A stretch of 64,000 bases of DNA, from contig NZ_FXAX01000003.1 of NCBI RefSeq assembly GCF_900177805.1, forward strand, positions 1 through 64,000. Reading direction: 5' to 3'. Source of the stretch: Fibrobacter sp. UWB13 (lineage in GTDB: Bacteria; Fibrobacterota; Fibrobacteria; Fibrobacterales; Fibrobacteraceae). The notes below the pieces were generated by a model. It made no database searches, was not told the DNA's origin, and saw only the letters and a list, made by a program, of their open reading frames with translations. Shown in pieces: positions 1 to 64,000 of this stretch. Within the stretch, counting starts at the first letter, position 1. Every line of letters starts with the position of its first letter. The position numbers and the translations under genes are program-made.

Positions 1-356
1 TGATTTTCATGCTGAATTTCAATCGAAATGCGGTCGCGCGGTATTTCACCACCACGTTCATTCGTCAGCAACAAATCAGGTTCAATACTGCGGTGTCCCA
101 GTTCCCCCGGAACATAGGGGTTCACGAGTTTCGGATTTTCAATACGGTCTGAACCGACAAGGTTCAGCGCCGCATTAATCAAGTCCGTTGTCAGCGCGAG
201 ATTTTTCTCGCTCGCAAGAATTTTCTTGATACAGCCATCGTTAAAAAAGTAGACATTCCTATTTTCGTACTGCTTAACATAGGCATCAACATCTCCACCC
301 TTTTCCTGAACATTTTTGAGTACCTTAAGAAAAAGCGAAAATTCATCTCTTGTCAT
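1..356 (-). CDS. PD-(D/E)XK nuclease family (Rpn/transposase-like) protein, N-terminal part
   Basis: The open frame begins at an ATG at 356 behind GAGGATTTGAA and runs off the left edge without a stop, so only about 118 residues are visible. The segment PDLLLTNERGG followed by RISIEIQHE resembles the core of PD-(D/E)XK nucleases of the Rpn/PDDEXK_2 (PF12784-like) group: an acidic residue at the end of one strand, then the E-x-Q pair on the next. It is clearly diverged from the two full-length family members at 36412 and 45507, but shares with them a box about 40 bases upstream of the start. In known relatives this fold cuts DNA and is linked to recombination-promoting proteins; the role here is inferred. 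The catalytic half is partly missing, so activity cannot be judged. Confidence 0.6.
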   Translation of the reverse strand, partial: MTRDEFSLFLKVLKNVQEKGGDVDAYVKQYENRNVYFFNDGCIKKILASEKNLALTTDLINAALNLVGSDRIENPKLVNPYVPGELGHRSIEPDLLLTNERGGEIPRDRISIEIQHEN

Positions 357-395
357 TTCAAATCCTCATATAACGGCAAGGATCATTCCCCACCT

Positions 396-414
396 ATTAC
401 ATTAACACGCTATT
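396..414 (-). promoter_or_regulatory. Shared upstream box of Rpn-type genes, copy A
   Basis: Read on the minus strand this is AGCGTGTTAATGTAAT, preceded by A-rich sequence, 40 bases from the start of the partial gene. Nearly the same string lies 64 bases upstream of the gene at 36412-37356 and 62 bases upstream of the gene at 45507-46436. Conservation outside coding sequence across three paralogous loci suggests a promoter or operator, or the conserved end of an ancestral mobile unit. Confidence 0.5.
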
Positions 415-630
415 TTGAGGAAAAAATTCCGGAAATTTTTCTTTTTTTGCGTAAAATGATTTAAACACAGAAAAAGGGGCATAACATTTTACAACCAACC
501 TCATTTTCAAAATGTTCTCAAAAATTTTCTCAAATTAAGGTTTATATAAGAACCGTTTTTTCAAATATTTATATATATTAACTATAGTTGTAAGGGTTTT
601 AATTGTTCTCAAAATTCCAACGGAGACGAT

Positions 631-3192
631 ATGTTTGGTAAAATTTCAATAATCGGCATCGCCGCACTCGCCCTCGCCACGACCGCTAACGCCGAAAAGT
701 ACGAATGGGGCAACGTCCGCTTTGACGGCGGTGGATTCGTTTCTGCCGTGATGTTCCACCCCAAGGCCGAGAATTTGCTTTACGCCCGCACTGACGTGGG
801 CGGTATCTATCGCTTCGATTTTCAAAATAAGACTTGGATTCCGCTGATGGACTTCATCTCGGAAAACGACAAAGGCCTTTACGGTACCGAAGCCTTTGCT
901 CTCGACCCCAACGATCCCAAGCGCATTTACGTGCTCGCAGGTACCGGCTATTTCAGCAAGGGCCGCACGGCCGTGCTCCGCAGTGAAGACTTCGGCGCCA
1001 CCTGGGACACTAGCTATGTGGAAATGCTCGCCCACGGTAACGGCATGGGCCGCCAGACCGGCGAAAAGCTCGCCGTGGACCCCAACAAAGGAAACATCAT
1101 CTTCTGCGGTAGCCGCACCAAGGGACTTTACAAGAGTACCGACTACGGCAAGACCTGGACAAGCGCCTACAAGGTCGCCCTTTCTACCGCCACAGAATCC
1201 AGCCTGAACGGCGTGAACGGCATCAGCTTTGTGATGTTCGACGAATCGCAGGGCAAGAACGCCGACGGTTCCACCAAGACCATCTACATCGGCATTTCCG
1301 AAACCAAGGATAATTTGCAAGTAAGCCACGACGGCGGCGCTACTTGGGAAGTCATCAAGGGCGTCCCCACTGGACTCATGCCGCACCGTGCAAAGATTGT
1401 CGACGGCGACATGTATGTGACTTTCGCCGACGGCCCCGGTCCGTATAACATCGCAAGTGGTGGTTTTTACAAGTACAATATCGCTGGCGGCACGTGGACC
1501 GACCTTACCCCGAGCGATTCCGTGGAACACGAAGGCAGCACCACCAAGAGCTACGAAAAGGACAAGAGCTCTTACGGCGGCGTCGCCATTGATCCCAAGG
1601 ACAAGAACCACATTGTGATTTCGACGCTGGGCAAGTACACCGGCCGCCACGTGACCAAAGACGAAAAGGAAAACTACGGCGACCGCATCTATGCCACCAC
1701 AGACGGCGGCAAGACTTGGAATCACGGCCAGCACTACAACGACATTCCGAACATCGACGCCAACGGCACCGACTGGATCCCGGGCAACGCCATCCACTGG
1801 GCGGGTTCTCTTGAAATCAACCCGTTCAACAACAAGCAGGCCTGGGTCACTAGCGGTAACGGCATCTTCATGACCGAAGACGTTTCGGCAAAGGTTCCTC
1901 TCTGGAAGTTCATGTCTAAGGGCATCGAAGAGACTGTGCCGCTCGACATCGTGAGCATTCCGGGAGGCCCGCTGGTCACCGCCATCGGTGACTACGACGG
2001 CGCAGTCTATACGGACATCAAGCAGAGCGCCCAGCGCCACAAGCCGACCATCGGCACGACCGAAAGCATGGGTTACGCTCCGCTCACCGGAAGCTTGGTT
2101 CGCACAGGCGTGATTACCGTTTACGGCAAGTACGATTCGCAGAACTTCAACGTGATGTACCGCAGCGACGACATGGGCAAGACTTGGGACAGCGTGAAGA
2201 CCACGCTCAAGGGCCCGAAGGGCTTGGTGGTACTTTCTGCTGACGGCAAAATCATGTTGCACCGTCCAGACCAGGGCGCCACCGTTTACCGATCCGACGA
2301 CAATGGCGCCTCTTGGACCGCTGTTGAAACGGGCACGCAGACAAACTATTCCCGCATCGTCGCAGACCCGGTGGACCCCAAAACGTTCTACGTCATGGGC
2401 GGCATGGGTTCGCTTTACAGATCTATCGACGGAGGCAAGACTTTTGCTGAATCCGAAGCCCGTTTGCAGAACGAACAGGCCGGCGAATACTACAACGGCG
2501 GCGGACTCATCCGCACCGTTCCTAAGAGAGAAGGACATCTGTGGGTACCGATGGACCAAGCACAAGTCTGGCAGCCCAAGGGATTCACCGAATACGGACT
2601 TGCCTACACAGAAGACGGCGGCAAGAGCTGGAACCGTTGCGAAGGCGCTTCAACCGCAATCGCCGTGGGTATCGGCAAAGCTAAGGAAGGAGCCGACTAC
2701 GAGACCATCTTTATCTGGGGAGCCGCAAAGTCTGGCGATCCGATTGGCATCTATCGCAGTACAGACAAGTGCAAGACTTTTGAACGCGTCAATGACGACA
2801 TGCACCAGTTCGGCGGTCCGGGTAACGGAAACTTCGTGCAGGGCGACATGAACACCTTCGGCGTCGTCTACATGAGCACCGTGGGCCGTGGCACCATCGT
2901 GGGCGCTCCGGAAGGCACTGAATTTGTCGAAGTTCCGCCCACCGGCCTCAACAAGGTAGCACTCAACATTGGCAAGGCAACACTCACGCAGCAGAATAAA
3001 ACTTTGCAGGTGAACGTCCCGAGCGAAAGCAAGCTAGAAGTTATCGCACTGAACGGCAAGACGCTCCTCACTGCAGACGTGAACGGCAACAGAAGCGTAA
3101 GCCTCAAAAAGCTCCCGAACGGCAAGTACATCGCAAAGGTTGTCGGCGCTAACGGCAAGTTGCTCTTGAAAAAAGCGATTGCGATTAAATAG
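631..3192 (+). CDS. GH74-like secreted xyloglucanase with C-terminal sorting-like domain
   Basis: Predicted to hydrolyse xyloglucan outside the cell. The 853-residue protein starts behind GGAGAC with a signal peptide ending near TTANA (residue 21). The body is two beta-propellers' worth of BNR/sortilin-like repeats (GGATW, GGKTW, GKTWD, GASWT, GGKSW). RTDVGG near residue 55 matches the GH74 signature that holds one catalytic Asp; GDYDG around residues 454-456 falls where the second catalytic Asp lies (canonical GDIGG), with Tyr-Asp replacing Ile-Gly. The last 60 or so residues form a small beta-rich module with LPNGKYIAKV, like type IX-type C-terminal sorting domains. It is monocistronic, followed by a terminator. 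The family call is firm; the exact substrate is inferred. Confidence 0.87.
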   Translation: MFGKISIIGIAALALATTANAEKYEWGNVRFDGGGFVSAVMFHPKAENLLYARTDVGGIYRFDFQNKTWIPLMDFISENDKGLYGTEAFALDPNDPKRIYVLAGTGYFSKGRTAVLRSEDFGATWDTSYVEMLAHGNGMGRQTGEKLAVDPNKGNIIFCGSRTKGLYKSTDYGKTWTSAYKVALSTATESSLNGVNGISFVMFDESQGKNADGSTKTIYIGISETKDNLQVSHDGGATWEVIKGVPTGLMPHRAKIVDGDMYVTFADGPGPYNIASGGFYKYNIAGGTWTDLTPSDSVEHEGSTTKSYEKDKSSYGGVAIDPKDKNHIVISTLGKYTGRHVTKDEKENYGDRIYATTDGGKTWNHGQHYNDIPNIDANGTDWIPGNAIHWAGSLEINPFNNKQAWVTSGNGIFMTEDVSAKVPLWKFMSKGIEETVPLDIVSIPGGPLVTAIGDYDGAVYTDIKQSAQRHKPTIGTTESMGYAPLTGSLVRTGVITVYGKYDSQNFNVMYRSDDMGKTWDSVKTTLKGPKGLVVLSADGKIMLHRPDQGATVYRSDDNGASWTAVETGTQTNYSRIVADPVDPKTFYVMGGMGSLYRSIDGGKTFAESEARLQNEQAGEYYNGGGLIRTVPKREGHLWVPMDQAQVWQPKGFTEYGLAYTEDGGKSWNRCEGASTAIAVGIGKAKEGADYETIFIWGAAKSGDPIGIYRSTDKCKTFERVNDDMHQFGGPGNGNFVQGDMNTFGVVYMSTVGRGTIVGAPEGTEFVEVPPTGLNKVALNIGKATLTQQNKTLQVNVPSESKLEVIALNGKTLLTADVNGNRSVSLKKLPNGKYIAKVVGANGKLLLKKAIAIK

Positions 3193-3221
3193 GTTTCAAT
3201 AATCATCAATCCCACACTTAA

Positions 3222-3271
3222 AAAGGCTAGAGTCCAAAGCGAATGCTTGCAAACTCTGGCCTTTCTTTTTT
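3222..3271 (+). terminator. Intrinsic terminator after the GH74 gene
   Basis: AAAGGCTAGAGT pairs with ACTCTGGCCTTT (one G-U pair) with a small inner hairpin in the loop, followed by CTTTTTT. It lies 30 bases after the stop codon. Confidence 0.75.
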
Positions 3272-3287
3272 GCTATGTTGTTAGGCG

Positions 3288-3965
3288 ATGCAAGAACTGA
3301 CGTTTAAAATTATTGCGCGAATTAAAAGCGATTTCCGTGAAAAGTTTGGCATTCCGCGACAGAGCGGGCTTGTGCAGAACTTGCGTTCCACAATACGCTT
3401 TGAACCGGAATATCGCAATGCCGATGCACTCCGCGGTCTTGAGGGCTTTAGCCACTTGTGGATTATGTGGATTTTTTCGGAAAACATCCGCAGCACATGG
3501 AGCCCAACCGTGCGCCCGCCTAGACTCGGCGGGAACAAGCGTCTCGGAGTTTTTGCCACACGTTCAAGTTTCCGCCCGAATCCAGTGGCACTTTCTTGCG
3601 TGAAGATTGAAGCCATCAACCTCGACGGTCCTGAAGGTCCTGAAATCGTTGTGAGCGGCGCAGACCTCATGGACGGCACCCCGATTGTAGACATCAAGCC
3701 GTACCTCCCCTACACGGACGCGCATCCCGAAGCGGTCGGCGGTTTTGCAGACGCCGTGAAGCAGAACAAAGTACACGTCAAGAATCCCGAAGTACTTGCA
3801 AAGCTGAGTGAAGAAAAACGCACCGCTCTGATAAAAGTCTTGGAGCAGGACCCGCGCCCCGCTTACCAGAACGATCCCGAGCGCGTTTATGGTTTCCCGT
3901 TCGCCGAATTTGAAGTCAAGTTCAAAGTCGCAGGCGACGAGCTCGAAGTCGTGAGTATCGAATAA
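3288..3965 (+). CDS. trmO: tRNA (t6A37) N6-methyltransferase TrmO
   Basis: TrmO (formerly YaeB/TsaA, UPF0066) uses S-adenosylmethionine to methylate N6-threonylcarbamoyladenosine at position 37 of threonine tRNAs. The 225-residue product has the full family layout. The N-terminal beta-barrel opens with IARIKSDF and contains GLEGFSHLWIMWIF, RPPRLGGN, GVFATRSSFRPNPVALS and DGTPIVDIKPYLPY. The small C-terminal domain has DPRPAYQNDPERVYGFPF. All these match the enzyme family. The ATG sits directly after GTTAGGCG, with no strong ribosome binding site. It stands alone between a terminator and the palindrome cluster. Confidence 0.93.
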   Translation: MQELTFKIIARIKSDFREKFGIPRQSGLVQNLRSTIRFEPEYRNADALRGLEGFSHLWIMWIFSENIRSTWSPTVRPPRLGGNKRLGVFATRSSFRPNPVALSCVKIEAINLDGPEGPEIVVSGADLMDGTPIVDIKPYLPYTDAHPEAVGGFADAVKQNKVHVKNPEVLAKLSEEKRTALIKVLEQDPRPAYQNDPERVYGFPFAEFEVKFKVAGDELEVVSIE

Positions 3966-4013
3966 GTGTTTCCGCAACATTTCATTCTCAAAAAAGACTT
4001 TTTCCCAAAAACA

Positions 4014-4228
4014 TGCTACTAAAACACGAAATTCAGCGATTTAGTAGCACAATTTTCGACTTTATATGTAGTAAAAAGGCATAAGCAACCCTGTTCGTGC
4101 TACTAATATTTCGTTTTTTGATATTTAGTAGCATATCCAACTCAAATTTCAGCGTTTACGCCCCAATTTTCAATTACTTTGTATCAAAATCATGCTACTA
4201 AAATTAAGTTTTCAATGATTTAGTAGCA
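4014..4228. repeat. Three 36-bp interrupted palindromes (TGCTACTAAA-N16-TTTAGTAGCA)
   Basis: Units lie at 4014-4049, 4098-4133 and 4193-4228. Each is exactly 36 bp: a 10-base left arm TGCTACTAA(A/T), 16 unrelated or weakly related bases, and an invariant right arm TTTAGTAGCA. They are separated by 48 and 59 bases of AT-rich sequence. Together they fill most of the 356-base gap between trmO and the esterase gene, which has no other gene. The fixed total length with variable centres points to paired protein-binding half-sites or hairpins rather than a CRISPR array. Confidence 0.75.
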
Positions 4229-4261
4229 CATTTTAACACATTTCACTCTTTTTTCCATAAA

Positions 4262-4304
4262 AAAAACACAAGGAAAGAGCCCCGTGAAAATCACGGAGCC
4301 CTTA
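4262..4304 (-). terminator. Intrinsic terminator of the esterase gene
   Basis: On the minus strand GGGCTCCGTGA pairs with TCACGGGGCTC around a short T-rich loop, followed by a T-rich run reaching TTTTTTTT. Confidence 0.75.
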
Positions 4305-4321
4305 GCATTGAGGAGAACTTA

Positions 4322-5536
4322 TTATTGTAAATTCACGCGCTGCACAATGTATGATGACGAAGTCATCACACTCATCATATAAACGCCCGCAGGTACTTTT
4401 CGCTTAGAGATCAAAACATTACTCAATCCCGAGCTCAATAAGCGACTTACACTAGCCACCTCTGTACCGAGCACAGAATAAAGGCGAATATTCACAAAGC
4501 CAGCATTCGATAGAGAAAGCGGAACTTGTACAAAATCACCTGCATACGCCACATGACCAATCGACACAGAACGCACAGCATCCGAGAAGATAATTCCGCC
4601 TACAGTCGAACTCGAAGAAACATCAACACTCGATGAACTTTCCGCTTCTGACGAACTCGACGGCGCTTCGCTACTGCTCGATTCTGCAACAGGATCCAAC
4701 TTGTTTCCAAGGACTTCAATCATCTTTTCGGCATAACGCTTGCCAAAATCGCGGTATTCCTGCGATGTAAAATGCACATTCTGTCCATCGCCAAGAGCCT
4801 GATTAAATCCTTCGGATGAAACTACATAAAAGTTTTTTGACTGTTGCGGGAGTTTAGCGATATTGTTGTTCGCGCCCTTGCTAGAGCCGCTACGCAACAC
4901 TTCGCCCGCAAGGAACGGCACATCATTGCCAAGACCCAAATCCTTAATAATGTTATCGTAAACCTTTTTGACCTTGGAGGGCCATTGACCGTCACCAGCA
5001 TCCGTTTCACCCTGGTGGAAGATGATCCCCTTGATGACACCATCTTCTTGAGCCTTCTTAGCCATTTCAATCAAGCGACCGTAAGGATTTCCACCATATT
5101 CATTAATGCGCTGCGTCATCCAGCTCTGCTGGGACCTAGCATAATTGGCATAGCCATCCTTGTCGAACAGTTGGATACTGCACCCGGCAACAGCCACGAC
5201 GATAACACCCACCTTAATTTTAGAATCCGTCTTTTCGACCATCGTGCGGCCAAAATAGTCCGTAGGTCCAAGTTTTGCGCCCTGACAATGCGCCAACGGA
5301 GGCACTGCCGTAGCCCATTTTCCCTTGGTTTTCCCTGAACAAGAACCATTATTTGCCGCCCAGAGCACCTGGAAACGTTCGTCAACGGTCTTATCCTGAC
5401 TACCGACGTCGCCCTGGCCTTCCATATTGGATTGGCCAAAAGCAAGATAAATGTGGAAATTTGGATCTGGAGCAGCATGAGCCGACACGGCAAGCCCCAA
5501 ACCGAAAAACAAGCCCACGAAACGCGAGACTTTCAT
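4322..5536 (-). CDS. CE6-like secreted acetylxylan esterase (SGNH/SASA fold)
   Basis: Predicted to remove acetyl groups from xylan or similar hemicelluloses outside the cell. The 404-residue product has a signal peptide ending at AHAA. The SASA/CE6 domain (about residues 26-255) contains IYLAFGQSNMEGQG with nucleophile Ser36, the oxyanion-type segment IIFHQGETDAGDG, and QNVHFT near its end carrying the likely catalytic His. A Ser/Glu/Ala-rich linker (about 260-295) with SSSS runs follows, then a beta-rich tail with VPAGVYMMSV resembling sorting domains of other secreted Fibrobacter enzymes. The start is supported by GGAGTGTTAG before the ATG. The family call is strong; xylan as substrate is inferred from characterised Fibrobacter CE6 enzymes. 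Confidence 0.85.
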   Translation of the reverse strand: MKVSRFVGLFFGLGLAVSAHAAPDPNFHIYLAFGQSNMEGQGDVGSQDKTVDERFQVLWAANNGSCSGKTKGKWATAVPPLAHCQGAKLGPTDYFGRTMVEKTDSKIKVGVIVVAVAGCSIQLFDKDGYANYARSQQSWMTQRINEYGGNPYGRLIEMAKKAQEDGVIKGIIFHQGETDAGDGQWPSKVKKVYDNIIKDLGLGNDVPFLAGEVLRSGSSKGANNNIAKLPQQSKNFYVVSSEGFNQALGDGQNVHFTSQEYRDFGKRYAEKMIEVLGNKLDPVAESSSSEAPSSSSEAESSSSVDVSSSSTVGGIIFSDAVRSVSIGHVAYAGDFVQVPLSLSNAGFVNIRLYSVLGTEVASVSRLLSSGLSNVLISKRKVPAGVYMMSVMTSSSYIVQRVNLQ

Positions 5537-5688
5537 CTAACACTCCTTGGGGCACTGAAAATGCCCCCCAACAACTATCTGAAATATATTTTCGATTATC
5601 CCTTTTATGTTAAATCTTTGGAAAATCGCGTTGTAGGGTTCTGCAACATCAATTTTTTTATTTATATTCCAACTAAAAGAGGATTTTT

Positions 5689-6243
5689 ATGACAATCAAA
5701 ATTTTGGCAACCCTTGCTGCAGCCGCTATGCTCGTCGCTTGCGGTGATGATACATCGACCACCCCTCCGTCCAAAGCACAGCAGTGCTCCACCGGGCTTT
5801 CCGCAGATTGCCTTATGGGCACCTGGAGCATCAACGGACCGACCGTTACAAGAACCGTTGAAGGAGAAGTCGTATCCCTCATCGACCCGAGCCACGACTT
5901 AACCGCAAACCCGGCAACACTCAAGTTCTATGTCGATGCCAAAAACGTCAATAAATTTGAATTCGTCAACTCCAGCTTAAGCAAGGCAGATTGCATTACC
6001 GGCACAGGAAAGACCTATGGCGATTGGAGCATCGCAGGCACTTCGCTCACGCTCGTGGCCAAAATCGGCAACGAATGCATGGCAAAGAGCACCATCTCGG
6101 TCACCCCCACCATCGCTGTCAACGGCAACCAAGTCACATTAACACTCCCCTCCATTTTCTTCATGGAACCGGAAATGAAGCAATCCGACGCTGTTGAAAA
6201 GCAGACTGCAAGCGAAGTCTACAAGTTCGAAACAGCCAATTAA
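5689..6243 (+). CDS. Small lipoprotein of unknown function
   Basis: A 184-residue protein with a lipoprotein signal: hydrophobic stretch, then LVAC with the acylated Cys at residue 18, followed by GDDTSTTPP. The ATG follows AAAAGAGGA, a good ribosome binding site. The mature part has CLMGTWSI, GDWSIAG and alternating beta-type segments that look like a lipocalin-like stress-response barrel, but no family is recognised with certainty. Its stop codon overlaps the stop codon of the convergent transglutaminase gene by 4 bases, so the two mRNAs must overlap at their ends. Envelope location is inferred. Confidence 0.75.
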   Translation: MTIKILATLAAAAMLVACGDDTSTTPPSKAQQCSTGLSADCLMGTWSINGPTVTRTVEGEVVSLIDPSHDLTANPATLKFYVDAKNVNKFEFVNSSLSKADCITGTGKTYGDWSIAGTSLTLVAKIGNECMAKSTISVTPTIAVNGNQVTLTLPSIFFMEPEMKQSDAVEKQTASEVYKFETAN

Positions 6244-8255
6244 GCACGCCAGCGGTTGCGTTCGTACTCACGCAACTGCTCTAATGCGGCAGACAAATTT
6301 TGTTCGAAGTGCGAGTCCTTGCGGCTCGCCTTTTTTGTTGTTCGCACAGTTGTCTGCACAGTATTTAACGCCTGTTCCACACGTTTAGCAAAAACGGGAA
6401 CAGTCTCGCCGGGAGCCCGATTGAAGCCCAAGCGAGCAAGTCTTTTTTCAGCATCATCAAGGAGCGCAATCCATTGGGCAGCACTCTTCGAAACATTTTG
6501 TTGACTTATTTGGCGACGATGCCCACGGAACTTGAGCAATGCAAAAACAAGGAGCAAGACAACAAGAACAACATAAAGCATGGGGCTAGAAACTATACGT
6601 TCCGAAGCGGTTTGCCAGCTATCGACAATACGGCGCCACTCACCGTCCTTGAGTAAATGCATCACATAAGAGAATCGACCTTTCAAACCTTCAAGCTTTG
6701 TTGAAAGCCAGGAGGGTTTTGCAAAAGTCATTTCGGTCAATGGCGGTGTCGGATCAAAAATGTACCACTTATGGTCGATATAAACTTCGACCCAGGCATG
6801 GCTATGACGCCGGCGGAAAGTCGCATACGGACGCCCCGCAACGTGTTCAGGATGAGCAAAACCAGTCACGTAGCGCGCAGGGATTCCCTGATGGCGCAAG
6901 AGGAGTGTCGCAAGCGTCGCATAGTACTCGCAATAGCCTTCCTTGTTTTTCCAGAAAAGAGCAATGGGGTCATTTTTTGAATTTGGAGTTCGACCGGGAA
7001 CGATGTACGAGTATTTGAAATTATGGATAAAATAGGATTCTATTGTTTTTAAAGTTTGGACCGGATGCGCGAGCGGGAGTGACATCGCTGTGGCGATCGT
7101 GTCCAAGAGCGATATTTCTTTACTCGGGATTTGCAAAAAAGCCGAAAATGTCGTTGAAGAGTCAACCAAAGAAGATGCCGAGGAATCCGCTGATAAATGC
7201 GCCGTAATCGCAAGTGTTTCCGCAGAGTCCGGCACGTAATAATACCAGTCGCTACGAGTTCCATTTGCGCCCGCAAAAATGTTCGTCGAATAATAATCCA
7301 AGGAGTCCGCATTTTTGCTTGCCACGCCCACAACATTCGCAGGCGCAAACATAAAGCCAAAATTGTTGAGTGTCGCTTGCACCCAAACTGATTTGACGTT
7401 TGGAGCTACAGCCGCTGAATCTTCAAATTCAAAGACAGCGTAATCCACTCGATAACGAGCCGGATAAAGTTTCTTTTCGGCCTTTGTCGGGAGTTTCCAA
7501 ATGCCTGCTACATACTTTTCATAGGCGGCAGCACGTAGGTACGTGGGAGCAAGCGTATCCCAAACGCGAAGGACAATTTCGCTATTGTACTTGGAATTGT
7601 AATTACTAGAGAAGGAGCCTAAAGCAGCCACGGGATCAAATCCCATCACACGATTCTTGACGTAATACTCTTCAGCCCAACGGCCACTATAATAGCGATT
7701 GCTCTTCCAATATTTAAATCCGAGATACGATGAGCCACACAAGCTCGCATAAAGTAATACAAAAAGCAGCCGCTTGTAAAGAGCAACGTGCGGACGACCG
7801 AACGCATATACAGCAAGCAATAGCGCCACAACAGCACTGATTACGCTTGCGCGAGGCGCTTGGAACAGTCCCATGAAAAGCGCGGCAATGCCATTAAACA
7901 CGACAAAGACTTCGTAGCCGCCATTCCCGAGACTCCGCTTTTGCAACCATGCCAAGTAAAGTAAATACCATGCCGGGATAAAGACCAAGTACGGCGAGAC
8001 GCCCATTTCGACGCTCGGCGTGAGTACCCACCACAATGCACACGGGACAATCGCACCGTATGCGAAAATTTTTCTGTAACGCGGGATTTTTCTCTGGTTC
8101 GTCGCAGACTTTGAAAGCAAATATTGTTTGACGTGAATCGCGATAAACAAGGCTGCAAAAACAAAGCCAAGAATTTCAAGTCCGCTTGAAACGCCCAAAT
8201 TGATGGAAACGATGCAGAAGAAAATCGTCTTGCAAATTTCACGGAAGTTCATCAT
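6240..8255 (-). CDS. Transglutaminase-like membrane protein (TgpA family)
   Basis: A 671-residue inner-membrane protein. About six transmembrane segments fill the first 200 residues (DUF3488-like). A large extracytoplasmic part holds a transglutaminase core with the Cys-His-Asp triad visible: EGYCEYYATL (Cys442), HSHAWVEV and WYIFDPTPP. A further transmembrane helix (MLYVVLVVLLLVFALLKF) and a DUF4129-like cytoplasmic tail follow. It is the last gene of a moxR-DUF58-tgpA operon and its ATG overlaps the upstream stop by 4 bases. Homologues act in envelope protein processing or crosslinking, but the substrate is unknown. It meets the convergent lipoprotein gene tail to tail. Confidence 0.87.
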   Translation of the reverse strand: MMNFREICKTIFFCIVSINLGVSSGLEILGFVFAALFIAIHVKQYLLSKSATNQRKIPRYRKIFAYGAIVPCALWWVLTPSVEMGVSPYLVFIPAWYLLYLAWLQKRSLGNGGYEVFVVFNGIAALFMGLFQAPRASVISAVVALLLAVYAFGRPHVALYKRLLFVLLYASLCGSSYLGFKYWKSNRYYSGRWAEEYYVKNRVMGFDPVAALGSFSSNYNSKYNSEIVLRVWDTLAPTYLRAAAYEKYVAGIWKLPTKAEKKLYPARYRVDYAVFEFEDSAAVAPNVKSVWVQATLNNFGFMFAPANVVGVASKNADSLDYYSTNIFAGANGTRSDWYYYVPDSAETLAITAHLSADSSASSLVDSSTTFSAFLQIPSKEISLLDTIATAMSLPLAHPVQTLKTIESYFIHNFKYSYIVPGRTPNSKNDPIALFWKNKEGYCEYYATLATLLLRHQGIPARYVTGFAHPEHVAGRPYATFRRRHSHAWVEVYIDHKWYIFDPTPPLTEMTFAKPSWLSTKLEGLKGRFSYVMHLLKDGEWRRIVDSWQTASERIVSSPMLYVVLVVLLLVFALLKFRGHRRQISQQNVSKSAAQWIALLDDAEKRLARLGFNRAPGETVPVFAKRVEQALNTVQTTVRTTKKASRKDSHFEQNLSAALEQLREYERNRWRA

Positions 8256-9550
8256 AGACTGACCTCCGCTTCGCGGGAACTTTCAAGCGGACGCTCGCGA
8301 GAAGACTGTTCTAAGCGCAAACGTTCATTAAAAACGCGTTCGAGAAGCGCCGCGTTCACAGCCAAAACATCGTCAGAAATTGCGGTCTTCGACTCATTTG
8401 TCAACTTGGAATGCGCATCCAAAATCACCTGCTTATGCACAAGCGGATCTTCAGTCGCGAAAAGCCCCATGCGGAGCACAGGGCCAAGCGGGCGTGCCGC
8501 CGGCGACCAAAGTTTCCGCGCACTTGTCGCACTTCGAGATGCGCGCGTTTCCAGCCAAGACACAGCCGGAATTCGCGCAAGCGCTTCCAAGAAGCTCACG
8601 CCACCATCCCCCTGCACAAGCGCAATTTCGTCATCACCAATGAAGAATCGCCCAAGCGCCTTGCGTTCCAAAAGCCACAAACCCACGCCAGCCGCCAAAC
8701 GAATCAACATTTCAACAGCCGATTTTTCGCGCAAGTTACGAGCAGTTACATCTAGCACGAGAATCGCACCCGCGCCACGTTCCGTTTCAAATTCTTTCGT
8801 GAATGGCTTTCCGTAACGTGCAAAAGCCTTGTGATGCAAATCGCGCAAAGAGTCGCCCTCGCGATATTCGCGCACGCCCACAAAATCCATCCCGCGTGTA
8901 AGACTCGGCATCAGCAGCGGAGCAAATACAACACCGCTTGCACCCGATGTCAAAAACGGGAAAGTCCCCACACGCAACGGTCGCGGGAACACAAGCAATT
9001 CCGCTTTCCCTGCATTCGCCGCATAACGCAAGGCACCATTGATTTCCGGAATAATCACCGCCACTTTTGGGATTTCAAATGCGCCGCGCTTTTTCGTCTG
9101 GATTTTGCAAGTGAGTTTTGCAGTTTCTCCAGCAGCAATCGCCACAAACGAAGACTCTTCGCACTTAAGCGAAGGATCCATGCGGAAACATCCAAGCGAC
9201 ACCGCATTTAGCTTGTCTTCAGCAGTAACGTGCAAGTCAATGGTCGACGTTTTCCCCTCATAAACGTTCCGGACAGAAATGTCACCCGCCTTGAACTTGC
9301 TCTTGCGTGCGGTCATGAAGAGGCATGGTACAAGCGCCAAAAAATACATGAAATCCAAGCCGCAAAACACCCACGCCGCCCAGAATCCAGGCACCGCTCC
9401 CGCAAACATCGAGAACAGCATCAGCGCTGCCGCCGCATGCCCCACCTGCGTAAAGCCTTCTTGCCAAATGTAGTACAAACGCATCAAGAGTCCCTTGCGC
9501 TTGGGACTTCTTGGAATAGCGTTTATAAACCAGCGGAAAAAATGCATCAT
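8252..9550 (-). CDS. DUF58 domain protein
   Basis: A 432-residue membrane-anchored protein of the DUF58 family, which nearly always accompanies MoxR ATPases. Two hydrophobic segments lie near residues 35-80. The DUF58 signature GVREYREGDSLRDLHHKAFARYGKPF is followed by the K-E-F-E strand, and a vWA-like region begins at AILVLDV. Two starts are possible: 9550, or an internal ATG at 9484 with AAGGGA six bases upstream. A dispersed hairpin repeat lies between this gene and moxR. Its role is probably as a scaffold or MoxR client in envelope maintenance; this is inferred from context. Confidence 0.85.
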   Translation of the reverse strand: MMHFFRWFINAIPRSPKRKGLLMRLYYIWQEGFTQVGHAAAALMLFSMFAGAVPGFWAAWVFCGLDFMYFLALVPCLFMTARKSKFKAGDISVRNVYEGKTSTIDLHVTAEDKLNAVSLGCFRMDPSLKCEESSFVAIAAGETAKLTCKIQTKKRGAFEIPKVAVIIPEINGALRYAANAGKAELLVFPRPLRVGTFPFLTSGASGVVFAPLLMPSLTRGMDFVGVREYREGDSLRDLHHKAFARYGKPFTKEFETERGAGAILVLDVTARNLREKSAVEMLIRLAAGVGLWLLERKALGRFFIGDDEIALVQGDGGVSFLEALARIPAVSWLETRASRSATSARKLWSPAARPLGPVLRMGLFATEDPLVHKQVILDAHSKLTNESKTAISDDVLAVNAALLERVFNERLRLEQSSRERPLESSREAEVSL

Positions 9551-9560
9551 AAAAACTTTA

Positions 9561-9592
9561 CTGGATCCTTCCGCCTTTGGCGTCAGGATGAC
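9561..9592. repeat. Dispersed hairpin repeat of the GGATCC...GGATGAC family
   Basis: CTGGATCC, then a GC-rich centre, then TCAGGATGAC, in the gap between moxR and the DUF58 gene. Related copies lie at about 11370-11397, 13004-13034, 24348-24392, 27146-27174, 34891-34917, 41763-41792, 42706-42739 and 53472-53517, and inside hrpA. The centres differ but the flanks are kept. Confidence 0.6.
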
Positions 9593-9600
9593 GAAACGTA

Positions 9601-10512
9601 TTACTTCGGCACTCGCACCTGTTTCAAGATGCCTTCGAGAATTTGTCTGGAGGCGCCGGGAGTGTTCGAATCTTTTGCAAACACACGATGTTCCATCACC
9701 GGGAAGAACACATGCTGGATGTCATCGGGATTCACGAAATCGCGACCCGCGACATACGCGCAAGCTTGCGCCATCTTGATGAGGTTGATTCCCGCACGCG
9801 GGCTTGCCGCCAAGCGCACCGCCGGATTTACACGCGTTGCCTGCACCAGCGAAACCACGTACATTTCAAGAGATTCATCAATGTGAATCTTACGGACATC
9901 GTTCCGCACTGCAATAATTTCATCGGGAGTTGTCACCGCCTTGAGCGTATCAAGCGGTCGTCCATCACGATGCGCACGCAAAATGCCAAGTTCCGTTTCC
10001 GCCGTCGGATACCCAAGGGAAAGGCGCACCAAGAATCTATCCATTTGCGCTTCAGGGAGCGGGAACACGCCATGAAATTCCACAGGATTCTCGGTTGCAA
10101 GCACCATGAAAAGTTTCGGGAGCGCATGGCGTTCACCTTCCAGCGAGACCTGGCGCTCTTCCATCGCCTCCAAAAGCGCACTCTGCGTTCTCGGAGATGC
10201 ACGGTTGATTTCATCCGCCAAAAGCACCTGCGTAAAGACAGGTCCCTTGCGAATTTCAAACTCGCCCGTATTCGCCTTGAACACAGCGCCACCCGTCACA
10301 TCGGCGGGAAGCAAATCCGGAGTAAACTGGATACGCGCAAAATCAGCGCCAATCGCTGCGGCAAGCGCCTTTGCAATCGTCGTCTTGCCCGTCCCCGGCA
10401 CGTCCTCGATAAGCACGTGACCATCGGCAAGGAGCGCCATCACAAGCATTTCAACCTGATCCTGCTTGCCAAGCAGAACACCATTCAAAGCATGAATTAA
10501 ATCTTTAACCAT
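9601..10512 (-). CDS. MoxR-family AAA+ ATPase
   Basis: A 303-residue AAA+ ATPase and first gene of the operon with the DUF58 and transglutaminase genes. Walker A is GTGKTT (residues 40-45), Walker B is VLLADEINRA, then the MoxR segments ALLEAMEERQVSLEG, ATENPVEFHGVFPLPEAQMDRFL and the C-terminal AAA_lid_2-like ASPRAG. MoxR proteins act as chaperones that insert cofactors or mature partner proteins, here presumably the vWA/DUF58 and membrane proteins encoded downstream. TATATTATAAGC lies immediately before the ATG and there is no clear ribosome binding site, so a very short or leaderless transcript is possible. Confidence 0.92.
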   Translation of the reverse strand: MVKDLIHALNGVLLGKQDQVEMLVMALLADGHVLIEDVPGTGKTTIAKALAAAIGADFARIQFTPDLLPADVTGGAVFKANTGEFEIRKGPVFTQVLLADEINRASPRTQSALLEAMEERQVSLEGERHALPKLFMVLATENPVEFHGVFPLPEAQMDRFLVRLSLGYPTAETELGILRAHRDGRPLDTLKAVTTPDEIIAVRNDVRKIHIDESLEMYVVSLVQATRVNPAVRLAASPRAGINLIKMAQACAYVAGRDFVNPDDIQHVFFPVMEHRVFAKDSNTPGASRQILEGILKQVRVPK

Positions 10513-10593
10513 GCTTATAATATATGTTTTTTAGTAGGAAGTAGGCGGCAGGAAGTAGACAGGGACCAGTTATTCAATTTTTGTGAGTAGAAC

Positions 10594-11367
10594 TTAGAGC
10601 TTCGAAGCCCGCATTCTTCGCCAGATTTGGCACAAAACACGCATGCCGTACGTGACTACATTGAGGTTCGATTTTTCATCGGCGTAACGCGTCGGGATTG
10701 GGAGTTCCGCAATCGCGAAACGGCGAGCATCGGCAATCGCAATCAGTTCCAAATCGATATCAAACGACATGCTCAAGCGATTTAAGTCAACCGTTTTCAG
10801 GAATCGCGAAGAATAAACGATAAAACCACTGTGACGGTCCGTAAGTTTCACACGGAAAGCCAAATTTTCAAGTGCCGTCAAAAACGCTCCGCCAACGCGC
10901 TTGTACAAAGGCATGCCACCACGCTTTGCCTCCCCCGCTACCGCATGGCGCGAGCCCTGCAACAAGTCGAGATTGCAGTTTTCTATTTCGGCAAAGAACG
11001 CGCCCAACTTTTCAGCAGGGTATTGATTATCTCCGTGCAAGCAAGCGACAAACGCCGCACCAGAAGCTATTCCTTCCGCAAGGCCCTTTTTGACAACAGC
11101 ACCGTAGCCGCTATTTTGTTCAAACTTAAAATATTGAAAACGCGATTTGAGGTCGCGTGCATTTCCCGCACTTTCCGCATTTTCCGCGCAATTCGACATA
11201 AAGTGTTCATACGCTTGAGCCGTTCCATCACGCGAGCCATCGTCAATCACGAGCACGTGTGCACGCGACAAAACAGATTCATCAATTTTGGAGAGGACTT
11301 CGCCAAGCGTATTTTCTACGTTGTACGCAGGAACGAAAATAAAGTAATCTATCGCAGAACAAGACAT
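10594..11367 (-). CDS. Family 2 glycosyltransferase (dolichyl/polyprenyl-phosphate sugar transferase-like)
   Basis: A 257-residue GT-A fold transferase: IFVPAYNVENTL at the N-terminus, DDGSRDGT for nucleotide-sugar binding, LHGDNQYP in the metal-binding position and TDRHSGF in the acceptor region. No C-terminal membrane helices are evident, so it resembles soluble DPM1/ArnC-core enzymes that load a sugar onto a polyprenyl phosphate. It follows the ArnA-like epimerase gene by 20 bases; a hairpin repeat occupies the junction. The two may modify one sugar pathway for glycan or lipid decoration. Donor and acceptor cannot be read from sequence. Confidence 0.82.
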   Translation of the reverse strand: MSCSAIDYFIFVPAYNVENTLGEVLSKIDESVLSRAHVLVIDDGSRDGTAQAYEHFMSNCAENAESAGNARDLKSRFQYFKFEQNSGYGAVVKKGLAEGIASGAAFVACLHGDNQYPAEKLGAFFAEIENCNLDLLQGSRHAVAGEAKRGGMPLYKRVGGAFLTALENLAFRVKLTDRHSGFIVYSSRFLKTVDLNRLSMSFDIDLELIAIADARRFAIAELPIPTRYADEKSNLNVVTYGMRVLCQIWRRMRASKL

Positions 11368-11387
11368 AACTGGATCCTTCGCGCAGC

Positions 11388-12470
11388 TCAGGATGACGAT
11401 TTAGATCCATAGTGATTTACAAACCACGTCAACGATTCGCGCAGAACGACGTCAATCGGAGTCTTTGCCTTAAAGCCCAGCAAGCGTTCCGCCTTCTCTA
11501 CAGACGGCAAACGGCGCATGGAATCTTCGTAACCTTCGCCGTAATATTCTACGCCAGAAACTACTTCCGGTTCAGGAATTGTATCAACACTTACGCCCTT
11601 GATTTCGGCAAAAATCTTGCGCATTTTATTGGAGAGTTCCGCAATCGTAAGTTCGTTTTCCGGATTCCCGATATTGAAAGCCTGTGACAGCGGCGATTTT
11701 TCCGCGGCATTTCCTGTTGCACTTGTCGAGAGTTCTGCTTCAAACAGCGCGAACATAAAATCGACCGCATCAAATACACTCGTGAAACTGCGCTTTGCAA
11801 CACCGCCATTCACAAGCTTCAGCGGCTCACCGCGCACAAGAGCCGAGGAGAAATTCGCGAGCACTCGCGGAATGCCCGAGCCATCGACGCCCGGCATAAA
11901 GTCCATGTACGGTCCGACAAAGTTGAACGGTCGAACCACCGTCCACTTCAAATTCTTGAGGCCCGCGATATAACGTTCCGTCAAAAGCTTCGCAGTTGCA
12001 TAGCTCCAACGGCTCGCCGTCACCGGTCCAAAAGTCAGCTCGGATTCGTCTTCAATAAGCAATCCCGAATCCGCCGACGTACGCCCGTAAATCTCGGACG
12101 TCGAAAAATGAATCAACCAAGAGCCCGACTTTGCGCAAGCATCAGCCAACGCTGCCGGATGGTCGTAATTGCTGCGGATAACTTCAGGAGCCTCCGCCAT
12201 GTAGCGGCTCGGCGTGCAAATTGCCGCCAAATTCACGACAATCGGGTATTTTGCAATACGTTCAACGACGCTCTTATCGGCGAGGTCAGCGACCATGAAC
12301 ACGCAACGTTCGTCATTCAGTCGGTGCTGAATTCTATAAAAATCCAAATCAACGCCAAAAACGCGCCACTTAGTGCGCGTCAAAATGGCGTCAAGAAGGT
12401 GACAACCAATAAAACCACCGCAACCGACAACGGCTACGGTGATACTTTGATCATTGAATTGAGGAATCAT
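11388..12470 (-). CDS. NAD-dependent epimerase/dehydratase (ArnA dehydrogenase-like)
   Basis: A 360-residue extended short-chain dehydrogenase. The N-terminal Rossmann motif is VVGCGGFIGCHL, then VVNLAAICTPSRYM, the catalytic Ser region HFSTSEIYG and YATAK with the catalytic Tyr-Lys pair. The arrangement is closest to the C-terminal UDP-glucuronate decarboxylase domain of ArnA and related UDP-xylose synthases; no transformylase domain is fused. The stop codon is formed by the start of a dispersed repeat (GTCATCCTGA), so the final Ser residues are repeat-encoded. The ATG overlaps the upstream lipoprotein stop by 4 bases. The precise sugar nucleotide is unknown. Confidence 0.82.
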   Translation of the reverse strand: MIPQFNDQSITVAVVGCGGFIGCHLLDAILTRTKWRVFGVDLDFYRIQHRLNDERCVFMVADLADKSVVERIAKYPIVVNLAAICTPSRYMAEAPEVIRSNYDHPAALADACAKSGSWLIHFSTSEIYGRTSADSGLLIEDESELTFGPVTASRWSYATAKLLTERYIAGLKNLKWTVVRPFNFVGPYMDFMPGVDGSGIPRVLANFSSALVRGEPLKLVNGGVAKRSFTSVFDAVDFMFALFEAELSTSATGNAAEKSPLSQAFNIGNPENELTIAELSNKMRKIFAEIKGVSVDTIPEPEVVSGVEYYGEGYEDSMRRLPSVEKAERLLGFKAKTPIDVVLRESLTWFVNHYGSKSSS

Positions 12471-12907
12471 TCCTTGACAATGAAGAGACCGGAGTTGTTG
12501 CCCTTATTCTGCTTGTTGTACGGAGCAACGCGAATAGCGCCAGTCATAGTAGCTTCAACAGATTCAGCATCGAGCTTGACCTTTGCCGTATAGCAGGTCT
12601 TGCCATCTGCAGATCCATTCAAGTCATAAGGTTCATCGAGCAAATCAATGCCCTGATCGCTAGCATTCTTCTTGAAGATGATGCGGTAGCCATTGTCTTC
12701 AACAGCAACACCGAAAATAACATCAATCGTTTCGCCAATCTTGAACGTTTCACCACCAGCCGGGTAAACAACCTTGACACCAGTTGCTTCGCTTACAGAG
12801 CAATCATAAGTCGGAGTGGACGGAGCTGCAGACGGAGAATCGTCATCACCACCGCAAGCAAAGAAAGCAAGGGAGCTAGCCAAAATCAAAGCATGGGAAA
12901 ACTTCAT
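12467..12907 (-). CDS. Small lipoprotein with a Kre9/KNH-like beta domain
   Basis: A 146-residue protein with lipobox FFAC (acylated Cys at about 18) then GGDDDS, an acidic stretch common after lipoprotein sites. The mature part has VVYPAGGETFKIGETIDVIF, similar to the YPNGGETW start of Ser-Thr-rich GPI-anchored/KNH-type Ig-like modules found in secreted bacterial proteins. The start is marked by AGAGGATTTT before ATG. It is translationally coupled to the downstream epimerase gene by a 4-base overlap, an unexpected pairing of an envelope lipoprotein with a cytoplasmic sugar enzyme. Function unknown. Confidence 0.75.
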   Translation of the reverse strand: MKFSHALILASSLAFFACGGDDDSPSAAPSTPTYDCSVSEATGVKVVYPAGGETFKIGETIDVIFGVAVEDNGYRIIFKKNASDQGIDLLDEPYDLNGSADGKTCYTAKVKLDAESVEATMTGAIRVAPYNKQNKGNNSGLFIVKE

Positions 12908-13038
12908 AAAATCCTCTTCTCAAGTTTTTAAGTTTAATGGTAACAATATACAAATTTACACGCCCAATGCAATTAATCTATATCACATAGGCGAAAAAAC
13001 TGCTCTGGATCCCGTCGCGACGCTCCAGGATGACAAGC

Positions 13039-13749
13039 CTAATCTTTCAGCAGTTCCGGGTGTTTTTCGGAGATGCGGCGGGCAAGGTACACAAACGGAG
13101 TATCCATAAGCGTCGTAATGACAAAGATGCCGTAGCCGAACACGAGAATTTCGCCAATGGTATTCCACGGGAAAACGCCCGCAAACGCAAGCAAATTGAA
13201 CACGAACACATTCATGAGCTGGCTTACAAGAGTCGAACCATTGTTACGGACCCACAAGTAACCCTTCTTATCCTTGAATCTTTTCTCGGTCCACTTCCAC
13301 CAGGCGTGATACGCCCAGACGTCGAACATTTCGCAAATGGCGTAGGCAAACAAGCTCGCGAGCATCACGCGGGGCGTATTCGAGAACACCGTACGGATCG
13401 GTTCTGCCATCGTATCGCCTGCAGCCGGGATGTACAAGAACCAGCTCTGCGAAATGAGAATAAACGTCACATTCGCGATGATGCCGATTTTCACGCAGCG
13501 GCTCGCCTCTTTTTTACCAAAGATTTCGCTCATCATGTCGGTCGCCAAGAATGACGATGCGAAAATGACGTTACCGAGCGTCGTGTCAAGCCCAAAGGCG
13601 TGCACGAGAATCAAGACTTCGATATTTGCGGCAATCGTTGCAATGACGGTCCAAGCGAAAATGCCCTGCTTACCGAAAAAACGGAAAAAAGCAACCAAGC
13701 CTCCAAAGAACACGAAAATGGAGGCTATCATAAGGAGTTCGTTTTGCAC
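13039..13749 (-). CDS. yhhQ: Queuosine precursor transporter (YhhQ family)
   Basis: A 236-residue integral membrane protein of the YhhQ/VUT family that imports preQ0 or preQ1. Six or so hydrophobic segments are visible. Family landmarks are FASSFLATDMMSEIFGKKEA, the LASLFAYAICEMFDVWAYHAWW stretch and RNNGSTLVSQLMNVFVF. Translation begins at a GTG with AGGAG nine bases upstream, the ribosome binding site being built from the last codons of queF two bases before. Pairing with queF under one preQ1-type riboswitch supports preQ0/preQ1 uptake. A dispersed hairpin repeat follows the gene. Confidence 0.9.
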   Translation of the reverse strand: MQNELLMIASIFVFFGGLVAFFRFFGKQGIFAWTVIATIAANIEVLILVHAFGLDTTLGNVIFASSFLATDMMSEIFGKKEASRCVKIGIIANVTFILISQSWFLYIPAAGDTMAEPIRTVFSNTPRVMLASLFAYAICEMFDVWAYHAWWKWTEKRFKDKKGYLWVRNNGSTLVSQLMNVFVFNLLAFAGVFPWNTIGEILVFGYGIFVITTLMDTPFVYLARRISEKHPELLKD

Positions 13750-13751
13750 GA

Positions 13752-14228
13752 TTACTTTCTCCTATCGATAGCGGCGAAGAGGCGCGTCTTGGCGATAGCT
13801 TCGAATTCAGTACCCGGCTTGCCGTAGTTTGCGAACGGGTAAAGCGAAATGCCACCGCGCGGCATAAAGATGCCTTCGACTTCAATGTACTTCGGGTCGA
13901 GCAATTTCACCAAGTCCTTCATGATGATGTTCACGCAGTCTTCGTGGAAATCCCCGTGGTTGCGGAAAGAGAACATGTAAAGCTTGAGCGACTTGGATTC
14001 CACCAAATACTGGTCCGGAATGTAGTTGATCTTGATTTCGGCAAAGTCCGGCTGACCGGTTTTCGGGCAAAGGCTCGTGAATTCCGGGCAGTTGAACGTG
14101 ACCATGTAATCGTTACCCGGATGCTTGTTCGGGAACTTTTCGAGCACTTCGGGGCTGTAAGTGGTCTTGTACTGTGTCTTGTTGTTGCCGAGCAGCGTAA
14201 CGCCTTCGAGTTCAGCTTCTGAACGCAT
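13752..14228 (-). CDS. queF: NADPH-dependent 7-cyano-7-deazaguanine reductase
   Basis: QueF reduces preQ0 to preQ1 in queuosine biosynthesis. The 158-residue length fits the short type I (YkvM-like) class with one tunnel-fold domain. The nucleophile is Cys54 in [13 protein letters not shown] and the proton-handling Asp is Asp61, both as in the Bacillus enzyme within one residue. The QueF signature appears as [20 protein letters not shown], followed by [14 protein letters not shown]. The gene is directly preceded by a riboswitch-like leader overlapping its ribosome binding site and followed two bases later by the precursor transporter gene. No other queuosine gene is in the window. Confidence 0.95.
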
Positions 14229-14233
14229 AAAGT

Positions 14234-14276
14234 CTCCTAGTTTTGTTTTAAGTCAGGATGGGTTTCGAACTGACAG
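14234..14276 (-). promoter_or_regulatory. preQ1-I-type riboswitch upstream of queF
   Basis: On the minus strand GTCAG and CTGAC form a 5-bp stem closing a loop TTCGAAACCCATC. An A-rich tail TTAAAACAAAAC then leads into CTAGGAG, the ribosome binding site of queF. Stem, UUCG/ACCC loop and A-rich tail match the preQ1-I H-type pseudoknot layout (closest to the Thermoanaerobacter type). Because the tail ends in the ribosome binding site, ligand binding should block translation of queF and, through coupling, the transporter. Confidence 0.82.
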
Positions 14277-14319
14277 ATTTGAACGCAAAGATAGAAAATT
14301 TCGCACTTCAAAAAAAGGA

Positions 14320-16545
14320 CTATTCTTCGGATTCATCCTCAGTCTTTACGCAGCGAACAGAAAATCCACGTTCCTTTTCGTTATAAACGCTAGCTGTCAT
14401 TGACATATAATCTCTTCGATAATCAAAGAAGACATAAACCGCTAAATTAAATTCTTTACCTTCCTCGGCAGACCAGAAGTTCGCAAACAAACCGTCATCA
14501 TCAAATTCCGTTTGACTGAAATCCGCATGAGCATCGGCATATCTTCCATAATAGGCGCCCACCGGAATTACAGAAAATCCATAGGGATCTGTCGACGGCT
14601 TATAGCTTGAAGCTTTCCAACCCTTAGATGACATCAAAAGTCCCGAAGAACCGTCAACCTTTTTTACATAATCTGCTAAAGTACGCCATTCAGTAGAATC
14701 AGGGATATGCCAACCATCTGGGCAAATTCCCTGATGCGGATATTGAATATCTTTATCATACCAACTGAGTCTATACTTCGTAGAGATATTCATCGCAGCG
14801 GTCCACGAATAAAGCCTACCTCCAACATCGCAGTTTTTATCTTCTTCCTGATAGCACTTGGCATTACCGACCAAATTATAATTATCCTTATCGTAATAGT
14901 TCAGATTTTCAGCCATCCAAGTCTGAGTACCAATAACGACCGTCTTATATTCCTTACCATCACGGGTATCCTTTAACTTGCCGTAATCCACTTCATCATT
15001 CATGTAGTATTCTTTCGGATGGTCGTAAGTCGTTGCTGGGCGCCAATATCCATTACCCCCATCGCAGATATAAATTTCATTGCGCGGGGTCGTCATAAAC
15101 TCTCCAGCCCTCTTGGCAGTACAAGCTCTTTCATAAAGTTTTTCAGTGGAGAACATCATTCGCCATACATTATCTTCACAGACATAGTATTCACCGAGAT
15201 TCTTGCTATTACCATTTTTCAGCTGAACATAATCACCATCATTTTCATCCGTGCACGCGCCGAAGCCATATGCTTCACCAACAAACAAGCTTACATACTT
15301 TTCGAATGCCGGTACTTGAGGATTGAATTCTTCGAGCATCTGGCGAATGCCGACCATCCCATACGAATAGGACATAATCCAGTCTGCCATAGAAACTCGC
15401 ATTTTTTCACTGTTGTCCCAAGTGCCATCTTCTTCAATATTATTAGCAATGCTCGTAAGACGACTCAACAAATCCGTTTCTTCCAAATCTCCCTGCAAAA
15501 GAATCGATGCGGCAAGCAATTTAGCATCGTCCGATGTTTTACCAAAAATCGTCAAATCCTCAAAAGGATGGTTAGCACCACCAAAACCAAAAGCCTTCAT
15601 GATTTCCTGTTCAGCGGCAGCCTTTGCCGCAGGAACATTTTTATACTCGCCACTCTTGGTAAAAAGATAGACCACACGCTTATAAGCCAAATGCATCAGC
15701 ACATTGATGTTTACGCTTTCTCGATCTTTCAAGTCAACAATACCACGCAAAGTCACCGGCGATGTTGAATTTTTGAACAAGTTTTCATTATAGTAATTGC
15801 CATTGACTTGTAACTGAGCATATTGACTAGACAACGTAACCTTTGGAGAGGTATAGCCCCCCTGTTTACCAGTCACTTCCCATTCAAAGTTCGTTCCGGT
15901 TAAATCAAGCTCACCATCAAGTTCAGACAATTTAACGGTACTTCCCACCGCAAAAGGTCCCTTTTCAGCAACCCCCTTAAAGGATTTCTTATTAATTGCA
16001 ATCGTCTTTACATTTTCTCCAGAACCAACAACACTAGAACTCGATTCAGGTGTGACACTAGAACTTGATTTTTGTGAGCTACTGGACTTATCGCGAGAAT
16101 CAGAAGAAACTGCCTTAGACGACGAGGATTTTTTGTCGCCTGAATCAGACGAAGTTATCTTCGATGACGAAGAACTGTTCTTAGAAGAAGAGGATTTATC
16201 CTTAGACCCAGCCGATTCTTCCTTAGACGAAGAGGAGCTATTCTTCGAATCGGAGGATTTCTTTGAAGACGAAGAAGTCTTTTCATCACTAGAACTAGAT
16301 AATTTCTCAACCTTTTCCCACTTTTTATCTAGGCAACGATAGTCTATTTCTTCATCCTCAACAAAAATGACAGTGCCATCCCTATCGGATGTACACTTAC
16401 CTAAGTCAAAAATAGACTCCACACTTGATCCGTCCGCAGGAACATTATTGGATACGGAAGAAGGTTCAGACGGGGAATCTTCACCGCAGCCCACTAAAAG
16501 TAATGCCGAGATAAACGGAAGCAATGCAAGTCTATTCTTTTTCAT
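14320..16545 (-). CDS. FISUMP-domain lipoprotein with Ser-rich linker
   Basis: A 741-residue lipoprotein counted from the ATG at 16545, chosen because AGGGA precedes it and the signal (ALLLVGC, then GEDSPSEP) starts there; an ATG 24 bases earlier has no such support. A long Ser/Lys/Asp-rich region (about 90-170) is followed by a poorly characterised middle. The C-terminal 190 residues form a Fibrobacter major paralogous (FISUMP, Fib_succ_major) domain: DGKEYKTVVIGTQTWMAENL, GRLYSWTAAM, CPDGWHIPDSTEW and RGFSVRCVK. FISUMP proteins are abundant envelope proteins of this genus with no proven function; the fold resembles C-type-lectin-like domains. It is likely surface-exposed. Confidence 0.87.
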   Translation of the reverse strand: MKKNRLALLPFISALLLVGCGEDSPSEPSSVSNNVPADGSSVESIFDLGKCTSDRDGTVIFVEDEEIDYRCLDKKWEKVEKLSSSSDEKTSSSSKKSSDSKNSSSSSKEESAGSKDKSSSSKNSSSSSKITSSDSGDKKSSSSKAVSSDSRDKSSSSQKSSSSVTPESSSSVVGSGENVKTIAINKKSFKGVAEKGPFAVGSTVKLSELDGELDLTGTNFEWEVTGKQGGYTSPKVTLSSQYAQLQVNGNYYNENLFKNSTSPVTLRGIVDLKDRESVNINVLMHLAYKRVVYLFTKSGEYKNVPAAKAAAEQEIMKAFGFGGANHPFEDLTIFGKTSDDAKLLAASILLQGDLEETDLLSRLTSIANNIEEDGTWDNSEKMRVSMADWIMSYSYGMVGIRQMLEEFNPQVPAFEKYVSLFVGEAYGFGACTDENDGDYVQLKNGNSKNLGEYYVCEDNVWRMMFSTEKLYERACTAKRAGEFMTTPRNEIYICDGGNGYWRPATTYDHPKEYYMNDEVDYGKLKDTRDGKEYKTVVIGTQTWMAENLNYYDKDNYNLVGNAKCYQEEDKNCDVGGRLYSWTAAMNISTKYRLSWYDKDIQYPHQGICPDGWHIPDSTEWRTLADYVKKVDGSSGLLMSSKGWKASSYKPSTDPYGFSVIPVGAYYGRYADAHADFSQTEFDDDGLFANFWSAEEGKEFNLAVYVFFDYRRDYMSMTASVYNEKERGFSVRCVKTEDESEE

Positions 16546-16706
16546 ATTATCCCTAAATTGAGTATACAAAGCAATGTATATTTACGTGGATTTATGCAAT
16601 AATAGATATTTTGTCAATGAAAGATTTCTAGATAAGAGTAATTTTCCTACGTTTTCGAGGTAGTTTTATTATTACATGCTGTAGCCATCAAATTTCAGGG
16701 GTCGCA

Positions 16707-18995
16707 ATGAGTATAAAATCAACGGTATTTAAGGCACTCGCTTTTACATTCGCCGCATCAACATTTTCTTTTGCGGGTGTAGGCATGGCCGATGGAGCTA
16801 CCAAATTTTTAGGCAACACCACTACCTTTGGCGAAATCCCTGACGACTTTGGAACTTACTGGAACCAGATTACTGCCGAGAACGAGTGCGTTTGGGGCCA
16901 TGTCGAAAAAACGCGTGGCGAATACGACTGGACGGGTTGCGACCTCGCCTATAACTGGGCAAAAAAGAATCATGCGCATTTTACGTTCCACACCCTGTTG
17001 TGGGGATCGCAAAACCCGCAGTGGTTACCTAGACTCGACGTTGACGAAACCAAGAAAGCATGGACTGATTGGATCGATGCGGTTAAAGAGCATTACCCCG
17101 ACCTCGAAATGATTGAAGTGGTCAATGAGGCTGTCAAATCGGGCAAAAACTACCACTCCAGTTTTACCTCTTCCAAACTGGTTGAGGCTCTCGGCGGCGA
17201 CGATGGCGACTACAAATTTGTGGTGACGGCATTCAAAATGGCGCGTGAGCGTTGGCCGCATGCAATCCTGATTTACAACGACTATAACACAATCTTGTGG
17301 CAAGTGAAAGAAGGGATTGACCTTATCAAGAAAATCAAGGCCCAGGGCGCTCCCGTCGATGCTTACGGGATGCAGTTCCACGAGACAACACAACAAGGGA
17401 CAGGCTATTATTGCCTAAATACATCCTTACTCAAACGCTCCCTTTACGAAGCACACGAACAGACAGGACTCCCCATATATATTACTCAATACGATGTCGG
17501 TTCCATAGACGATGAATTTCAAAAAAAGTGCTACCAAGAACATCTCCCAATCCTGATGGAAACGGATTATGTTGCCGGCATAACGCTTTGGGGATACATT
17601 TATGGCAAAACTTGGCTTTCTTGTAACGGTTTAGAACAAGGTTGTTCCGGCCTTATCAAAGACGGTGTCGAACGAGCGGCATTGACCTGGCTCAAGGAAT
17701 ATTTCAAGAATCCGAACGCCCGTTACGGCCGTGGCCTTGCCGATGGAGCGACCAAGTTCTTCGGGAACATGATTGCCGACAAGCAAGAAATCCCCGAGGA
17801 TTTTCAAACCTACTGGAACCAGGTTTCGCCCGAAAACGCATGCACTTGGACCGTTATTGAAAAAGTGCGTGACGAGTACGACTGGTCTGGCTGCGACCGT
17901 ATCTACTATTGGGCGCAAAAAAACAATGTAAAGTTCAATTTCCGTAGCTTGCTTTGGGGAACCCATACCCCCAGCTGGCTCTACAACCTTGATATAGACG
18001 AAACCAAGAAAGCCGTTGAAAATTGGTTTGACAAAGCCGCTATGCGTTACCCCGCACCTTACATGATCGAGGTGGTAAACGGAGGTTCCCGCGACAGCTA
18101 TGGTCATTATCATTCTGGATTCGGGAGCGGCAATAAAATCATCGAAGCTCTCGGTGGCGACAATGATGACTACAAATTCATAGCCACGGCGTTCAAGATG
18201 GCTCGCAAGCGCTGGCCCAAAGCAATCCTAACTTTGAACGACTACGATGATTACGGCTGGAAAAACAATCAAGGCGCCGAAGTTATCAAAAAAATCCAGG
18301 AGCAGGGCGCACCCGTCGATGCGTACCAAATCATTTTCGCACCCCTCGTCCAAGGCTCCGGCCCGGAAGCGCAATGTTTTAGCACCGAACGCATCCAAAG
18401 CGGCATTCAGGAAATCTACGACAAAATAAAGCTCCCATTGTTTATCACTGAATATAGTGTGGGCACAAGCAACGACAGTCTCCAAAAAGCATGCTACTCC
18501 GAACATATTCCGCTCTTTATGGAATCGGAATACATTGCAGGAATCAACCTTTGGGGATACCTTTACGAAGTTGGAGCAAGCGTATGGGCCGACGAATCAA
18601 ATCCCGGACTTATTAAGGACGGTGTAGACCGCCCTGCAATGACATGGCTCAAGGAATATTTCAACGAGCACTTCTACGACAGCAAGAACATGTGGTATGA
18701 TAAAGGCATCGAGAGACATCCGCTAGATTCGCTTGATTCAATCGCCTTGGAACCGCCGATAGCCATTGACGATAACGGCGGCAAATTCGGCAACAAGATT
18801 CGCTTAGAGCAGAGCACGCTGCAAAATTACGACGTGTTTGACGTGCAAGGCGTACGCTTGGGCAAACTTACGGCATACAGCTTTAGCGATGCATCAACAA
18901 GGCTCAAGTCTGCCAACGTCGTAAAAACCTCGGGAATCTACTTTTTGAGGAGCCGTGCCACCGGCAAGATGCAAAGCGTGAGGGTTGTGAGGTAA
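16707..18995 (+). CDS. Secreted tandem GH10 xylanase-like protein with substituted catalytic residues
   Basis: A 762-residue secreted protein (signal peptide to about SFAG; AGGGG before the ATG) with two GH10 domains, roughly residues 30-335 and 345-655, and a sorting-like tail (about 690-762). Domain 1 keeps the substrate-site motifs FHTLLWGSQNPQW, YNDYN and MQFH and the acid/base Glu141 (VVNEA), but the nucleophile position in the canonical ITELD motif reads ITQYD, placing Gln261 there. Domain 2 has the opposite pattern: nucleophile Glu582 (ITEYS) is present, but the acid/base position reads VVNGG (Gly459), and the His/Gln cleft motifs are lost (FRSLLWGTHTP, IIFAP). Each domain therefore lacks one catalytic glutamate. 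It may be a xylan-binding pseudoenzyme or use another mechanism; the family call is firm, activity doubtful. Confidence 0.88.
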   Translation: MSIKSTVFKALAFTFAASTFSFAGVGMADGATKFLGNTTTFGEIPDDFGTYWNQITAENECVWGHVEKTRGEYDWTGCDLAYNWAKKNHAHFTFHTLLWGSQNPQWLPRLDVDETKKAWTDWIDAVKEHYPDLEMIEVVNEAVKSGKNYHSSFTSSKLVEALGGDDGDYKFVVTAFKMARERWPHAILIYNDYNTILWQVKEGIDLIKKIKAQGAPVDAYGMQFHETTQQGTGYYCLNTSLLKRSLYEAHEQTGLPIYITQYDVGSIDDEFQKKCYQEHLPILMETDYVAGITLWGYIYGKTWLSCNGLEQGCSGLIKDGVERAALTWLKEYFKNPNARYGRGLADGATKFFGNMIADKQEIPEDFQTYWNQVSPENACTWTVIEKVRDEYDWSGCDRIYYWAQKNNVKFNFRSLLWGTHTPSWLYNLDIDETKKAVENWFDKAAMRYPAPYMIEVVNGGSRDSYGHYHSGFGSGNKIIEALGGDNDDYKFIATAFKMARKRWPKAILTLNDYDDYGWKNNQGAEVIKKIQEQGAPVDAYQIIFAPLVQGSGPEAQCFSTERIQSGIQEIYDKIKLPLFITEYSVGTSNDSLQKACYSEHIPLFMESEYIAGINLWGYLYEVGASVWADESNPGLIKDGVDRPAMTWLKEYFNEHFYDSKNMWYDKGIERHPLDSLDSIALEPPIAIDDNGGKFGNKIRLEQSTLQNYDVFDVQGVRLGKLTAYSFSDASTRLKSANVVKTSGIYFLRSRATGKMQSVRVVR

Positions 18996-19039
18996 GGAAG
19001 GGTGACGCAAGACTGCAATGAAAGTTGTCTTCTGCAAAA

Positions 19040-19069
19040 CAGTCATTCCCGCGAAAGCGGGAATGACTG
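19040..19069. repeat. Perfect hairpin of the dispersed repeat type
   Basis: CAGTCATTCCCGC, a short loop, then GCGGGAATGACTG form an almost perfect palindrome downstream of the GH10 gene. The GTCATTCC and GGAATGAC ends match those of other dispersed hairpins in the window. Confidence 0.6.
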
Positions 19070-19080
19070 TTTAAAAACTT

Positions 19081-19120
19081 AAAGCCCTCAGCTGTTTAAT
19101 GCCTAGGGCTCAATTTTTTC
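19081..19120 (+). terminator. Terminator between the GH10 and diadenylate-cyclase-like genes
   Basis: AGCCCT and AGGGCT arms enclose a 16-base loop, followed by CAATTTTTT. A T-rich run on the other strand (TTTAAGTTTTT) means it may also serve the convergent gene at 19142. Confidence 0.6.
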
Positions 19121-19141
19121 TGTCTAAACAAACTGCAAAAT

Positions 19142-20914
19142 TTATTCTAAATAAGATTCATCGAATTTGGGATCCGGTTTCACATCATCACGAGCAATAT
19201 ACAGACGTGTAAAATTATTTTTCTTTATAAAGTCTTCGGATTCATGTCTTTTCTTATTGATCTCATCACATTGATTTTGCGACAGATAAAAACTTAATTC
19301 ATATAATCGATCCCTAGCCTTATAATACTTATTTAGATCAAATTCGTCATTCAACGGAAAATTTTTATACTCTTCAACCAACCGCACAATATCGTTCTTT
19401 TTCAAAATTGGACGCAATTTGGGGATAATATCAACCATTCCATCTTCGGAAATGATAACGACAACAACTTTTTCGTTTCGACTTCTTCTATAATCACAAT
19501 AACGAACAGAACTATTATATCTAGAACCCCGTTCTGGATTTCCGTTGTCATTTGCAATTCCATCAAGAATCGTTCCTATTGAGTAGCAAATACAATTGGT
19601 ATCAACAAGAACGGCTCCATCAATAGAAGATAACTTTTTAACGTTATCCGGCGTAAGGGCCATTGGCACTATGGAAATACTTTGATTTTTCAAACGTTTG
19701 GCTTCGTCCATTGCATGGTCACTTACAACTAAAATTCCTCCTTTATGTTCAAGAACTAATGTATTTATGCAATGATACAATTCAGACAATTTTTTCTCTG
19801 ATAAATCATTGAATATTCTCTTTGTTCTTGAATTAAATTCTTCTTGTGAAAAAACAGCCTTAGGCAAATAAGGATTTCCGTATTTTGACAGCAAAAGTTT
19901 TTTTCTATCGTGTATTAATTCCCATTGATAATGTCCAGGAATATTTATTTGGAACAAATCCTCATTTGTAGGAATATATTCGCCTATTAGTCGCCCTATT
20001 CCATAAACATTCACCGCATCACATAACAAGCACAAATCATCGTTGGTCAGTTCAAGTAGTTTTCGAATAAGTCTAGGTCTGCGAATGGAGTAACCTTGTT
20101 CAAATTCTATTTCTACCCGGATATTGGAATGATTTTTTCGCGCAACAATTATCTTTCCACAAGCATCTGAGGATTCATACTTTAAAGAAGAAATTGTATT
20201 TAACGAATCAAAAAGTCCATAACTTTCAGCAACATTATCACCCTTGATGGACACTGCCCCCAAAAAATTATTCCCAGCTTGTTTTATAAGACTACTAATA
20301 TCAACAGAACTTAAATCCCATCCATTACTATTTCCATCAACAAGACATTTTTGGGCTTCAGAAAAAAACAAAGGAACAGCTGAATCAACTATTGATTTTG
20401 AAATTCTAAATCGGCTATATGAAGTTAGATTTAATTTATAAAAGGAATCATATTCCTTTTTATTCAATTGCAGTACAAGGGAAACATTATATTTTTCTAT
20501 TGGAACCGCAGTAGATACAAATGTCAACACATCCCTATTAATCGCAGATTTTTTTTCAATACATTTTTTTATAGCGTCTCGTAATGCATGTACTTTTATA
20601 GCGCGCTGATGCGATTCTTGTAAACCTGGGTGATCATAAAATGTGTAATTTTCTGGAGAGACATGTTGCAGTTGTACCGTAAGGTCGTCAACATCATTAA
20701 AATCCTCTTGTTTATAAAAAGTTTCTTCCTGCTGAATACAAACTTTGTCATTATCATTTTTTCCAGGCAACAAAGTCCCAATAATAAAAACCTGCTTAAA
20801 AATTCCAGGTAATATTACATTGAAGTAGTTTTCAGCAAAGTGCTTCAAATTGAAATAATAAAGATCCTGATACCCCCACATAAACTGATCTATTGTTCTT
20901 TGATCCATACTCAT
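19142..20914 (-). CDS. Stand-alone DisA_N/DAC-domain protein, predicted diadenylate cyclase
   Basis: A 590-residue cytoplasmic protein whose C-terminal part (about residues 395-520) matches the diadenylate cyclase (DAC, DisA_N) fold: GGILVVSD; SSIDGAVLVD with the catalytic Asp432 of the DGA motif; then GSRYNSSVRY in place of the classical GTRHRAA (Tyr466 for His); and VVVIISEDGMV in place of IIVSEETG. No DNA-binding DisA domain and no membrane helices are present. The first 390 residues match no family I recognise with certainty; comparative genomics describes families joining unknown sensor domains (DACNx) to DAC in conflict-type settings, which this resembles. It is AT-rich relative to its neighbours, suggesting transfer. 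Predicted to make c-di-AMP; the RHR substitution leaves activity open. Confidence 0.75.
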   Translation of the reverse strand: MSMDQRTIDQFMWGYQDLYYFNLKHFAENYFNVILPGIFKQVFIIGTLLPGKNDNDKVCIQQEETFYKQEDFNDVDDLTVQLQHVSPENYTFYDHPGLQESHQRAIKVHALRDAIKKCIEKKSAINRDVLTFVSTAVPIEKYNVSLVLQLNKKEYDSFYKLNLTSYSRFRISKSIVDSAVPLFFSEAQKCLVDGNSNGWDLSSVDISSLIKQAGNNFLGAVSIKGDNVAESYGLFDSLNTISSLKYESSDACGKIIVARKNHSNIRVEIEFEQGYSIRRPRLIRKLLELTNDDLCLLCDAVNVYGIGRLIGEYIPTNEDLFQINIPGHYQWELIHDRKKLLLSKYGNPYLPKAVFSQEEFNSRTKRIFNDLSEKKLSELYHCINTLVLEHKGGILVVSDHAMDEAKRLKNQSISIVPMALTPDNVKKLSSIDGAVLVDTNCICYSIGTILDGIANDNGNPERGSRYNSSVRYCDYRRSRNEKVVVVIISEDGMVDIIPKLRPILKKNDIVRLVEEYKNFPLNDEFDLNKYYKARDRLYELSFYLSQNQCDEINKKRHESEDFIKKNNFTRLYIARDDVKPDPKFDESYLE

Positions 20915-21189
20915 ACTAATAATCTCCTTTTATAAATTCTATGCAGAAGGTCTTACTCTGAGATCAAATTTATAAAATATAAAAAAGTTAAAAAAACAAT
21001 AGAATATATTCGCAAACATAACCCTATTATATCTTTCATAACAGGATTACACAAAAAAACATATATCATAAGTACAACAAAAAAGTTGTCGCTTTTTAAA
21101 GCAACAACTTCAACAAAAAAAGTCCAACAAAAACAATATGAACTCATTTTAGCTATAAATTCATAACAACTAACAACAAATAAGCCAAA
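20915..21189. other. AT-rich intergenic stretch
   Basis: No gene with coding character is seen. It holds the terminator of the secreted Trp-repeat gene and the presumed promoter of the DAC gene, but no clear -35/-10 pair could be picked out. Confidence 0.5.
21076..21110 (-). terminator. Terminator of the Trp-repeat secreted protein gene
   Basis: On the minus strand AAGTTGTTGC pairs with GCGACAACTT around an 8-base loop, followed by TTTTTTG. Confidence 0.65.
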
Positions 21190-22722
21190 CTATTCCTTAA
21201 TATAAATAGCCTCTAAACTAGGAAGTATCGTTTCCACTCCAAGTCCATTCTTATACGAAGTAGCTCCATTAGAATAATAGAAGCCCCAAATCGAGCTATT
21301 AACAGGAATAGATTTTTTCGACTTAACAAGAACTGGTGCATCATTTTCATTCACGAAATACGCTTCATTTCGACTTTTTAATTTTGAGAAATATAAAACT
21401 CCCACAAAGCATTTGCCCTTTGTATCATAAGGATTTTCATTATTAATATAAGACACCAACTTTAGGGACTCCTTTAATTTTTTCACCGATGAAAAACTGC
21501 ATTTTTGACGAACTGATTTAAAGATAGACTGAGCCTGTTGCATTGAAATGTCATACATAGTAAATAATTGGCATTCTATTGCACTAAAACCATTTTTTCT
21601 CCATTTATTAGCCTCTTTAGGGTCTATATAAATGTCCCCAATTATCCAAGCTTCATCTTTTTCAACATTAAAGCCATTCTTTTGCCATTCTGCCGCCTTT
21701 TCTGGTTCAATTTTTAAAGATTTCCATTTTACAGCTTCGTTTCGACCAATATTCACATTTCTCCATTTTTTTATTTCATCTAAAGTCATCTGTGAACCAA
21801 CCCATTCTTTCAGTTCATCAAAGGGAATTCCTGAATTCATACACATAATGGCCAACTCAGTATGTTTCCCAATTTGCATCCACTTTTTAGCTTCTTCGAA
21901 CTCAACATTTTCATTCAACCATGCTTTTATCTCTTCACATGATTCTGAAATTTCAGACCATTTGAATAAATTTTCATCTGAAACACTACATTTTAACCAA
22001 TTATTTAAATCGTATTTAAATTTACCACTAGAAAGAAATTTCATCCTATTACTATTCTTCTGCAAATCATCAAATGTAATACCATCAAATTTAAAGTTTT
22101 GAGCTTGTATATAGCTATAGCCACCTTTATACCAATCAATCATTTCTTTTGCACTAAATTCCTGTTTATCATTATATCTCATTTTTTTCCTGTCTCTGGT
22201 TCCTGCATTCCAACTTATTGCAGAATCCAAAGGAATTTGATTCTTCATAAACAAATCAATTTCTTCACGATTATAATACCCCTGTTTTTTCCACTTAACA
22301 ATTTCCTTATAAAACTCAAATTGTTCATTTATATTTTCTATTCGTTTCTTCAATTTTGAGGAACCAACCTTTGTTACACTAAGACCATCATAGTAAAGTT
22401 TATAAGTCCATTCACCAATTTTATAACCATCTCCAGGACAATAAGAAGGTCCACACGCAGCTACTTTTTTAAAAAATTCTTCTGCAGTAGCTATATAGCT
22501 ACATGCATTTTGAATATTATTTATTATTACCATTCCTTCTTTTGATTTTTCCGAACTTAAACGAAATGACAACTGTTCACTTTCTTCTTTTATCATTTTA
22601 CGAGCAGATTCACAATCACCATCCGCAACTAAATCATACGCCTGCATTACAGAATATTCGGAAGCAAAAGAAAAAACAGAAGCAAGAGCAATTAATTCCG
22701 TCATCTTGAAGAAAACTGACAT
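21190..22722 (-). CDS. Secreted protein with short Trp/Gly helical repeats, unknown function
   Basis: A 510-residue protein with an N-terminal signal peptide ending near FSFASE. From about residue 140 to 390 it carries degenerate repeats of roughly 18 residues of the type W-x3-G-(F/I)-x4-E-A-x2-W: examples are WKKQGY, WYKGGYSYIQAQNF, WMQIGKHTELA, WRNVNIGRNEAVKW, WQKNGF and WRKNGFSAIEC. These suggest a superhelical scaffold. The last 110 residues look like a separate beta domain. No enzyme motif is visible. The coding sequence is markedly AT-rich like the DAC gene downstream; a terminator lies between the two. A candidate non-coding RNA lies directly upstream and may act as its leader. Not recognised as a known family. 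Confidence 0.7.
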   Translation of the reverse strand: MSVFFKMTELIALASVFSFASEYSVMQAYDLVADGDCESARKMIKEESEQLSFRLSSEKSKEGMVIINNIQNACSYIATAEEFFKKVAACGPSYCPGDGYKIGEWTYKLYYDGLSVTKVGSSKLKKRIENINEQFEFYKEIVKWKKQGYYNREEIDLFMKNQIPLDSAISWNAGTRDRKKMRYNDKQEFSAKEMIDWYKGGYSYIQAQNFKFDGITFDDLQKNSNRMKFLSSGKFKYDLNNWLKCSVSDENLFKWSEISESCEEIKAWLNENVEFEEAKKWMQIGKHTELAIMCMNSGIPFDELKEWVGSQMTLDEIKKWRNVNIGRNEAVKWKSLKIEPEKAAEWQKNGFNVEKDEAWIIGDIYIDPKEANKWRKNGFSAIECQLFTMYDISMQQAQSIFKSVRQKCSFSSVKKLKESLKLVSYINNENPYDTKGKCFVGVLYFSKLKSRNEAYFVNENDAPVLVKSKKSIPVNSSIWGFYYSNGATSYKNGLGVETILPSLEAIYIKE

Positions 22723-22800
22723 ATTCCCTCTCCTTAGGTCTTCATAAATTCAGCCAGTACATTTGGCACTTGCTTTATTCCCAAAAGAGATTCAGGCAAC

Positions 22801-22942
22801 AAAAAAGGGCGTGAATCGGGCTCATTGCATTCTGAGGTTCCACTACGACCCTACACTCAATAAGCGCGAACGACCCACGCCCCAATTGGGACGTGAGCGT
22901 TTGCCAACTTATCCCCAGTGTTCGTGAATTTAGTGGATTCCA
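22801..22942 (-). ncRNA. Candidate structured small RNA, rod-like
   Basis: About 140 bases between a strong promoter and a T6 tract. From the expected start GGAATCCAC the RNA can fold into one long rod. GG..UCCAC pairs with GUGGA.CC; ACACT pairs with AGUGU; AUAAG pairs with CUUAU; GCAAACG pairs with CGUUCGC (one mismatch); and CUCACGUCCC pairs with GGGGCGUGGG around a UU-type tetraloop AAUU. At the 3' end CACGCCC can alternatively pair with GGGGCGUG before the T6 tract, giving a terminator that competes with the apical stem. Rod shape with internal loops recalls 6S RNA, but no conserved 6S element was confirmed. It could instead be an attenuator leader for the gene at 22722. Confidence 0.5.
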
Positions 22943-22948
22943 GAATGG

Positions 22949-22977
22949 AGAATAAGAGCAAATGCTCCAAATGTCAA
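22949..22977 (-). promoter_or_regulatory. Sigma70-type promoter of the candidate RNA
   Basis: On the minus strand TTGACA is followed by exactly 17 bases and TATTCT. The expected start is a G near 22941, which is the first base of the paired 5' end of the candidate RNA. Confidence 0.65.
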
Positions 22978-23188
22978 TACGGCATTAAACTTATAAAGCA
23001 CCTCGTTATATCGTTTCCGATTTAAATATACCTCTATTTTGAGTCAATTTGGGAACTTTCTCTAAAAAACGATCAAAATTCTAAAAAAAACAATGTTTAT
23101 CCGAGAATGGACAATCCAACTTGGAAGGGCTTGGCTTTTGTGTGGGCCAAAAGGTATCTTTAGAAGAGACACCCAACCGAAGTAACAT

Positions 23189-23371
23189 ATGCTTGATATT
23201 TGCAAATGCATAAAACCCGACTCAGATGTCAGTTCTAACATTGACGATGTTATGACCTTTAATCTGCTAAAAATCATTCAACTTTCTGAACGAGACGTTC
23301 AAGACGGGAAAACTGAATCAGCAACATCGGTATTTCAGGAATTAAGGCAGAAATACAACGTCGCAAGATGA
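23189..23371 (+). CDS. Small antitoxin-like protein, possibly truncated
   Basis: A 60-residue acidic protein. Its C-terminal half (SERDVQDGKTESATSVFQELRQKY) resembles the toxin-wrapping tail of many type II antitoxins, where a D-x-x-x-G-(K/R)-x6-V-F-x-E-L pattern is common. The N-terminal half is too short to be a normal DNA-binding domain, so it may be a remnant or a minimal antitoxin. No toxin gene is adjacent on the same strand. An in-frame stop just upstream fixes the start, and a terminator follows 54 bases after the stop, supporting transcription. The ribosome binding site is weak. Confidence 0.4.
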   Translation: MLDICKCIKPDSDVSSNIDDVMTFNLLKIIQLSERDVQDGKTESATSVFQELRQKYNVAR

Positions 23372-23424
23372 TGTTTACAATGTAATTGTATCTCGATTTC
23401 CCCAAAAGATATCTATTGCCAAAA

Positions 23425-23461
23425 GGCGCAGACACAAATGAGGCTGCGTCTTTTTCTTTTT
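23425..23461 (+). terminator. Terminator after the antitoxin-like ORF
   Basis: GGCGCAG and CTGCGTC pair around a 12-base loop, followed by TTTTTCTTTTT. It lies just before the convergent toxin gene's stop. Confidence 0.65.
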
Positions 23462-23480
23462 AGGGCGGGTAAGCCGGGCG

Positions 23481-23762
23481 TTATTTCGAAAACAAATCGG
23501 AATGCGATCCCGTCGCCACAAGCGTTAAGGTCAGAATTCCTTGATTTTTTCTGTAGCACAACGACCAATCAGGACGAATATGGAGCTCTCGCGTACCATG
23601 AAATTCTCCAACTAATTCATGATCATGATATTTAGCATCCAAAGCCTGATCCGTTCGCAGCAATTCAACTACGTCCTTAAGCTCCTGTAACGGGAGCCCC
23701 CTCTTTTGGCAAAGTTTGTACGATTTTTTAAAACGACTAGTCCAAATTACTTCGTATATCAT
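23481..23762 (-). CDS. yafQ: YafQ-family mRNA interferase toxin
   Basis: A 93-residue RelE-superfamily ribosome-dependent endoribonuclease. The family's active-site residues are all visible and in register with E. coli YafQ (His50, His63, Asp67, Trp68, His87, Phe91): His48 in YHDHEL, His61 and Asp65-Trp66 in ELHIRPDW, His87 and Phe91 in SHSDLF. The ATG overlaps the stop of the antitoxin gene by 4 bases, giving translational coupling typical of dinJ-yafQ operons. It is expected to be neutralised by the upstream gene product, and it appears intact. Confidence 0.92.
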   Translation of the reverse strand: MIYEVIWTSRFKKSYKLCQKRGLPLQELKDVVELLRTDQALDAKYHDHELVGEFHGTRELHIRPDWSLCYRKNQGILTLTLVATGSHSDLFSK

Positions 23763-24103
23763 TTGTCAAGATCCGCCCACATTTCGTTCATATCCGTATA
23801 TCGTTTTGTGTTCGGATCAGCCTCTAGGCGTTCCGCTTCGGCAACAGCCTCGCGTAGACCTTTAGGATATTCCGGATATTTCACTTCAAAGGGCAAACCT
23901 CGTTGCAGCACAACTTGGCGCAGGAACATGGATACCGCTTGAGACATGGAAAGGCCTAACCCTTCCAACAATGCTGTCGCCTGATCATTCAAATCAGAAT
24001 CAATGCGGAAATTTTTTGCCACGGTACTCATACCATCAAATATATATCGTTTGTAAAGCATTTGCAAGTATTTGATGGGTTTTATAGCGATATTATTCTT
24101 CAT
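23759..24103 (-). CDS. dinJ: DinJ/RelB-family antitoxin
   Basis: The antitoxin partner of the YafQ-like toxin. The ribbon-helix-helix segment is KNFRIDSDLNDQATALLEGLGLSMSQAVSMFLRQVV, followed by a flexible tail that should wrap the toxin. Two starts are possible. The ATG at 24103 has a strong site AAGGAG seven bases upstream and gives 114 residues; the ATG at 24031 would give the usual DinJ length of about 90 but has no clear ribosome binding site. The longer form adds 24 residues with a basic, hydrophobic character not usual for DinJ. The operon is expected to be autoregulated. Confidence 0.88.
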   Translation of the reverse strand: MKNNIAIKPIKYLQMLYKRYIFDGMSTVAKNFRIDSDLNDQATALLEGLGLSMSQAVSMFLRQVVLQRGLPFEVKYPEYPKGLREAVAEAERLEADPNTKRYTDMNEMWADLDK

Positions 24104-24508
24104 TTTAACTCCTTCCCCGCAGACAAGCTGAAACTGCAGGGCTTAACATTTTGCTCTTTCGAGCACTAAATAAATATAATCTCAAAAATTTTCACTGTCA
24201 AGGGAATAAAATTTTTTCAAGTAACATTTTAAAGGCCCCCCTGTCGTAAGACAGGGTGTTTGTGTATTAGGGCGGGTGGGCGGGATAAGCCGGGCGTTGC
24301 GGGTGCGGCGTTTGAGCACCCGCTAGAGAGGGTAGCGGAAGACCCGGCTAGATCCTTCGACTACGGCGCAGTGCGCCTTCGCTCAGGATGACACAGCCGG
24401 GGCTGAAGCGAGGGGGATACTTCCCCCTCCTATATAAAAAACTGTACATTTTGCCCTAATGAGCACTACAAAATTTTCTGACAGGAAATTTTTACTACAT
24501 TTCGAGCC
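24104..24508. other. Gene-free repeat-rich stretch upstream of parC
   Basis: No coding sequence is seen. It holds two similar boxes exactly 300 bases apart (24146 and 24446, about 20 of 25 bases alike, ACATTTTGC...GAGCACTA). Between them are a perfect hairpin CCCTGTC-GTAA-GACAGGG, a nested palindrome (AGCCGGG...CCCGGCT enclosing GCGGGTGC...GCACCCGC) and one GGATCC...GGATGAC repeat. The string GGGCGGGTAAGCCGGGCGTT near 23464 is nearly repeated at 24270. Confidence 0.6.
24450..24476 (+). promoter_or_regulatory. Box shared by the parC and parE upstream regions
   Basis: TTTGCCCTAATG lies 59 bases before the parC start. The same 12 bases occur at 61908 before parE, and the following bases (GCA, TA, AA, TTTT) are also similar. 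It may be a common promoter element or operator for the two topoisomerase IV subunits. Confidence 0.4.
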
Positions 24509-27049
24509 ATGAATCAAGAAACACCCGATACTACTCTAGGTTTATCTAACGTCAATCACCTAGAACGACTTTATGACGGCTGGTTCCTCGATTACGCCAG
24601 CTATGTGATTTTGGACCGTGCGGTCCCATATTTTGAAGATGGCCTGAAGCCTGTTCAGCGCCGTATTTTGCATTCCATGTTCGAAAACCACGACGGACGC
24701 TACCAGAAGGTGGCTACGATCGTCGGTCGAACGATGGCCTACCACCCGCATGGCGATGCCTCTATCGGCGATGCACTTGTGGGCCTCGGCCAGAAGAATT
24801 TGCTCATCGACACCCAGGGTAACTGGGGCAACCCCTACACGGGCGACCGCGCTGCAGCCCCCCGTTATATCGAAGGCCGCCTCACGCCGTTCGCTGTCGA
24901 TGTCGTGTTCAACCCCGAAACGACGGAATGGATCCCGAGTTACGATGGCCGTAGTGAAGAACCGGTCACGCTCCCGGTCAAGTTCCCGCTGCTTTTGGCT
25001 CAGGGCGTCGATGGTATCGCCGTCGGTCTCTCGACATCCATCCTCCCCCACAACTTCCGCGAACTCTGCGAGGCTAGCATCGCCTGTTTGCGCGGCAAGA
25101 AGTTTACGCTTTACCCGGACTTTTTCACGGGCGGCATTATCGACGTCACGGACTACAACGATGGTCAACGCGGGGGCAAGGTCAAGGTCCGCGCGAAGAT
25201 TGAAAAGGTCGACAACAAGACGCTCGCCATCCGCGAAATTCCGTACGGCACCACGACCGTGAGCTTGATTGAAAGCATTGTCAAGGCAAACGACAAGGGC
25301 AAAATCAAAATCAAACACGTGGACGACAACACGAGCCAGGGCGTCGAAATCTTGGTGCACTTGCAGCCGGGGACGGACCCGCAGGTGGCCATCGATGCGC
25401 TTTACGCCTTTACGGACTGCGAAAAGTCGCTCTCTCCGTGCACTTGCGTCATTATCGACAAGCACCCGAAATTCGTGGGCGTCTCGGACATCTTGAAGCT
25501 CAACACGGAACACACCGTGAAGCTTTTGGAATGGGAACTCGCCAACGAGCTCAAGCACCTCGAAGACAAGTGGCACATGACCACACTCGAAAAAATATTT
25601 ATCGAGAAGGAAGTCTACGAAGTCATCAAGAAAGCTAAGGACCGTGAACAAATTATCCGTCTCGTTCGCGAAGGCCTCACACCGTACCTCAAGCGTCTGC
25701 ACCGCCAGACCGTTACGGACGAAGAAATCGGCAAGCTCATTGAAATCCCGATCCGCCGTATAAGCCATTACGACCGCGAAAAGGCCGACCAGCTCTTGAA
25801 GGAACTGGAAGAGAGCATTGCAACTTGCAAGTACAACCAGGAACACATTATCGATTACGCCGTGAACCACTTCAAGAACATCTTGAAGAAGTACGGCGAA
25901 GGCAAGGAACGCCGCACGCAGATTGCCGAATTCGGTAAGGTGAACGCCGTGCACGTGGCTCTTGCAAACCAGAAGCTTTATGTGAACCGCAAGGAAGGTT
26001 TCGTGGGCACGGGCATGAAGAAGGAAGAATACCTCTTCGACGTGTCGGAATACGATGACTTGATCGTATTCAAGGCCGACGGTAGCTTCAAGGTCGTGAA
26101 GGTCAGCGACAAGGACTTTGTCGGTAAGGATATTATTCTCGTTGAAAAGTTCAACAAGGACGACGAACGCCATATCTATAACGTCATCCACCAGGATGGC
26201 AAGGACGGCTATGCTTACATCAAGCGCTTCAACGTCGGCGGCGTAACTCGCGACAAGGATTACTACATGGGCAAGAACAAGCCCGGTAGCAAGATTCTTT
26301 ACATGTCGAGCAACATGAACGGCGAAGCCGAAGTCGTTGAAGTCATCTTGAAGCCGCGTCCGCGCATCAAGCTGAACTTTGAAGTGGACTTCAGCGAAGT
26401 CGAAGTCAAGGGCCGTGGCGCTCTCGGCAATATCGTTTCGAAGTACCCGGTCAAAACGGTCAAGAGACTCCGCAAGGGCGTTTCGACACTTGGCGCAAGA
26501 GTGCTTTACTTCGACGCTCCGAGCGGTATCGTCTCGACACAGAAGAAGGGCGATTGCCTCGGTGAATTTGGTGAAAACGACAAGTTGCTCATCATCAAGC
26601 AAGATGGTAGCGCTCGCGTCCACACCATGGCAGACCCGATTCTCGTCGGTTCGAACATCAAGTATCTGCACAAGTACGACCCCGCACAGGTCTTTACGGT
26701 GCTCTACTTCGAAGGCTCGAATTTCAACTACATGGTCAAGCGTTTCAACCTCGAAGGCTGCCCCATGACGACGGAATTCAGCGTGGTCTCCGATCACAAG
26801 GACACGAAGCTCATCGAGCTCTTCGCTACAGATGACGCACGCGAACTGATGGAATACCAAGTCGGTCGCGAAGTCCAGAAGGAAGAACTCGACTTGACGG
26901 AAATTGCGGAAGTCAAGGGCTACAAGGCTCTCGGCAGCAAGTTCACCGCCAAGAAGATCAAGCGCGTGAGCCGCATTTCGCCGGCAGACCCGTTTAGCGA
27001 CGGAAGCGGTGAAAGCGAAGGTTCTAGCGAAGATCCGAGCTTGTTCTAA
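24509..27049 (+). CDS. parC: DNA topoisomerase IV subunit A
   Basis: An 846-residue type IIA topoisomerase A subunit that cuts and religates DNA for chromosome decatenation. The N-terminal winged-helix/tower region contains DGLKPVQRRILHSM, the quinolone-region HGDASIGDAL and the active-site Tyr120 in AAPRYIEGRL. The C-terminal half has degenerate beta-pinwheel blades without a clear GyrA box, and ends in a Ser/Glu/Asp-rich tail. The sequence resembles ParC of Bacteroidota-type organisms rather than GyrA. Unlike many genomes, parE is not adjacent but about 35 kb downstream in the same orientation. The start has only a weak ribosome binding site (CGAG). A strong terminator follows. Confidence 0.9.
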   Translation: MNQETPDTTLGLSNVNHLERLYDGWFLDYASYVILDRAVPYFEDGLKPVQRRILHSMFENHDGRYQKVATIVGRTMAYHPHGDASIGDALVGLGQKNLLIDTQGNWGNPYTGDRAAAPRYIEGRLTPFAVDVVFNPETTEWIPSYDGRSEEPVTLPVKFPLLLAQGVDGIAVGLSTSILPHNFRELCEASIACLRGKKFTLYPDFFTGGIIDVTDYNDGQRGGKVKVRAKIEKVDNKTLAIREIPYGTTTVSLIESIVKANDKGKIKIKHVDDNTSQGVEILVHLQPGTDPQVAIDALYAFTDCEKSLSPCTCVIIDKHPKFVGVSDILKLNTEHTVKLLEWELANELKHLEDKWHMTTLEKIFIEKEVYEVIKKAKDREQIIRLVREGLTPYLKRLHRQTVTDEEIGKLIEIPIRRISHYDREKADQLLKELEESIATCKYNQEHIIDYAVNHFKNILKKYGEGKERRTQIAEFGKVNAVHVALANQKLYVNRKEGFVGTGMKKEEYLFDVSEYDDLIVFKADGSFKVVKVSDKDFVGKDIILVEKFNKDDERHIYNVIHQDGKDGYAYIKRFNVGGVTRDKDYYMGKNKPGSKILYMSSNMNGEAEVVEVILKPRPRIKLNFEVDFSEVEVKGRGALGNIVSKYPVKTVKRLRKGVSTLGARVLYFDAPSGIVSTQKKGDCLGEFGENDKLLIIKQDGSARVHTMADPILVGSNIKYLHKYDPAQVFTVLYFEGSNFNYMVKRFNLEGCPMTTEFSVVSDHKDTKLIELFATDDARELMEYQVGREVQKEELDLTEIAEVKGYKALGSKFTAKKIKRVSRISPADPFSDGSGESEGSSEDPSLF

Positions 27050-27103
27050 GTTCTAGGATTGCCGCGCCCCTTACGGGGCTCGCAATGACGTAATTAATGA
27101 GTT

Positions 27104-27130
27104 ATGCCCCGCGGAAGCGGGGCATTTCTT
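27104..27130 (+). terminator. Terminator of parC
   Basis: ATGCCCCGC and GCGGGGCAT form a perfect 9-bp stem with a GGAA loop, followed by TTCTT. Confidence 0.75.
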
Positions 27131-27204
27131 ATCCAAGACGAGAATGGTGATCCCGGAACTGAGTCCGGGATGACAATGCAATTAAACAAAGTGTTTATGA
27201 TGTC

Positions 27205-27234
27205 ATGCCGCACTTGTGCGGCATCGCCTTTTTT
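27205..27234 (+). terminator. Second hairpin terminator before ftsE
   Basis: ATGCCGCAC and GTGCGGCAT pair with a two-base loop, followed by CGCCTTTTTT on the plus strand. It probably insulates parC from the convergent ftsE operon. Confidence 0.65.
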
Positions 27235-27244
27235 AATCGATGTT

Positions 27245-27934
27245 TTAAAGAATATCTCTGTTAAGCAATTCGCCGTGGCTGAGTTCAAGACGGCGGAATG
27301 GGCTGTTCAGATAAAAGTCCGGGTTATGCGTTGCCATGAGGATGGTCGTTCCGCGGGCGTTGATTTCCTTGAAAATGCAGAAGACTTCTTCAGCGTTTTT
27401 CGGGTCCAAGTTACCGGTCGGTTCGTCCGCCAAAAGCAGATACGGGTTGTGCACCATCGCACGGGCAATCGCCACACGTTGCTGTTCACCGCCCGAGAGC
27501 GTGTAAGGCATAGCAAAGCGCTTTTGGCTAATGCCCACGAGTGCAAGCGCGTCAAAGACAGCCGCATTAATCTTGTTGCTCGGAGTACCCACAATGCGGA
27601 GCGCAAGCGCCACATTTTCAAAAACATTGCGGTCCGGCAACAGCTTAAAGTCCTGGAAAATAATTCCCATCTTGCGGCGGAGCGCCTGGATTCTATCGTC
27701 CGGAGTGTTCTTGCTATCGTACAAGACGTTGTCCGAGAACTTGACCATCACCTGGCCACCACGTTCTTCGTCCGGGCGTTCATCCATGTAGATGAGTTTC
27801 AGCACCGTCGATTTTCCGGCGCCGGAATGCCCCGTCAAGAAAACAAACTCGCCTTTGTTAATACGGAAGGTGACGTTGTTCAACGCCTTCCAGTTGGCTT
27901 CGTAAGATTTCGTGACGTGGGTAAAATGGATCAT
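27245..27934 (-). CDS. ftsE: Cell division ATP-binding protein FtsE
   Basis: A 229-residue ABC ATPase of the FtsE group, which with the membrane protein FtsX controls peptidoglycan hydrolases at the septum. Walker A is GHSGAGKST, the Q-loop region is RRKMGIIFQDFKLLPDRNVFENV (the KLL-x-DR motif is typical of FtsE), the signature is LSGGEQQR, Walker B is LLLADEPTGNLD, and the switch His is in MATHNPD. It starts one base after the surA stop, so it is the last gene of a lipoprotein-surA-ftsE operon. No ftsX follows; the partner must lie elsewhere. A LolD-type transporter ATPase is the main alternative. Confidence 0.88.
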   Translation of the reverse strand: MIHFTHVTKSYEANWKALNNVTFRINKGEFVFLTGHSGAGKSTVLKLIYMDERPDEERGGQVMVKFSDNVLYDSKNTPDDRIQALRRKMGIIFQDFKLLPDRNVFENVALALRIVGTPSNKINAAVFDALALVGISQKRFAMPYTLSGGEQQRVAIARAMVHNPYLLLADEPTGNLDPKNAEEVFCIFKEINARGTTILMATHNPDFYLNSPFRRLELSHGELLNRDIL

Positions 27935-27935
27935 A

Positions 27936-29219
27936 TTATTCCGTCATTCTGATTTCGACGAGAACTTCCTTGCGCCACTTCTGGATGAGCTTCTGGAGCT
28001 TTTCATTTTCCAAGTGAGTGGCAGCCATCATTTCAATCTTGCCGTAATCTTCTTCGAGCGTGAGTTCGCGCACCTGGCGGGAATCGTCGAGACGGAACAA
28101 GTGATAAGCGCCATCAATAATGACCGGTTCAGAAATTTCACCGACGTTCAAATTGGCAACCGGATCCACATAAGCGGGTTCCATTTCGTTACGCTGGAAC
28201 CAGCCAAGCAAACCACCCTGGAAGTTGCTGGATTTGTCTTCACTGTACTTCTTTGCTGCCTTGGCAAATTCATCCTTCGTCTTAATATTCTTGCGGAGCG
28301 AATCGGCGAGAGCAACGACTGCAGCAGTATCCTTTGCGGTCGGAATCGTGCGCAAGAGAATTTGCGCAGAGCGAACGCCATCTTCCTTACGGCCAAGCAC
28401 ACGGGCAATGTGCCAACCCAAGTCCGTCTTGACCGGAGTCGATGCATAGTGACCATTTTTCAAATGTTCAATAGCCTTTTCGAAAGCCGGGTCCAAAAGA
28501 CCGCGCTTAAAGTAACCGAGGTCGCCTCCCTTTGCGGCAGAGCTGTCCTGCGAATGGCGCTGAGCCAAAAGTTCAAATTTGATGCCGAAGTTGAGACTAT
28601 CAATCAAAGATTCAGCCACATGCTTCACAGAATCCACAATCATGGAATCCGGTTTCACAGGAATCTGGATATGGCTTAGCAAAACGCAGTTGAACTGGCG
28701 CGGGAGCGAATCCTTGTAATCCTTATAGAACAAATCCACTTCTTTCTTGGTCGGGTGGATCGTGCCCACATGGAGCTGACGCACACGGGAAATTTCCATG
28801 TGGTTGCGAATCTGCTTACCGAGCTGTTCGCGATACTGAATCATCGAAAGACCGAGCTGGGCACGTACAGCCTTTTCGAGCGTTGCCATATCAATTTTCT
28901 GGCTTGCGGCAATAGACTGAAGGTGCGAAGTCACACGCTGGTCCACTTCGTTTTCCGAAATCACAATCGAATCGCGGTCAATGCGGCTGAGCAAAACCTT
29001 TTCTTCAATCATGCGATCCAGCACTGCATCTTTCTGCTGCTGTTCAGTCATATTTGCAGCTTCGGGTGTTTCCTGGAACCTGTAAAGGTTGTTCATGAAC
29101 TCCGAACGCATAATCGGCTTGCCATCGACAACAGCCGCAATCCCCTCCATCAACACAGGCTCAGCAAAGCAGCCAACAGAGAGGGCAAAAACTAAAGAGG
29201 CAATTCGATTACTGATCAT
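27936..29219 (-). CDS. surA: Periplasmic peptidyl-prolyl isomerase, SurA-like
   Basis: A 427-residue periplasmic chaperone with a signal peptide ending near VGCFA. The N-terminal SurA-type helical domain begins GIAAVVDGKPIMRSEF. Two parvulin (PpiC) domains follow, about residues 170-270 (HSQDSSAAKGGDLGYFKRGLLDPAFEKAI) and 275-375 (YSEDKSSNFQGGLLGWFQRNEMEPAY), and a C-terminal helix. This is the complete SurA layout for outer-membrane protein folding. Its ATG overlaps the stop of the upstream lipoprotein gene (TAATG), and ftsE starts one base after its own stop. Confidence 0.88.
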   Translation of the reverse strand: MISNRIASLVFALSVGCFAEPVLMEGIAAVVDGKPIMRSEFMNNLYRFQETPEAANMTEQQQKDAVLDRMIEEKVLLSRIDRDSIVISENEVDQRVTSHLQSIAASQKIDMATLEKAVRAQLGLSMIQYREQLGKQIRNHMEISRVRQLHVGTIHPTKKEVDLFYKDYKDSLPRQFNCVLLSHIQIPVKPDSMIVDSVKHVAESLIDSLNFGIKFELLAQRHSQDSSAAKGGDLGYFKRGLLDPAFEKAIEHLKNGHYASTPVKTDLGWHIARVLGRKEDGVRSAQILLRTIPTAKDTAAVVALADSLRKNIKTKDEFAKAAKKYSEDKSSNFQGGLLGWFQRNEMEPAYVDPVANLNVGEISEPVIIDGAYHLFRLDDSRQVRELTLEEDYGKIEMMAATHLENEKLQKLIQKWRKEVLVEIRMTE

Positions 29220-30022
29220 TATCTTTCCTTTTCACTAAATACGTTCATCTTCGTAATTATGGGAATTCCCGTTTTCCATTCATCCTTGAGGCGTTTCACA
29301 ACCGTATTCTGGTGTTCCACCCAAGCATGCATAGAGACATCTTCAATCACTTCATCAAGCGGACGGGCATCAGCGGAGTCCAGGCGGTTTGTCACCACGG
29401 CAATCTTAGCGGCGCCATCGCAAACCTTCATCGGAGTAATGCGGCCCACCACAGCACGGCGAATAGACGGAATCATGCACGGGTCCGGAGTCACATCGAC
29501 ACCATCAAATTCTCTCATGCGCTTTACCAAGCGATGGTTAGGCGGAATCGATTCAAACTTGGTATTCTTGAACTCTTTATAATACAGCACCGCAGACTTC
29601 CAGTCGGCAAAGGTGAGAATTGCACCCGAGACCGAAGTTTTCCCATTCAAATACAAGTTCTGGTTCTTATGGTAAAAGTCAATCTTTTCGACATCGCTTA
29701 CAATCATCGTATCGAGATAAGTCTGCATGAAATAATCAGCAACGATTTTGCGCTTTGTGCGTTCAATCATACGGATGAGCACAGAATCTTGCAATGCGCC
29801 ATTTTTTACCGCCTGCTGATAAACGAGTTCTTCATCAATCCAACGCTGCAAAAAGAGAATGCGCTCGCGGTCGCCCCAGGAATCCCAATCGGGAGCGTAC
29901 GTGTAAAGCTCCGACTGGTGCAACTTGGAATCGCCCACAGTAACAACGACAGGGTCTTTTGTCTTACAGCCAGCCATCATCGCCAAGCTGAGGACAAGCA
30001 ATATGCGAATAAGAGATTTCAT
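29219..30022 (-). CDS. Lipoprotein with SurA_N-like helical domain
   Basis: A lipoprotein of 267 residues when started at the ATG at 30022; an ATG 51 bases earlier would put extra charged residues before the signal. The lipobox is MMAGC, followed by KTKDPVVVTVGDSKLHQSELYTYAP. That opening (a beta strand, then VG-x-S/K-L-x-x-S-E-L) is like the N-terminus of SurA/PrsA chaperones. No intact parvulin motif is visible in the rest, so it may be a parvulin-less chaperone or a diverged PpiC protein. Coupling to surA suggests a joint role in outer-membrane protein assembly. Confidence 0.72.
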   Translation of the reverse strand: MKSLIRILLVLSLAMMAGCKTKDPVVVTVGDSKLHQSELYTYAPDWDSWGDRERILFLQRWIDEELVYQQAVKNGALQDSVLIRMIERTKRKIVADYFMQTYLDTMIVSDVEKIDFYHKNQNLYLNGKTSVSGAILTFADWKSAVLYYKEFKNTKFESIPPNHRLVKRMREFDGVDVTPDPCMIPSIRRAVVGRITPMKVCDGAAKIAVVTNRLDSADARPLDEVIEDVSMHAWVEHQNTVVKRLKDEWKTGIPIITKMNVFSEKER

Positions 30023-30059
30023 CGCGACAAATTTAGCAAATTCGAGGTCGAGAGAGTAC

Positions 30060-33000
30060 TTAAAGCCTTCCAAAACGACCTTTCAACCTTGCTAAAGCGT
30101 CTTCTTCTACGATATCTTCGGCGTCACCCCCCTTGCGCTTGTACTTGAGGATTTCAAAATCTTCGAGCAAAGCCTTCGCCTGCAAGTAAAGTTCGGCAAA
30201 TTCCGGGTCATCTGTTGGCGTACGGTCGATTTTTCCGAGGAGTTCACGAGCATTTTTCAGTTCGTGGTCCTTGAGGTAACGAGCCTTGAGGTACGGGCGG
30301 AAATACTCGCGGAGGGTATTGGCCGAAAGTTCCGTGTTTTCGCGGGACACGAATTCGCGAGATGCGCTAGAATTGTGAGATGCGCCAAACGGGAGTTCTA
30401 TGTTGAAAAGTTCAGCAAGAACGCGCAGACGTTCAAACAAAGTAAGTTCTTTTTGGTACGCCGTATGGATCGCAATTATGGTTTTATTTTTTACGGTTGA
30501 CTTACCGCACCCATTTCGCATATCCACGCTGAAATCTTTAAGCAAATTCCAGTTCTTTACAAAAGCTTCAGCACTGATAAGGCCCGATTCATATGTCGCA
30601 CGAACGAGCGAGAGGCGGATTTCTTCATCTTCGCTGCGAGTGTTTGCAGCAAGGCTCTTGAAGTCACGAATCTTTTTGCCGCGCGAAAATTCAAGTCCTG
30701 TAAAACGCACACAACGAGTCGCATCAAGGCTATCAGCGGCAAGTGATTTCGCCACCCAAATTTTGAGAGCCGTTTCAAAGTTATCCGCAAAAACACCACC
30801 CATTTCGAGCAAGTTCAAGCGGTCGGCAATGAGCTGTTTTTTCTCTTCCGTGAGTGAAGTCTTTTGCTGCGCGGGATGCGCCGCAGTTTCGGAACGCGCA
30901 CCTTCCACACGCTTGCGGAAAGCTTGCCAAAAACGAGATTCATCCGACACCATCAACGCCGACTGCCCAAGACGCCAACCAAAGCGCATCCCTTCAAGCG
31001 GGAAGTCAATGCCAAACGTCACCAATGCCGGACGGACCGCCAAGAACATGCGGTAAGAGCCCCATTCAGGCGACACTTCGATTTTGTATGGCTCCGGGAA
31101 GCCCGGCTTCGAGACGACCAAATGCAAGCGCAAGTGATTTTCTTTGTCGGGATTCACCGTCGGAACGTCGATGCTTGCGCCGTTTGCACCCAAGCGGATT
31201 TCCTTTGTATTCGAAAGGACTTCGTAAAGCAACAGAAGCGGAGCTTTATGCGAGAAGTTATCGAGCGCCGCAAAGAATTCATCATCAATCGCGGTGCGCT
31301 TGGCTTCGAGCAATTTCTTGACGCTCTTAGGCATTTCGCGAATCACGGATTCAATCATCCATTCACGCCATTGCTGGATGCTCATCGCAAATTTTGCCGG
31401 AGAAATTTCAGTCAGCAAGTCATAAGGCAACGAGAGCGTAATGCCATCGCAATCGCGAGTGGCGTCAAAGACCATTTCACCTGTGACAACGCGCTCACCA
31501 ATGCGGAAATGTTCGATGGAACCGCCAAGAGTTGGGGCTGGAGCCGCATCCTTAGACTTGACTGGATTCTTCACCCTTTCAGGGTTCAGAATGACATCGC
31601 CAGCATTCGTCATCCTGAGCGCAGCGAAGGATCCAGTGCGGAACCCGTCAGCATCACTAGTCCAGGTTGTTCCACTCGTGCCGCCATCCAACTGATCCAA
31701 CCAATACTTTTCATCAAATTTGAGGAACTGGTCGGTGTGCTCGTAGATGTAGCTTTTGAGCGTCTTGATGGAATTGACGTTACCCGCAATTCGCGTGTAG
31801 TAATCCACAAGTGCATCTTCGCTCGGAGCAAGCCCGAACTGTCGTTTGCGCGCTTCGAGAGCATGCAGATTTTCAACGACGCGGTCGTTATGCGTCATAA
31901 AATCAAAAGGCCTTGCCACCTCGCCCATCACCACCGCTTCGCGCCAGAAAATCTGGGCGCAGTCTTCGGGATTCACGCGAGCGTAATCCACACGATGGCC
32001 ACGGCTAATCACAAGCCCTCTAAAGCTCACTTCTTCGACCGCTTCGACAAAGCCACGTTCCTTGTTCCACGTCGGTTCAAACCAGCGGCGAGTACAAAAC
32101 GGTTCAGCCACTTGCAAAATCCATTCCGGCTTGATTTCGGCAGCTTTCGTGAGGAACGTGCGACTCGTTTCGCGCACTTCGGCACTGAAAAGCCATTCCA
32201 CGCTCTTGGCGTACAAATCACTACCCGGGAACACATGCGTTTCACGGCCGCTCACCAAGCGGTAACAGCCGTTTTCAATATCGCGATGCGCAATCCCGCC
32301 CAAGAATCCAGAGAGGAGCGCAATGTGCAAATTGTCGCGATGGAATGCATCGAACGGACAAACTTTATTTTCAAATTTCACTTCGAGAATGCGGCTGAAC
32401 TGTTCGTACAAATCCACCCATTCACGCAAGCGCAAAAAGTGCATGCTGTTCTTATCGCAGAACTTGCGGAGTTTGTTCCAAGTTTTGCCGTCCCAGTCCG
32501 TGCAGAACGCATTCCACATCGAAACGTAAACGAGGAAGTCGCTCTTGTGACCGCAGAATTTGCGGTGCAGCTGACGGATGCGAGTGCGTTCCGGTTCATC
32601 GTTCGGCACCACGCGCGGATCCTGGATGCTAAGAGCCGAGCACACAATAAGCGCCGGCTGCAAAACGCCCAAATCACGAGCACGCAAAAGCACCGCCGAA
32701 AGCGACACGTCCATCGGGAGGCGCGTCATATCGCGGCCAAGCTTGGTCACATGACCGCTAGAATTGTCTGCCGTGAGTGCGCCAAGTTCAAACAACGTCT
32801 TGTAAGCGCCACGGAACGCTGAATGCGGTGGCGACTGCAAGAACGGGAAGTTTTCGAGTTCCAGCCCGAGACTGCGCAACTGCAAAACGACATTTGCCAA
32901 ATTGCTACGGCGAATTTCTGGCTCCGTGAATTCATCGCGCTTTTCAAAATTCTCGGGAGAGTAAAGGCGAATGCACACGCCGGGCTTCACGCGCCCCGCG

Positions 33001-34184
33001 CGTCCAGTGCGCTGCCGCGCGCTGGCCTTCGAAATTTCTTCGACGGGAAGCCCTTGGATTCTCGCCTGCGCATTGTAGCGCGAAATTCGGGCCATACCCG
33101 TATCGACAACGTAAGCAATTCCCGGAATCGTAAGAGACGTTTCAGCAATGTTCGTTGCCAAGACCACGCGAGTCTTGCCCGTATGCTTGAAAATGCGGCG
33201 TTGCTCGTCAGGGCTCATGCGCCCGTAAAGCGGGAGCACGTCAAAAGTTGCTGCATCTAGTTCGTGCGCAAGTTCGCCCGCCAAATCCTGAATGTCGCGT
33301 TCCGTTGGCAAAAAGCAGAGCAAGTGGTCTCGATGGCGCGTTTCCAAATCGAGAATCGCATCGCGCGCTTCTTCAATCAAGCCAGAATCGCCCTTGCCGC
33401 TGATGTCGCGGAAATCCTTCGACTCATTTCCCTTCGACAAGCTCAGGGAACTGAAGGTCGGTGAGCCTGCCGAACCGCCGAAATAATATTCCACATCCAC
33501 GGGGTACGTGCGGCCTTCGGCCTCCATCACGCAGCTGTTGTCATAAAATTCTTCAAAAAGTTTTGCGTCAAGCGTTGCCGATGCAACAATCAACTTGAAA
33601 TCCGGACGACGAGAAAGTACCGTCTTGAAAATGCCAAGCAAGATATCGATGTTCAACGAGCGTTCGTGCGCTTCGTCAATCATAATCGCATTATACTGCC
33701 GGAACAAGCGGTCCTTGCGGAACTCCTGCAACAAGATACCGTCCGTCATCACCTTGATGGGGGCTTCATTTATACCTTGTTCCCAGAAACGAATTTTCGT
33801 CGAGACAAGCTCTTCGTCCTTGAGTTCTTCGCGCAAGCGGTCCGCAATGGAAATCGCCGCCAAACGCCGAGGCTCGGTAACGCCAATTTTGAAAGGTCGC
33901 ACTTCGTGCTCTGAGCACAAGCGTTTGTCATCCTGGAGCCGAGAGGCGATAGGATCCATTATTTTTTGGATTCTATCGGGGCCTTGCCCCTCCAGAATGA
34001 CAGCGTTATTTTGCTGACTTAGAAACCACTCCAACAAAAACTTCGGTAATTGCGTAGATTTGCCGGAACCGGTATCAGCCTTGACGATGATAACTTGATG
34101 TTTTTCTAAAAGCTCAAAAAACTCCTCCCGATGTTCAACAACGGGAAGCTCCGGGTACTCAATTTTCAAGTCGGTTAATTGCAT
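30060..34184 (-). CDS. hrpA: ATP-dependent RNA helicase HrpA, with repeat-derived insertions
   Basis: A 1374-residue DEAH-box helicase with the HrpA layout. Motif I is TGSGKSTQ, motif II DEAH is in MIDEAHERS, motif III is SAT, then LATNIAETSLTIPGI and motif VI QRTGRAGR. A winged-helix/ratchet region and the long DUF3418-type C-terminus follow. HrpA rescues stalled ribosomes or unwinds RNA in other bacteria. It is about 70 residues longer than E. coli HrpA, and three stretches encoded by dispersed palindromic repeats lie inside the frame: about 33927-34001 (between motifs I and Ia), 33411-33480, and 31561-31637. The frame remains open through all three. It begins 13 bases after a small zinc-ribbon gene. 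Confidence 0.9.
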   Translation of the reverse strand: MQLTDLKIEYPELPVVEHREEFFELLEKHQVIIVKADTGSGKSTQLPKFLLEWFLSQQNNAVILEGQGPDRIQKIMDPIASRLQDDKRLCSEHEVRPFKIGVTEPRRLAAISIADRLREELKDEELVSTKIRFWEQGINEAPIKVMTDGILLQEFRKDRLFRQYNAIMIDEAHERSLNIDILLGIFKTVLSRRPDFKLIVASATLDAKLFEEFYDNSCVMEAEGRTYPVDVEYYFGGSAGSPTFSSLSLSKGNESKDFRDISGKGDSGLIEEARDAILDLETRHRDHLLCFLPTERDIQDLAGELAHELDAATFDVLPLYGRMSPDEQRRIFKHTGKTRVVLATNIAETSLTIPGIAYVVDTGMARISRYNAQARIQGLPVEEISKASARQRTGRAGRVKPGVCIRLYSPENFEKRDEFTEPEIRRSNLANVVLQLRSLGLELENFPFLQSPPHSAFRGAYKTLFELGALTADNSSGHVTKLGRDMTRLPMDVSLSAVLLRARDLGVLQPALIVCSALSIQDPRVVPNDEPERTRIRQLHRKFCGHKSDFLVYVSMWNAFCTDWDGKTWNKLRKFCDKNSMHFLRLREWVDLYEQFSRILEVKFENKVCPFDAFHRDNLHIALLSGFLGGIAHRDIENGCYRLVSGRETHVFPGSDLYAKSVEWLFSAEVRETSRTFLTKAAEIKPEWILQVAEPFCTRRWFEPTWNKERGFVEAVEEVSFRGLVISRGHRVDYARVNPEDCAQIFWREAVVMGEVARPFDFMTHNDRVVENLHALEARKRQFGLAPSEDALVDYYTRIAGNVNSIKTLKSYIYEHTDQFLKFDEKYWLDQLDGGTSGTTWTSDADGFRTGSFAALRMTNAGDVILNPERVKNPVKSKDAAPAPTLGGSIEHFRIGERVVTGEMVFDATRDCDGITLSLPYDLLTEISPAKFAMSIQQWREWMIESVIREMPKSVKKLLEAKRTAIDDEFFAALDNFSHKAPLLLLYEVLSNTKEIRLGANGASIDVPTVNPDKENHLRLHLVVSKPGFPEPYKIEVSPEWGSYRMFLAVRPALVTFGIDFPLEGMRFGWRLGQSALMVSDESRFWQAFRKRVEGARSETAAHPAQQKTSLTEEKKQLIADRLNLLEMGGVFADNFETALKIWVAKSLAADSLDATRCVRFTGLEFSRGKKIRDFKSLAANTRSEDEEIRLSLVRATYESGLISAEAFVKNWNLLKDFSVDMRNGCGKSTVKNKTIIAIHTAYQKELTLFERLRVLAELFNIELPFGASHNSSASREFVSRENTELSANTLREYFRPYLKARYLKDHELKNARELLGKIDRTPTDDPEFAELYLQAKALLEDFEILKYKRKGGDAEDIVEEDALARLKGRFGRL
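31561..31637. repeat. Inverted repeat pair inside hrpA
   Basis: ACTGGATTCTTC...TTCAGAATGAC faces GTCATCCTGAG...GAAGGATCCAGT across 13 bases. Each half is a member of the GGATCC...GGATGAC hairpin family, here in opposite orientation. Translated on the minus strand it yields GSFAALRMTNAGDVIL and flanking residues. Confidence 0.7.
33411..33480. repeat. Dispersed repeat inside hrpA (CCCTTCGACAAGCTCAGGGA type)
   Basis: Contains the palindrome CCCTTCGACAAGCTCAGGGA followed by ACTGAAGGTCGG and GTGAGCCTGCCGAAC. In frame it encodes a Ser/Gly-rich segment between the second RecA-like strand and the LCFLPTERDI motif. Confidence 0.6.
33927..34001. repeat. 75-bp palindromic element inside hrpA
   Basis: GTCATCCTGGAG...ATAGGATCCA faces TGGATTCTAT...CTCCAGAATGAC. 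The element is exactly 75 bases (25 codons) and lies between helicase motifs I and Ia, adding a segment containing DRIQKIMDPIASRLQ. Confidence 0.7.
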
Positions 34185-34197
34185 TACGAGATAACAA

Positions 34198-34338
34198 TTA
34201 CTCTTTAATATGCCCGCACTTATCGCAGGTGAGTTTATAGCTGTTATCGGGGTCTACGACCATCACGCCGTCACATTCCGGCACTTCGCACGGGAGTTCG
34301 CCCGGCATCACTTCTCTATAAGTCTTTTTTTCTTCCAT
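34198..34338 (-). CDS. Small zinc-ribbon-like protein
   Basis: A 46-residue protein starting at the ATG at 34338, preceded by CAGGTTATT; a start 45 bases further upstream is less likely. Two Cys pairs are visible, C-x4-C in PCEVPECDG and C-x2-C in LTCDKCGHIKE, consistent with a single zinc ribbon. It lies 13 bases upstream of hrpA in the same direction and is divergent from the thioesterase gene, 61 bases away. It has no recognised family name. Conserved small zinc ribbons near RNA helicases may bind RNA or ribosomes, but that is only inference. Confidence 0.65.
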   Translation of the reverse strand: MEEKKTYREVMPGELPCEVPECDGVMVVDPDNSYKLTCDKCGHIKE

Positions 34339-34399
34339 AATAACCTGAATATAGAAATTCAAGACCCTGCTCGCCCACGACAATATTTATTTTTCAGAT

Positions 34400-34885
34400 A
34401 TGGAAAACGCAAAGACAGTCAAGCAATCTCAAGTCGAAACCCGCGACATCGTTCACCCCTCCGACGTCAACGCCTACAATTTTGTATTCGGCGGACACCT
34501 GACATCACTTCTCGACAAGGCAGCCTGCATTGCCGCCTGCACCCATTCCAGACGCAAAGTCACAACGGTCTCGATCGACAACGTGCGTTTTTTCAAGCCA
34601 GCCACAGTCGGAACCATTCTCACAATCAAGGCATCCGTCAACCGCGCCTTCAACACCTCCATGGAAATCGGAGTGAAGGTCTTGGGAATCGACCCGCAAG
34701 TATCCTGGCAGCCCCAAGTCATCTGCCACGCTTATATGACATTTGTCGCCTTGGACGAAAACGGAAGACCGACCCCGATACCCTCGATTATTCCCGAAAC
34801 TGAAGACGAAATCCGCCGCTACGAAGAAGCCGGCATCCGCCGTGAAGCCAAGAAAAAACTGGCAACGGCCCTAGAAAACAAATAA
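34400..34885 (+). CDS. Acyl-CoA thioesterase, hotdog fold (YciA/BFIT type)
   Basis: A 161-residue hotdog thioesterase of the YciA/Acot type that hydrolyses acyl-CoA. VHPSDVNAYNFVFGGHLTSLLDKAACIAACTHSRRKVTTVSIDNVRFFKPATVG matches the family core: the catalytic acidic residue is Asp in LLDKAA and FGGHL is the substrate-side loop. The C-terminus is a charged helix. It is a single-gene transcript. The ribosome binding site is weak. Chain-length preference cannot be told. Confidence 0.85.
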   Translation: MENAKTVKQSQVETRDIVHPSDVNAYNFVFGGHLTSLLDKAACIAACTHSRRKVTTVSIDNVRFFKPATVGTILTIKASVNRAFNTSMEIGVKVLGIDPQVSWQPQVICHAYMTFVALDENGRPTPIPSIIPETEDEIRRYEEAGIRREAKKKLATALENK

Positions 34886-34976
34886 ACTCTCTCGTCCCGG
34901 AACAAGTCCGGGATGACAAAAGAATTTTATTCTCTCGTCTAAAAAACACTGGATACACTTGAAAACATTTTCATCA

Positions 34977-35006
34977 AAAAGGCCCTTTGACGGGGCCTTT
35001 GTTGTT
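34977..35006 (+). terminator. Hairpin terminator between thioesterase and MATE genes
   Basis: AAAGGCCC pairs with GGGCCTTT around TTTGACG, followed by GTTGTTT. It shows that the MATE coding region must start after this point. Confidence 0.65.
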
Positions 35007-35021
35007 TCTAGATTTTTACAC

Positions 35022-36356
35022 ATGAAACAGATCGACGTCAAAGACCGTTCGCTCATCAGCCTTTCGTGGCCGCTAATCCTCACATTTGCCGTGAGCATGA
35101 TCCAGCCCATGATGGACAGCTGGTTTTTGTCGCGCACTTCCGAAACCGCAGCCGCTGGCGTCGGCGCCATGCTCCCGATTCTCGGGGCGCTTTTTACAGC
35201 GCTCCACGCATTTTCGCAATCGGGCGCAAGCATCGTTTCACAGTACATTGGCGCCAAGCAGAACAGCCACGCAAGCAGCACACAGACAATGGTCCTGTTC
35301 GGGAGCATCCTTCTCGGCATCGCGCTCACGCTCATCATTTATCCGCTTTCCGGGAACATTCCGCAATGGATGGGACTCACCGAAGCCCCCGCCGCATACG
35401 CCACGCAATTTTTGAGCGTCGTTTCGTTCGGGTTTGCCTTCCGCGCTCTGCAAACCATTTTGACCGCCCTCATCGCGACCCACGGCCTTACCATTTGGAA
35501 CTTTGTCGGCAACACTCTCACGATTGCCACAAACGCAGCCTTGAACGTCGTATTCCTCGAAGGATATTTCGGACTCCCTAAAATGGGCGTTCACGGCGTC
35601 GCCCTCGCAACCGCACTTTCCTGGCTCATTTCTTCGGGAATCCTGTGGCTTGTGCTCAAATTCAAAGTGCACCACCACAGCAAAATTCGCGACTGGAAAC
35701 GCACCCGCGTTCTTTTGCCCGACTGGATCCGCATCGGCCTCCCCGCCGCCGCAGAACCCATCAGCTTCCAGCTATTCCAAGTGTTCATTACCGCGATGGT
35801 CGTCTACATCGGCACAACAGCAATGACCGCCCGCGTGTTCGCCGGTAACTTCGCCGCATTGTCCGTCATTCTCGGAGTCGGCCTCGGCAGCGGCAACCAG
35901 ATTCTCGTAGCGCACCTCGTCGGTGCTCATGACTACACCAAAGCAAACCGCCGCGTTCACCAAACTCTCGCCGTGGGCATCATCAGCGGATTCTTGCTAT
36001 CCGTCGCAGTAGCACTCCTCGGCGAACACCTGCTCAGGCTCTACACCGACAATCCAGAAGTTCTCCGCCTCGGGAAAATATGCCTCTGGTGCGATGTCGC
36101 CGTGCAACCGTTCAAAGCAGTGAACTTTATCGTCACCACATCGCTCCGTGCCGCTGGCGATTCCAAATTCCCGGCACTCGTGGGTAGCGGCATGATGTGG
36201 ACGCTCGGCCTTGCCACCTCGCTTATCCTTGCATTTGTCGTTGGGCTTGGGCTCCCCGGCCTTTGGCTTGGTATGGCTGCAGACGAATTCTACCGTTCGT
36301 TCGCAAACATTTGGCGCTGGAAGAGCGGCCGCTGGAAAAGCAAGGCGGTGGTTTAG
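35022..36356 (+). CDS. MATE family efflux transporter
   Basis: A 444-residue inner-membrane antiporter with about 12 helices in two inverted halves, expected to export drugs or metabolites in exchange for Na+ or H+. MATE landmarks include SLSWPLILTFAVSMIQPMMDSWFLSR near the N-terminus, GASIVSQYIGAKQ, and in the second half GLGSGNQILVAHLVGAHDYTKA. The ATG at 35022 is chosen over one at 34959 because the longer form would translate a terminator hairpin. No good ribosome binding site precedes it. Substrate unknown. Confidence 0.87.
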   Translation: MKQIDVKDRSLISLSWPLILTFAVSMIQPMMDSWFLSRTSETAAAGVGAMLPILGALFTALHAFSQSGASIVSQYIGAKQNSHASSTQTMVLFGSILLGIALTLIIYPLSGNIPQWMGLTEAPAAYATQFLSVVSFGFAFRALQTILTALIATHGLTIWNFVGNTLTIATNAALNVVFLEGYFGLPKMGVHGVALATALSWLISSGILWLVLKFKVHHHSKIRDWKRTRVLLPDWIRIGLPAAAEPISFQLFQVFITAMVVYIGTTAMTARVFAGNFAALSVILGVGLGSGNQILVAHLVGAHDYTKANRRVHQTLAVGIISGFLLSVAVALLGEHLLRLYTDNPEVLRLGKICLWCDVAVQPFKAVNFIVTTSLRAAGDSKFPALVGSGMMWTLGLATSLILAFVVGLGLPGLWLGMAADEFYRSFANIWRWKSGRWKSKAVV

Positions 36357-36361
36357 AAAGC

Positions 36362-36393
36362 AAAAAGTCCGGCATGAAAGCCGGACTTTTTAA
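36362..36393. terminator. Bidirectional terminator
   Basis: AAAAAGTCCGGC and GCCGGACTTTTT pair with an ATGAAA loop. It can serve the MATE gene (plus) and the nuclease-like gene (minus). Confidence 0.8.
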
Positions 36394-36411
36394 CTAAAGA
36401 GCTTCAGCAAT

Positions 36412-37356
36412 TTACGATTGGCCGAGAGAAGCCTTAATGGCAAGAACATCTGCTTCAGAAAGCTCAGTAAAATCGATAATTTTATCAATAGGTTCATTTT
36501 TCAACAGCATTTTTTCTGCAATTTTGCGCGCTTTTAGAATGCCTCCCTGACGCAAGCCGCTATCAACAGCCGCTTTATGAATTGCGTATTCATCCCACTT
36601 GGCTTTCTGTGCTTCGTCAATCATCTTCTGTTCCTCTTTCGATAATTTAGCCAATTTCGCCGTCGAAAACAAGAGTTCGAACACCGTGTTCACATACTGC
36701 TTAGGCATCTGCGTCATGTTTTTCATGTTCTTGAGAGCGTAAAGTCCCTTGTCAAGCGTCGTTTCTAGTTCGTCCAAAGGCTTGTTGAACTTAGGAAGTT
36801 CTACAAACGCAAAATTGAGAGCATCGCTGATGCTAGCGCCGTTGACTTCGCGAAGTTTTGCCCGACGGATGTAGCGGTCGTCGGCAAACACATTGAATTC
36901 CATGAACACTACCGTAACGACAGGGCTCAATTCGTAATTGTACTTTTTGCCGCGTTGCCCCTGAGCAATGATTGTCTGCGAGGCGTAATAAATCGAGCGA
37001 TTGACTATGTTTTCCTGAAAAAGAATCTGAACCTCGATGATGAACCTACGCTGTGCCGAATCGATGCAATGCAAGTCGAAAACGGAAGTCCGATTTTCGT
37101 TCGAACCGTCACTGTATTCCTTGTTTCGGGACTGCACATCAACAATCGGAGATGCTATTTCGCCTTCAAGTACGGCGTTCAAAAGCGCAATCAAACAGAC
37201 CTTATTCTGCGTGTCAGGATTGAACGCCTTCTTGAAAGTTCTGTCGAGAAGAAGATCCGCGAAGACGCCAGCCCCTTTGAATTCTTCGAAAGTCTTAGCT
37301 TCGCCAATCATTTCACCATGGTTATTTTTTATTTCGACCACAATATTATTTTCCAT
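36412..37356 (-). CDS. PD-(D/E)XK nuclease family transposase-like protein (Rpn/PDDEXK_2)
   Basis: A 314-residue protein of the PDDEXK_2 (PF12784) group, related to Rpn recombination-promoting nucleases. DRTFKKAFN near the N-terminus, then the nuclease core FDLHCIDSAQRRFIIEVQ (acidic strand end plus E-x-Q) and RSIYYASQTIIAQGQRGKKYNYELSPVVTVVFMEF. The C-terminal part is helical with a KLSKEEQKMIDEAQKAKWDEYA segment. It is very similar to the protein at 45507, and shares upstream DNA with it and with the gene at the left edge. These genes usually occur as multicopy families; mobility has not been shown here. No terminal inverted repeats are seen. Confidence 0.88.
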   Translation of the reverse strand: MENNIVVEIKNNHGEMIGEAKTFEEFKGAGVFADLLLDRTFKKAFNPDTQNKVCLIALLNAVLEGEIASPIVDVQSRNKEYSDGSNENRTSVFDLHCIDSAQRRFIIEVQILFQENIVNRSIYYASQTIIAQGQRGKKYNYELSPVVTVVFMEFNVFADDRYIRRAKLREVNGASISDALNFAFVELPKFNKPLDELETTLDKGLYALKNMKNMTQMPKQYVNTVFELLFSTAKLAKLSKEEQKMIDEAQKAKWDEYAIHKAAVDSGLRQGGILKARKIAEKMLLKNEPIDKIIDFTELSEADVLAIKASLGQS

Positions 37357-37738
37357 ATTTTTCCAGTGTTAAAACACCCGATAATGTCGGGTTCATAGAC
37401 AGAAAACCGCTCCCTGTCCATTACATTAACACGCTTTTTTGGAAAAAATATTTCACTAATTTTTTGACTTGAAATGAAATTTTACAATTGCCACTGAGAT
37501 AAGCAATAAGTCCAACAAGAATACCAAACAATTTTCCTATTAGCCAACAACAATCAACTAGAACCATTATTCAAGTACAAATTAAATTTACTTAAATAAA
37601 ATCTTAATAGACAAAAACTATAAATGGCAATATAATAAGAAAATTTCCACATCAGCAAGCGATTTCAAAAACCAAAGCAAAGCGCACCAAAGGCATGTAG
37701 CGACGTTTCCGCGCCCCAAAAATTTCTACATTTGGCGC
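37357..37738. other. Intergenic region with Rpn-type leader copy B
   Basis: No gene. On the minus strand it carries a leader with the hairpin CCCGACATTATCGGG and the shared box at 37420-37440 (AGCGTGTTAATGTAAT). The remainder up to dnaG is AT-rich and holds the presumed dnaG promoter, which I could not define. Confidence 0.55.
37420..37440 (-). promoter_or_regulatory. Shared upstream box of Rpn-type genes, copy B
   Basis: AAAAAAGCGTGTTAATGTAAT on the minus strand, 64 bases before the start, followed by GGACAGGGAGC and a CCCGA/TCGGG hairpin also present at copy C. Confidence 0.5.
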
Positions 37739-39925
37739 ATGCCTTTCTACTCCGACGAAATCATCCAAGAACTCAAGAACCAGGCGGATATCGCGCTGGT
37801 CATTCAGCAGTTCTTGCCGCTCAAAAAAAGCGGGGTCAACAAATACGTCGGCGTGTGCCCATTCCACGATGACCACTCCCCATCCATGTCGGTAAATTCC
37901 ACGCTGGGCATTTACAAGTGCTTTGCATGTGGCGCAGGTGGCGATGTTTTCAAGTTCATCCAAGAACACGAGAAACTCGACTTCAAGGGCGCTGTAGAAT
38001 GGGTCGCAAACTTTGTGGGTTTTGCACTTCCGAACCTCGGCAACAACGTCAATACCGAAGTGCTCGAAGAACGCACGATGGTCCGCAAGTTGAACGAGCT
38101 TGCCTGCGAATGGTTCGAGCAACAGCTCACGTTAAGCCCCAAGGCGTTGGAGTATTTGAACAAGCGTCATGTTTCGCCTGAGACGCGCAAACAGTTCCAC
38201 ATCGGCTACGCCCCAACAGGGCGAGAAGGCTTAATTGGCTACGCCGCACGCAACGGTTTTTCGCCACGCGATTGCGTCAAGGCAGGGCTAGCCGTTGAAA
38301 AAGAAAACGGCGGTATCGCAGACAAGTTCCGCGACCGCTTGATGATTGCCATCCAGAACCTTTCGGGAGTCGTTGTCGCATTTGGCGGTCGAGACCTGAG
38401 CGACCCCGCATCGCATAACGGAATAAAGCTAGCCAAGTACATGAACAGCCCGGAAACCGCCCTTTACAGCAAGCGCGATATTCTCTTCGGGTTGAATCAC
38501 AGCCGAAACGCCATCATGAAGGAAAATGCGGTCATCATTGTCGAAGGATATTTTGACCTCATCAGCCTTTACCAAAGCGGCGTGCAAAACGTCGTAGCCG
38601 CCTCGGGTACGGCGCTGACCGAAAATCACGCAAGCATTCTCGCCCGCTATGCGAAAACGGCTTACCTTGTTTTTGACGGAGATGCCGCCGGGCAAAATGC
38701 CACGCGCCGCAGTCTCGAAATTGTGCTCCCCAAGGGCCTTTCGCCAAAAGTCTTTGCGCTTTCGCGACCGGACGGCACCAAAATTGACCCGGACAACTTT
38801 GTAAACGAGCAAGGCCCGGACGCCTTCAGAAGAGCGCTCCGCACCGCCGAAGACTGGCTCAGCTATCTCGGACGAACCATGCCGAACAACAGTCCCGAAG
38901 ACCGAGCCGCATTCATCACGCAAGCAAAGACGCTTATCAAGAGCATCGAGAATCCGGAGCTCCGCAACCAGTATTTGAAGCTTGTTTCAGAGCGTTACAG
39001 CACAACGCGTTCCCTCGCAGGCATCAAGGTGGCACACCCGAAACGCGAAAAAGCACCCACCGCCGAACAGCCCGCAGCACCGCAAGTAAGCGTCCCGTGG
39101 GAACTTTTGTCGCCGATTGAAGTGCGCTTTGCAAACCTTCTTTACCGCAACCCCACCCTTCTCGACCGCGCTGCAGAATATTTCGACATGGACTTTGCCG
39201 CAAGCGGAATCCAAATTTTTGATTCTCCGCTCATCGATGAATTTATCCAGTCCATTCTCGCGCAATATGCAGAAACGGGCACATTCTCGCCGAGAACATT
39301 GTACGAATCGCTTTCGCCGCAGTTGCAGCTTTTCTTGGAGCAACTCCCCGACGAGACGTGGAAAACGCCGAACGAGATTCTGGAATTTTACGACACGGTT
39401 GCCGTGCTCACACTCAATCTGTGCGACCGCTATAAAAAGCTCATTCCGCTCGACTCCGAAGCGGGCATGCGTCTCCGTATGCAGTTGAACAAGTTCACGC
39501 AGGGCATCCAGACGATTTCCAAGAAGCGCAAGATTTCGGCCATTACGCCGGACGTTTTCGCCGAGCAGATAATTCAGAGCAAAGCTCCGCTCATTGACCT
39601 TTATACGTCAATTAAAGATTTGTCGTCGGGCGTTGCGCAATCCACTACCGCGCAGTTCAACAACACGCAGTTTGCAATCCCGCAAGCCACGACCGCAGCA
39701 CAACCAAGTTCGCCGCAGTTTAACAACGCACAGCCGGCGCAGTTCGCACAACCCGAAATGCCCCCGGAGATGGAAGCCCCGCCTCCATTCGATAATGGCG
39801 AGCAATTCGCATCGAGCGAACCTCCCGAAGAAGCACCTTACGATCCGAACGAAGAGCCTTACGTCCCTGATGATGAGCCCTACGTTCCCGACGATGACTT
39901 TGGAGCCATGGACGATTTCGGCTAA
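37739..39925 (+). CDS. dnaG: DNA primase with acidic C-terminal tail
   Basis: DnaG makes RNA primers for replication. The zinc-binding domain (residues 35-70) has CPFH...CFACGAGGD. The RNA polymerase core contains the TOPRIM parts VIIVEGYFDLISL and YLVFDGDAAGQNATRRS. A helicase-binding region follows to about 620. At 728 residues it is longer than usual because of a low-complexity Gln/Pro/Ala stretch and then an acidic tail ending DDDFGAMDDFG, reminiscent of the SSB C-terminal tip. The ATG follows GGCGC without a clear ribosome binding site. It precedes sufC by 31 bases and may be cotranscribed. Confidence 0.94.
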   Translation: MPFYSDEIIQELKNQADIALVIQQFLPLKKSGVNKYVGVCPFHDDHSPSMSVNSTLGIYKCFACGAGGDVFKFIQEHEKLDFKGAVEWVANFVGFALPNLGNNVNTEVLEERTMVRKLNELACEWFEQQLTLSPKALEYLNKRHVSPETRKQFHIGYAPTGREGLIGYAARNGFSPRDCVKAGLAVEKENGGIADKFRDRLMIAIQNLSGVVVAFGGRDLSDPASHNGIKLAKYMNSPETALYSKRDILFGLNHSRNAIMKENAVIIVEGYFDLISLYQSGVQNVVAASGTALTENHASILARYAKTAYLVFDGDAAGQNATRRSLEIVLPKGLSPKVFALSRPDGTKIDPDNFVNEQGPDAFRRALRTAEDWLSYLGRTMPNNSPEDRAAFITQAKTLIKSIENPELRNQYLKLVSERYSTTRSLAGIKVAHPKREKAPTAEQPAAPQVSVPWELLSPIEVRFANLLYRNPTLLDRAAEYFDMDFAASGIQIFDSPLIDEFIQSILAQYAETGTFSPRTLYESLSPQLQLFLEQLPDETWKTPNEILEFYDTVAVLTLNLCDRYKKLIPLDSEAGMRLRMQLNKFTQGIQTISKKRKISAITPDVFAEQIIQSKAPLIDLYTSIKDLSSGVAQSTTAQFNNTQFAIPQATTAAQPSSPQFNNAQPAQFAQPEMPPEMEAPPPFDNGEQFASSEPPEEAPYDPNEEPYVPDDEPYVPDDDFGAMDDFG

Positions 39926-39956
39926 GCCCACAAGATTTTAAAATTAAAGAGGAAAT

Positions 39957-40706
39957 ATGTTATCCATCAAGAACCTTAAAGCAAGTATCGAAGACGGCAC
40001 CCAAATCCTGAAAGGGATCAATCTCGAGGTCAAGCCGGGAGAAGTCCACGCCATCATGGGCCCGAACGGCTCCGGCAAAAGCACACTTTCCAAAGTGATT
40101 GCAGGGCACCCCGCTTACCGCGTGGACGGCGGTTCCGTAGAACTGGACGGCAAGAACTTGCTCGAAATGGAAATCAACGAACGCGCCAACTCCGGTCTCT
40201 TCATCAGCACGCAGTACCCGACCGAAATTCCGGGCGTGAACAACGTCGAATTTTTGAAGATGGCGCTCAACAGCAAGCGAGCCTTCCTCGGCCAGCCCGA
40301 AATGAGCGACGAAGATTTCAAGAAGCTCTGCGAAGAAAAGATGAACTTGCTCGAAATGGACGAACGCTATCGTGAACGTGGCGTGAACGACGGCATGAGC
40401 GGTGGAGAAAAGAAGCGTAACGAAATCCTCCAGATGGCTATTCTCGACCCGAAGGTGAGCTTCCTCGACGAAACGGACTCCGGCCTCGACATTGACGCCC
40501 TCCGCATCGTGGCAAACGGCATCAATCACATCATGTCGCCCGAAAAGGCCGTGATTCTCGTGACGCATTACCAGCGCTTGCTGGACTACATCAAGCCCAC
40601 TTACGTTCACGTGCTCCGTCACGGCAAAATCATCTTGAGCGGTGGCCCGGAACTCGCCCTCAAGCTCGAAGATCAAGGCTACGACTGGATTGAAGAAGCC
40701 AAGTAA
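39957..40706 (+). CDS. sufC: Fe-S cluster assembly ATPase SufC
   Basis: A 249-residue cytoplasmic ABC ATPase that powers the SufBCD scaffold for iron-sulfur clusters. Walker A is GPNGSGKSTL, the signature is MSGGEKKRNEIL (the SufC form), Walker B region is VSFLDETDSGLDIDAL, and the switch His is in LVTHYQRLLDYI. AGAGGAAAT precedes the ATG. sufD follows 15 bases later. sufB, sufS and sufU are not in the window, so the operon is reduced or split. Confidence 0.95.
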   Translation: MLSIKNLKASIEDGTQILKGINLEVKPGEVHAIMGPNGSGKSTLSKVIAGHPAYRVDGGSVELDGKNLLEMEINERANSGLFISTQYPTEIPGVNNVEFLKMALNSKRAFLGQPEMSDEDFKKLCEEKMNLLEMDERYRERGVNDGMSGGEKKRNEILQMAILDPKVSFLDETDSGLDIDALRIVANGINHIMSPEKAVILVTHYQRLLDYIKPTYVHVLRHGKIILSGGPELALKLEDQGYDWIEEAK

Positions 40707-40721
40707 AGTCGAGGACGCATA

Positions 40722-41756
40722 ATGAACGCTGAATTTATACAGAACTTGCCCACCGCGGAACAGGCGATAGCACGCCTCCGCGAACTCGGCATGCCCAAGC
40801 GCAATAACGAACTTTGGTCGTTCTTCCCGGTTGCCAAAATCCCGACCCCGGAATTCATGGGCACGGATTTTACAGCAGCCCCAATGACTTCCCCGGCAGC
40901 AACCCCGGCCAACCAAGAAACCGACTTTGCGGCCCTCCTCCCGATTGCAAACAACGCCCGCCCCATGGTTCGCGAAATCGTGAACGGCGCAGCCGAAATG
41001 GCGATGCTCAAGTGCAACAACGACTTCGGTCACACAGTTCTTGACATCGGCAAAGGCGCCAAGGTGAGCCTCGAAATTCTCGACAACAAGGTCACGCACG
41101 ACATTGTCGCTGAACGTTTCGACATCAACGTTGGCGAAGATGCAGACGTCGAAATTTTCTTTGCAAATCCGGCTTGTGATTTGCCGCTCCGCTTTAGGCA
41201 TTTCAACATTTCGCAAGCCGCAGGCTCCACCGTTCGATTCTCCAGCATCTGCAAAGATACAGCTATTGGTCGCGTGAGCGTCGAATGCCACCTCAAGGGC
41301 GAAGGCGCCAACTTTGATTACCGCAGCCTCCACGTTCTCGAAGGCGAAGCCTCGCAGCACAGCCGCCTCACAATTTACCACGAAGCCCCGCGCACCACAA
41401 GCACACAGCTTGCCCGCAACCTGCTTTCGGGTTCTGCACGTGTAAGCTACGACGGAAGCGTTATCGTCGGTTACGACTGCACCGGCGTCAACTCGAGCCA
41501 GCTCGTGAATACAATCCTCTTGAGCGAAGATGCTAGCGTCTCCGTAAAGCCCGTCCTCAAGATTTATCACGATGACGTGGAATGCACGCACGGCAACACC
41601 GTCGGCGAACTCGATGCGGAACAGATGTTCTACCTCGTGAGCCGCGGCATCCCGAAAAAGGCAGCCCAGGAAATGCTCATGCGCTCGTTCGCACAAGAGA
41701 CATTCTTGCCGCTCCCCGACAGCCCCGCGAAAAAGCGGCTGATGAGCAGTCTTTAG
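40722..41756 (+). CDS. sufD: SufBD-family Fe-S scaffold protein, most likely SufD
   Basis: A 344-residue protein with a C-terminal beta-helix of the SufBD family. Near the end is SYDGSVIVGYDCTGVNSSQLVNTILLSEDASVSVKPVLKIYHDDVECTHGNTVGELD, where CTHG is the conserved family segment, then LVSRGIPKKAAQEMLMRSFAQE. The short N-terminus and lack of SufB's Cys-rich start favour SufD. GAGGA precedes the ATG. Because sufB is missing here, this protein might pair with SufC alone or with a distant SufB. A hairpin repeat follows. Confidence 0.85.
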   Translation: MNAEFIQNLPTAEQAIARLRELGMPKRNNELWSFFPVAKIPTPEFMGTDFTAAPMTSPAATPANQETDFAALLPIANNARPMVREIVNGAAEMAMLKCNNDFGHTVLDIGKGAKVSLEILDNKVTHDIVAERFDINVGEDADVEIFFANPACDLPLRFRHFNISQAAGSTVRFSSICKDTAIGRVSVECHLKGEGANFDYRSLHVLEGEASQHSRLTIYHEAPRTTSTQLARNLLSGSARVSYDGSVIVGYDCTGVNSSQLVNTILLSEDASVSVKPVLKIYHDDVECTHGNTVGELDAEQMFYLVSRGIPKKAAQEMLMRSFAQETFLPLPDSPAKKRLMSSL

Positions 41757-41863
41757 ACGAGAGGGAGATTCCCGCTCGGAGGCGGGAATGACAATACTAT
41801 AAAAAGGCGGCTTCGGTCGCCTTATTTTATTTATGCAAATAAGATTTTTGTATATTCTTCTAT

Positions 41864-42697
41864 ATGAAAAAACTTATCCTTATAATTACTTTGGGAGCAC
41901 TAAACGCATTCGCTATCGATTGCCTCCGTTCCACCTTTGACATTTTCGCCAAAGAATATCCAGCATCTAGTGAGCCTACAACAGCGATTTACAAGAACTT
42001 CTTCGTAGATAGCATTTACCTCCATTATGCGGACACAAGCCATAGCACAGAGTTCGACAACAACAAGTATTACTACACAGACACTCATGTTGACAGCGCC
42101 AAGACCTACACCAAAGAACACGGCTCCGACGATTGGGAAATCAAAGTCCTAAGTCCAGAAGAGTTAACTCTTGAAGCCTATGGAGTCAAGACCACCATTA
42201 CACAAGAGGGCGATTTCAAAAAGGTCCGCCAAGAAGGCAAGGGCAATCCTCCAATCATTGAATACCTGATTTACGAAACAAAAGACTCCGTTTACTACAT
42301 CGTATCTTATCTTTATGCGAGCGGGAATAAAGATTCCTACGAACACAGAGTTTACATTCGCAACGATACTTTATATACAACAGAAGAAGGACTAGGGGCC
42401 TATATCGTTCGTGACTCAGCAAACGAAAGCAAATGCTACGAATATGACTCTTATCCCCAAAAAGAAATTCGCGCCTCTTACGAATACGAAATGAGAAGCG
42501 ACACGCTTACTGCCACCGAAAAGATTCTCGGAGGTTACCAAAGCACGTTCACCATATTCTTCGTCCCCAGTGAAAAATACTCCACAGCCATTATATCTGG
42601 CAAACGTCGCCCAAGGCTGAATCCGGCAAAATCAAAGGACTTCGACCTGCTCGGCCGCCCCGCCAAGAACAAGCACATTTTTATAATCAAGCGCTAA
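41864..42697 (+). CDS. Secreted protein of unknown function
   Basis: A 277-residue protein with a signal peptide ending near NAFA. The mature part is rich in Tyr, Asp and Thr beta-type segments (YYYTDTHVDSAKTY, YEHRVYIRNDTLYTTEEG) typical of repetitive beta structures like RHS/YD or FISUMP-neighbour proteins. It ends with DFDLLGRPAKNKHIFIIKR, a pattern (D-x-x-G-R followed by a hydrophobic-basic end) common at the C-terminus of exported Fibrobacter proteins. No enzyme motif is visible and the family is not recognised. No clear ribosome binding site precedes the ATG. A terminator follows. Confidence 0.65.
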   Translation: MKKLILIITLGALNAFAIDCLRSTFDIFAKEYPASSEPTTAIYKNFFVDSIYLHYADTSHSTEFDNNKYYYTDTHVDSAKTYTKEHGSDDWEIKVLSPEELTLEAYGVKTTITQEGDFKKVRQEGKGNPPIIEYLIYETKDSVYYIVSYLYASGNKDSYEHRVYIRNDTLYTTEEGLGAYIVRDSANESKCYEYDSYPQKEIRASYEYEMRSDTLTATEKILGGYQSTFTIFFVPSEKYSTAIISGKRRPRLNPAKSKDFDLLGRPAKNKHIFIIKR

Positions 42698-42749
42698 AGA
42701 AAAATAATGGATCCCCGACGCTTCGCTTCGAGGATGACAAATTGGGACA

Positions 42750-42785
42750 AAAAAATCCGTCGGAGAAATCTCCGGCGGATTTTTA
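42750..42785 (+). terminator. Terminator of the secreted protein gene
   Basis: AAATCCGTCGGAGA and TCTCCGGCGGATTTTT pair with one G-U, ending in TTTTT. Confidence 0.75.
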
Positions 42786-43065
42786 CATTGCTGTGAGAAC
42801 TCTCATTACCTTTCATTCCCGAATCGCAGCCTCAGCTGCGACAGAACTCACGAGCAATGTACCCACACACCCCAAACATCCTAAACCAAACACCCTAACG
42901 CTTCCCCTTCTTCCAGCGTTGTCAGTGGGCAACCACCGACACCTATAAATGTACCCGATAATTCTGGGTTGCGCTAAAAATATTTTCAAAAGCAAAGTCC
43001 AAACAAGAAAGTTCCAAGTCGGAATATTTTTTTAAAGGAGATTCCCGCGCGGTGGCGCGGTATAA

Positions 43066-43095
43066 TAAAAAAATCCCGCGAAAAGCGGGAAATTT
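43066..43095 (-). terminator. Terminator of the 44-residue protein gene
   Basis: On the minus strand TCCCGC pairs with GCGGGA around a T-rich loop, followed by TTTTTTT. Confidence 0.7.
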
Positions 43096-43102
43096 AAAGG
43101 TT

Positions 43103-43237
43103 TTACATGATGTTCACAAGGAACAATAGAGCGGAGCCGCTAAAGGCAACCACAAAATTTACGACGAATTCCTCAAAAGCAGTGCGCTTCGGGTCCTCAT
43201 CCGTGTATTGATTTTCTTCCCAGTATCCCATTCTCAT
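43103..43237 (-). CDS. Small membrane protein, 44 residues
   Basis: A short frame: MRMGYWEENQYTDEDPK, then a hydrophobic segment (FVVNFVVAFSGSALLFLVNIM) that could span the membrane once. A second ATG two codons in has GAGATGAG upstream. The hairpin CGTAGGATTCTCCTACG lies just before the gene and a good terminator follows, both supporting a real transcript. It lies downstream of sulP on the same strand, separated by about 155 bases. No family is recognised. It might be a regulator or subunit of a membrane protein. Confidence 0.55.
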   Translation of the reverse strand: MRMGYWEENQYTDEDPKRTAFEEFVVNFVVAFSGSALLFLVNIM

Positions 43238-43392
43238 CTCGTAAACCGTAGGATTCTCCTACGAAGCTTAATTTAACTTTTTTTTTCAAAAATCAAAAGA
43301 CTTTTTTAAAAAATTATTTACGATATTTCAGAAAATTTGAGCAAAGTCACCTAATAAATCCGTACAAAGTTTACGCATTTCGTACGAACTTA

Positions 43393-45297
43393 TTACTTAC
43401 GTTCTTCAATCTTCTTGATGGGTTCGTCCATCATGCGTTCGGCAATGACTTCCGGAGTTTCTTCAGCCACGGCAGCGTTCGATTCTTCCGGCATCCACGG
43501 CTTGTCGAGGCTCTTTTCCCAAGAAACCGTCGGGGCGGCCACAGCCTCGTTCGAAGTGTCAATCACCGGGAGGCCCAAAAGTTCGCGGGCGCGGTTGAGG
43601 GCCGCATCAATGTTACCGAGAGCGTTTTCTTCGCCAAGCTGGGCAAGCACACCGGCACGGGTCAAAGCCACCACCGGCTGGGCATGCACGCCACTCAAGA
43701 GAAGCTGCGTACCTTCGCTCTTGCAACGCTTGAGCAAGTCTTCAATCATGTTGATACCGGCAGCGTCAATGCTAGAGACGCTACGCATGCGCAAAATCAA
43801 GATCTTCGGCTTTTCGGAAATGCGGTTCATCGTTTCCTTGAACTTGTCCACAGCACCAAAGAAGAGCGAACCGGCAAGTTCGTACACAAGCACACCCTTC
43901 GGTACCTGGCGGCCGAGAGTATTGCGGGCAGCTTCGTCATCGTCATCCTTCAAGGCAGAAGAAACCGCTTCGACTTCGGCCACATCGCTCATGCGCTTGA
44001 TGAAGAGCACGGCAGCAAGGAGCACGCCCACTTCGATAGCGACCGTAAGGTCAATAATCACCGTGAGGAAGAAGGCAACAAGCATCACCGTCACGTCGCT
44101 CTTCGGAGCCTTGAACATCTTGATCACGCTGCGATAACCGCACATATTGAAAGCAACCTGGAAAAGCACGGCAGCAAGGGCTGCCATCGGGATCATTTCG
44201 GCATACTTGCCAAGCACGAGCATAATGAGCAAAAGAACGACGGCGTGAACAAGGCCAGAAATCGGGCTCACGGCACCGTTACGGATGTTCGTTGCGGTAC
44301 GGGCAATAGCACCCGTTGCCGGGATACCGCCAAAAATCGGGCTCAAGATGTTAGCGACACCCTGACCGAAAAGTTCCGTGTTGGAGCGGTGCTTGGTACT
44401 CGTCATACCGTCAGCCACCACAGCAGAAAGGAGCGATTCGATAGCACCGAGCATAGCAATCGTAAGTGCCGGCTGGAACACCTTTTGCATCATTTCGAGG
44501 CTGATATTCGGGAGGTGCGGCACCGGGAATCCGCTTGGGATGTGATTCTTCATGCCAATCGTCACCACGCCGTGACCGTTCACCGGATCGTCCCAGCCAA
44601 GGACCTTTACCATCACCGTCGCCACAATAATCGCAATGAGGGAACCCGGAACCTTCGTGGTAATCTTCGGCCACAAAATGCAGACCGCGAGAGCGACAAC
44701 GCCCACAATCACAGAGTAGACGTTCATGGAACCGAAAGAAGAAACGTAAAGCTTGATTTTGCCCACGGCATCAGCCGGATCAGCGCCCGCAAACGTAAGT
44801 CCAAAGAAGTTCGGCACCTGACCAAGCGCAATGATAATAGCGATACCCGCCGTAAATCCGACCGTCACCGGATACGGGATGAACTTGATAATCGCGCCGA
44901 ACTTAGCAAGACCGAAAATGACGAGGAAGATACCGGCCAAGAGCGTTGCCGAAGCAAGGCCATCATAACCGTACTGGCTCACGATGCCGTAAACGATCAC
45001 GATGAATGCGCCCGTCGGGCCGCCAATCTGGAAGCGGGAACCGCCCAACAGCGAGATGATGAAGCCAGCGATAATGGCGGTGTAAAGGCCCTGTTCCGGA
45101 CCCACGCCAGAAGCGATAGCAAACGCAATCGCCAACGGGAGAGCCAAAATGCCGACGATCAAGCCCGACATCAAGTCGCTAGTGAAATCCTTGCGAGTGT
45201 AGCCGCGCTTGAAGCTACGAACGATTTCCGGGGTGATTGTCGAAACGACGCCTGTCAAATACTGCTTGACGGATTCCTTGGCGTGAATATCAGACAT
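43393..45297 (-). CDS. SulP family inorganic anion transporter with STAS domain
   Basis: A 634-residue SLC26/SulP transporter, expected to take up sulfate, bicarbonate or another anion, probably with Na+ or H+. The membrane domain (about residues 35-420) has the family start RKDFTSDLMSGLIVGILALPLAIAFAIASGV, GPTGAFIVIV and GIANIL-like GQGVANILSPIFGGIPATGAIARTATNIRNG. The cytoplasmic STAS domain (about 470-570) has ILRMRSVSSIDAAGINMIEDL. A charged C-terminal extension of about 50 residues follows. GGAGACC precedes the ATG. The bicarbonate (BicA-like) versus sulfate role cannot be settled. Confidence 0.9.
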   Translation of the reverse strand: MSDIHAKESVKQYLTGVVSTITPEIVRSFKRGYTRKDFTSDLMSGLIVGILALPLAIAFAIASGVGPEQGLYTAIIAGFIISLLGGSRFQIGGPTGAFIVIVYGIVSQYGYDGLASATLLAGIFLVIFGLAKFGAIIKFIPYPVTVGFTAGIAIIIALGQVPNFFGLTFAGADPADAVGKIKLYVSSFGSMNVYSVIVGVVALAVCILWPKITTKVPGSLIAIIVATVMVKVLGWDDPVNGHGVVTIGMKNHIPSGFPVPHLPNISLEMMQKVFQPALTIAMLGAIESLLSAVVADGMTSTKHRSNTELFGQGVANILSPIFGGIPATGAIARTATNIRNGAVSPISGLVHAVVLLLIMLVLGKYAEMIPMAALAAVLFQVAFNMCGYRSVIKMFKAPKSDVTVMLVAFFLTVIIDLTVAIEVGVLLAAVLFIKRMSDVAEVEAVSSALKDDDDEAARNTLGRQVPKGVLVYELAGSLFFGAVDKFKETMNRISEKPKILILRMRSVSSIDAAGINMIEDLLKRCKSEGTQLLLSGVHAQPVVALTRAGVLAQLGEENALGNIDAALNRARELLGLPVIDTSNEAVAAPTVSWEKSLDKPWMPEESNAAVAEETPEVIAERMMDEPIKKIEERK

Positions 45298-45430
45298 TGA
45301 AGGTCTCCATATTAAATTCGAGACCCAAATTTAGGAATTTACCCCAATTTCGTTAAGGGGGGTAAGATTTTTTTATAAAATATATTTTACAGCAGTCCTC
45401 GATTTTTTCCGTTTTCCCTCTTTTTCGATA

Positions 45431-45470
45431 AAAAAACATCCGAGGTCTTTGATTGACCTCGGATTATTTT
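45431..45470 (-). terminator. Terminator of the Rpn-type gene at 45507
   Basis: On the minus strand ATCCGAGGTC pairs with GACCTCGGAT, followed by GTTTTTTT. Confidence 0.75.
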
Positions 45471-45506
45471 TACTGTCATTGGCTTTTTTAATGCCTAGAG
45501 CATTAA

Positions 45507-46436
45507 TTACTTTTGATCGATTTCCGCTTTAATCGCTAAGACATCAGCTTCAGAAAGCTTTGAAACGCGTACGACCTTTTCTACAGAATCACCTTCAATA
45601 AGCAAATCTTTTGCCACTTCGCGAGCCTTTTGATTACGGCCTCGATCAAGGGCGGCCTTGTTGATTGCATATTCATCCCATTTGGCTTTCTGCGCTTCGT
45701 CAATCATTTTCTGTTCCTCTTTCGATAATTTAGCCAAAAACGCACTCGAAAACAAGAGCTCAAACGCCGTATTGGCATACAGCTTGGGCATCTGCGTCAT
45801 GTTTTTCATGTTCTTAAGCGCGTAAAGCCCCCTGTCTAGCGTTGTTTCAAGCTGGTCCAGAGGTTTGTTGAACTTCGGGAGTTCCACAAATGCGAATGAA
45901 AGAACTTCGCTAACGCTAGCCCCATTGATTTCACGGAGCTTGGCTCGGCGGATGTAGCGGTCATCGACAAATACGTTGAATTCCATAAAAACTACTGTAA
46001 CAACCGGCTTCAGCTCGTAATTGTACTTTTGTCCACGCTCGCCCTGCGCAATGACCGTCTGCGATGCGTAATAAATCGCTCGGTTGACAATGTTTTCTTG
46101 CATGAGGAGCTGCACTTCGATGATAAAGCGTCGTTGCGCCGAATCGATGCAGTACAAGTCAAAGACTGTTGTCCGGTTTTCGTTCGACCCGTCATTGAAT
46201 TCCTTGTCACGGGACTGTACATCCACAATTGGCGATGATATTTCTCCTTCAAGCACAGCATTCAAGAGCGCAATCAGACAAACCTTATTCTTGGTATCAG
46301 GATTGAAGGCTTTCTTGAAAGTCCTGTCCGTAAGAAGGTCAGCAAAGACACCTGCTCCTTTGTATTCCTCATAAGTTCTAGCCTCGCTAATAGTTTTACC
46401 CCAATGGGCTACAGCAATGTTATTATTGTTTTCCAT
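45507..46436 (-). CDS. PD-(D/E)XK nuclease family transposase-like protein, paralogue
   Basis: A 309-residue close paralogue of the protein at 36412: most of the first 270 residues align position by position, including DRTFKKAFNPDTKNKVC, the core FDLYCIDSAQRRFIIEVQ and RAIYYASQTVIAQGERGQKYNYEL. The N-terminal 20 residues and the C-terminal tail (KDLLIEGDSVEKVVRVSKLSEADVLAIKAEI) differ more. The upstream leader is also conserved, so the duplication included regulatory DNA. Role as for the paralogue: probable nuclease involved in recombination or genome conflict, unproven. Confidence 0.88.
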   Translation of the reverse strand: MENNNNIAVAHWGKTISEARTYEEYKGAGVFADLLTDRTFKKAFNPDTKNKVCLIALLNAVLEGEISSPIVDVQSRDKEFNDGSNENRTTVFDLYCIDSAQRRFIIEVQLLMQENIVNRAIYYASQTVIAQGERGQKYNYELKPVVTVVFMEFNVFVDDRYIRRAKLREINGASVSEVLSFAFVELPKFNKPLDQLETTLDRGLYALKNMKNMTQMPKLYANTAFELLFSSAFLAKLSKEEQKMIDEAQKAKWDEYAINKAALDRGRNQKAREVAKDLLIEGDSVEKVVRVSKLSEADVLAIKAEIDQK

Positions 46437-46497
46437 ATTTTTCCGTTGTTAAATTCCCGATAATGTCGGGGCATAGACGAAAAATTGCTCCCCGTCC

Positions 46498-46516
46498 TTT
46501 ATATTAACACGCTTTT
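46498..46516 (-). promoter_or_regulatory. Shared upstream box of Rpn-type genes, copy C
   Basis: AAAAGCGTGTTAATATAAA on the minus strand, 62 bases before the start, followed by GGACGGGGAGC and the hairpin CCCGACATTATCGGG. Confidence 0.5.
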
Positions 46517-46629
46517 GACGCCCGTTTGGCCCACATTTTTTGTGTAAAATTTTCGCAATTTATTATAATTTACCCAAAACACAAATTGAACATTTTGAAC
46601 TTTATCTCAATTAAAAATACATTATATGT

Positions 46630-47268
46630 ATGAAAAAAATTTCCTTTATACTCATTCTTATTGCTTTGGGCGAAGCTATGGCTCAGTCCTGCAAAATCAG
46701 CAGCACTCCCAAAGGAATGCAGATTCAGAATGAATTGCCTACCGAAAACACAGACATGCCCTCATTCCCTAATTTGGGCAACACCGTAGATATTTCAGGC
46801 ATTGTCGCTGAAACGAATATTGACCTCAGTACGGATCCAATTTGCATGAAAGCAATTCCCGGTTGCAACGTTACCGTAAAAAACTCTCAAAGTGAATCCG
46901 CAAAAACAAGTCGCGGAGCTCGAGCAGTACTACACAATTTTAAAATTCATTCCGAAAAAGAAACCCTTATGTCAAAGGTCGCAGACTCAACATGGATTCT
47001 CTACCCAAGCGATCTTGAGTTAAATATCGGTGATACGCTTTACGTCAAAAACTACTCTGCATTATATTACAACGTATGGGACGAAAATACACATTGCGAT
47101 TACGTACCCAAGCTTTCTGCAGTAGGCGAATACACCGTTATTCAGGGGAATCAGACGCAAACAATTCACCGATTGCGCACCGCAAAAGATTCAAAGTCAA
47201 AGACGTTCAATCGAGACGCTAGCGGGCGATTTTCGACAAACAGCAATTGTCATATAATCAAATATTAA
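46630..47268 (+). CDS. Secreted protein of unknown function
   Basis: A 212-residue protein with a signal peptide ending near EAMAQ. The mature part has pairs of Cys (SCKIS, ICMKAIPGC, HCDY, NCHI) that may form disulfides, and a beta-rich region containing DTLYVKNYSALYYNVWDENTH. The C-terminal DASGRF...HIIKY is reminiscent of the end of the secreted protein at 41864. No family is recognised. No ribosome binding site is evident before the ATG. Confidence 0.6.
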   Translation: MKKISFILILIALGEAMAQSCKISSTPKGMQIQNELPTENTDMPSFPNLGNTVDISGIVAETNIDLSTDPICMKAIPGCNVTVKNSQSESAKTSRGARAVLHNFKIHSEKETLMSKVADSTWILYPSDLELNIGDTLYVKNYSALYYNVWDENTHCDYVPKLSAVGEYTVIQGNQTQTIHRLRTAKDSKSKTFNRDASGRFSTNSNCHIIKY

Positions 47269-47336
47269 TGGATACGCCCGCCTTCGCGCGGACATATCCC
47301 TTTAAAGTTCAAAGCTCTAATTTCAGCTTGTTTTTA

Positions 47337-47678
47337 CTACAGCAAGCCCTTCTTTGCAGAGCGCATCAGGTTCTTGACTTGCTTTTTGTCCATCGCAGGC
47401 ACGTTTGCGTCCTCGAAGCGCTTGGAGCGCGGAGCACAATCTTCGCAGAGGTGCTTGACCACGGTCCCAAAACTTGCGGCTCCGTCGGACATGGACATTT
47501 CACGGGTGCGGTAAGAGCGCAGCAAGGCTTCCTTGTGGCACTTGTCGCAGATGCCCATCTTGGGGGCGGCAGGTTCGCGGGGAGAATTGCGCTTCTGCTT
47601 GTCCTTTTCGGAATCAATGGAGAAAGCACGGCTCATAGCCGCATTTTTACTAGCAAAACGATTGTCAAAAAGACCCAT
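47337..47678 (-). CDS. Zinc-ribbon-like protein of unknown function
   Basis: A 113-residue soluble protein with two Cys pairs, CDKC and CEDC, about 35 residues apart, likely a zinc ribbon. The N-terminal 40 residues are basic and disordered. AAGGAGAT precedes the ATG by seven bases. It is the last of three closely packed minus-strand genes (TusA-like, SGNH-like, this one), with two bases to the upstream stop. Its partner is unknown; the pattern fits a nucleic-acid or sulfur-related accessory protein but nothing more specific. Confidence 0.65.
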   Translation of the reverse strand: MGLFDNRFASKNAAMSRAFSIDSEKDKQKRNSPREPAAPKMGICDKCHKEALLRSYRTREMSMSDGAASFGTVVKHLCEDCAPRSKRFEDANVPAMDKKQVKNLMRSAKKGLL

Positions 47679-47680
47679 AA

Positions 47681-48271
47681 TTACATCTCCTTTAAATCTT
47701 CTACAAGTTTATCCTGCAAATATAGCGCTAAAAGCATGCAGCAAAGCGACGTGGCTGAGCCGTCTTCCATAAAGAGGGAGCGCCCGAATTTGCCGCGTTC
47801 CATCTGTTTTTCCTTGAACGTCTCGGCAAATTCAGCAAAATCGAGGAGTGTTACGCGCGGGGCATTCGCCGCACAGACTTCGCGAATCATAGTATTTAAA
47901 TATTCCACCTCGCTTACCGCAATCGGGAACATTTCCGGGGGAATCGTAAGCAAAAAAAGTCGCGACTGCGTCTTGTTCACGAGTTCGTTCACGAGCGTTT
48001 CGTAAAGCGAGGCTATTGAGGCGCCATCGGTACCACCGTGGTTCAGTTCACGCAACCCAAGCCCCATGATAATGCGGCCGGCATTTTTACCAATGACATC
48101 GGAAGAAAGACGCGCTTTGATTTGCGATAACGAGACCGCAACAGGCACATTTACGGAAAACTGTATAGGTCGGCTAGGTTCCCGGCACAGCACGGCTTCC
48201 ACAAAACGGTTTGCTGCTTCGCCCTTTGGCCCAAATAATTCATCGCCTATAACTAATACTCTGTTTTCCAC
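47681..48271 (-). CDS. SGNH-hydrolase-like protein, probably degenerate
   Basis: A 196-residue protein starting with GTG. RVLVIGDELFG resembles the GDS block I of SGNH/GDSL hydrolases, but the nucleophile Ser is Glu. IIMGLGLRELNHGG resembles block III (G-x-N-D) with Leu-Arg in place of Asn-Asp, and no D-x-x-H is visible at the C-terminus. So the fold may be SGNH with catalysis lost. It sits in an operon 9 bases after the TusA-like gene and 2 bases before the zinc-ribbon gene. Function unknown; a binding or regulatory role is possible. Confidence 0.5.
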   Translation of the reverse strand: MENRVLVIGDELFGPKGEAANRFVEAVLCREPSRPIQFSVNVPVAVSLSQIKARLSSDVIGKNAGRIIMGLGLRELNHGGTDGASIASLYETLVNELVNKTQSRLFLLTIPPEMFPIAVSEVEYLNTMIREVCAANAPRVTLLDFAEFAETFKEKQMERGKFGRSLFMEDGSATSLCCMLLALYLQDKLVEDLKEM

Positions 48272-48280
48272 ATAAACAAT

Positions 48281-48829
48281 CTATACTTTAGAATCCGATT
48301 TGACCACAGAGATTTCCCAATAATTGCCTTTTTTTTCGCGTGAAAGCACTTTATGGCCGTCGGCAATGAGCGATCCGGGCACATTTTCGATCGGGGAACC
48401 CTCATCGAGCCAGATTTTGAGCGTTCGGCCTGCCGGATAACCGGACATGACGATTCGCGAACGGACAGAATTGAGGGGGCATTTTACGCCACGGAGGTCC
48501 AAAAGGGAGGGAATTTCGCCCTGGAGGGCGGCTGGCAACGGCAAAATTTTCACTTTTTCGCAGAAATCGGCGATTTCGTCGGTGTATTTTTCGGGATTTT
48601 CAGCCCATTCCCCCACCGGAAACTCCGAAAGTCCGCAACATACTATTTTAGATAGAGCCTCTTCGGGGGTAAGGAGTGCCGATGTTCCGCGACGGATCCA
48701 TTCCACACACGCATACATTAACAATTTACGTAAAGATTCTGTAAAACCTGCGGTTTCGCGGTTCGCATCTATCCAGCGAGCGATTGGAGATGTTAAATTT
48801 TTCTTGCGTTCATCTGCCATTTTTTGCAT
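48281..48829 (-). CDS. Protein with C-terminal TusA-like sulfur-carrier domain
   Basis: A 182-residue cytoplasmic protein. Residues about 110-180 form a TusA/SirA-like domain: SLLDLRGVKCPLNSVRSRI, with the persulfide-carrying Cys in the conserved C-P position, then LKIWLDEGSPIENVPGSLIADGH. The first 105 residues are helical and contain two Cys in IVCCGLSEF; they match no family I recognise. In other bacteria fused TusA-like domains follow sulfite reductase genes; here no such gene is near. First gene of a three-gene operon. Start at 48829 (GGCGA upstream) or 48820. Probably handles sulfur transfer. Confidence 0.7.
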   Translation of the reverse strand: MQKMADERKKNLTSPIARWIDANRETAGFTESLRKLLMYACVEWIRRGTSALLTPEEALSKIVCCGLSEFPVGEWAENPEKYTDEIADFCEKVKILPLPAALQGEIPSLLDLRGVKCPLNSVRSRIVMSGYPAGRTLKIWLDEGSPIENVPGSLIADGHKVLSREKKGNYWEISVVKSDSKV

Positions 48830-48983
48830 ATTTCGCCATTGTAAAAAAGTCTAATCATACCTATGTAAAAATACACTTTCCAAAGCAAAAAATGGGCCAA
48901 AATTCCTGAAAAATGTAGCAAAGGTCACATTGCGTTTCTATATTTGGCCCCAAGCATTCAATAAATGCAAAGGTTACAGTAGA

Positions 48984-50537
48984 ATGAGTACTATACTACT
49001 ATACGCAATGTTCGTCGTCTACGTTATCGCAGGCGTGGGATTGGTGATTTACGGGTTCAGTTGCTACTATAGCATCTACCTGTTCCTCAAGAACAGCCGC
49101 AAGACGCGACTTTCAGACCGCAAAGCGATCTTGAAGTACTACCGTGAACATTCGCTCGCAGACCTCCCGCAGGTCACGACCCAGCTCCCGGTTTTTAACG
49201 AAGCCAACTGCGTTGAACGTCTCCTCGAAGCCGTCTGCGCCATCGACTACCCCAAGGACAAGCACGAAATCCAGGTCTTGGACGACTCCACGGACGAGTG
49301 CTACGAAGTTACCAAGAAGAAAGTTGCTGAACTCGCCGCCCGCGGTTATGACATCAAGCTCATCCACCGCACGAACCGCAAGGACTTCAAGGCTGGCGCT
49401 CTCAAGGAAGGCATGGCAGTCGCAAAGGGTGAATTCCTCGCCATCTTCGATGCCGACTTCGTTCCTGAAAAAGACTTCCTCCTGAAGACCGTTCCGTACT
49501 TGGTCATGGATCCGCAGGTCGGCCTTGTCCAAGGTCGCTGGGGTCACTTGAACCGCACCGAATCCGGTCTTACGCTCGCCCAGTCTATCGGTATCGACGG
49601 CCACTTCGTGGTGGAACAGTCCGCACGTAGCTGGGGCAAACTCTTTATGAACTTCAACGGTACCGCCGGTGTCTGGCGCAAGGACGCTATTTACGGTGGT
49701 GGCGGCTGGGAAGGCGATACGCTGACCGAAGACATGGACCTTTCTTACCGTTCCCAGCTTGCTGGTTGGAAGATGAAGTTTGTGTTCGACGTGATTGTTC
49801 CGGCTGAACTCCCGAACGACATCAACGCTTTCAAGGCTCAGCAGTTCCGTTGGGCAAAGGGTTCCATCCAGACCGCTATCAAGATTTTGCCGAAGGTTTT
49901 GCGCTCCAAGGTTCCGCTCCGCGTGAAGATTGGCGCCATCCTCCACACGACGCACTACTCGATCCACCCCTGCATGTTGTTCACAGCACTCTGCGCTTGG
50001 CCGTTGCTCGCGTTCTTTGAACCGGTCGGACACCTCCCCACTTGGGCATACACGGTTGGTTTCGCATTCATCTTCCTCGCCGCAATCGCGCCTTCTGTTC
50101 TTTACTTTGTCGCCCAGCGTTGCTCCGGCTACACCGGTTGGAAGATCCGCTTGCTCTCGCTCCCCATCTTGATGGCCCTCGGCGTTGGCATCGCAGTCAG
50201 CAACTCCCGCGCAGTGTTCGCCGCAGTTCTCGGTACAAAGGGCAGCTTCGTTCGTACCCCGAAGAACGGTGGCGCCAAGAAGAAGGCCAAGAGCCATTAC
50301 GCACAAAAGTTCCCGTGGATGGCACTTATCGAACTCCTCGTCGGCGTCTACTGCATTTTCGGTTTGCTCGAATACATCAACGCCAGCAAGTACATCATCG
50401 GACCGTTCCTTGCCCTTTATGCAATCGGATTCCTCTCGGTGAGCGTGCTTAGCTTTATGCATTACATCAGCAACATTTTCGAAGTTCGCAAGGCCATTAA
50501 GTGCTCCGAATGCGTCGAAGAACAGGCAACGAACTAA
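48984..50537 (+). CDS. Cellulose-synthase-like family 2 glycosyltransferase
   Basis: A 517-residue inner-membrane processive-type GT2. An N-terminal helix (TILLYAMFVVYVIAGVGLVIYGF) is followed by the catalytic domain with TQLPVFNE, DDSTDE, IFDADFVP, TEDMDLSYR and QQFRWAKGS (the Q-x-x-R-W motif), then four or five C-terminal helices with a basic loop (about residues 415-435). No PilZ domain is present. Resembles cellulose synthase-like enzymes of Bacteroidota and CslA-type mannan synthases. The chosen ATG is at 48984 because the frame before it lacks membrane or coding character. It is monocistronic with a strong terminator; the product could be an exopolysaccharide or glycolipid. Confidence 0.85.
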   Translation: MSTILLYAMFVVYVIAGVGLVIYGFSCYYSIYLFLKNSRKTRLSDRKAILKYYREHSLADLPQVTTQLPVFNEANCVERLLEAVCAIDYPKDKHEIQVLDDSTDECYEVTKKKVAELAARGYDIKLIHRTNRKDFKAGALKEGMAVAKGEFLAIFDADFVPEKDFLLKTVPYLVMDPQVGLVQGRWGHLNRTESGLTLAQSIGIDGHFVVEQSARSWGKLFMNFNGTAGVWRKDAIYGGGGWEGDTLTEDMDLSYRSQLAGWKMKFVFDVIVPAELPNDINAFKAQQFRWAKGSIQTAIKILPKVLRSKVPLRVKIGAILHTTHYSIHPCMLFTALCAWPLLAFFEPVGHLPTWAYTVGFAFIFLAAIAPSVLYFVAQRCSGYTGWKIRLLSLPILMALGVGIAVSNSRAVFAAVLGTKGSFVRTPKNGGAKKKAKSHYAQKFPWMALIELLVGVYCIFGLLEYINASKYIIGPFLALYAIGFLSVSVLSFMHYISNIFEVRKAIKCSECVEEQATN

Positions 50538-50604
50538 ACTATAGTTTACGCAAGATGCGACGGGAAGTCGCAGACAGCAAGACTAGATGTTAAGGTGATT
50601 CAAG

Positions 50605-50631
50605 AGGCCCCGCAAGCGCGGGGCTTTTTTC
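50605..50631 (+). terminator. Terminator of the glycosyltransferase gene
   Basis: GCCCCGC and GCGGGGC pair with a four-base loop, followed by TTTTTT. Confidence 0.8.
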
Positions 50632-50667
50632 GTTGCTTTAGTTGTTGGTCATTAGTCACTGTTATTT

Positions 50668-50946
50668 CTAGAATCGCGCGCGAATGGCACCACGGAATGC
50701 TCGAGATTCGTCCGAGGGGGTATCGCAAGGCGGGAGGCCACGCACAAAGCGGGTGCGGCAACGGAGTTCTTGAGCTTTCCCGGTCGCAAAGTGGACATAG
50801 TTGTCCGAAATTGCAACAACGCCATGATGGAACATCGAATAGACGTTCAACGAGACGGTTGTAAGGATCGCGGCCACAGTCATGGCGATAAGCATTTCCA
50901 AGAGAGTAAAGCCGTGACGAGAAGTTTTAGGCTCAGCTAGATTCAT
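50668..50946 (-). CDS. Type IV pilin-like / type II secretion pseudopilin
   Basis: A 92-residue prepilin when started at the ATG at 50946. TSRHGFTLLEMLIAMTVAAILTTVSLNVYSMF is a classical prepilin signal: Gly, Phe, Thr-Leu-Leu-Glu with the +5 Glu, and a hydrophobic helix. The rest is unusually short with two Cys. It is the last gene of the five-gene secretin/pseudopilin operon. Frame extension upstream lacks pilin character. Likely a minor pseudopilin. Confidence 0.75.
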   Translation of the reverse strand: MNLAEPKTSRHGFTLLEMLIAMTVAAILTTVSLNVYSMFHHGVVAISDNYVHFATGKAQELRCRTRFVRGLPPCDTPSDESRAFRGAIRARF

Positions 50947-50971
50947 TCGCAAAGAAAAACGCCTCCGATTC

Positions 50972-51274
50972 TCATCGACAACGCACGAGGCGTTTGAGAG
51001 AATAATGTTCACTCGCAACAACAGCCCACGCCAAATGCGGACTGCCAGGAACACGAGTGAGGCGGACCGACAGAGAGTCCGCGCAATCCGGACGCGCCGC
51101 AACCAACGATTCCATTGTTTCTAGCACATCATAGAACTCATCCAAGCGCATCCGCTCGTCAGCCACTTCGCGATTGAAGAAGTTCCAACCGCCAAGGAGC
51201 GCCGTTGTTCCAACAAGAAAAACGGCCAACGCCACGCAAACTTCGGGCAAAGTAAAGCCATGACGAGAGTGCAT
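50972..51274 (-). CDS. Type IV pilin-like pseudopilin
   Basis: A 100-residue prepilin, starting at the ATG at 51274 that overlaps the upstream stop by 3 bases. The signal is SRHGFTLPEVCVALAVFLVGTTALLGGWNFF, with Gly before Phe and the +5 Glu. Two Cys lie in the C-terminal part (PDCADS and RLVRCR). Resembles GspI/GspJ-type minor pseudopilins. It ends 25 bases before the next pilin-like gene. Confidence 0.78.
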   Translation of the reverse strand: MHSRHGFTLPEVCVALAVFLVGTTALLGGWNFFNREVADERMRLDEFYDVLETMESLVAARPDCADSLSVRLTRVPGSPHLAWAVVASEHYSLKRLVRCR

Positions 51275-52206
51275 CACAAGCGCCTCCGGGAAAATACGAG
51301 ATTGCGAGAGTCCATACAAAATGGCAAAAGCGCCTGAGTTGAATCGAGAAGCTTTGCCGAAGAATCTCGCTCAACAGTTCCGGACGGAGCCACCGCCAAG
51401 CCCTCGAATGCAGACTTTTCAAGGAGCGACAATCGATTATTGCGGTAACCTACCGCAAGCGCCACACTCGGAAATTTCATTTGTGCACGGTCAGAAATTT
51501 CAACATTCTGTTTTGAGAGGAGCGCCCCCGCAAGCGAAACATTCCCTGAAACAGTCACGCCAGCAATCCCAAAGATTTCAGCAAAGTCAGCGGCTACATT
51601 TCCTTGAACGCTCACAGAACCGGTTGCATAAATTCGAAGTGTATCAAAGTGAACATTCCCGCGAATCTTGACATCGCCCTCGACATTTGCCATAAAAGAA
51701 CGAACTGAAAAATCACCGAGGTCGAGCGTCAAATCGCCAGCGCTCACGTTTATCGCCATCGAGCGTTCCGCAGAAAGCCCATCCGAAGAATCCAGCTTAA
51801 AAAAGCGACGATTCCCCGACAAGTTTTTCAAGCCATCCGAATGCAAAATGCGTTCATGCAAATTCTGCTCCAGCACCACGGCGCAACGCACCCATTCCGA
51901 AGTCGAGAATCGCCCGTATTCACTCCCCAGCATGAACTGGAATTTATCGCGAACACTCCATTCGGTCCATGGCCCAAGAATCCGAGATCCGACAATCGGA
52001 AGCTCCGCAAAATAGCCGTCCGGAAAGCCATTCAGTTTCGCGAGCACCGCAGATTCCGCGAAATACATTTCCTGAGTTTCTTTTGCAACAAGCGATACGC
52101 TTCGGCGAAGCGCCCCCGGCATGCGAAGCATGGCTGTCACGAGAATAGAAAGCACAAGCAGCAGTCCCAACACAAGCGGAAGAACGTTACCGCGTTTTGA
52201 CCGCAT
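51274..52206 (-). CDS. PilX/GspK-like pilus assembly protein with beta-helical repeats
   Basis: A 310-residue protein beginning at the ATG at 52206 (an upstream in-frame ATG at 52227 is less likely). Start KRGNVLPLVLGLLLVLSILVTAML is a PilX-type membrane anchor following a basic N-terminus. Residues about 170-265 carry alternating strands (GDVKIRGNVHF, GSVSVQGNVAAD, GVTVSGNVSLAG) that read like a small beta-helix or bactofilin-type polymerising motif. Fits the T2SS/T4P minor-pilin slot between the PilM/PilP-like protein and the pseudopilins. Overlaps the previous gene by 20 bases. Confidence 0.68.
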   Translation of the reverse strand: MRSKRGNVLPLVLGLLLVLSILVTAMLRMPGALRRSVSLVAKETQEMYFAESAVLAKLNGFPDGYFAELPIVGSRILGPWTEWSVRDKFQFMLGSEYGRFSTSEWVRCAVVLEQNLHERILHSDGLKNLSGNRRFFKLDSSDGLSAERSMAINVSAGDLTLDLGDFSVRSFMANVEGDVKIRGNVHFDTLRIYATGSVSVQGNVAADFAEIFGIAGVTVSGNVSLAGALLSKQNVEISDRAQMKFPSVALAVGYRNNRLSLLEKSAFEGLAVAPSGTVERDSSAKLLDSTQALLPFCMDSRNLVFSRRRL

Positions 52207-53446
52207 AACGAACCTCCTTGCGACCACAACGCATCACAACATCGTTCATTCCAATTCGCTTCACGCGGTATCGAGAAAGCGAATCACCGACTGAGAGCGT
52301 TTTCGTTTCACCTGCGGATGTTTTCACAAGCGCCACTCGCCCGCCCACAATTCCAAGCAAACTGAATTCCGACGAATCACAGGTTCCTCGTGAAGTTCGC
52401 CAACTTCTAGATGCGACACCGTCCACAAAACCCGCACGTCCGAGAGTCCATTTTGCAGGGAGCAAATCGCGATGCCCTTCCGCCCACGCAAGCATTTCCA
52501 AATCGCGAGCGGCAGGCTGACTTAATTCAACTGGCGCAGCATCAACAATTAAATCAAACAGTTCATTGTCAAAAAACTTTGCATATAACAAATTCAAAGA
52601 ACCGCCGCACATTGCAAAAACACACGCACAACAAACAAACAAAGCTACGGCACTCATTATCCAACGCCTACGTTCGCAAGGTTTCATTGAATCGCACTCG
52701 TCTAAATCCTTGCCACACCAAAATGGATCGCGTGCAGCCACTTGAAAGAGATCTTTCACATGCAGCGATTCCTCGACAGTCCCAACTTTCACACAGCAAA
52801 CAACAAACTCCCCCACGTCATTCATTTTCGCAAACAGTTCATCGGCTTTCAAGAATTCCTTAAAGTGCGCCACCCGCTCACGGCAAGCATCATCAAACGT
52901 TTCTCCGTAGCCGTATTCTTCTGACCAATGGCATAAACGGCCTTCCATAAAAACGAGAATGTACAGGCAATGTTCCCAAAGCGCGACAAACAACAAATTT
53001 CCATTATCCGCAACCTCCGCGCAGTCATTATTGAGCTCAGCACATTCACCGTCACACTCCGTGCACGCTTCATCACACTTCAAGCAATTCTCACCATCCC
53101 ATTCGCCTCGCAATATTTTATCAGCGATTGCATACAACGCGATTTGTTTTGGCAAGCAACGGTCAAACGTTTTTCGGTAATTTTCCAAAGGTTCTTCCGC
53201 CACAGCCACGAGATAGCGATGCTTGCGTCCATCCGATGCATTGAACGAAACTAGCGGCCAAAAGAAAACCGCGCACTCGCCATCTGCAAAACCGGCATTA
53301 AATACATCTCTAAAATCTTCGTCAAATCGCTTGCGCAATTCCGTTTCCGTGAGAGTCCCGTCAAAAGACGTCGTTACCTCCCACGTCATCATCCGAGCTG
53401 CAACTGGCGTGATTCTTTTTTTCCAAAACAAAAATTTACCCTCCAT
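52187..53446 (-). CDS. Fused GspL/PilM-like and GspC/PilP-like inner-membrane protein
   Basis: A 419-residue protein from the ATG at 53446; the frame before it runs through a dispersed repeat and is not coding. The cytoplasmic N-terminal part (to about 270) is acidic, Cys-rich (ENCLKCDEACTECDGEC) and looks like a degenerate actin-like PilM/GspL domain, but this is tentative. One membrane helix (WIMSAVALFVCCACVFAMC) follows. The C-terminal periplasmic part (LLGIVGGRVALVKTSAGE...LSVGDSLSRYRVKRIGMNDVVM) matches the GspC/PilP homology region that binds the secretin. It lies directly downstream of the secretin gene. A fusion of these roles in one chain is unusual. Confidence 0.65.
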   Translation of the reverse strand: MEGKFLFWKKRITPVAARMMTWEVTTSFDGTLTETELRKRFDEDFRDVFNAGFADGECAVFFWPLVSFNASDGRKHRYLVAVAEEPLENYRKTFDRCLPKQIALYAIADKILRGEWDGENCLKCDEACTECDGECAELNNDCAEVADNGNLLFVALWEHCLYILVFMEGRLCHWSEEYGYGETFDDACRERVAHFKEFLKADELFAKMNDVGEFVVCCVKVGTVEESLHVKDLFQVAARDPFWCGKDLDECDSMKPCERRRWIMSAVALFVCCACVFAMCGGSLNLLYAKFFDNELFDLIVDAAPVELSQPAARDLEMLAWAEGHRDLLPAKWTLGRAGFVDGVASRSWRTSRGTCDSSEFSLLGIVGGRVALVKTSAGETKTLSVGDSLSRYRVKRIGMNDVVMRCGRKEVRYAVKTR

Positions 53447-53471
53447 TTTTTTATTTCGTTTACTAGACTTC

Positions 53472-53517
53472 ACTGGGTCCTTCGACTTCGAACCTGCGGT
53501 TCTTCGCTCAGGATGAC
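53472..53517. repeat. Dispersed hairpin repeat between secretin and fused GspL/C gene
   Basis: CTGGGTCCTTCGAC...TCGCTCAGGATGAC with a palindromic middle (CTTCGAACC/GGTTCTTC), one of the GGATCC...GGATGAC family. Confidence 0.6.
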
Positions 53518-53531
53518 GAAGAAAAAAACAT

Positions 53532-55328
53532 TTATCGTTTAACTTCAACTGTTGGCGTAATGAAAATCGCGAGTTCACTTTCGTCCTCTTCTTCGGAGGT
53601 GTAACTGAATAACCGCCCAAGAATCGGAATACTCCCCAAGAACGGCACCGCCGAACGCACCTCCGTCTTGTTCTTGCGAATGAGCCCGCCCAAGCACAAA
53701 GTTTCGCCATCACGCAACACCACAGTTGTCTTCATGTTCCGGGAACTGATGTCTCGCGGCCCATCGCCAGTGCTCCTGCCCGCCGTCTTGATTTCCGGCG
53801 ACACAGACAACGTTATCAAACCATCTTGCGTCATCGTAGGCGTGAGTTCCAGCGAAATACCATCGTTAAACGAGCGGTAATCCGTAATCGGGTACCCATC
53901 TGCAGAAACTTGACTGACAAGATAATAGACCGTATTCGTCACGTTGAGTTCCGCCTTATTGCCGTTCAGTGTTGTCACACGCGGGCGCGCAAGAACCTTC
54001 GCCTCATTATTCTCTTCCATCGACGAAAGCTCCAGCTCAAAGCGGTCCGGCAAAATCCCGATTTTTCCGAAAGCTCCCGATTTAGAAATATCCTTGCCCA
54101 AGAAATCAAAGAATCCGCGTACCTGAATATCGCGCTCTCCCACATTTCGCGTTGCCCCACTCCGCACACCAATCGCAAAACCACGTCCCTTGCGAAACTC
54201 CACAATCACACACGCAAGCGTCACCTGCATTTGGGGCACATCGACCATTTTCAAGAGCTCCGCAGCACGCGCAATCGCTCGCGGCGAACCTCCAAGCACC
54301 AGTGAATTCTGCTCGCGATATTCCGAAACATTCAGTTCCGATCCTTTCATAAACTTCGAAAGCAGCGCCATAGCCTTCTCAGGCGACACATGCTTTAGCG
54401 GGAATACCTGTACATCGGCAAGCGCTTTCGCCCCTTCTTCCGAGACCCAAAGCGACGACGAATCTAGCCGAAACGTGAACGCACTTCCGCGAAAAAGTGA
54501 CGCTAAAAGTTCCGGCAACGAAACATCCTTGAACGACATCTGCACGGTTTCATTCAAGTCGCCATAAACCGCCAAATTGAGCCCCGCTTCTTCAGCAATT
54601 GCCTTAAGCACCGATTTGAGCGAAGCCGACTGCAAATCCACCGAATAAAGGTCTCCCGCACGTTCCACAGAAACTTCCGCGCCATCCGGCGAACCGTTCA
54701 GAGCTTTCCCGCCGATCCCCGCTTTTGCACGAGAAACCCGCAAACACCCGCGCTCCCCGCGTACCTTAAACCCGTTAGATTCCATCAGCACGCGAAACGC
54801 CATTTCCGGAACCATTCCCCTCAGATTCCCACTCACCACACCATCCACGTTGTAATCCGCAAGCACATTCACGCCCGTGTTCAGCCCAAATTCCTTCACG
54901 AACTCGCGCACGTTCATGTTTTTGACATCAACGACTACACCTGAATCCGAGAGCGCAATCGAACCATTTTGCACACGCGATCGTCGAATATGGTACACAC
55001 GCCCCTCCAGCACCACATCTAGCCCATGCGCAGCGCAAAGCGAAGTCAGCCCTTCGAAAAGGCTAACCCCCTCCAAGTGAAACGTCACGCGCACATCGCC
55101 CGCATCATCCGTCAAAATGGAAGTCCCATACGCAAGCGAAAGCGTCCGTGCCACCTCCGAGAGCGCGACATCCGCAAAATCAAGCGTAACCGCCCCCGAT
55201 GAAGTCCGAGCAGACCTCAAGAACGTTTTCGGCGTACTAACAGAACGCGCAACCGAAGACGAAGCGCCCGCCAGCGACGAAGACAACAACAATATCAAAA
55301 GGAAAATTCCCAAGATCCTTAGAAGCAT
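53532..55328 (-). CDS. Type II secretion/type IV pilus secretin
   Basis: A 598-residue outer-membrane secretin (GspD/PilQ family). A signal peptide ends near SLAGA. An N0/STN domain (ALSEVARTLSLAYGTSILTD) and further N domains (PLKHVSPEKAMALLSKFM, ASLKSVLKAIAEEAG) lead to the C-terminal secretin barrel with EVRSAVPFLGSIPILGRLFSYTSEEEDESELAIFITPTVEV. First gene of a five-gene run (secretin, GspL/C-like, PilX-like, two pseudopilins). The assembly ATPase, platform protein and peptidase are not in the window. It could serve protein secretion or a pilus. Confidence 0.9.
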   Translation of the reverse strand: MLLRILGIFLLILLLSSSLAGASSSVARSVSTPKTFLRSARTSSGAVTLDFADVALSEVARTLSLAYGTSILTDDAGDVRVTFHLEGVSLFEGLTSLCAAHGLDVVLEGRVYHIRRSRVQNGSIALSDSGVVVDVKNMNVREFVKEFGLNTGVNVLADYNVDGVVSGNLRGMVPEMAFRVLMESNGFKVRGERGCLRVSRAKAGIGGKALNGSPDGAEVSVERAGDLYSVDLQSASLKSVLKAIAEEAGLNLAVYGDLNETVQMSFKDVSLPELLASLFRGSAFTFRLDSSSLWVSEEGAKALADVQVFPLKHVSPEKAMALLSKFMKGSELNVSEYREQNSLVLGGSPRAIARAAELLKMVDVPQMQVTLACVIVEFRKGRGFAIGVRSGATRNVGERDIQVRGFFDFLGKDISKSGAFGKIGILPDRFELELSSMEENNEAKVLARPRVTTLNGNKAELNVTNTVYYLVSQVSADGYPITDYRSFNDGISLELTPTMTQDGLITLSVSPEIKTAGRSTGDGPRDISSRNMKTTVVLRDGETLCLGGLIRKNKTEVRSAVPFLGSIPILGRLFSYTSEEEDESELAIFITPTVEVKR

Positions 55329-55497
55329 ACGATTCTCCTAAAATGCGCATGCCCGCTTTTTCAATGCGAACGCTCTTTGGCGCTACAATTGCGGCCCCTG
55401 CCCGGGATAATATTAAGGATCTAAGAAACGATATAATAAGTTGCGAAGTCAATGTACAAAATTGCGAACGCAAAAGCAAGGCGGAGGCCTTTAGTCA

Positions 55498-55552
55498 TTG
55501 GTCATTAGTTATTGGTTTATAATCTAAGAACCATTGACCAAAAACCAACAAC
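55498..55552. repeat. Imperfect inverted repeat (TTGGTCATTAGTTATTGGTT type)
   Basis: Arms TTGGTCATTAGTTATTGGTT and AACCATTGACCAAAAACCAA can pair. A related string, GTTGTTGGTCATTAGTCAC, occurs at about 50641. Confidence 0.4.
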
Positions 55553-55684
55553 CAAATAAATTTTCGGAACTTTTATCCCCACTGAGGCGAATTACCTCGT
55601 TTTTTCATGGGTTTTAAGACCAGCAAAAAAGACTTTTCGAACAAAAACATCGAAATTTACGCAATTTCGCCACATTTCCAAAAT

Positions 55685-55700
55685 TGGCACGGTTCTTGCT
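55685..55700 (+). promoter_or_regulatory. Sigma54 (RpoN) promoter
   Basis: TGGCACGGTTCTTGCT matches the -24/-12 consensus TGGCAC-N5-TTGC(A/T) at every fixed base, with GG and GC ten bases apart. The expected start is near 55711, giving a leader of about 38 bases with AGGAAG before the ATG at 55749. Confidence 0.8.
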
Positions 55701-55748
55701 AAATACAGGGTGAAAACAAAAAATCCACCCACAACCATAGGAAGAATC

Positions 55749-56822
55749 ATGAAATCAAAATTCATCGCAATCCTCACAATTTCTACGCTTGCCTTTTTTG
55801 CCAATGCATCTGCCAAGAGCGATGCCTCTGACATGAAGAGCGTCAAGGCCGAAATTACCGCTGAAATTTCAGCAGAAGTCCAATCCGAAGTTGTCGACAA
55901 GGCAGACTTCAAAAAGATGCGCGAAGAAAGCAAGGAAGCTCGCAAGGGTCTCCTCGACAAGATCAAGCTCGAAAAGGACGAAGCTAAGGTAGAAGCTCCG
56001 AAGCCGCCGAAGCCGGAAATCGAACCGCCGACCCCGAAGACGGAAGAAGAACTCCAGGCCGAACGCGAAGCTCACAAGGCTGAACTCGAAGCCAAGAAGG
56101 CCGAACGTGAAGCTAAGAAGGCTGAAGAAGAAGCAAAGCGTGCTGAACGTGAAGAAGCTTTGAAAGCTGAACGCGAAGCTAAGAAGGCCGAAATGGAAGC
56201 CAAGCGCGCCGAAGAAGAAGCTAAGCGTGCTGAACGCGAAGAAGCCCGCAAGGCAGAACGCGAAGCCAAGAAGGCCGAAATGGAAGCAAAGCGTGCTGAA
56301 CTCGAAGCACAGCGCGCAGAACGCGAAGAAGCCCGCAAGGCAGAACGCGAAGCCAAGAAGGCCGAAATGGAAGCAAAGCGTGCTGAACTCGAAGCACAGC
56401 GCGCAGAACGCGAAGAAGCCCGCAAGGCAGAACGCGAAGCCAAGAAGGCCGAAATGGAAGCAAAGCGTGCTGAACTCGAAGCACAGCGCGCAGAACGCGA
56501 AGAAGCTTTGAAGGCTGAACGCGAAGCTAAGAAGGCCGAAATGGAAGCCAAGCGTGCTGAACTCGAAGCACAGCGTGCAGAACGCGAAGAAGCTTTGAAG
56601 GCTGAACGCGAAGCTAAGAAGGCCGAAATGGAAGCCAAGCGTGCTGAGCTCGAAGCACAGCGCGCAGAACGCGAAGAAGCTTTGAAGGCTGAACGTGAAG
56701 CTCGCAAGGCTGAAATGGAAGCTAAAAAGGCTGAACGCGAAGCACAGAAAGCAGAACGTGAAGCCCAGAAGGCAGAAAAAGAAACTGTAAAAGAAGAAAA
56801 GACCGTAGCACAGGTTGAATAA
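55749..56822 (+). CDS. Secreted Ala/Glu/Lys-rich coiled-coil protein with 29-residue repeats
   Basis: A 357-residue protein with a signal peptide ending ANASA. After a short helical region (about to 90) and a Pro/Lys-rich hinge with PKPPKPEIEPP, nearly all of the rest is a charged single helix: repeats of 29 residues built on A-E-R-E-A-K-K-A-E-M-E. Seven copies (56151-56759), several identical over their whole length at DNA level, indicate recent expansion. No enzyme motif. Possibly an extended periplasmic or surface spacer. A sigma54 promoter drives it, and the following gene encodes another charged secreted helix. Confidence 0.82.
   Translation: MKSKFIAILTISTLAFFANASAKSDASDMKSVKAEITAEISAEVQSEVVDKADFKKMREESKEARKGLLDKIKLEKDEAKVEAPKPPKPEIEPPTPKTEEELQAEREAHKAELEAKKAEREAKKAEEEAKRAEREEALKAEREAKKAEMEAKRAEEEAKRAEREEARKAEREAKKAEMEAKRAELEAQRAEREEARKAEREAKKAEMEAKRAELEAQRAEREEARKAEREAKKAEMEAKRAELEAQRAEREEALKAEREAKKAEMEAKRAELEAQRAEREEALKAEREAKKAEMEAKRAELEAQRAEREEALKAEREARKAEMEAKKAEREAQKAEREAQKAEKETVKEEKTVAQVE
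56151..56759 (+). repeat. Seven 87-bp tandem repeats
   Basis: Unit starts at 56151, 56238, 56325, 56412, 56499, 56586 and 56673, exactly 87 bases apart. Units 2-4 are nearly identical; units 5 and 6 differ by the first codons (GAAGCTTTG instead of GAAGCCCGC). Copy number is probably variable between strains. Confidence 0.85.
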
Positions 56823-56844
56823 GGACTTTCCTCCTAAAAATCTG

Positions 56845-56876
56845 GGCGACGGGAGCATCCGTCGCCCTCTTTTTTC
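56845..56876 (+). terminator. Terminator of the repeat protein gene
   Basis: GGGCGACGG and CCGTCGCCC pair perfectly around GAGCAT, followed by TCTTTTTT. Confidence 0.85.
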
Positions 56877-56899
56877 CGAGTCTTTTCAAGGTTAACGCT

Positions 56900-57346
56900 A
56901 TGAGAAACGCAAACATACTTATTGCACTTTTGACTAGCTCGATATTCGTGGCGGTTCCGTTTGCTCAACCGGAATCCGATATCGCGACGCCTGCAGAAAG
57001 GTCTGAAATTTCGCAAGACGTTCCTGATCTTGGACAGAAACAGAAAGAAGACTGGCAACGCTTACGTGAAGAACGCAAGCAAGCACGGCAACAAATTCTC
57101 TCGGACATCAAGGCAAATGCCCATGCCGAAATCAAGGATATCCAGCAAGACATCAACTTGCAAAAAACGAGCAACAACGCGCTAAACGAAAACAAGAATA
57201 TCGCGAAAGAAAATATTATCAACAAAGAAAAAGGGCAAATCGAAAAGAATCGCGACGAATGGGAAAAACAGCACCCAGAAAACCCGCCGTTCGATGTTCC
57301 ACGTCCAAACGAACACATCCCTTTCCCTAAAGGTCCTAAATTTTAA
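56900..57346 (+). CDS. Secreted charged helical protein, related to its neighbour
   Basis: A 148-residue protein with a signal peptide ending VPFAQ. The mature part is a highly charged helix: QKEDWQRLREERKQARQQILSDIKANAHAEIKDIQQDI, followed by a Pro-rich tail (HPENPPFDVPRPNEHIPFPKG). It resembles the start of the preceding repeat protein (E-x-R-K-x-A/G-x-x-x-L-x-D-I-K). Separated from it by a terminator, so it probably has its own promoter, not identified. No recognised family. A terminator follows. Confidence 0.65.
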   Translation: MRNANILIALLTSSIFVAVPFAQPESDIATPAERSEISQDVPDLGQKQKEDWQRLREERKQARQQILSDIKANAHAEIKDIQQDINLQKTSNNALNENKNIAKENIINKEKGQIEKNRDEWEKQHPENPPFDVPRPNEHIPFPKGPKF

Positions 57347-57377
57347 GACCAAAGATTTGAATTTTACCAACCCACAC

Positions 57378-57410
57378 AAAAGCGACGCCGAATGGCGCCG
57401 CTTTTTTTTG
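57378..57410 (+). terminator. Terminator of the charged helical protein gene
   Basis: AAAAGCG-A-CGCC and GGCG-C-CGCTTTT pair with one mismatch around GAAT, then TTTTTTT. Confidence 0.75.
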
Positions 57411-57426
57411 ATCAATTTTTAGCTTA

Positions 57427-58887
57427 TCACCACGCTGGCGGCGGAGCGTAGAGGAAGTGACCCGCGCTGCAAAGGAACACGCAGCCATCGATATCGCTAG
57501 GCTCGCCTTCGTTTTCGCAAGCGGTTCCGATTACAGGGCTTGACGGGCAACGCAGAGACGGGCGGTCGCAATCGACTTCTTCACCGCATTCGTAATACTT
57601 GAAGCGTTCCACCCACTTGTTATTGACGCAGATGTAGTTTTCGATTCTGAAACTATTATTGGATTCCACGATGCGGAGGTCTCTGCTAGATTCAGAACCG
57701 TCGCAAGGTTCGCTCAGCCACTTGTCATTGCAGTATCTATCGATGCCATACTTATTGCAAAGTTCGTATTCGCTATAGCCGCATTCAGGAGCAAGTGCGT
57801 TGCATACAGGAACCGCGCATCCATCCATTCCCGGTTCGCAATCCTTGACATTCAAAGACCAGTATCCCTGATCACACACAAATTCCTCACCTGTTTCGCA
57901 ATCAAATGCAAATCTTTTTTCTACACCGCAAAAACCGCAACCAGGCCTATTACCATCGCATTTGATATCAGTGATGTGCTCGCAGATTTCATCGCCCATG
58001 CCGTACTCTCTCCACTTGCCACCTTCGCACTTGTAATGACCATTGAAGACACCTTCTTTAAAGCAAGCTTCGCAATATTCGAGTTTGCCCTGAGCGCAGA
58101 GTTTATTGTCGTCAGTAGCCTTGACTTCCCACGTTTCACCGTTGCAAACGTAAATGGCACCACTTCCACAATCGGCAATTTCCTTGATGCCATCCGGTTG
58201 GCAGAGACGGTAGCCACAGCCACCCATCCCCGGCTTGCATTCATCCGGTTTGACATTCAAGCAAGTCACCGGCTGCCAATTGTTGTTTTGGCATTCATAA
58301 TTTGCACCTGTCACGCAGTCAACAGCGGTGCGGCCGTTTTGATCCACGCAGTTACCCTTTTCGGTCATGCCATCGTAATCCGTGATGTGCCTGCACGTTT
58401 CCACGGTTTTCTCTTCGCAGCAAACCGGCTCCTGAGCCCAAATCCCGTTACAGTGAGTCGTCCAATGACCATTCGGACACGTTTCAACGGAGCTAGAGCT
58501 CAACGGCTTTTGAGAAAATGAAGAACTGCTGTTTTTCACAGAAGAAGAACTTGCAACAACAGAACTGGAACTGTTCAATTCAACAGACGAAGAACTGCTC
58601 ACGCAGAATCGGGTCTCGCCAAATTCGCAAAGCTGTTCGACTGTGTAACCGCACTCAGGAAGCAGTGCAGCACACTGCGAGCTGAGCGGGATATCGGATG
58701 AAGAGCTTACAGCAACCTCTGAGCTAGAGGACTGCGGAGCAGGCTGTTCAACTGCCGAGGAAGTTCCACCATTTCCTGCGTTGAAATCAGGACCGCTGAG
58801 AGTATCGTTATCGCATGCAACGACTGCGAAAGAGGTAGCCGCCACAACGGCAAGGCTCATCGCCTTGACATAATGATTCTTTTTCAT
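57427..58887 (-). CDS. Cys-rich lipoprotein with Ser-rich linker
   Basis: A 486-residue lipoprotein: signal, lipobox VVAC, then DNDTLSG. A Ser-rich region with many SSSS runs (about 45-135) leads to a Cys-rich body with over 40 Cys. The body repeats a module in which a Cys-containing turn is followed by G-x-W (NGHWTTHC, NNNWQPVTC, GETWEVK, GGKWREYG, QGYWSLN), perhaps eight times, with GCGYRLC- and ECGYSEYELC-like inserts. This could be a disulfide-stabilised surface protein for binding fibre or other cells. No family recognised. Third gene after the TIGR02147 regulator. Confidence 0.7.
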   Translation of the reverse strand: MKKNHYVKAMSLAVVAATSFAVVACDNDTLSGPDFNAGNGGTSSAVEQPAPQSSSSEVAVSSSSDIPLSSQCAALLPECGYTVEQLCEFGETRFCVSSSSSVELNSSSSVVASSSSVKNSSSSFSQKPLSSSSVETCPNGHWTTHCNGIWAQEPVCCEEKTVETCRHITDYDGMTEKGNCVDQNGRTAVDCVTGANYECQNNNWQPVTCLNVKPDECKPGMGGCGYRLCQPDGIKEIADCGSGAIYVCNGETWEVKATDDNKLCAQGKLEYCEACFKEGVFNGHYKCEGGKWREYGMGDEICEHITDIKCDGNRPGCGFCGVEKRFAFDCETGEEFVCDQGYWSLNVKDCEPGMDGCAVPVCNALAPECGYSEYELCNKYGIDRYCNDKWLSEPCDGSESSRDLRIVESNNSFRIENYICVNNKWVERFKYYECGEEVDCDRPSLRCPSSPVIGTACENEGEPSDIDGCVFLCSAGHFLYAPPPAW

Positions 58888-58904
58888 GATGTTTTCTCCT
58901 TAAT

Positions 58905-59792
58905 TTATAATTTCACCCATTCATTACCCGTTTTAATAATCGGGCAATTACCAGACAAATCCGCATCAACTTTTATATGTTCCGCTTCGGCATGGCTATT
59001 GAGTTCGCCACAGTAGTAGAACAGGAACCTAGACATTTGAGTTAAAGACAGCGCCTTACATTCGTGAGCCGGAATATCAAGCACCTTGATGGCATTCTCG
59101 GTAATTTCAGCAACGATATAGGCGGCAGTCAATCCATCGCTATACACATTGAACATATAAAGTCCACAATTTTCGTCCAAAGTTTCGTTCTTTATCGCAC
59201 TGATGATTTGAGGATACATCGTGAACGCCATCGGGAAATATTCTTGCAGCAATTCGACATTCTGCTTTACAATTTTGTGCGGCCAAGGCGTATCAAATTC
59301 GGTCGTCATCGGCGGGTTCGGATTTTGCGGATCGCCATCTATGTTTAGATCAATCGATGTCGCCATGACGCCACTATCAAACGCATCCGATTCTTGATTG
59401 AGCAATTTCAAATAATAATCCAACGAAATATCTGGCTTTGCAGTACCTTCATTTGGTTTTTCGGAACTACTGGAATTATTATTCACATCAACACCAGTAG
59501 AAGAACTTGTGGCTCCAGGAGGCGTACTATTCGAGGACTCCACATAAGAGCTGCTCGATTTTGCAGAACTGCTCGAAATGGCGTGCGAGCTGCTGGATAC
59601 GGCCTTCGAACTGCTAGACGATTTTGCAGAAGAACTCGACGATTCCTCTTCGGAGCTCGACGAAACTTTATAGGCAAATTCATTCGTCTCTTCGGACGTA
59701 CCTGCAATTTTATCCGAAGAACACCCTACAAAGAAGCTCAGCGAAAAGATTACCATGAGCGTTATATATTCATACAAACTACACTTCTTCAT
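58905..59792 (-). CDS. Lipoprotein with Ser-rich linker
   Basis: A 295-residue lipoprotein with lipobox FFVGC (acylated Cys about residue 24) and then SSDKIAG. Ser-rich runs occupy about 45-115. The C-terminal 180 residues form a compact domain with three Cys, no recognised motif and a helix/strand pattern (DISLDYYLKLLNQE, IVKQNVELLQEYFPMAF). Its ATG lies 14 bases inside the end of the TIGR02147 gene and it is followed 17 bases later by the Cys-rich lipoprotein, giving a three-gene operon. Function unknown. Confidence 0.72.
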   Translation of the reverse strand: MKKCSLYEYITLMVIFSLSFFVGCSSDKIAGTSEETNEFAYKVSSSSEEESSSSSAKSSSSSKAVSSSSHAISSSSAKSSSSYVESSNSTPPGATSSSTGVDVNNNSSSSEKPNEGTAKPDISLDYYLKLLNQESDAFDSGVMATSIDLNIDGDPQNPNPPMTTEFDTPWPHKIVKQNVELLQEYFPMAFTMYPQIISAIKNETLDENCGLYMFNVYSDGLTAAYIVAEITENAIKVLDIPAHECKALSLTQMSRFLFYYCGELNSHAEAEHIKVDADLSGNCPIIKTGNEWVKL

Positions 59793-60612
59793 TTTCGTTC
59801 TCCTTCACGTTTTTCGTCAGGGGGAATAACTGCAAATTCAAGCGATAAACTTGTTCAATATTCTTTTCTTCGGCGGCGATGGCAATAATCTGGCGACGGC
59901 ATTCATTCAGTACACATTCGATTTTGTGGAACGACTCGCGCGAAAGCCCCATGGTCACTCCACTAAAATTACGAATTTCCTTCGGGAGTTCAAGCGCCGA
60001 AGTCGCAAGTCTGGACATTTGGCGGTGCATATTTCTCATGGCAAGTCGCGTTGCATCCGTCGTGCCCTTAATCGATGTTTCGGACTGGACAAAATTGTCT
60101 TCGTCTTTTTTCAGGAGTCCCGATTTCGTGAGGAAATCAAGGGAATCGCGAACTTCCGCAGCAGAAATTTGCGGATAACACATCTTCGCCATTTCGCCCG
60201 GAGTGGCGCCCGGCATAATCGGGGCAAGTTCCCTGACAACCGAGTTGTGCCAAGTATCGTAGTACTTGAAAAACTCGCCTTCAATCGTGCGGACTTTGTA
60301 CGTCTTTGCGATGGAAAGCATTTCTTCGTAGGCGGCTTTTTTACTTTCTTCCGTCTCGGCTTGGCCGAACTTGACCATCGCCCTGAAATAATCCATCTCG
60401 AAACCAGCAAGTCCCATGGCGGCACCCGTGCGTTCTACACCGATACGGCTCAACTTGCTTTTACCGTCGCAAACAACCTTCATGTACGAGGGAGAACTGA
60501 ATCCTGCGTTCTTGGAGAATTCTCTCCAGGAGAACGCGGAACAGCGCTTGCGTTCCTCGTAGTAATCTCGCATGAACATGCGGAAATCGGTATATTCGAC
60601 AATCGGTTTCAT
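59779..60612 (-). CDS. TIGR02147 family transcriptional regulator-like protein
   Basis: A 277-residue cytoplasmic protein of the TIGR02147/DUF4423 family, best known from Fibrobacter and delta-proteobacteria. The N-terminal helix-turn-helix-like part is YTDFRMFMRDYYEERKRCSAFSWREFSKNAGFSSPSYMKVVCDGKSKLSRIG; the rest is the family's helical domain (KTYKVRTIEGEFFKYYDTWHNSVVRELAP). Start at 60612 is chosen for its good start MKPIVEYTDF; an upstream ATG adds a hydrophobic tail. It overlaps the lipoprotein gene downstream by 14 bases. Members are thought to control neighbouring surface-protein genes; direct evidence is lacking. Confidence 0.82.
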   Translation of the reverse strand: MKPIVEYTDFRMFMRDYYEERKRCSAFSWREFSKNAGFSSPSYMKVVCDGKSKLSRIGVERTGAAMGLAGFEMDYFRAMVKFGQAETEESKKAAYEEMLSIAKTYKVRTIEGEFFKYYDTWHNSVVRELAPIMPGATPGEMAKMCYPQISAAEVRDSLDFLTKSGLLKKDEDNFVQSETSIKGTTDATRLAMRNMHRQMSRLATSALELPKEIRNFSGVTMGLSRESFHKIECVLNECRRQIIAIAAEEKNIEQVYRLNLQLFPLTKNVKENENEEV

Positions 60613-60754
60613 ATTAAAAAATATAAAACCGTATTTTTCAAAAATCAAGTCTTTCTATGCTACAAAATTAAAGATTTTTGCAAAATTTAAGCATTTTTCT
60701 AAAATTCTATCATAAAAATTTTGCATATACTACATCGTGTAGCATATAGAACAA

Positions 60755-61444
60755 TCAACCCAGCGCTTGGCGGGCGGCTTCTTTGGCATGGATGATGGTC
60801 GTGTCGTACACAGGGAGCACGCTATCCTTTTCGGAGATGAGCATGCCGATTTCCGTGCAACCGAGAATCACGCATTCAGCACCACGTTCCTTCAAGCTCT
60901 CAATGATGCGCTGGTATTCAGCACGCGAAGCATCAAGAACCTTACCCAAGCAGAGTTCATTAAAAATCACGTTGTTCACAATTTCAATATCCGGAGCGTC
61001 CGGCACAATCACTTCGAGGCCAGCGCTCTTAAGGCGCTCCTTGATAAAGTCTTGCGTCATCGTGAATTTAGTGCCAAGCAGCGCGACTTTCGTAAAGCCA
61101 TCGCGAATAACGCTTGTTGCAGCCGCATCGGCAATGTGCAGAATCGGAATATGAATTTCACGTTCGATTTGCGGGACCAGCTTGTGCATCGTATTCGTAG
61201 CAATCACGATAAAGTCCGCACCCGCACATTCAAGGCGCTTCGCCGCATCCGCGAGAATCGCCGCATTGCCATCCCAATTGCCATTGGACATGTTCGCCTC
61301 GAGTTCTGCAAAATCAACACTATACATCAAGATTTTTGCACTATGGAAACCGCCCAACGCGCTGACAATTTCTTTATTCAAAATTTCATAGTACGTGATT
61401 GTACTTTCCCAGCTCATGCCGCCAATCAAACCAATCGTCTTCAT
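60755..61444 (-). CDS. Aspartate/glutamate racemase family protein (YgeA type)
   Basis: A 229-residue Asp/Glu racemase of the cofactor-independent family. Start at 61444 because GGAGG lies eight bases upstream. The two catalytic positions carry Thr83 in IATNTMH and Cys196 in LGCTEIG. Classical racemases have Cys at both places, but the E. coli YgeA (EcL-DER) class uses Thr83 and Cys197, and this sequence matches it residue for residue. It would interconvert L- and D-forms of Asp or Glu. A single gene; no terminator of note was found. Confidence 0.85.
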   Translation of the reverse strand: MKTIGLIGGMSWESTITYYEILNKEIVSALGGFHSAKILMYSVDFAELEANMSNGNWDGNAAILADAAKRLECAGADFIVIATNTMHKLVPQIEREIHIPILHIADAAATSVIRDGFTKVALLGTKFTMTQDFIKERLKSAGLEVIVPDAPDIEIVNNVIFNELCLGKVLDASRAEYQRIIESLKERGAECVILGCTEIGMLISEKDSVLPVYDTTIIHAKEAARQALG

Positions 61445-61627
61445 AAAATCCTCCGTTATCAATCATCAAAGGCTAATATTCATTAGCCAAACACAACGCA
61501 ATAATAGCTAATAATTATTAGCACGTCAAATGGAATTAATAAAGATCCCAGCCTTCATACGAAGGCTCGAACATCATATAAACAAGGCCTTCCCAAAAGC
61601 CTCTTCAATAATCTATAAGCAAGAAAA

Positions 61628-61771
61628 TTACGAAATAGCTGTAATGCCGCGATCTAACGACTGAAACAAGTCCTTCTTAGAAGCAGCATTATTGGAATTC
61701 ACATTCCTCCCACTTTGCGCAAGCTGCTTCAAAAGTTTCAATCGTTCACGTGCTGTCTGGATTGCGTCCAT
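61628..61771 (-). CDS. Small protein of 47 residues
   Basis: A short frame with a strong ribosome binding site (AAGGAGAT, six bases before the ATG). The start, MDAIQTARERLKLLKQLAQSG, is an amphipathic helix; the rest is polar. No membrane segment, no motif, no recognised family. The ribosome binding site and length make it a plausible gene. It lies between the racemase gene and parE, and the 250 bases to parE hold only the box at 61908. Confidence 0.5.
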   Translation of the reverse strand: MDAIQTARERLKLLKQLAQSGRNVNSNNAASKKDLFQSLDRGITAIS

Positions 61772-61907
61772 ATTCCATCTCCTTCAAAACACAACTCCCA
61801 ACACACGTACAAAGATAAAATAATTTAACAAACTTGTCAATTAAACGAATATCGCCCATTTTTTACCATTCTACAAGATGCGCTGCGCCTCCACCCTTTA
61901 AAATTAA

Positions 61908-61937
61908 TTTGCCCTAATGTGCAGTATCAATAATTTT
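61908..61937 (+). promoter_or_regulatory. Box shared with the parC upstream region
   Basis: TTTGCCCTAATG, as at 24450, here 114 bases before the parE start and followed by TGCAGTATCAATAATTTTT. Confidence 0.4.
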
Positions 61938-62021
61938 TATATATTTGATCTGGCTTTATGGTTATAGTGAACCCAAAAGTCGTTTGCTATATATGGAATT
62001 GAATTTTAAAGAGATTGATTA

Positions 62022-63866
62022 ATGGCAGCTACGAAATATACAGAAGACAGCATCAAATCCCTAGAGTGGCATGAACACATCCGTCTGCGCCCCGGTATGT
62101 ACATCGGTAAGCTTGGCGACGGACAGAGCCCGGACGACGGCATTTACGTGCTCGTCAAGGAAATTATCGACAACTCCATCGACGAATTCGTGATGGGTGC
62201 CGGCAAGAAGATTGAAATCAACATTGACGACCATGCGGCTCGCGTGCGCGACTACGGGCGCGGCATTCCGCTGGGCAAGGTCATCGACTGCGTGTCGAAG
62301 ATCAACACAGGTGGTAAGTACGATTCCGAAGCGTTCCAGAAGTCCGTCGGTTTGAACGGTGTGGGTACAAAGGCTGTGAACGCCCTTTCTACCAGATTCA
62401 TCGTCAAGAGCTACCGCGACGGCCGCATGAAGCAGGCAGAATTCAGCCGCGGCGTGCTCGTACAAGACTATAAGGAATGCGCCACAAACGAAAAGAACGG
62501 TACCGAAATTTACTTTGAACCGGATGCTGACATTTTCAAGAACTACCGCTTCCTCCCAGCCTACATGGAAGAGAAGGTCTGGAACTACGCCTACTTGAAC
62601 AACGGGCTTCAGCTCGTGATGAACGACAAGGTTTACACGAGCCCGAACGGCCTTTTGGATCTTTTGAACAAACACGTGGACGATTCCATCCGCTACCCGG
62701 TAATACACTTCAAGGGCAAGGATATCGAATGCGCCTTCACGCACGGTAACCAGTACGGCGAACATTACTACAGCTTTGTAAACGGTCAGCACACCACTCA
62801 GGGTGGTACGCACCAGCAGGCTTTCCGCGAAGGTCTTGTCAAAGGCGCCCGCGACCACTTCAAGAAGGACTTGGACCCGCAAGACGTGCGCAACTGCGTC
62901 ATTGGAGCCATTTCCGTGCGCATCCAGGAACCAGTTTTCGAATCCCAGACAAAGACAAAGCTCGGCTCGACGACGGTCGCTCCGGGTGGCGCCCAGCTGC
63001 GCTCCTGGGTTGTGGATTACGTAGCAAGTGAGTTCGACAACTTCTTGCACAAGAATCCCGAAACCGAAAAGGCACTCCTCAACCGCATCACGCAAAACGA
63101 ACGTGAACGTAAGGAAATTGCAGGCATCAAGAAGCTTGCAAACGAACGCGCCAAGAAGGCAAACTTGCACAACCGCAAGCTGCGCGACTGCAAGATCCAC
63201 CTCACCGACGTGAAGAACGCGCTCAACCGCGAATCGATGATTTTCATTACAGAAGGTGACTCCGCATCCGGCTCTATCACCAAGGCCCGTAACGTGCAGA
63301 CGCAGGCTGTGTTCAGTTTGCGCGGTAAGCCGCTCAACAGCTTTGGCATGACGAAGAAGGTCGTGTACGAGAACGAAGAATTCAACTTGTTGCAGCACGC
63401 ACTCGACATCGAAAACGGTCTCGAGAACTTGCGTTACGACAAAGTGATTATCGCGACCGATGCTGATGTGGACGGTATGCACATTCGCCTTTTGCTCATG
63501 ACGTTCTTCTTGCAGTTCTTCCCGGAACTCGTGGAACAGAAGCACTTGTACATCTTGCAGACACCGCTTTTCCGCGTGCGCAACAAGCAGGTGACCAAGT
63601 ACTGCTACGACGAAGCGGAACGCGACAAGGCTGCAAAGGAAATCGGCAAGACCGGTCTCGAGATTACTCGATTCAAAGGTCTTGGCGAAATCAGCCCGGA
63701 AGAATTCGGACAGTTCATCAACGAGGACATGCGCCTTGAAACGGTGAGCATTCCGCCCGACGCTTCGCTCGGCAAGATGCTGGAATACTACATGGGCAAC
63801 AACACGCCTATGCGCCAGGAACACATCGTGCTGAACCTGAGAGCTGAAGCAGTCGAAGAATTGTAG
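62022..63866 (+). CDS. parE: DNA topoisomerase IV subunit B
   Basis: A 614-residue type IIA topoisomerase B subunit. The GHKL ATPase domain has [23 protein letters not shown] and [14 protein letters not shown]. The transducer contains [13 protein letters not shown]. The TOPRIM domain has the catalytic Glu in [10 protein letters not shown] and the metal site in [15 protein letters not shown]. Length and the ending [16 protein letters not shown] fit ParE of Bacteroidota-type genomes rather than GyrB. Its partner parC is at 24509. Start ATG has a weak AAGAGA upstream. A convergent terminator separates it from ssb. Confidence 0.92.
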
Positions 63867-63888
63867 TTGATTCAGTAGACAGTAGGAG

Positions 63889-63932
63889 AAAGAAGCCCGC
63901 GAACACAAAAATCGCGAGCTTCTTCTTTTTTT
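63889..63932. terminator. Terminator between parE and ssb
   Basis: GAAGCCCGCGA and TCGCGAGCTTC pair with a two-base bulge around an A-rich loop, followed by TTCTTTTTTT. Confidence 0.7.
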
Positions 63933-63943
63933 AGGTCCAAAAA

Positions 63944-64000
63944 TTAAAAAGGCAAATCTGCATCCTTATCCATCTCATCAATGTCATCGTTGAAATCGGG
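63944..64000 (-). CDS. ssb: Single-stranded DNA-binding protein, C-terminal end only
   Basis: The last 18 codons of a minus-strand gene run from the right window edge to a TAA at 63944. The encoded tail, DDIDEMDKDADLPF, is the acidic tip ending in Pro-Phe that SSB uses to recruit replication and repair proteins. The DNA-binding domain lies outside the window. The call rests on this short but very typical tail. Confidence 0.75.
   Translation of the reverse strand, partial: PDFNDDIDEMDKDADLPF

Follow-up and report, generated by a model that had tools for sequence, protein, structure and literature searches.

A 64,000-nucleotide stretch of Fibrobacter sp. UWB13 DNA (hereafter the window) encodes a protein with a diadenylate cyclase (DAC) domain that is neither DisA nor CdaA, raising the question of what a cyclase of this kind does in its host. 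The earlier note on this DNA had supposed an uncharacterised messenger or conflict system. The kind of protein was correctly recognised there, but the family is already known as the DAC of the DS-2 system (NF053872; DeWeirdt et al. 2026, PMC13092281). The gene was acquired horizontally and belongs, as a diverged copy that stands alone, to the DACNG-DACNH-DAC (DS2_3) family of anti-phage cyclases; we propose, with a probability of about 0.6, that its job is infection-triggered dinucleotide synthesis. The features of the locus are collected in Table 1.

Table 1. Features of the DAC locus, in window coordinates.
Feature	Position	Strand	Evidence
DACNG-DACNH-DAC protein, 590 aa (DS2_3-like cyclase)	19142..20914	-	ORF, Pfam, NCBIfam, AlphaFold, Foldseek
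DACNG putative sensor domain, residues 12-218	20261..20881	-	Pfam 1.6e-33, 116.9 bits
DACNH putative sensor domain, residues 232-335	19910..20221	-	Pfam 2.1e-27, 95.5 bits
DAC catalytic domain, residues 390-497	19424..19747	-	Pfam, hhalign to CdaA, Foldseek, residue invariance
Ribosome-binding site AAAGGAG, upstream of DAC ATG	20915..20960	-	
Predicted intrinsic terminator, 13-bp stem and T-rich tail, between secreted-protein and DAC genes	21082..21111	-	
AT-rich inserted segment (DAC and secreted protein), 4.5-kb	18996..23479	.	GC, comparison with sister genome G102

The DAC reading frame is uninterrupted, and its product carries the DACNG, DACNH, and DAC domains in that order, every one above the Pfam gathering score (for DAC, 27.9 bits where 27 are required). 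Residues 1-390, described earlier as unlike anything recognised, therefore consist largely of two named putative sensor domains; the profile search that the earlier note proposed for this region matched both DACNG and DACNH. Its statement that the protein has neither the DNA-binding domain of DisA nor the helices of CdaA was borne out: Pfam detected neither the C-terminal HhH domain of DisA nor the N-terminal domain of CdaA, and in the predicted structure mixed alpha/beta domains form the N-terminus. The sole NCBIfam family matched was NF053872, "DS2_3 anti-phage protein" (1-576 of 576, 530 bits, E 5.8e-159). Since the equivalog cut-off of this family is 630 bits, the window protein is a relative of DS2_3 rather than an equivalog. 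All 58 of the family members tested also matched NF053872, and one genome scan yielded 358 relatives, placing the family match far beyond chance. None of the PADLOC models matched the window DAC.

Structure prediction, which the earlier note had named as a check, revealed a DAC fold of the DisA/CdaA type. The AlphaFold model, calculated with 58 homologues in the input, has a mean pLDDT of 89.5, and its best 18 Foldseek matches in the PDB are all DisA, CdaA, or DacA (top E 2e-5). The N-terminal DACNG domain modelled alone gave a pTM of 0.87, and Foldseek found no solved PDB fold resembling it. No viral structure matched the whole model, and no sequence relative of the protein was found in the PDB, even by profile search.

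Alignment-based scans of both the genome and the viral collections found relatives of the protein; single-sequence scans of the same collections found none. The set analysed comprised the best 80 of the 358 relatives from the profile scan together with plasmid and E. coli loci and five viral contigs. In the resulting tree the window protein branches deeply and by itself, with at most 36% identity to any relative. Stand-alone copies occur in archaea, Cyanobacteria, Planctomycetota, and Bacteroidota, some of them beside Mrr-type nucleases; plasmids and viral contigs also carry relatives. One of the viral-contig proteins (L118:7454-10051) has 865 aa, with DACNH and DAC domains and a TPR-like C-terminal extension. 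A Citrobacter plasmid carries an operon with 84% identity to the E. coli DS-2 genes, which bear an anti-phage annotation in RefSeq. In E. coli strain 361 (L009), the DS-2 genes adjoin a type II CBASS operon and a gene pair with Cap15-like and mCpol domains. A class-wide search around Spirosoma found the family in only 4 of 395 genomes, and it was found in none of the 167 other Fibrobacterota genomes searched.

The surroundings of the gene point to mobility. It had been placed in AT-rich DNA, and the values agree, with a GC content of 32.9% in the gene and 33.6% in the island against 49.2% in the rest of the window. A sister genome (G102) has 33 bp in place of the inserted segment. The stretch that separates the gene with its end at 18995 from the topoisomerase gene, which starts at 24509, differs among the relatives examined; at this spot, G130 carries a YhcG/DUF1016 PDDEXK nuclease gene and a SIR2-like gene (L124:3397-9356). 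The spot upstream of the topoisomerase gene is thus variable, with defence-type cargo. The toxin-antitoxin pair reported earlier proved to be RelB/YafQ (23481-24103); because the sister genome keeps this pair without the DAC island, it is a separate resident of the variable spot. The RelB/YafQ segment is 94.5% identical in the sister genome, and different pairs resembling YafQ/RelB occupy the same spot in several other relatives. An ORF of 60 aa without a Pfam match lies at 23189-23371; L124 and L127 have ORFs like it at the corresponding spot. Elsewhere in the window, two similar ORFs (36412-37356 and 45507-46436) carry GVFADLLxDRTFKKAFNPDT near their starts and possibly belong to a nuclease-type transposase family. 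An Rfam search of the island found no RNA.

The explanation that survives best beside ours is that the gene encodes a second c-di-AMP synthase, regulated by a ligand, whose task is physiological, such as the response to osmotic or cell-wall stress, and not defence. The DAC fold otherwise serves physiology, and Hymenobacter and Pedobacter have conserved chromosomal copies with constant neighbours; accordingly, defence need not be the role of the whole family, and some members may have another. For the window gene, however, we consider a physiological role unlikely, because the gene lies on a mobile, sporadic island, the host genome already has one canonical CdaA, and the closest full-length relative to have been characterised is an anti-phage protein.

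A different explanation is that the locus once belonged to a CBASS or DS-2 type system, lost its CD-NTase and effector, and now persists as functionless cargo. Neither a patatin phospholipase nor a CD-NTase was found beside the window DAC, and the window contains no CBASS gene. The CD-NTase models SMODS, PDLC00788, and DncV-like, all three of which detected their positive controls, found nothing in the whole host genome, and neither did the Cap15 model. An association of the DAC family with CBASS had been noted by Galperin 2023, as cited in PMC13092281. On the family tree this association changed at least 7 times. Among the 86 loci with a usable DAC ORF, on which the partner counts rest (the best 80 of 358 plus the added loci), a CD-NTase lies near the DAC in 16, which are scattered over the tree; the remaining loci are without one. 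The partners at the CD-NTase loci are patatin, Cap15, or Cap2/Cap3. In one CBASS locus, a protein of 147 aa with a marginal DAC-domain match (L014:9063-9503, E 0.009) lies between Cap15 and JAB (Cap3-like) genes. The absence of partners and the repeated changes of association would both fit a leftover. In contrast, the ORF is intact and retains all of the family-invariant residues despite great divergence, and many intact stand-alone relatives exist across many phyla, leaving functionless cargo a quite improbable description of the gene.

Two of the relatives' loci offer hints that a DAC of this family can serve an effector without a CD-NTase. In Methylomonas (L069, 9309-11752), a gene for the cyclic-dinucleotide-receptor effector Cap15 precedes the gene of a DACNG-family DAC by 5 bp. 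No CD-NTase was found at this locus, but the presence of one on another contig weakens the case. In Spirosoma (L024, 3598-6429), the gene for a TIR-STING effector and that for a DACNG-family DAC share a strand, the former about 124 bp upstream of the latter, and a separate CBASS operon, consisting of a CD-NTase and its neighbours, lies on the opposite strand. A bacterial STING can bind c-di-AMP, although without activation in the protein tested (PMC10739871). These arrangements hint at, rather than prove, such a relationship.

The active site bears on whether the protein is a cyclase at all. The motifs described in the earlier note are present in the ORF, as IDGAV, ISEDG, and, for the variant motif, RGSRYNSS. 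The core positions are DGA 432-434, RGSRYN 462-467, and SED 489-491, and profile alignment (hhalign) to the CdaA of the host pairs DGA with DGA, GSRYNSS with GMRHRAA, and SED with SEE. Across 87 aligned rows, including the window protein, D432, G433, R462, G463, R465, N467, S489, and D491 are unchanged; position 464 is A or S, and Y or F, seldom L, occupies position 466. The motif RG[S/A]R[Y/F/L]N is therefore invariant in the 87 aligned members, indicating that GSRYNSS is a strict family signature and not degeneration or a local oddity. The canonical RHR triad is RYN in the window protein, and the histidine and the second arginine are missing throughout the family. This loss matters in view of the M. 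tuberculosis enzyme DacA, in which replacement of RHR with AAA abolishes ATP binding and activity (PMC3328451). The same result could be taken to mean that the domain is a catalytically dead DAC fold acting solely as a nucleotide-binding sensor. Such a role appears highly unlikely: R465, N467, and the DG and SxD motifs are invariant, the family holds a strict alternative motif without drift, and mutation of either of two predicted catalytic residues of the DAC removed phage defence by DS-2 in E. coli (PMC13092281). To judge from the alignment, the strict conservation of the arginine and the asparagine argues for altered rather than lost chemistry.

The gene for a secreted protein (21190-22722) shares the strand and the AT-rich segment with the DAC gene. 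As a partner of the DAC, the secreted protein was rejected. The predicted terminator between the two genes is strong and argues for their separate transcription, the best homologue of the secreted protein (43%) lies in a genome without the DAC family (G080), and no recurrent neighbour of the DAC relatives is a protein like it. A two-gene conflict module joining the DAC to this protein or to the toxin-antitoxin pair, which persists in the sister genome without the DAC, is hence barely credible.

We return to the stand-alone anti-phage-family cyclase, for which we infer a defence role in Fibrobacter sp. UWB13. In the mechanism that we envisage, the two N-terminal domains would sense a cue of infection, allowing the C-terminal DAC domains to pair and to condense two nucleotides, most likely two ATP. 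The product would be c-di-AMP or a closely related dinucleotide, which may either turn on a putative cyclic-dinucleotide-responsive effector or swamp the c-di-AMP circuitry of the cell itself, and the infected cell would stop growing.

DS-2 had been interpreted as a CBASS system that contains two cyclases of different kinds. The window protein and dozens of its relatives present a three-domain DAC with a strict non-canonical motif, often without a nearby CD-NTase. A wider and more tentative proposal is that stand-alone DACNG-DACNH-DAC proteins might be complete infection-triggered signal synthases that need no CD-NTase and would amount to a counterpart of CBASS built on the DAC, in which the altered RG[SA]R[YFL]N site would supply effectors encoded by separate genes with c-di-AMP or an unlisted nucleotide. 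The Methylomonas and Spirosoma loci lend this proposal support. Several questions become testable as a result: whether the DAC makes the alarm signal itself, what its product is, and whether immunity draws on the same molecule in bacteria that have an ordinary c-di-AMP system.

Comparison with known systems places the window protein among them as follows. With the housekeeping cyclases CdaA and DisA it has the DAC fold in common, and the DGA and SE(D) motifs align; it differs in having putative sensor domains at the N-terminus and neither the TM domain of CdaA nor an HhH domain. Of the canonical DAC motifs, DGA is kept, whereas GTRHRAA is replaced by GSRYNSS, in which R-x-N is invariant family-wide. 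Its architecture is qualitatively the same as the DAC architectures of Pfam DACNG (PF21752) and DACNH (PF21750), with a diverged sequence. CBASS differs in its cyclase, since that of the window locus is a DAC and not a CD-NTase; a CD-NTase is found close to approximately 19% of the DAC relatives (best 80 of 358 plus the added loci), together with patatin or Cap15 effectors or Cap2/Cap3. The closest counterpart is the DAC of DS-2, a system composed of a phospholipase, a cGAS-like synthase, and a DAC (DeWeirdt et al. 2026, PMC13092281). The window protein matches this DAC over the full length of its three domains and shares the DGA, RG[SA]R[YFL]N, and SxD motifs, but it comes from Fibrobacterota, falls under the equivalog cut-off, and is 27% identical to the Citrobacter copy. 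Its gene has no adjacent patatin phospholipase or CD-NTase, and none of the tested CD-NTase models matched in the genome. Because these partner genes are absent, the locus is not a DS-2 or CBASS locus, but the chemistry of its protein is probably of the same kind as that of the DS-2 DAC.
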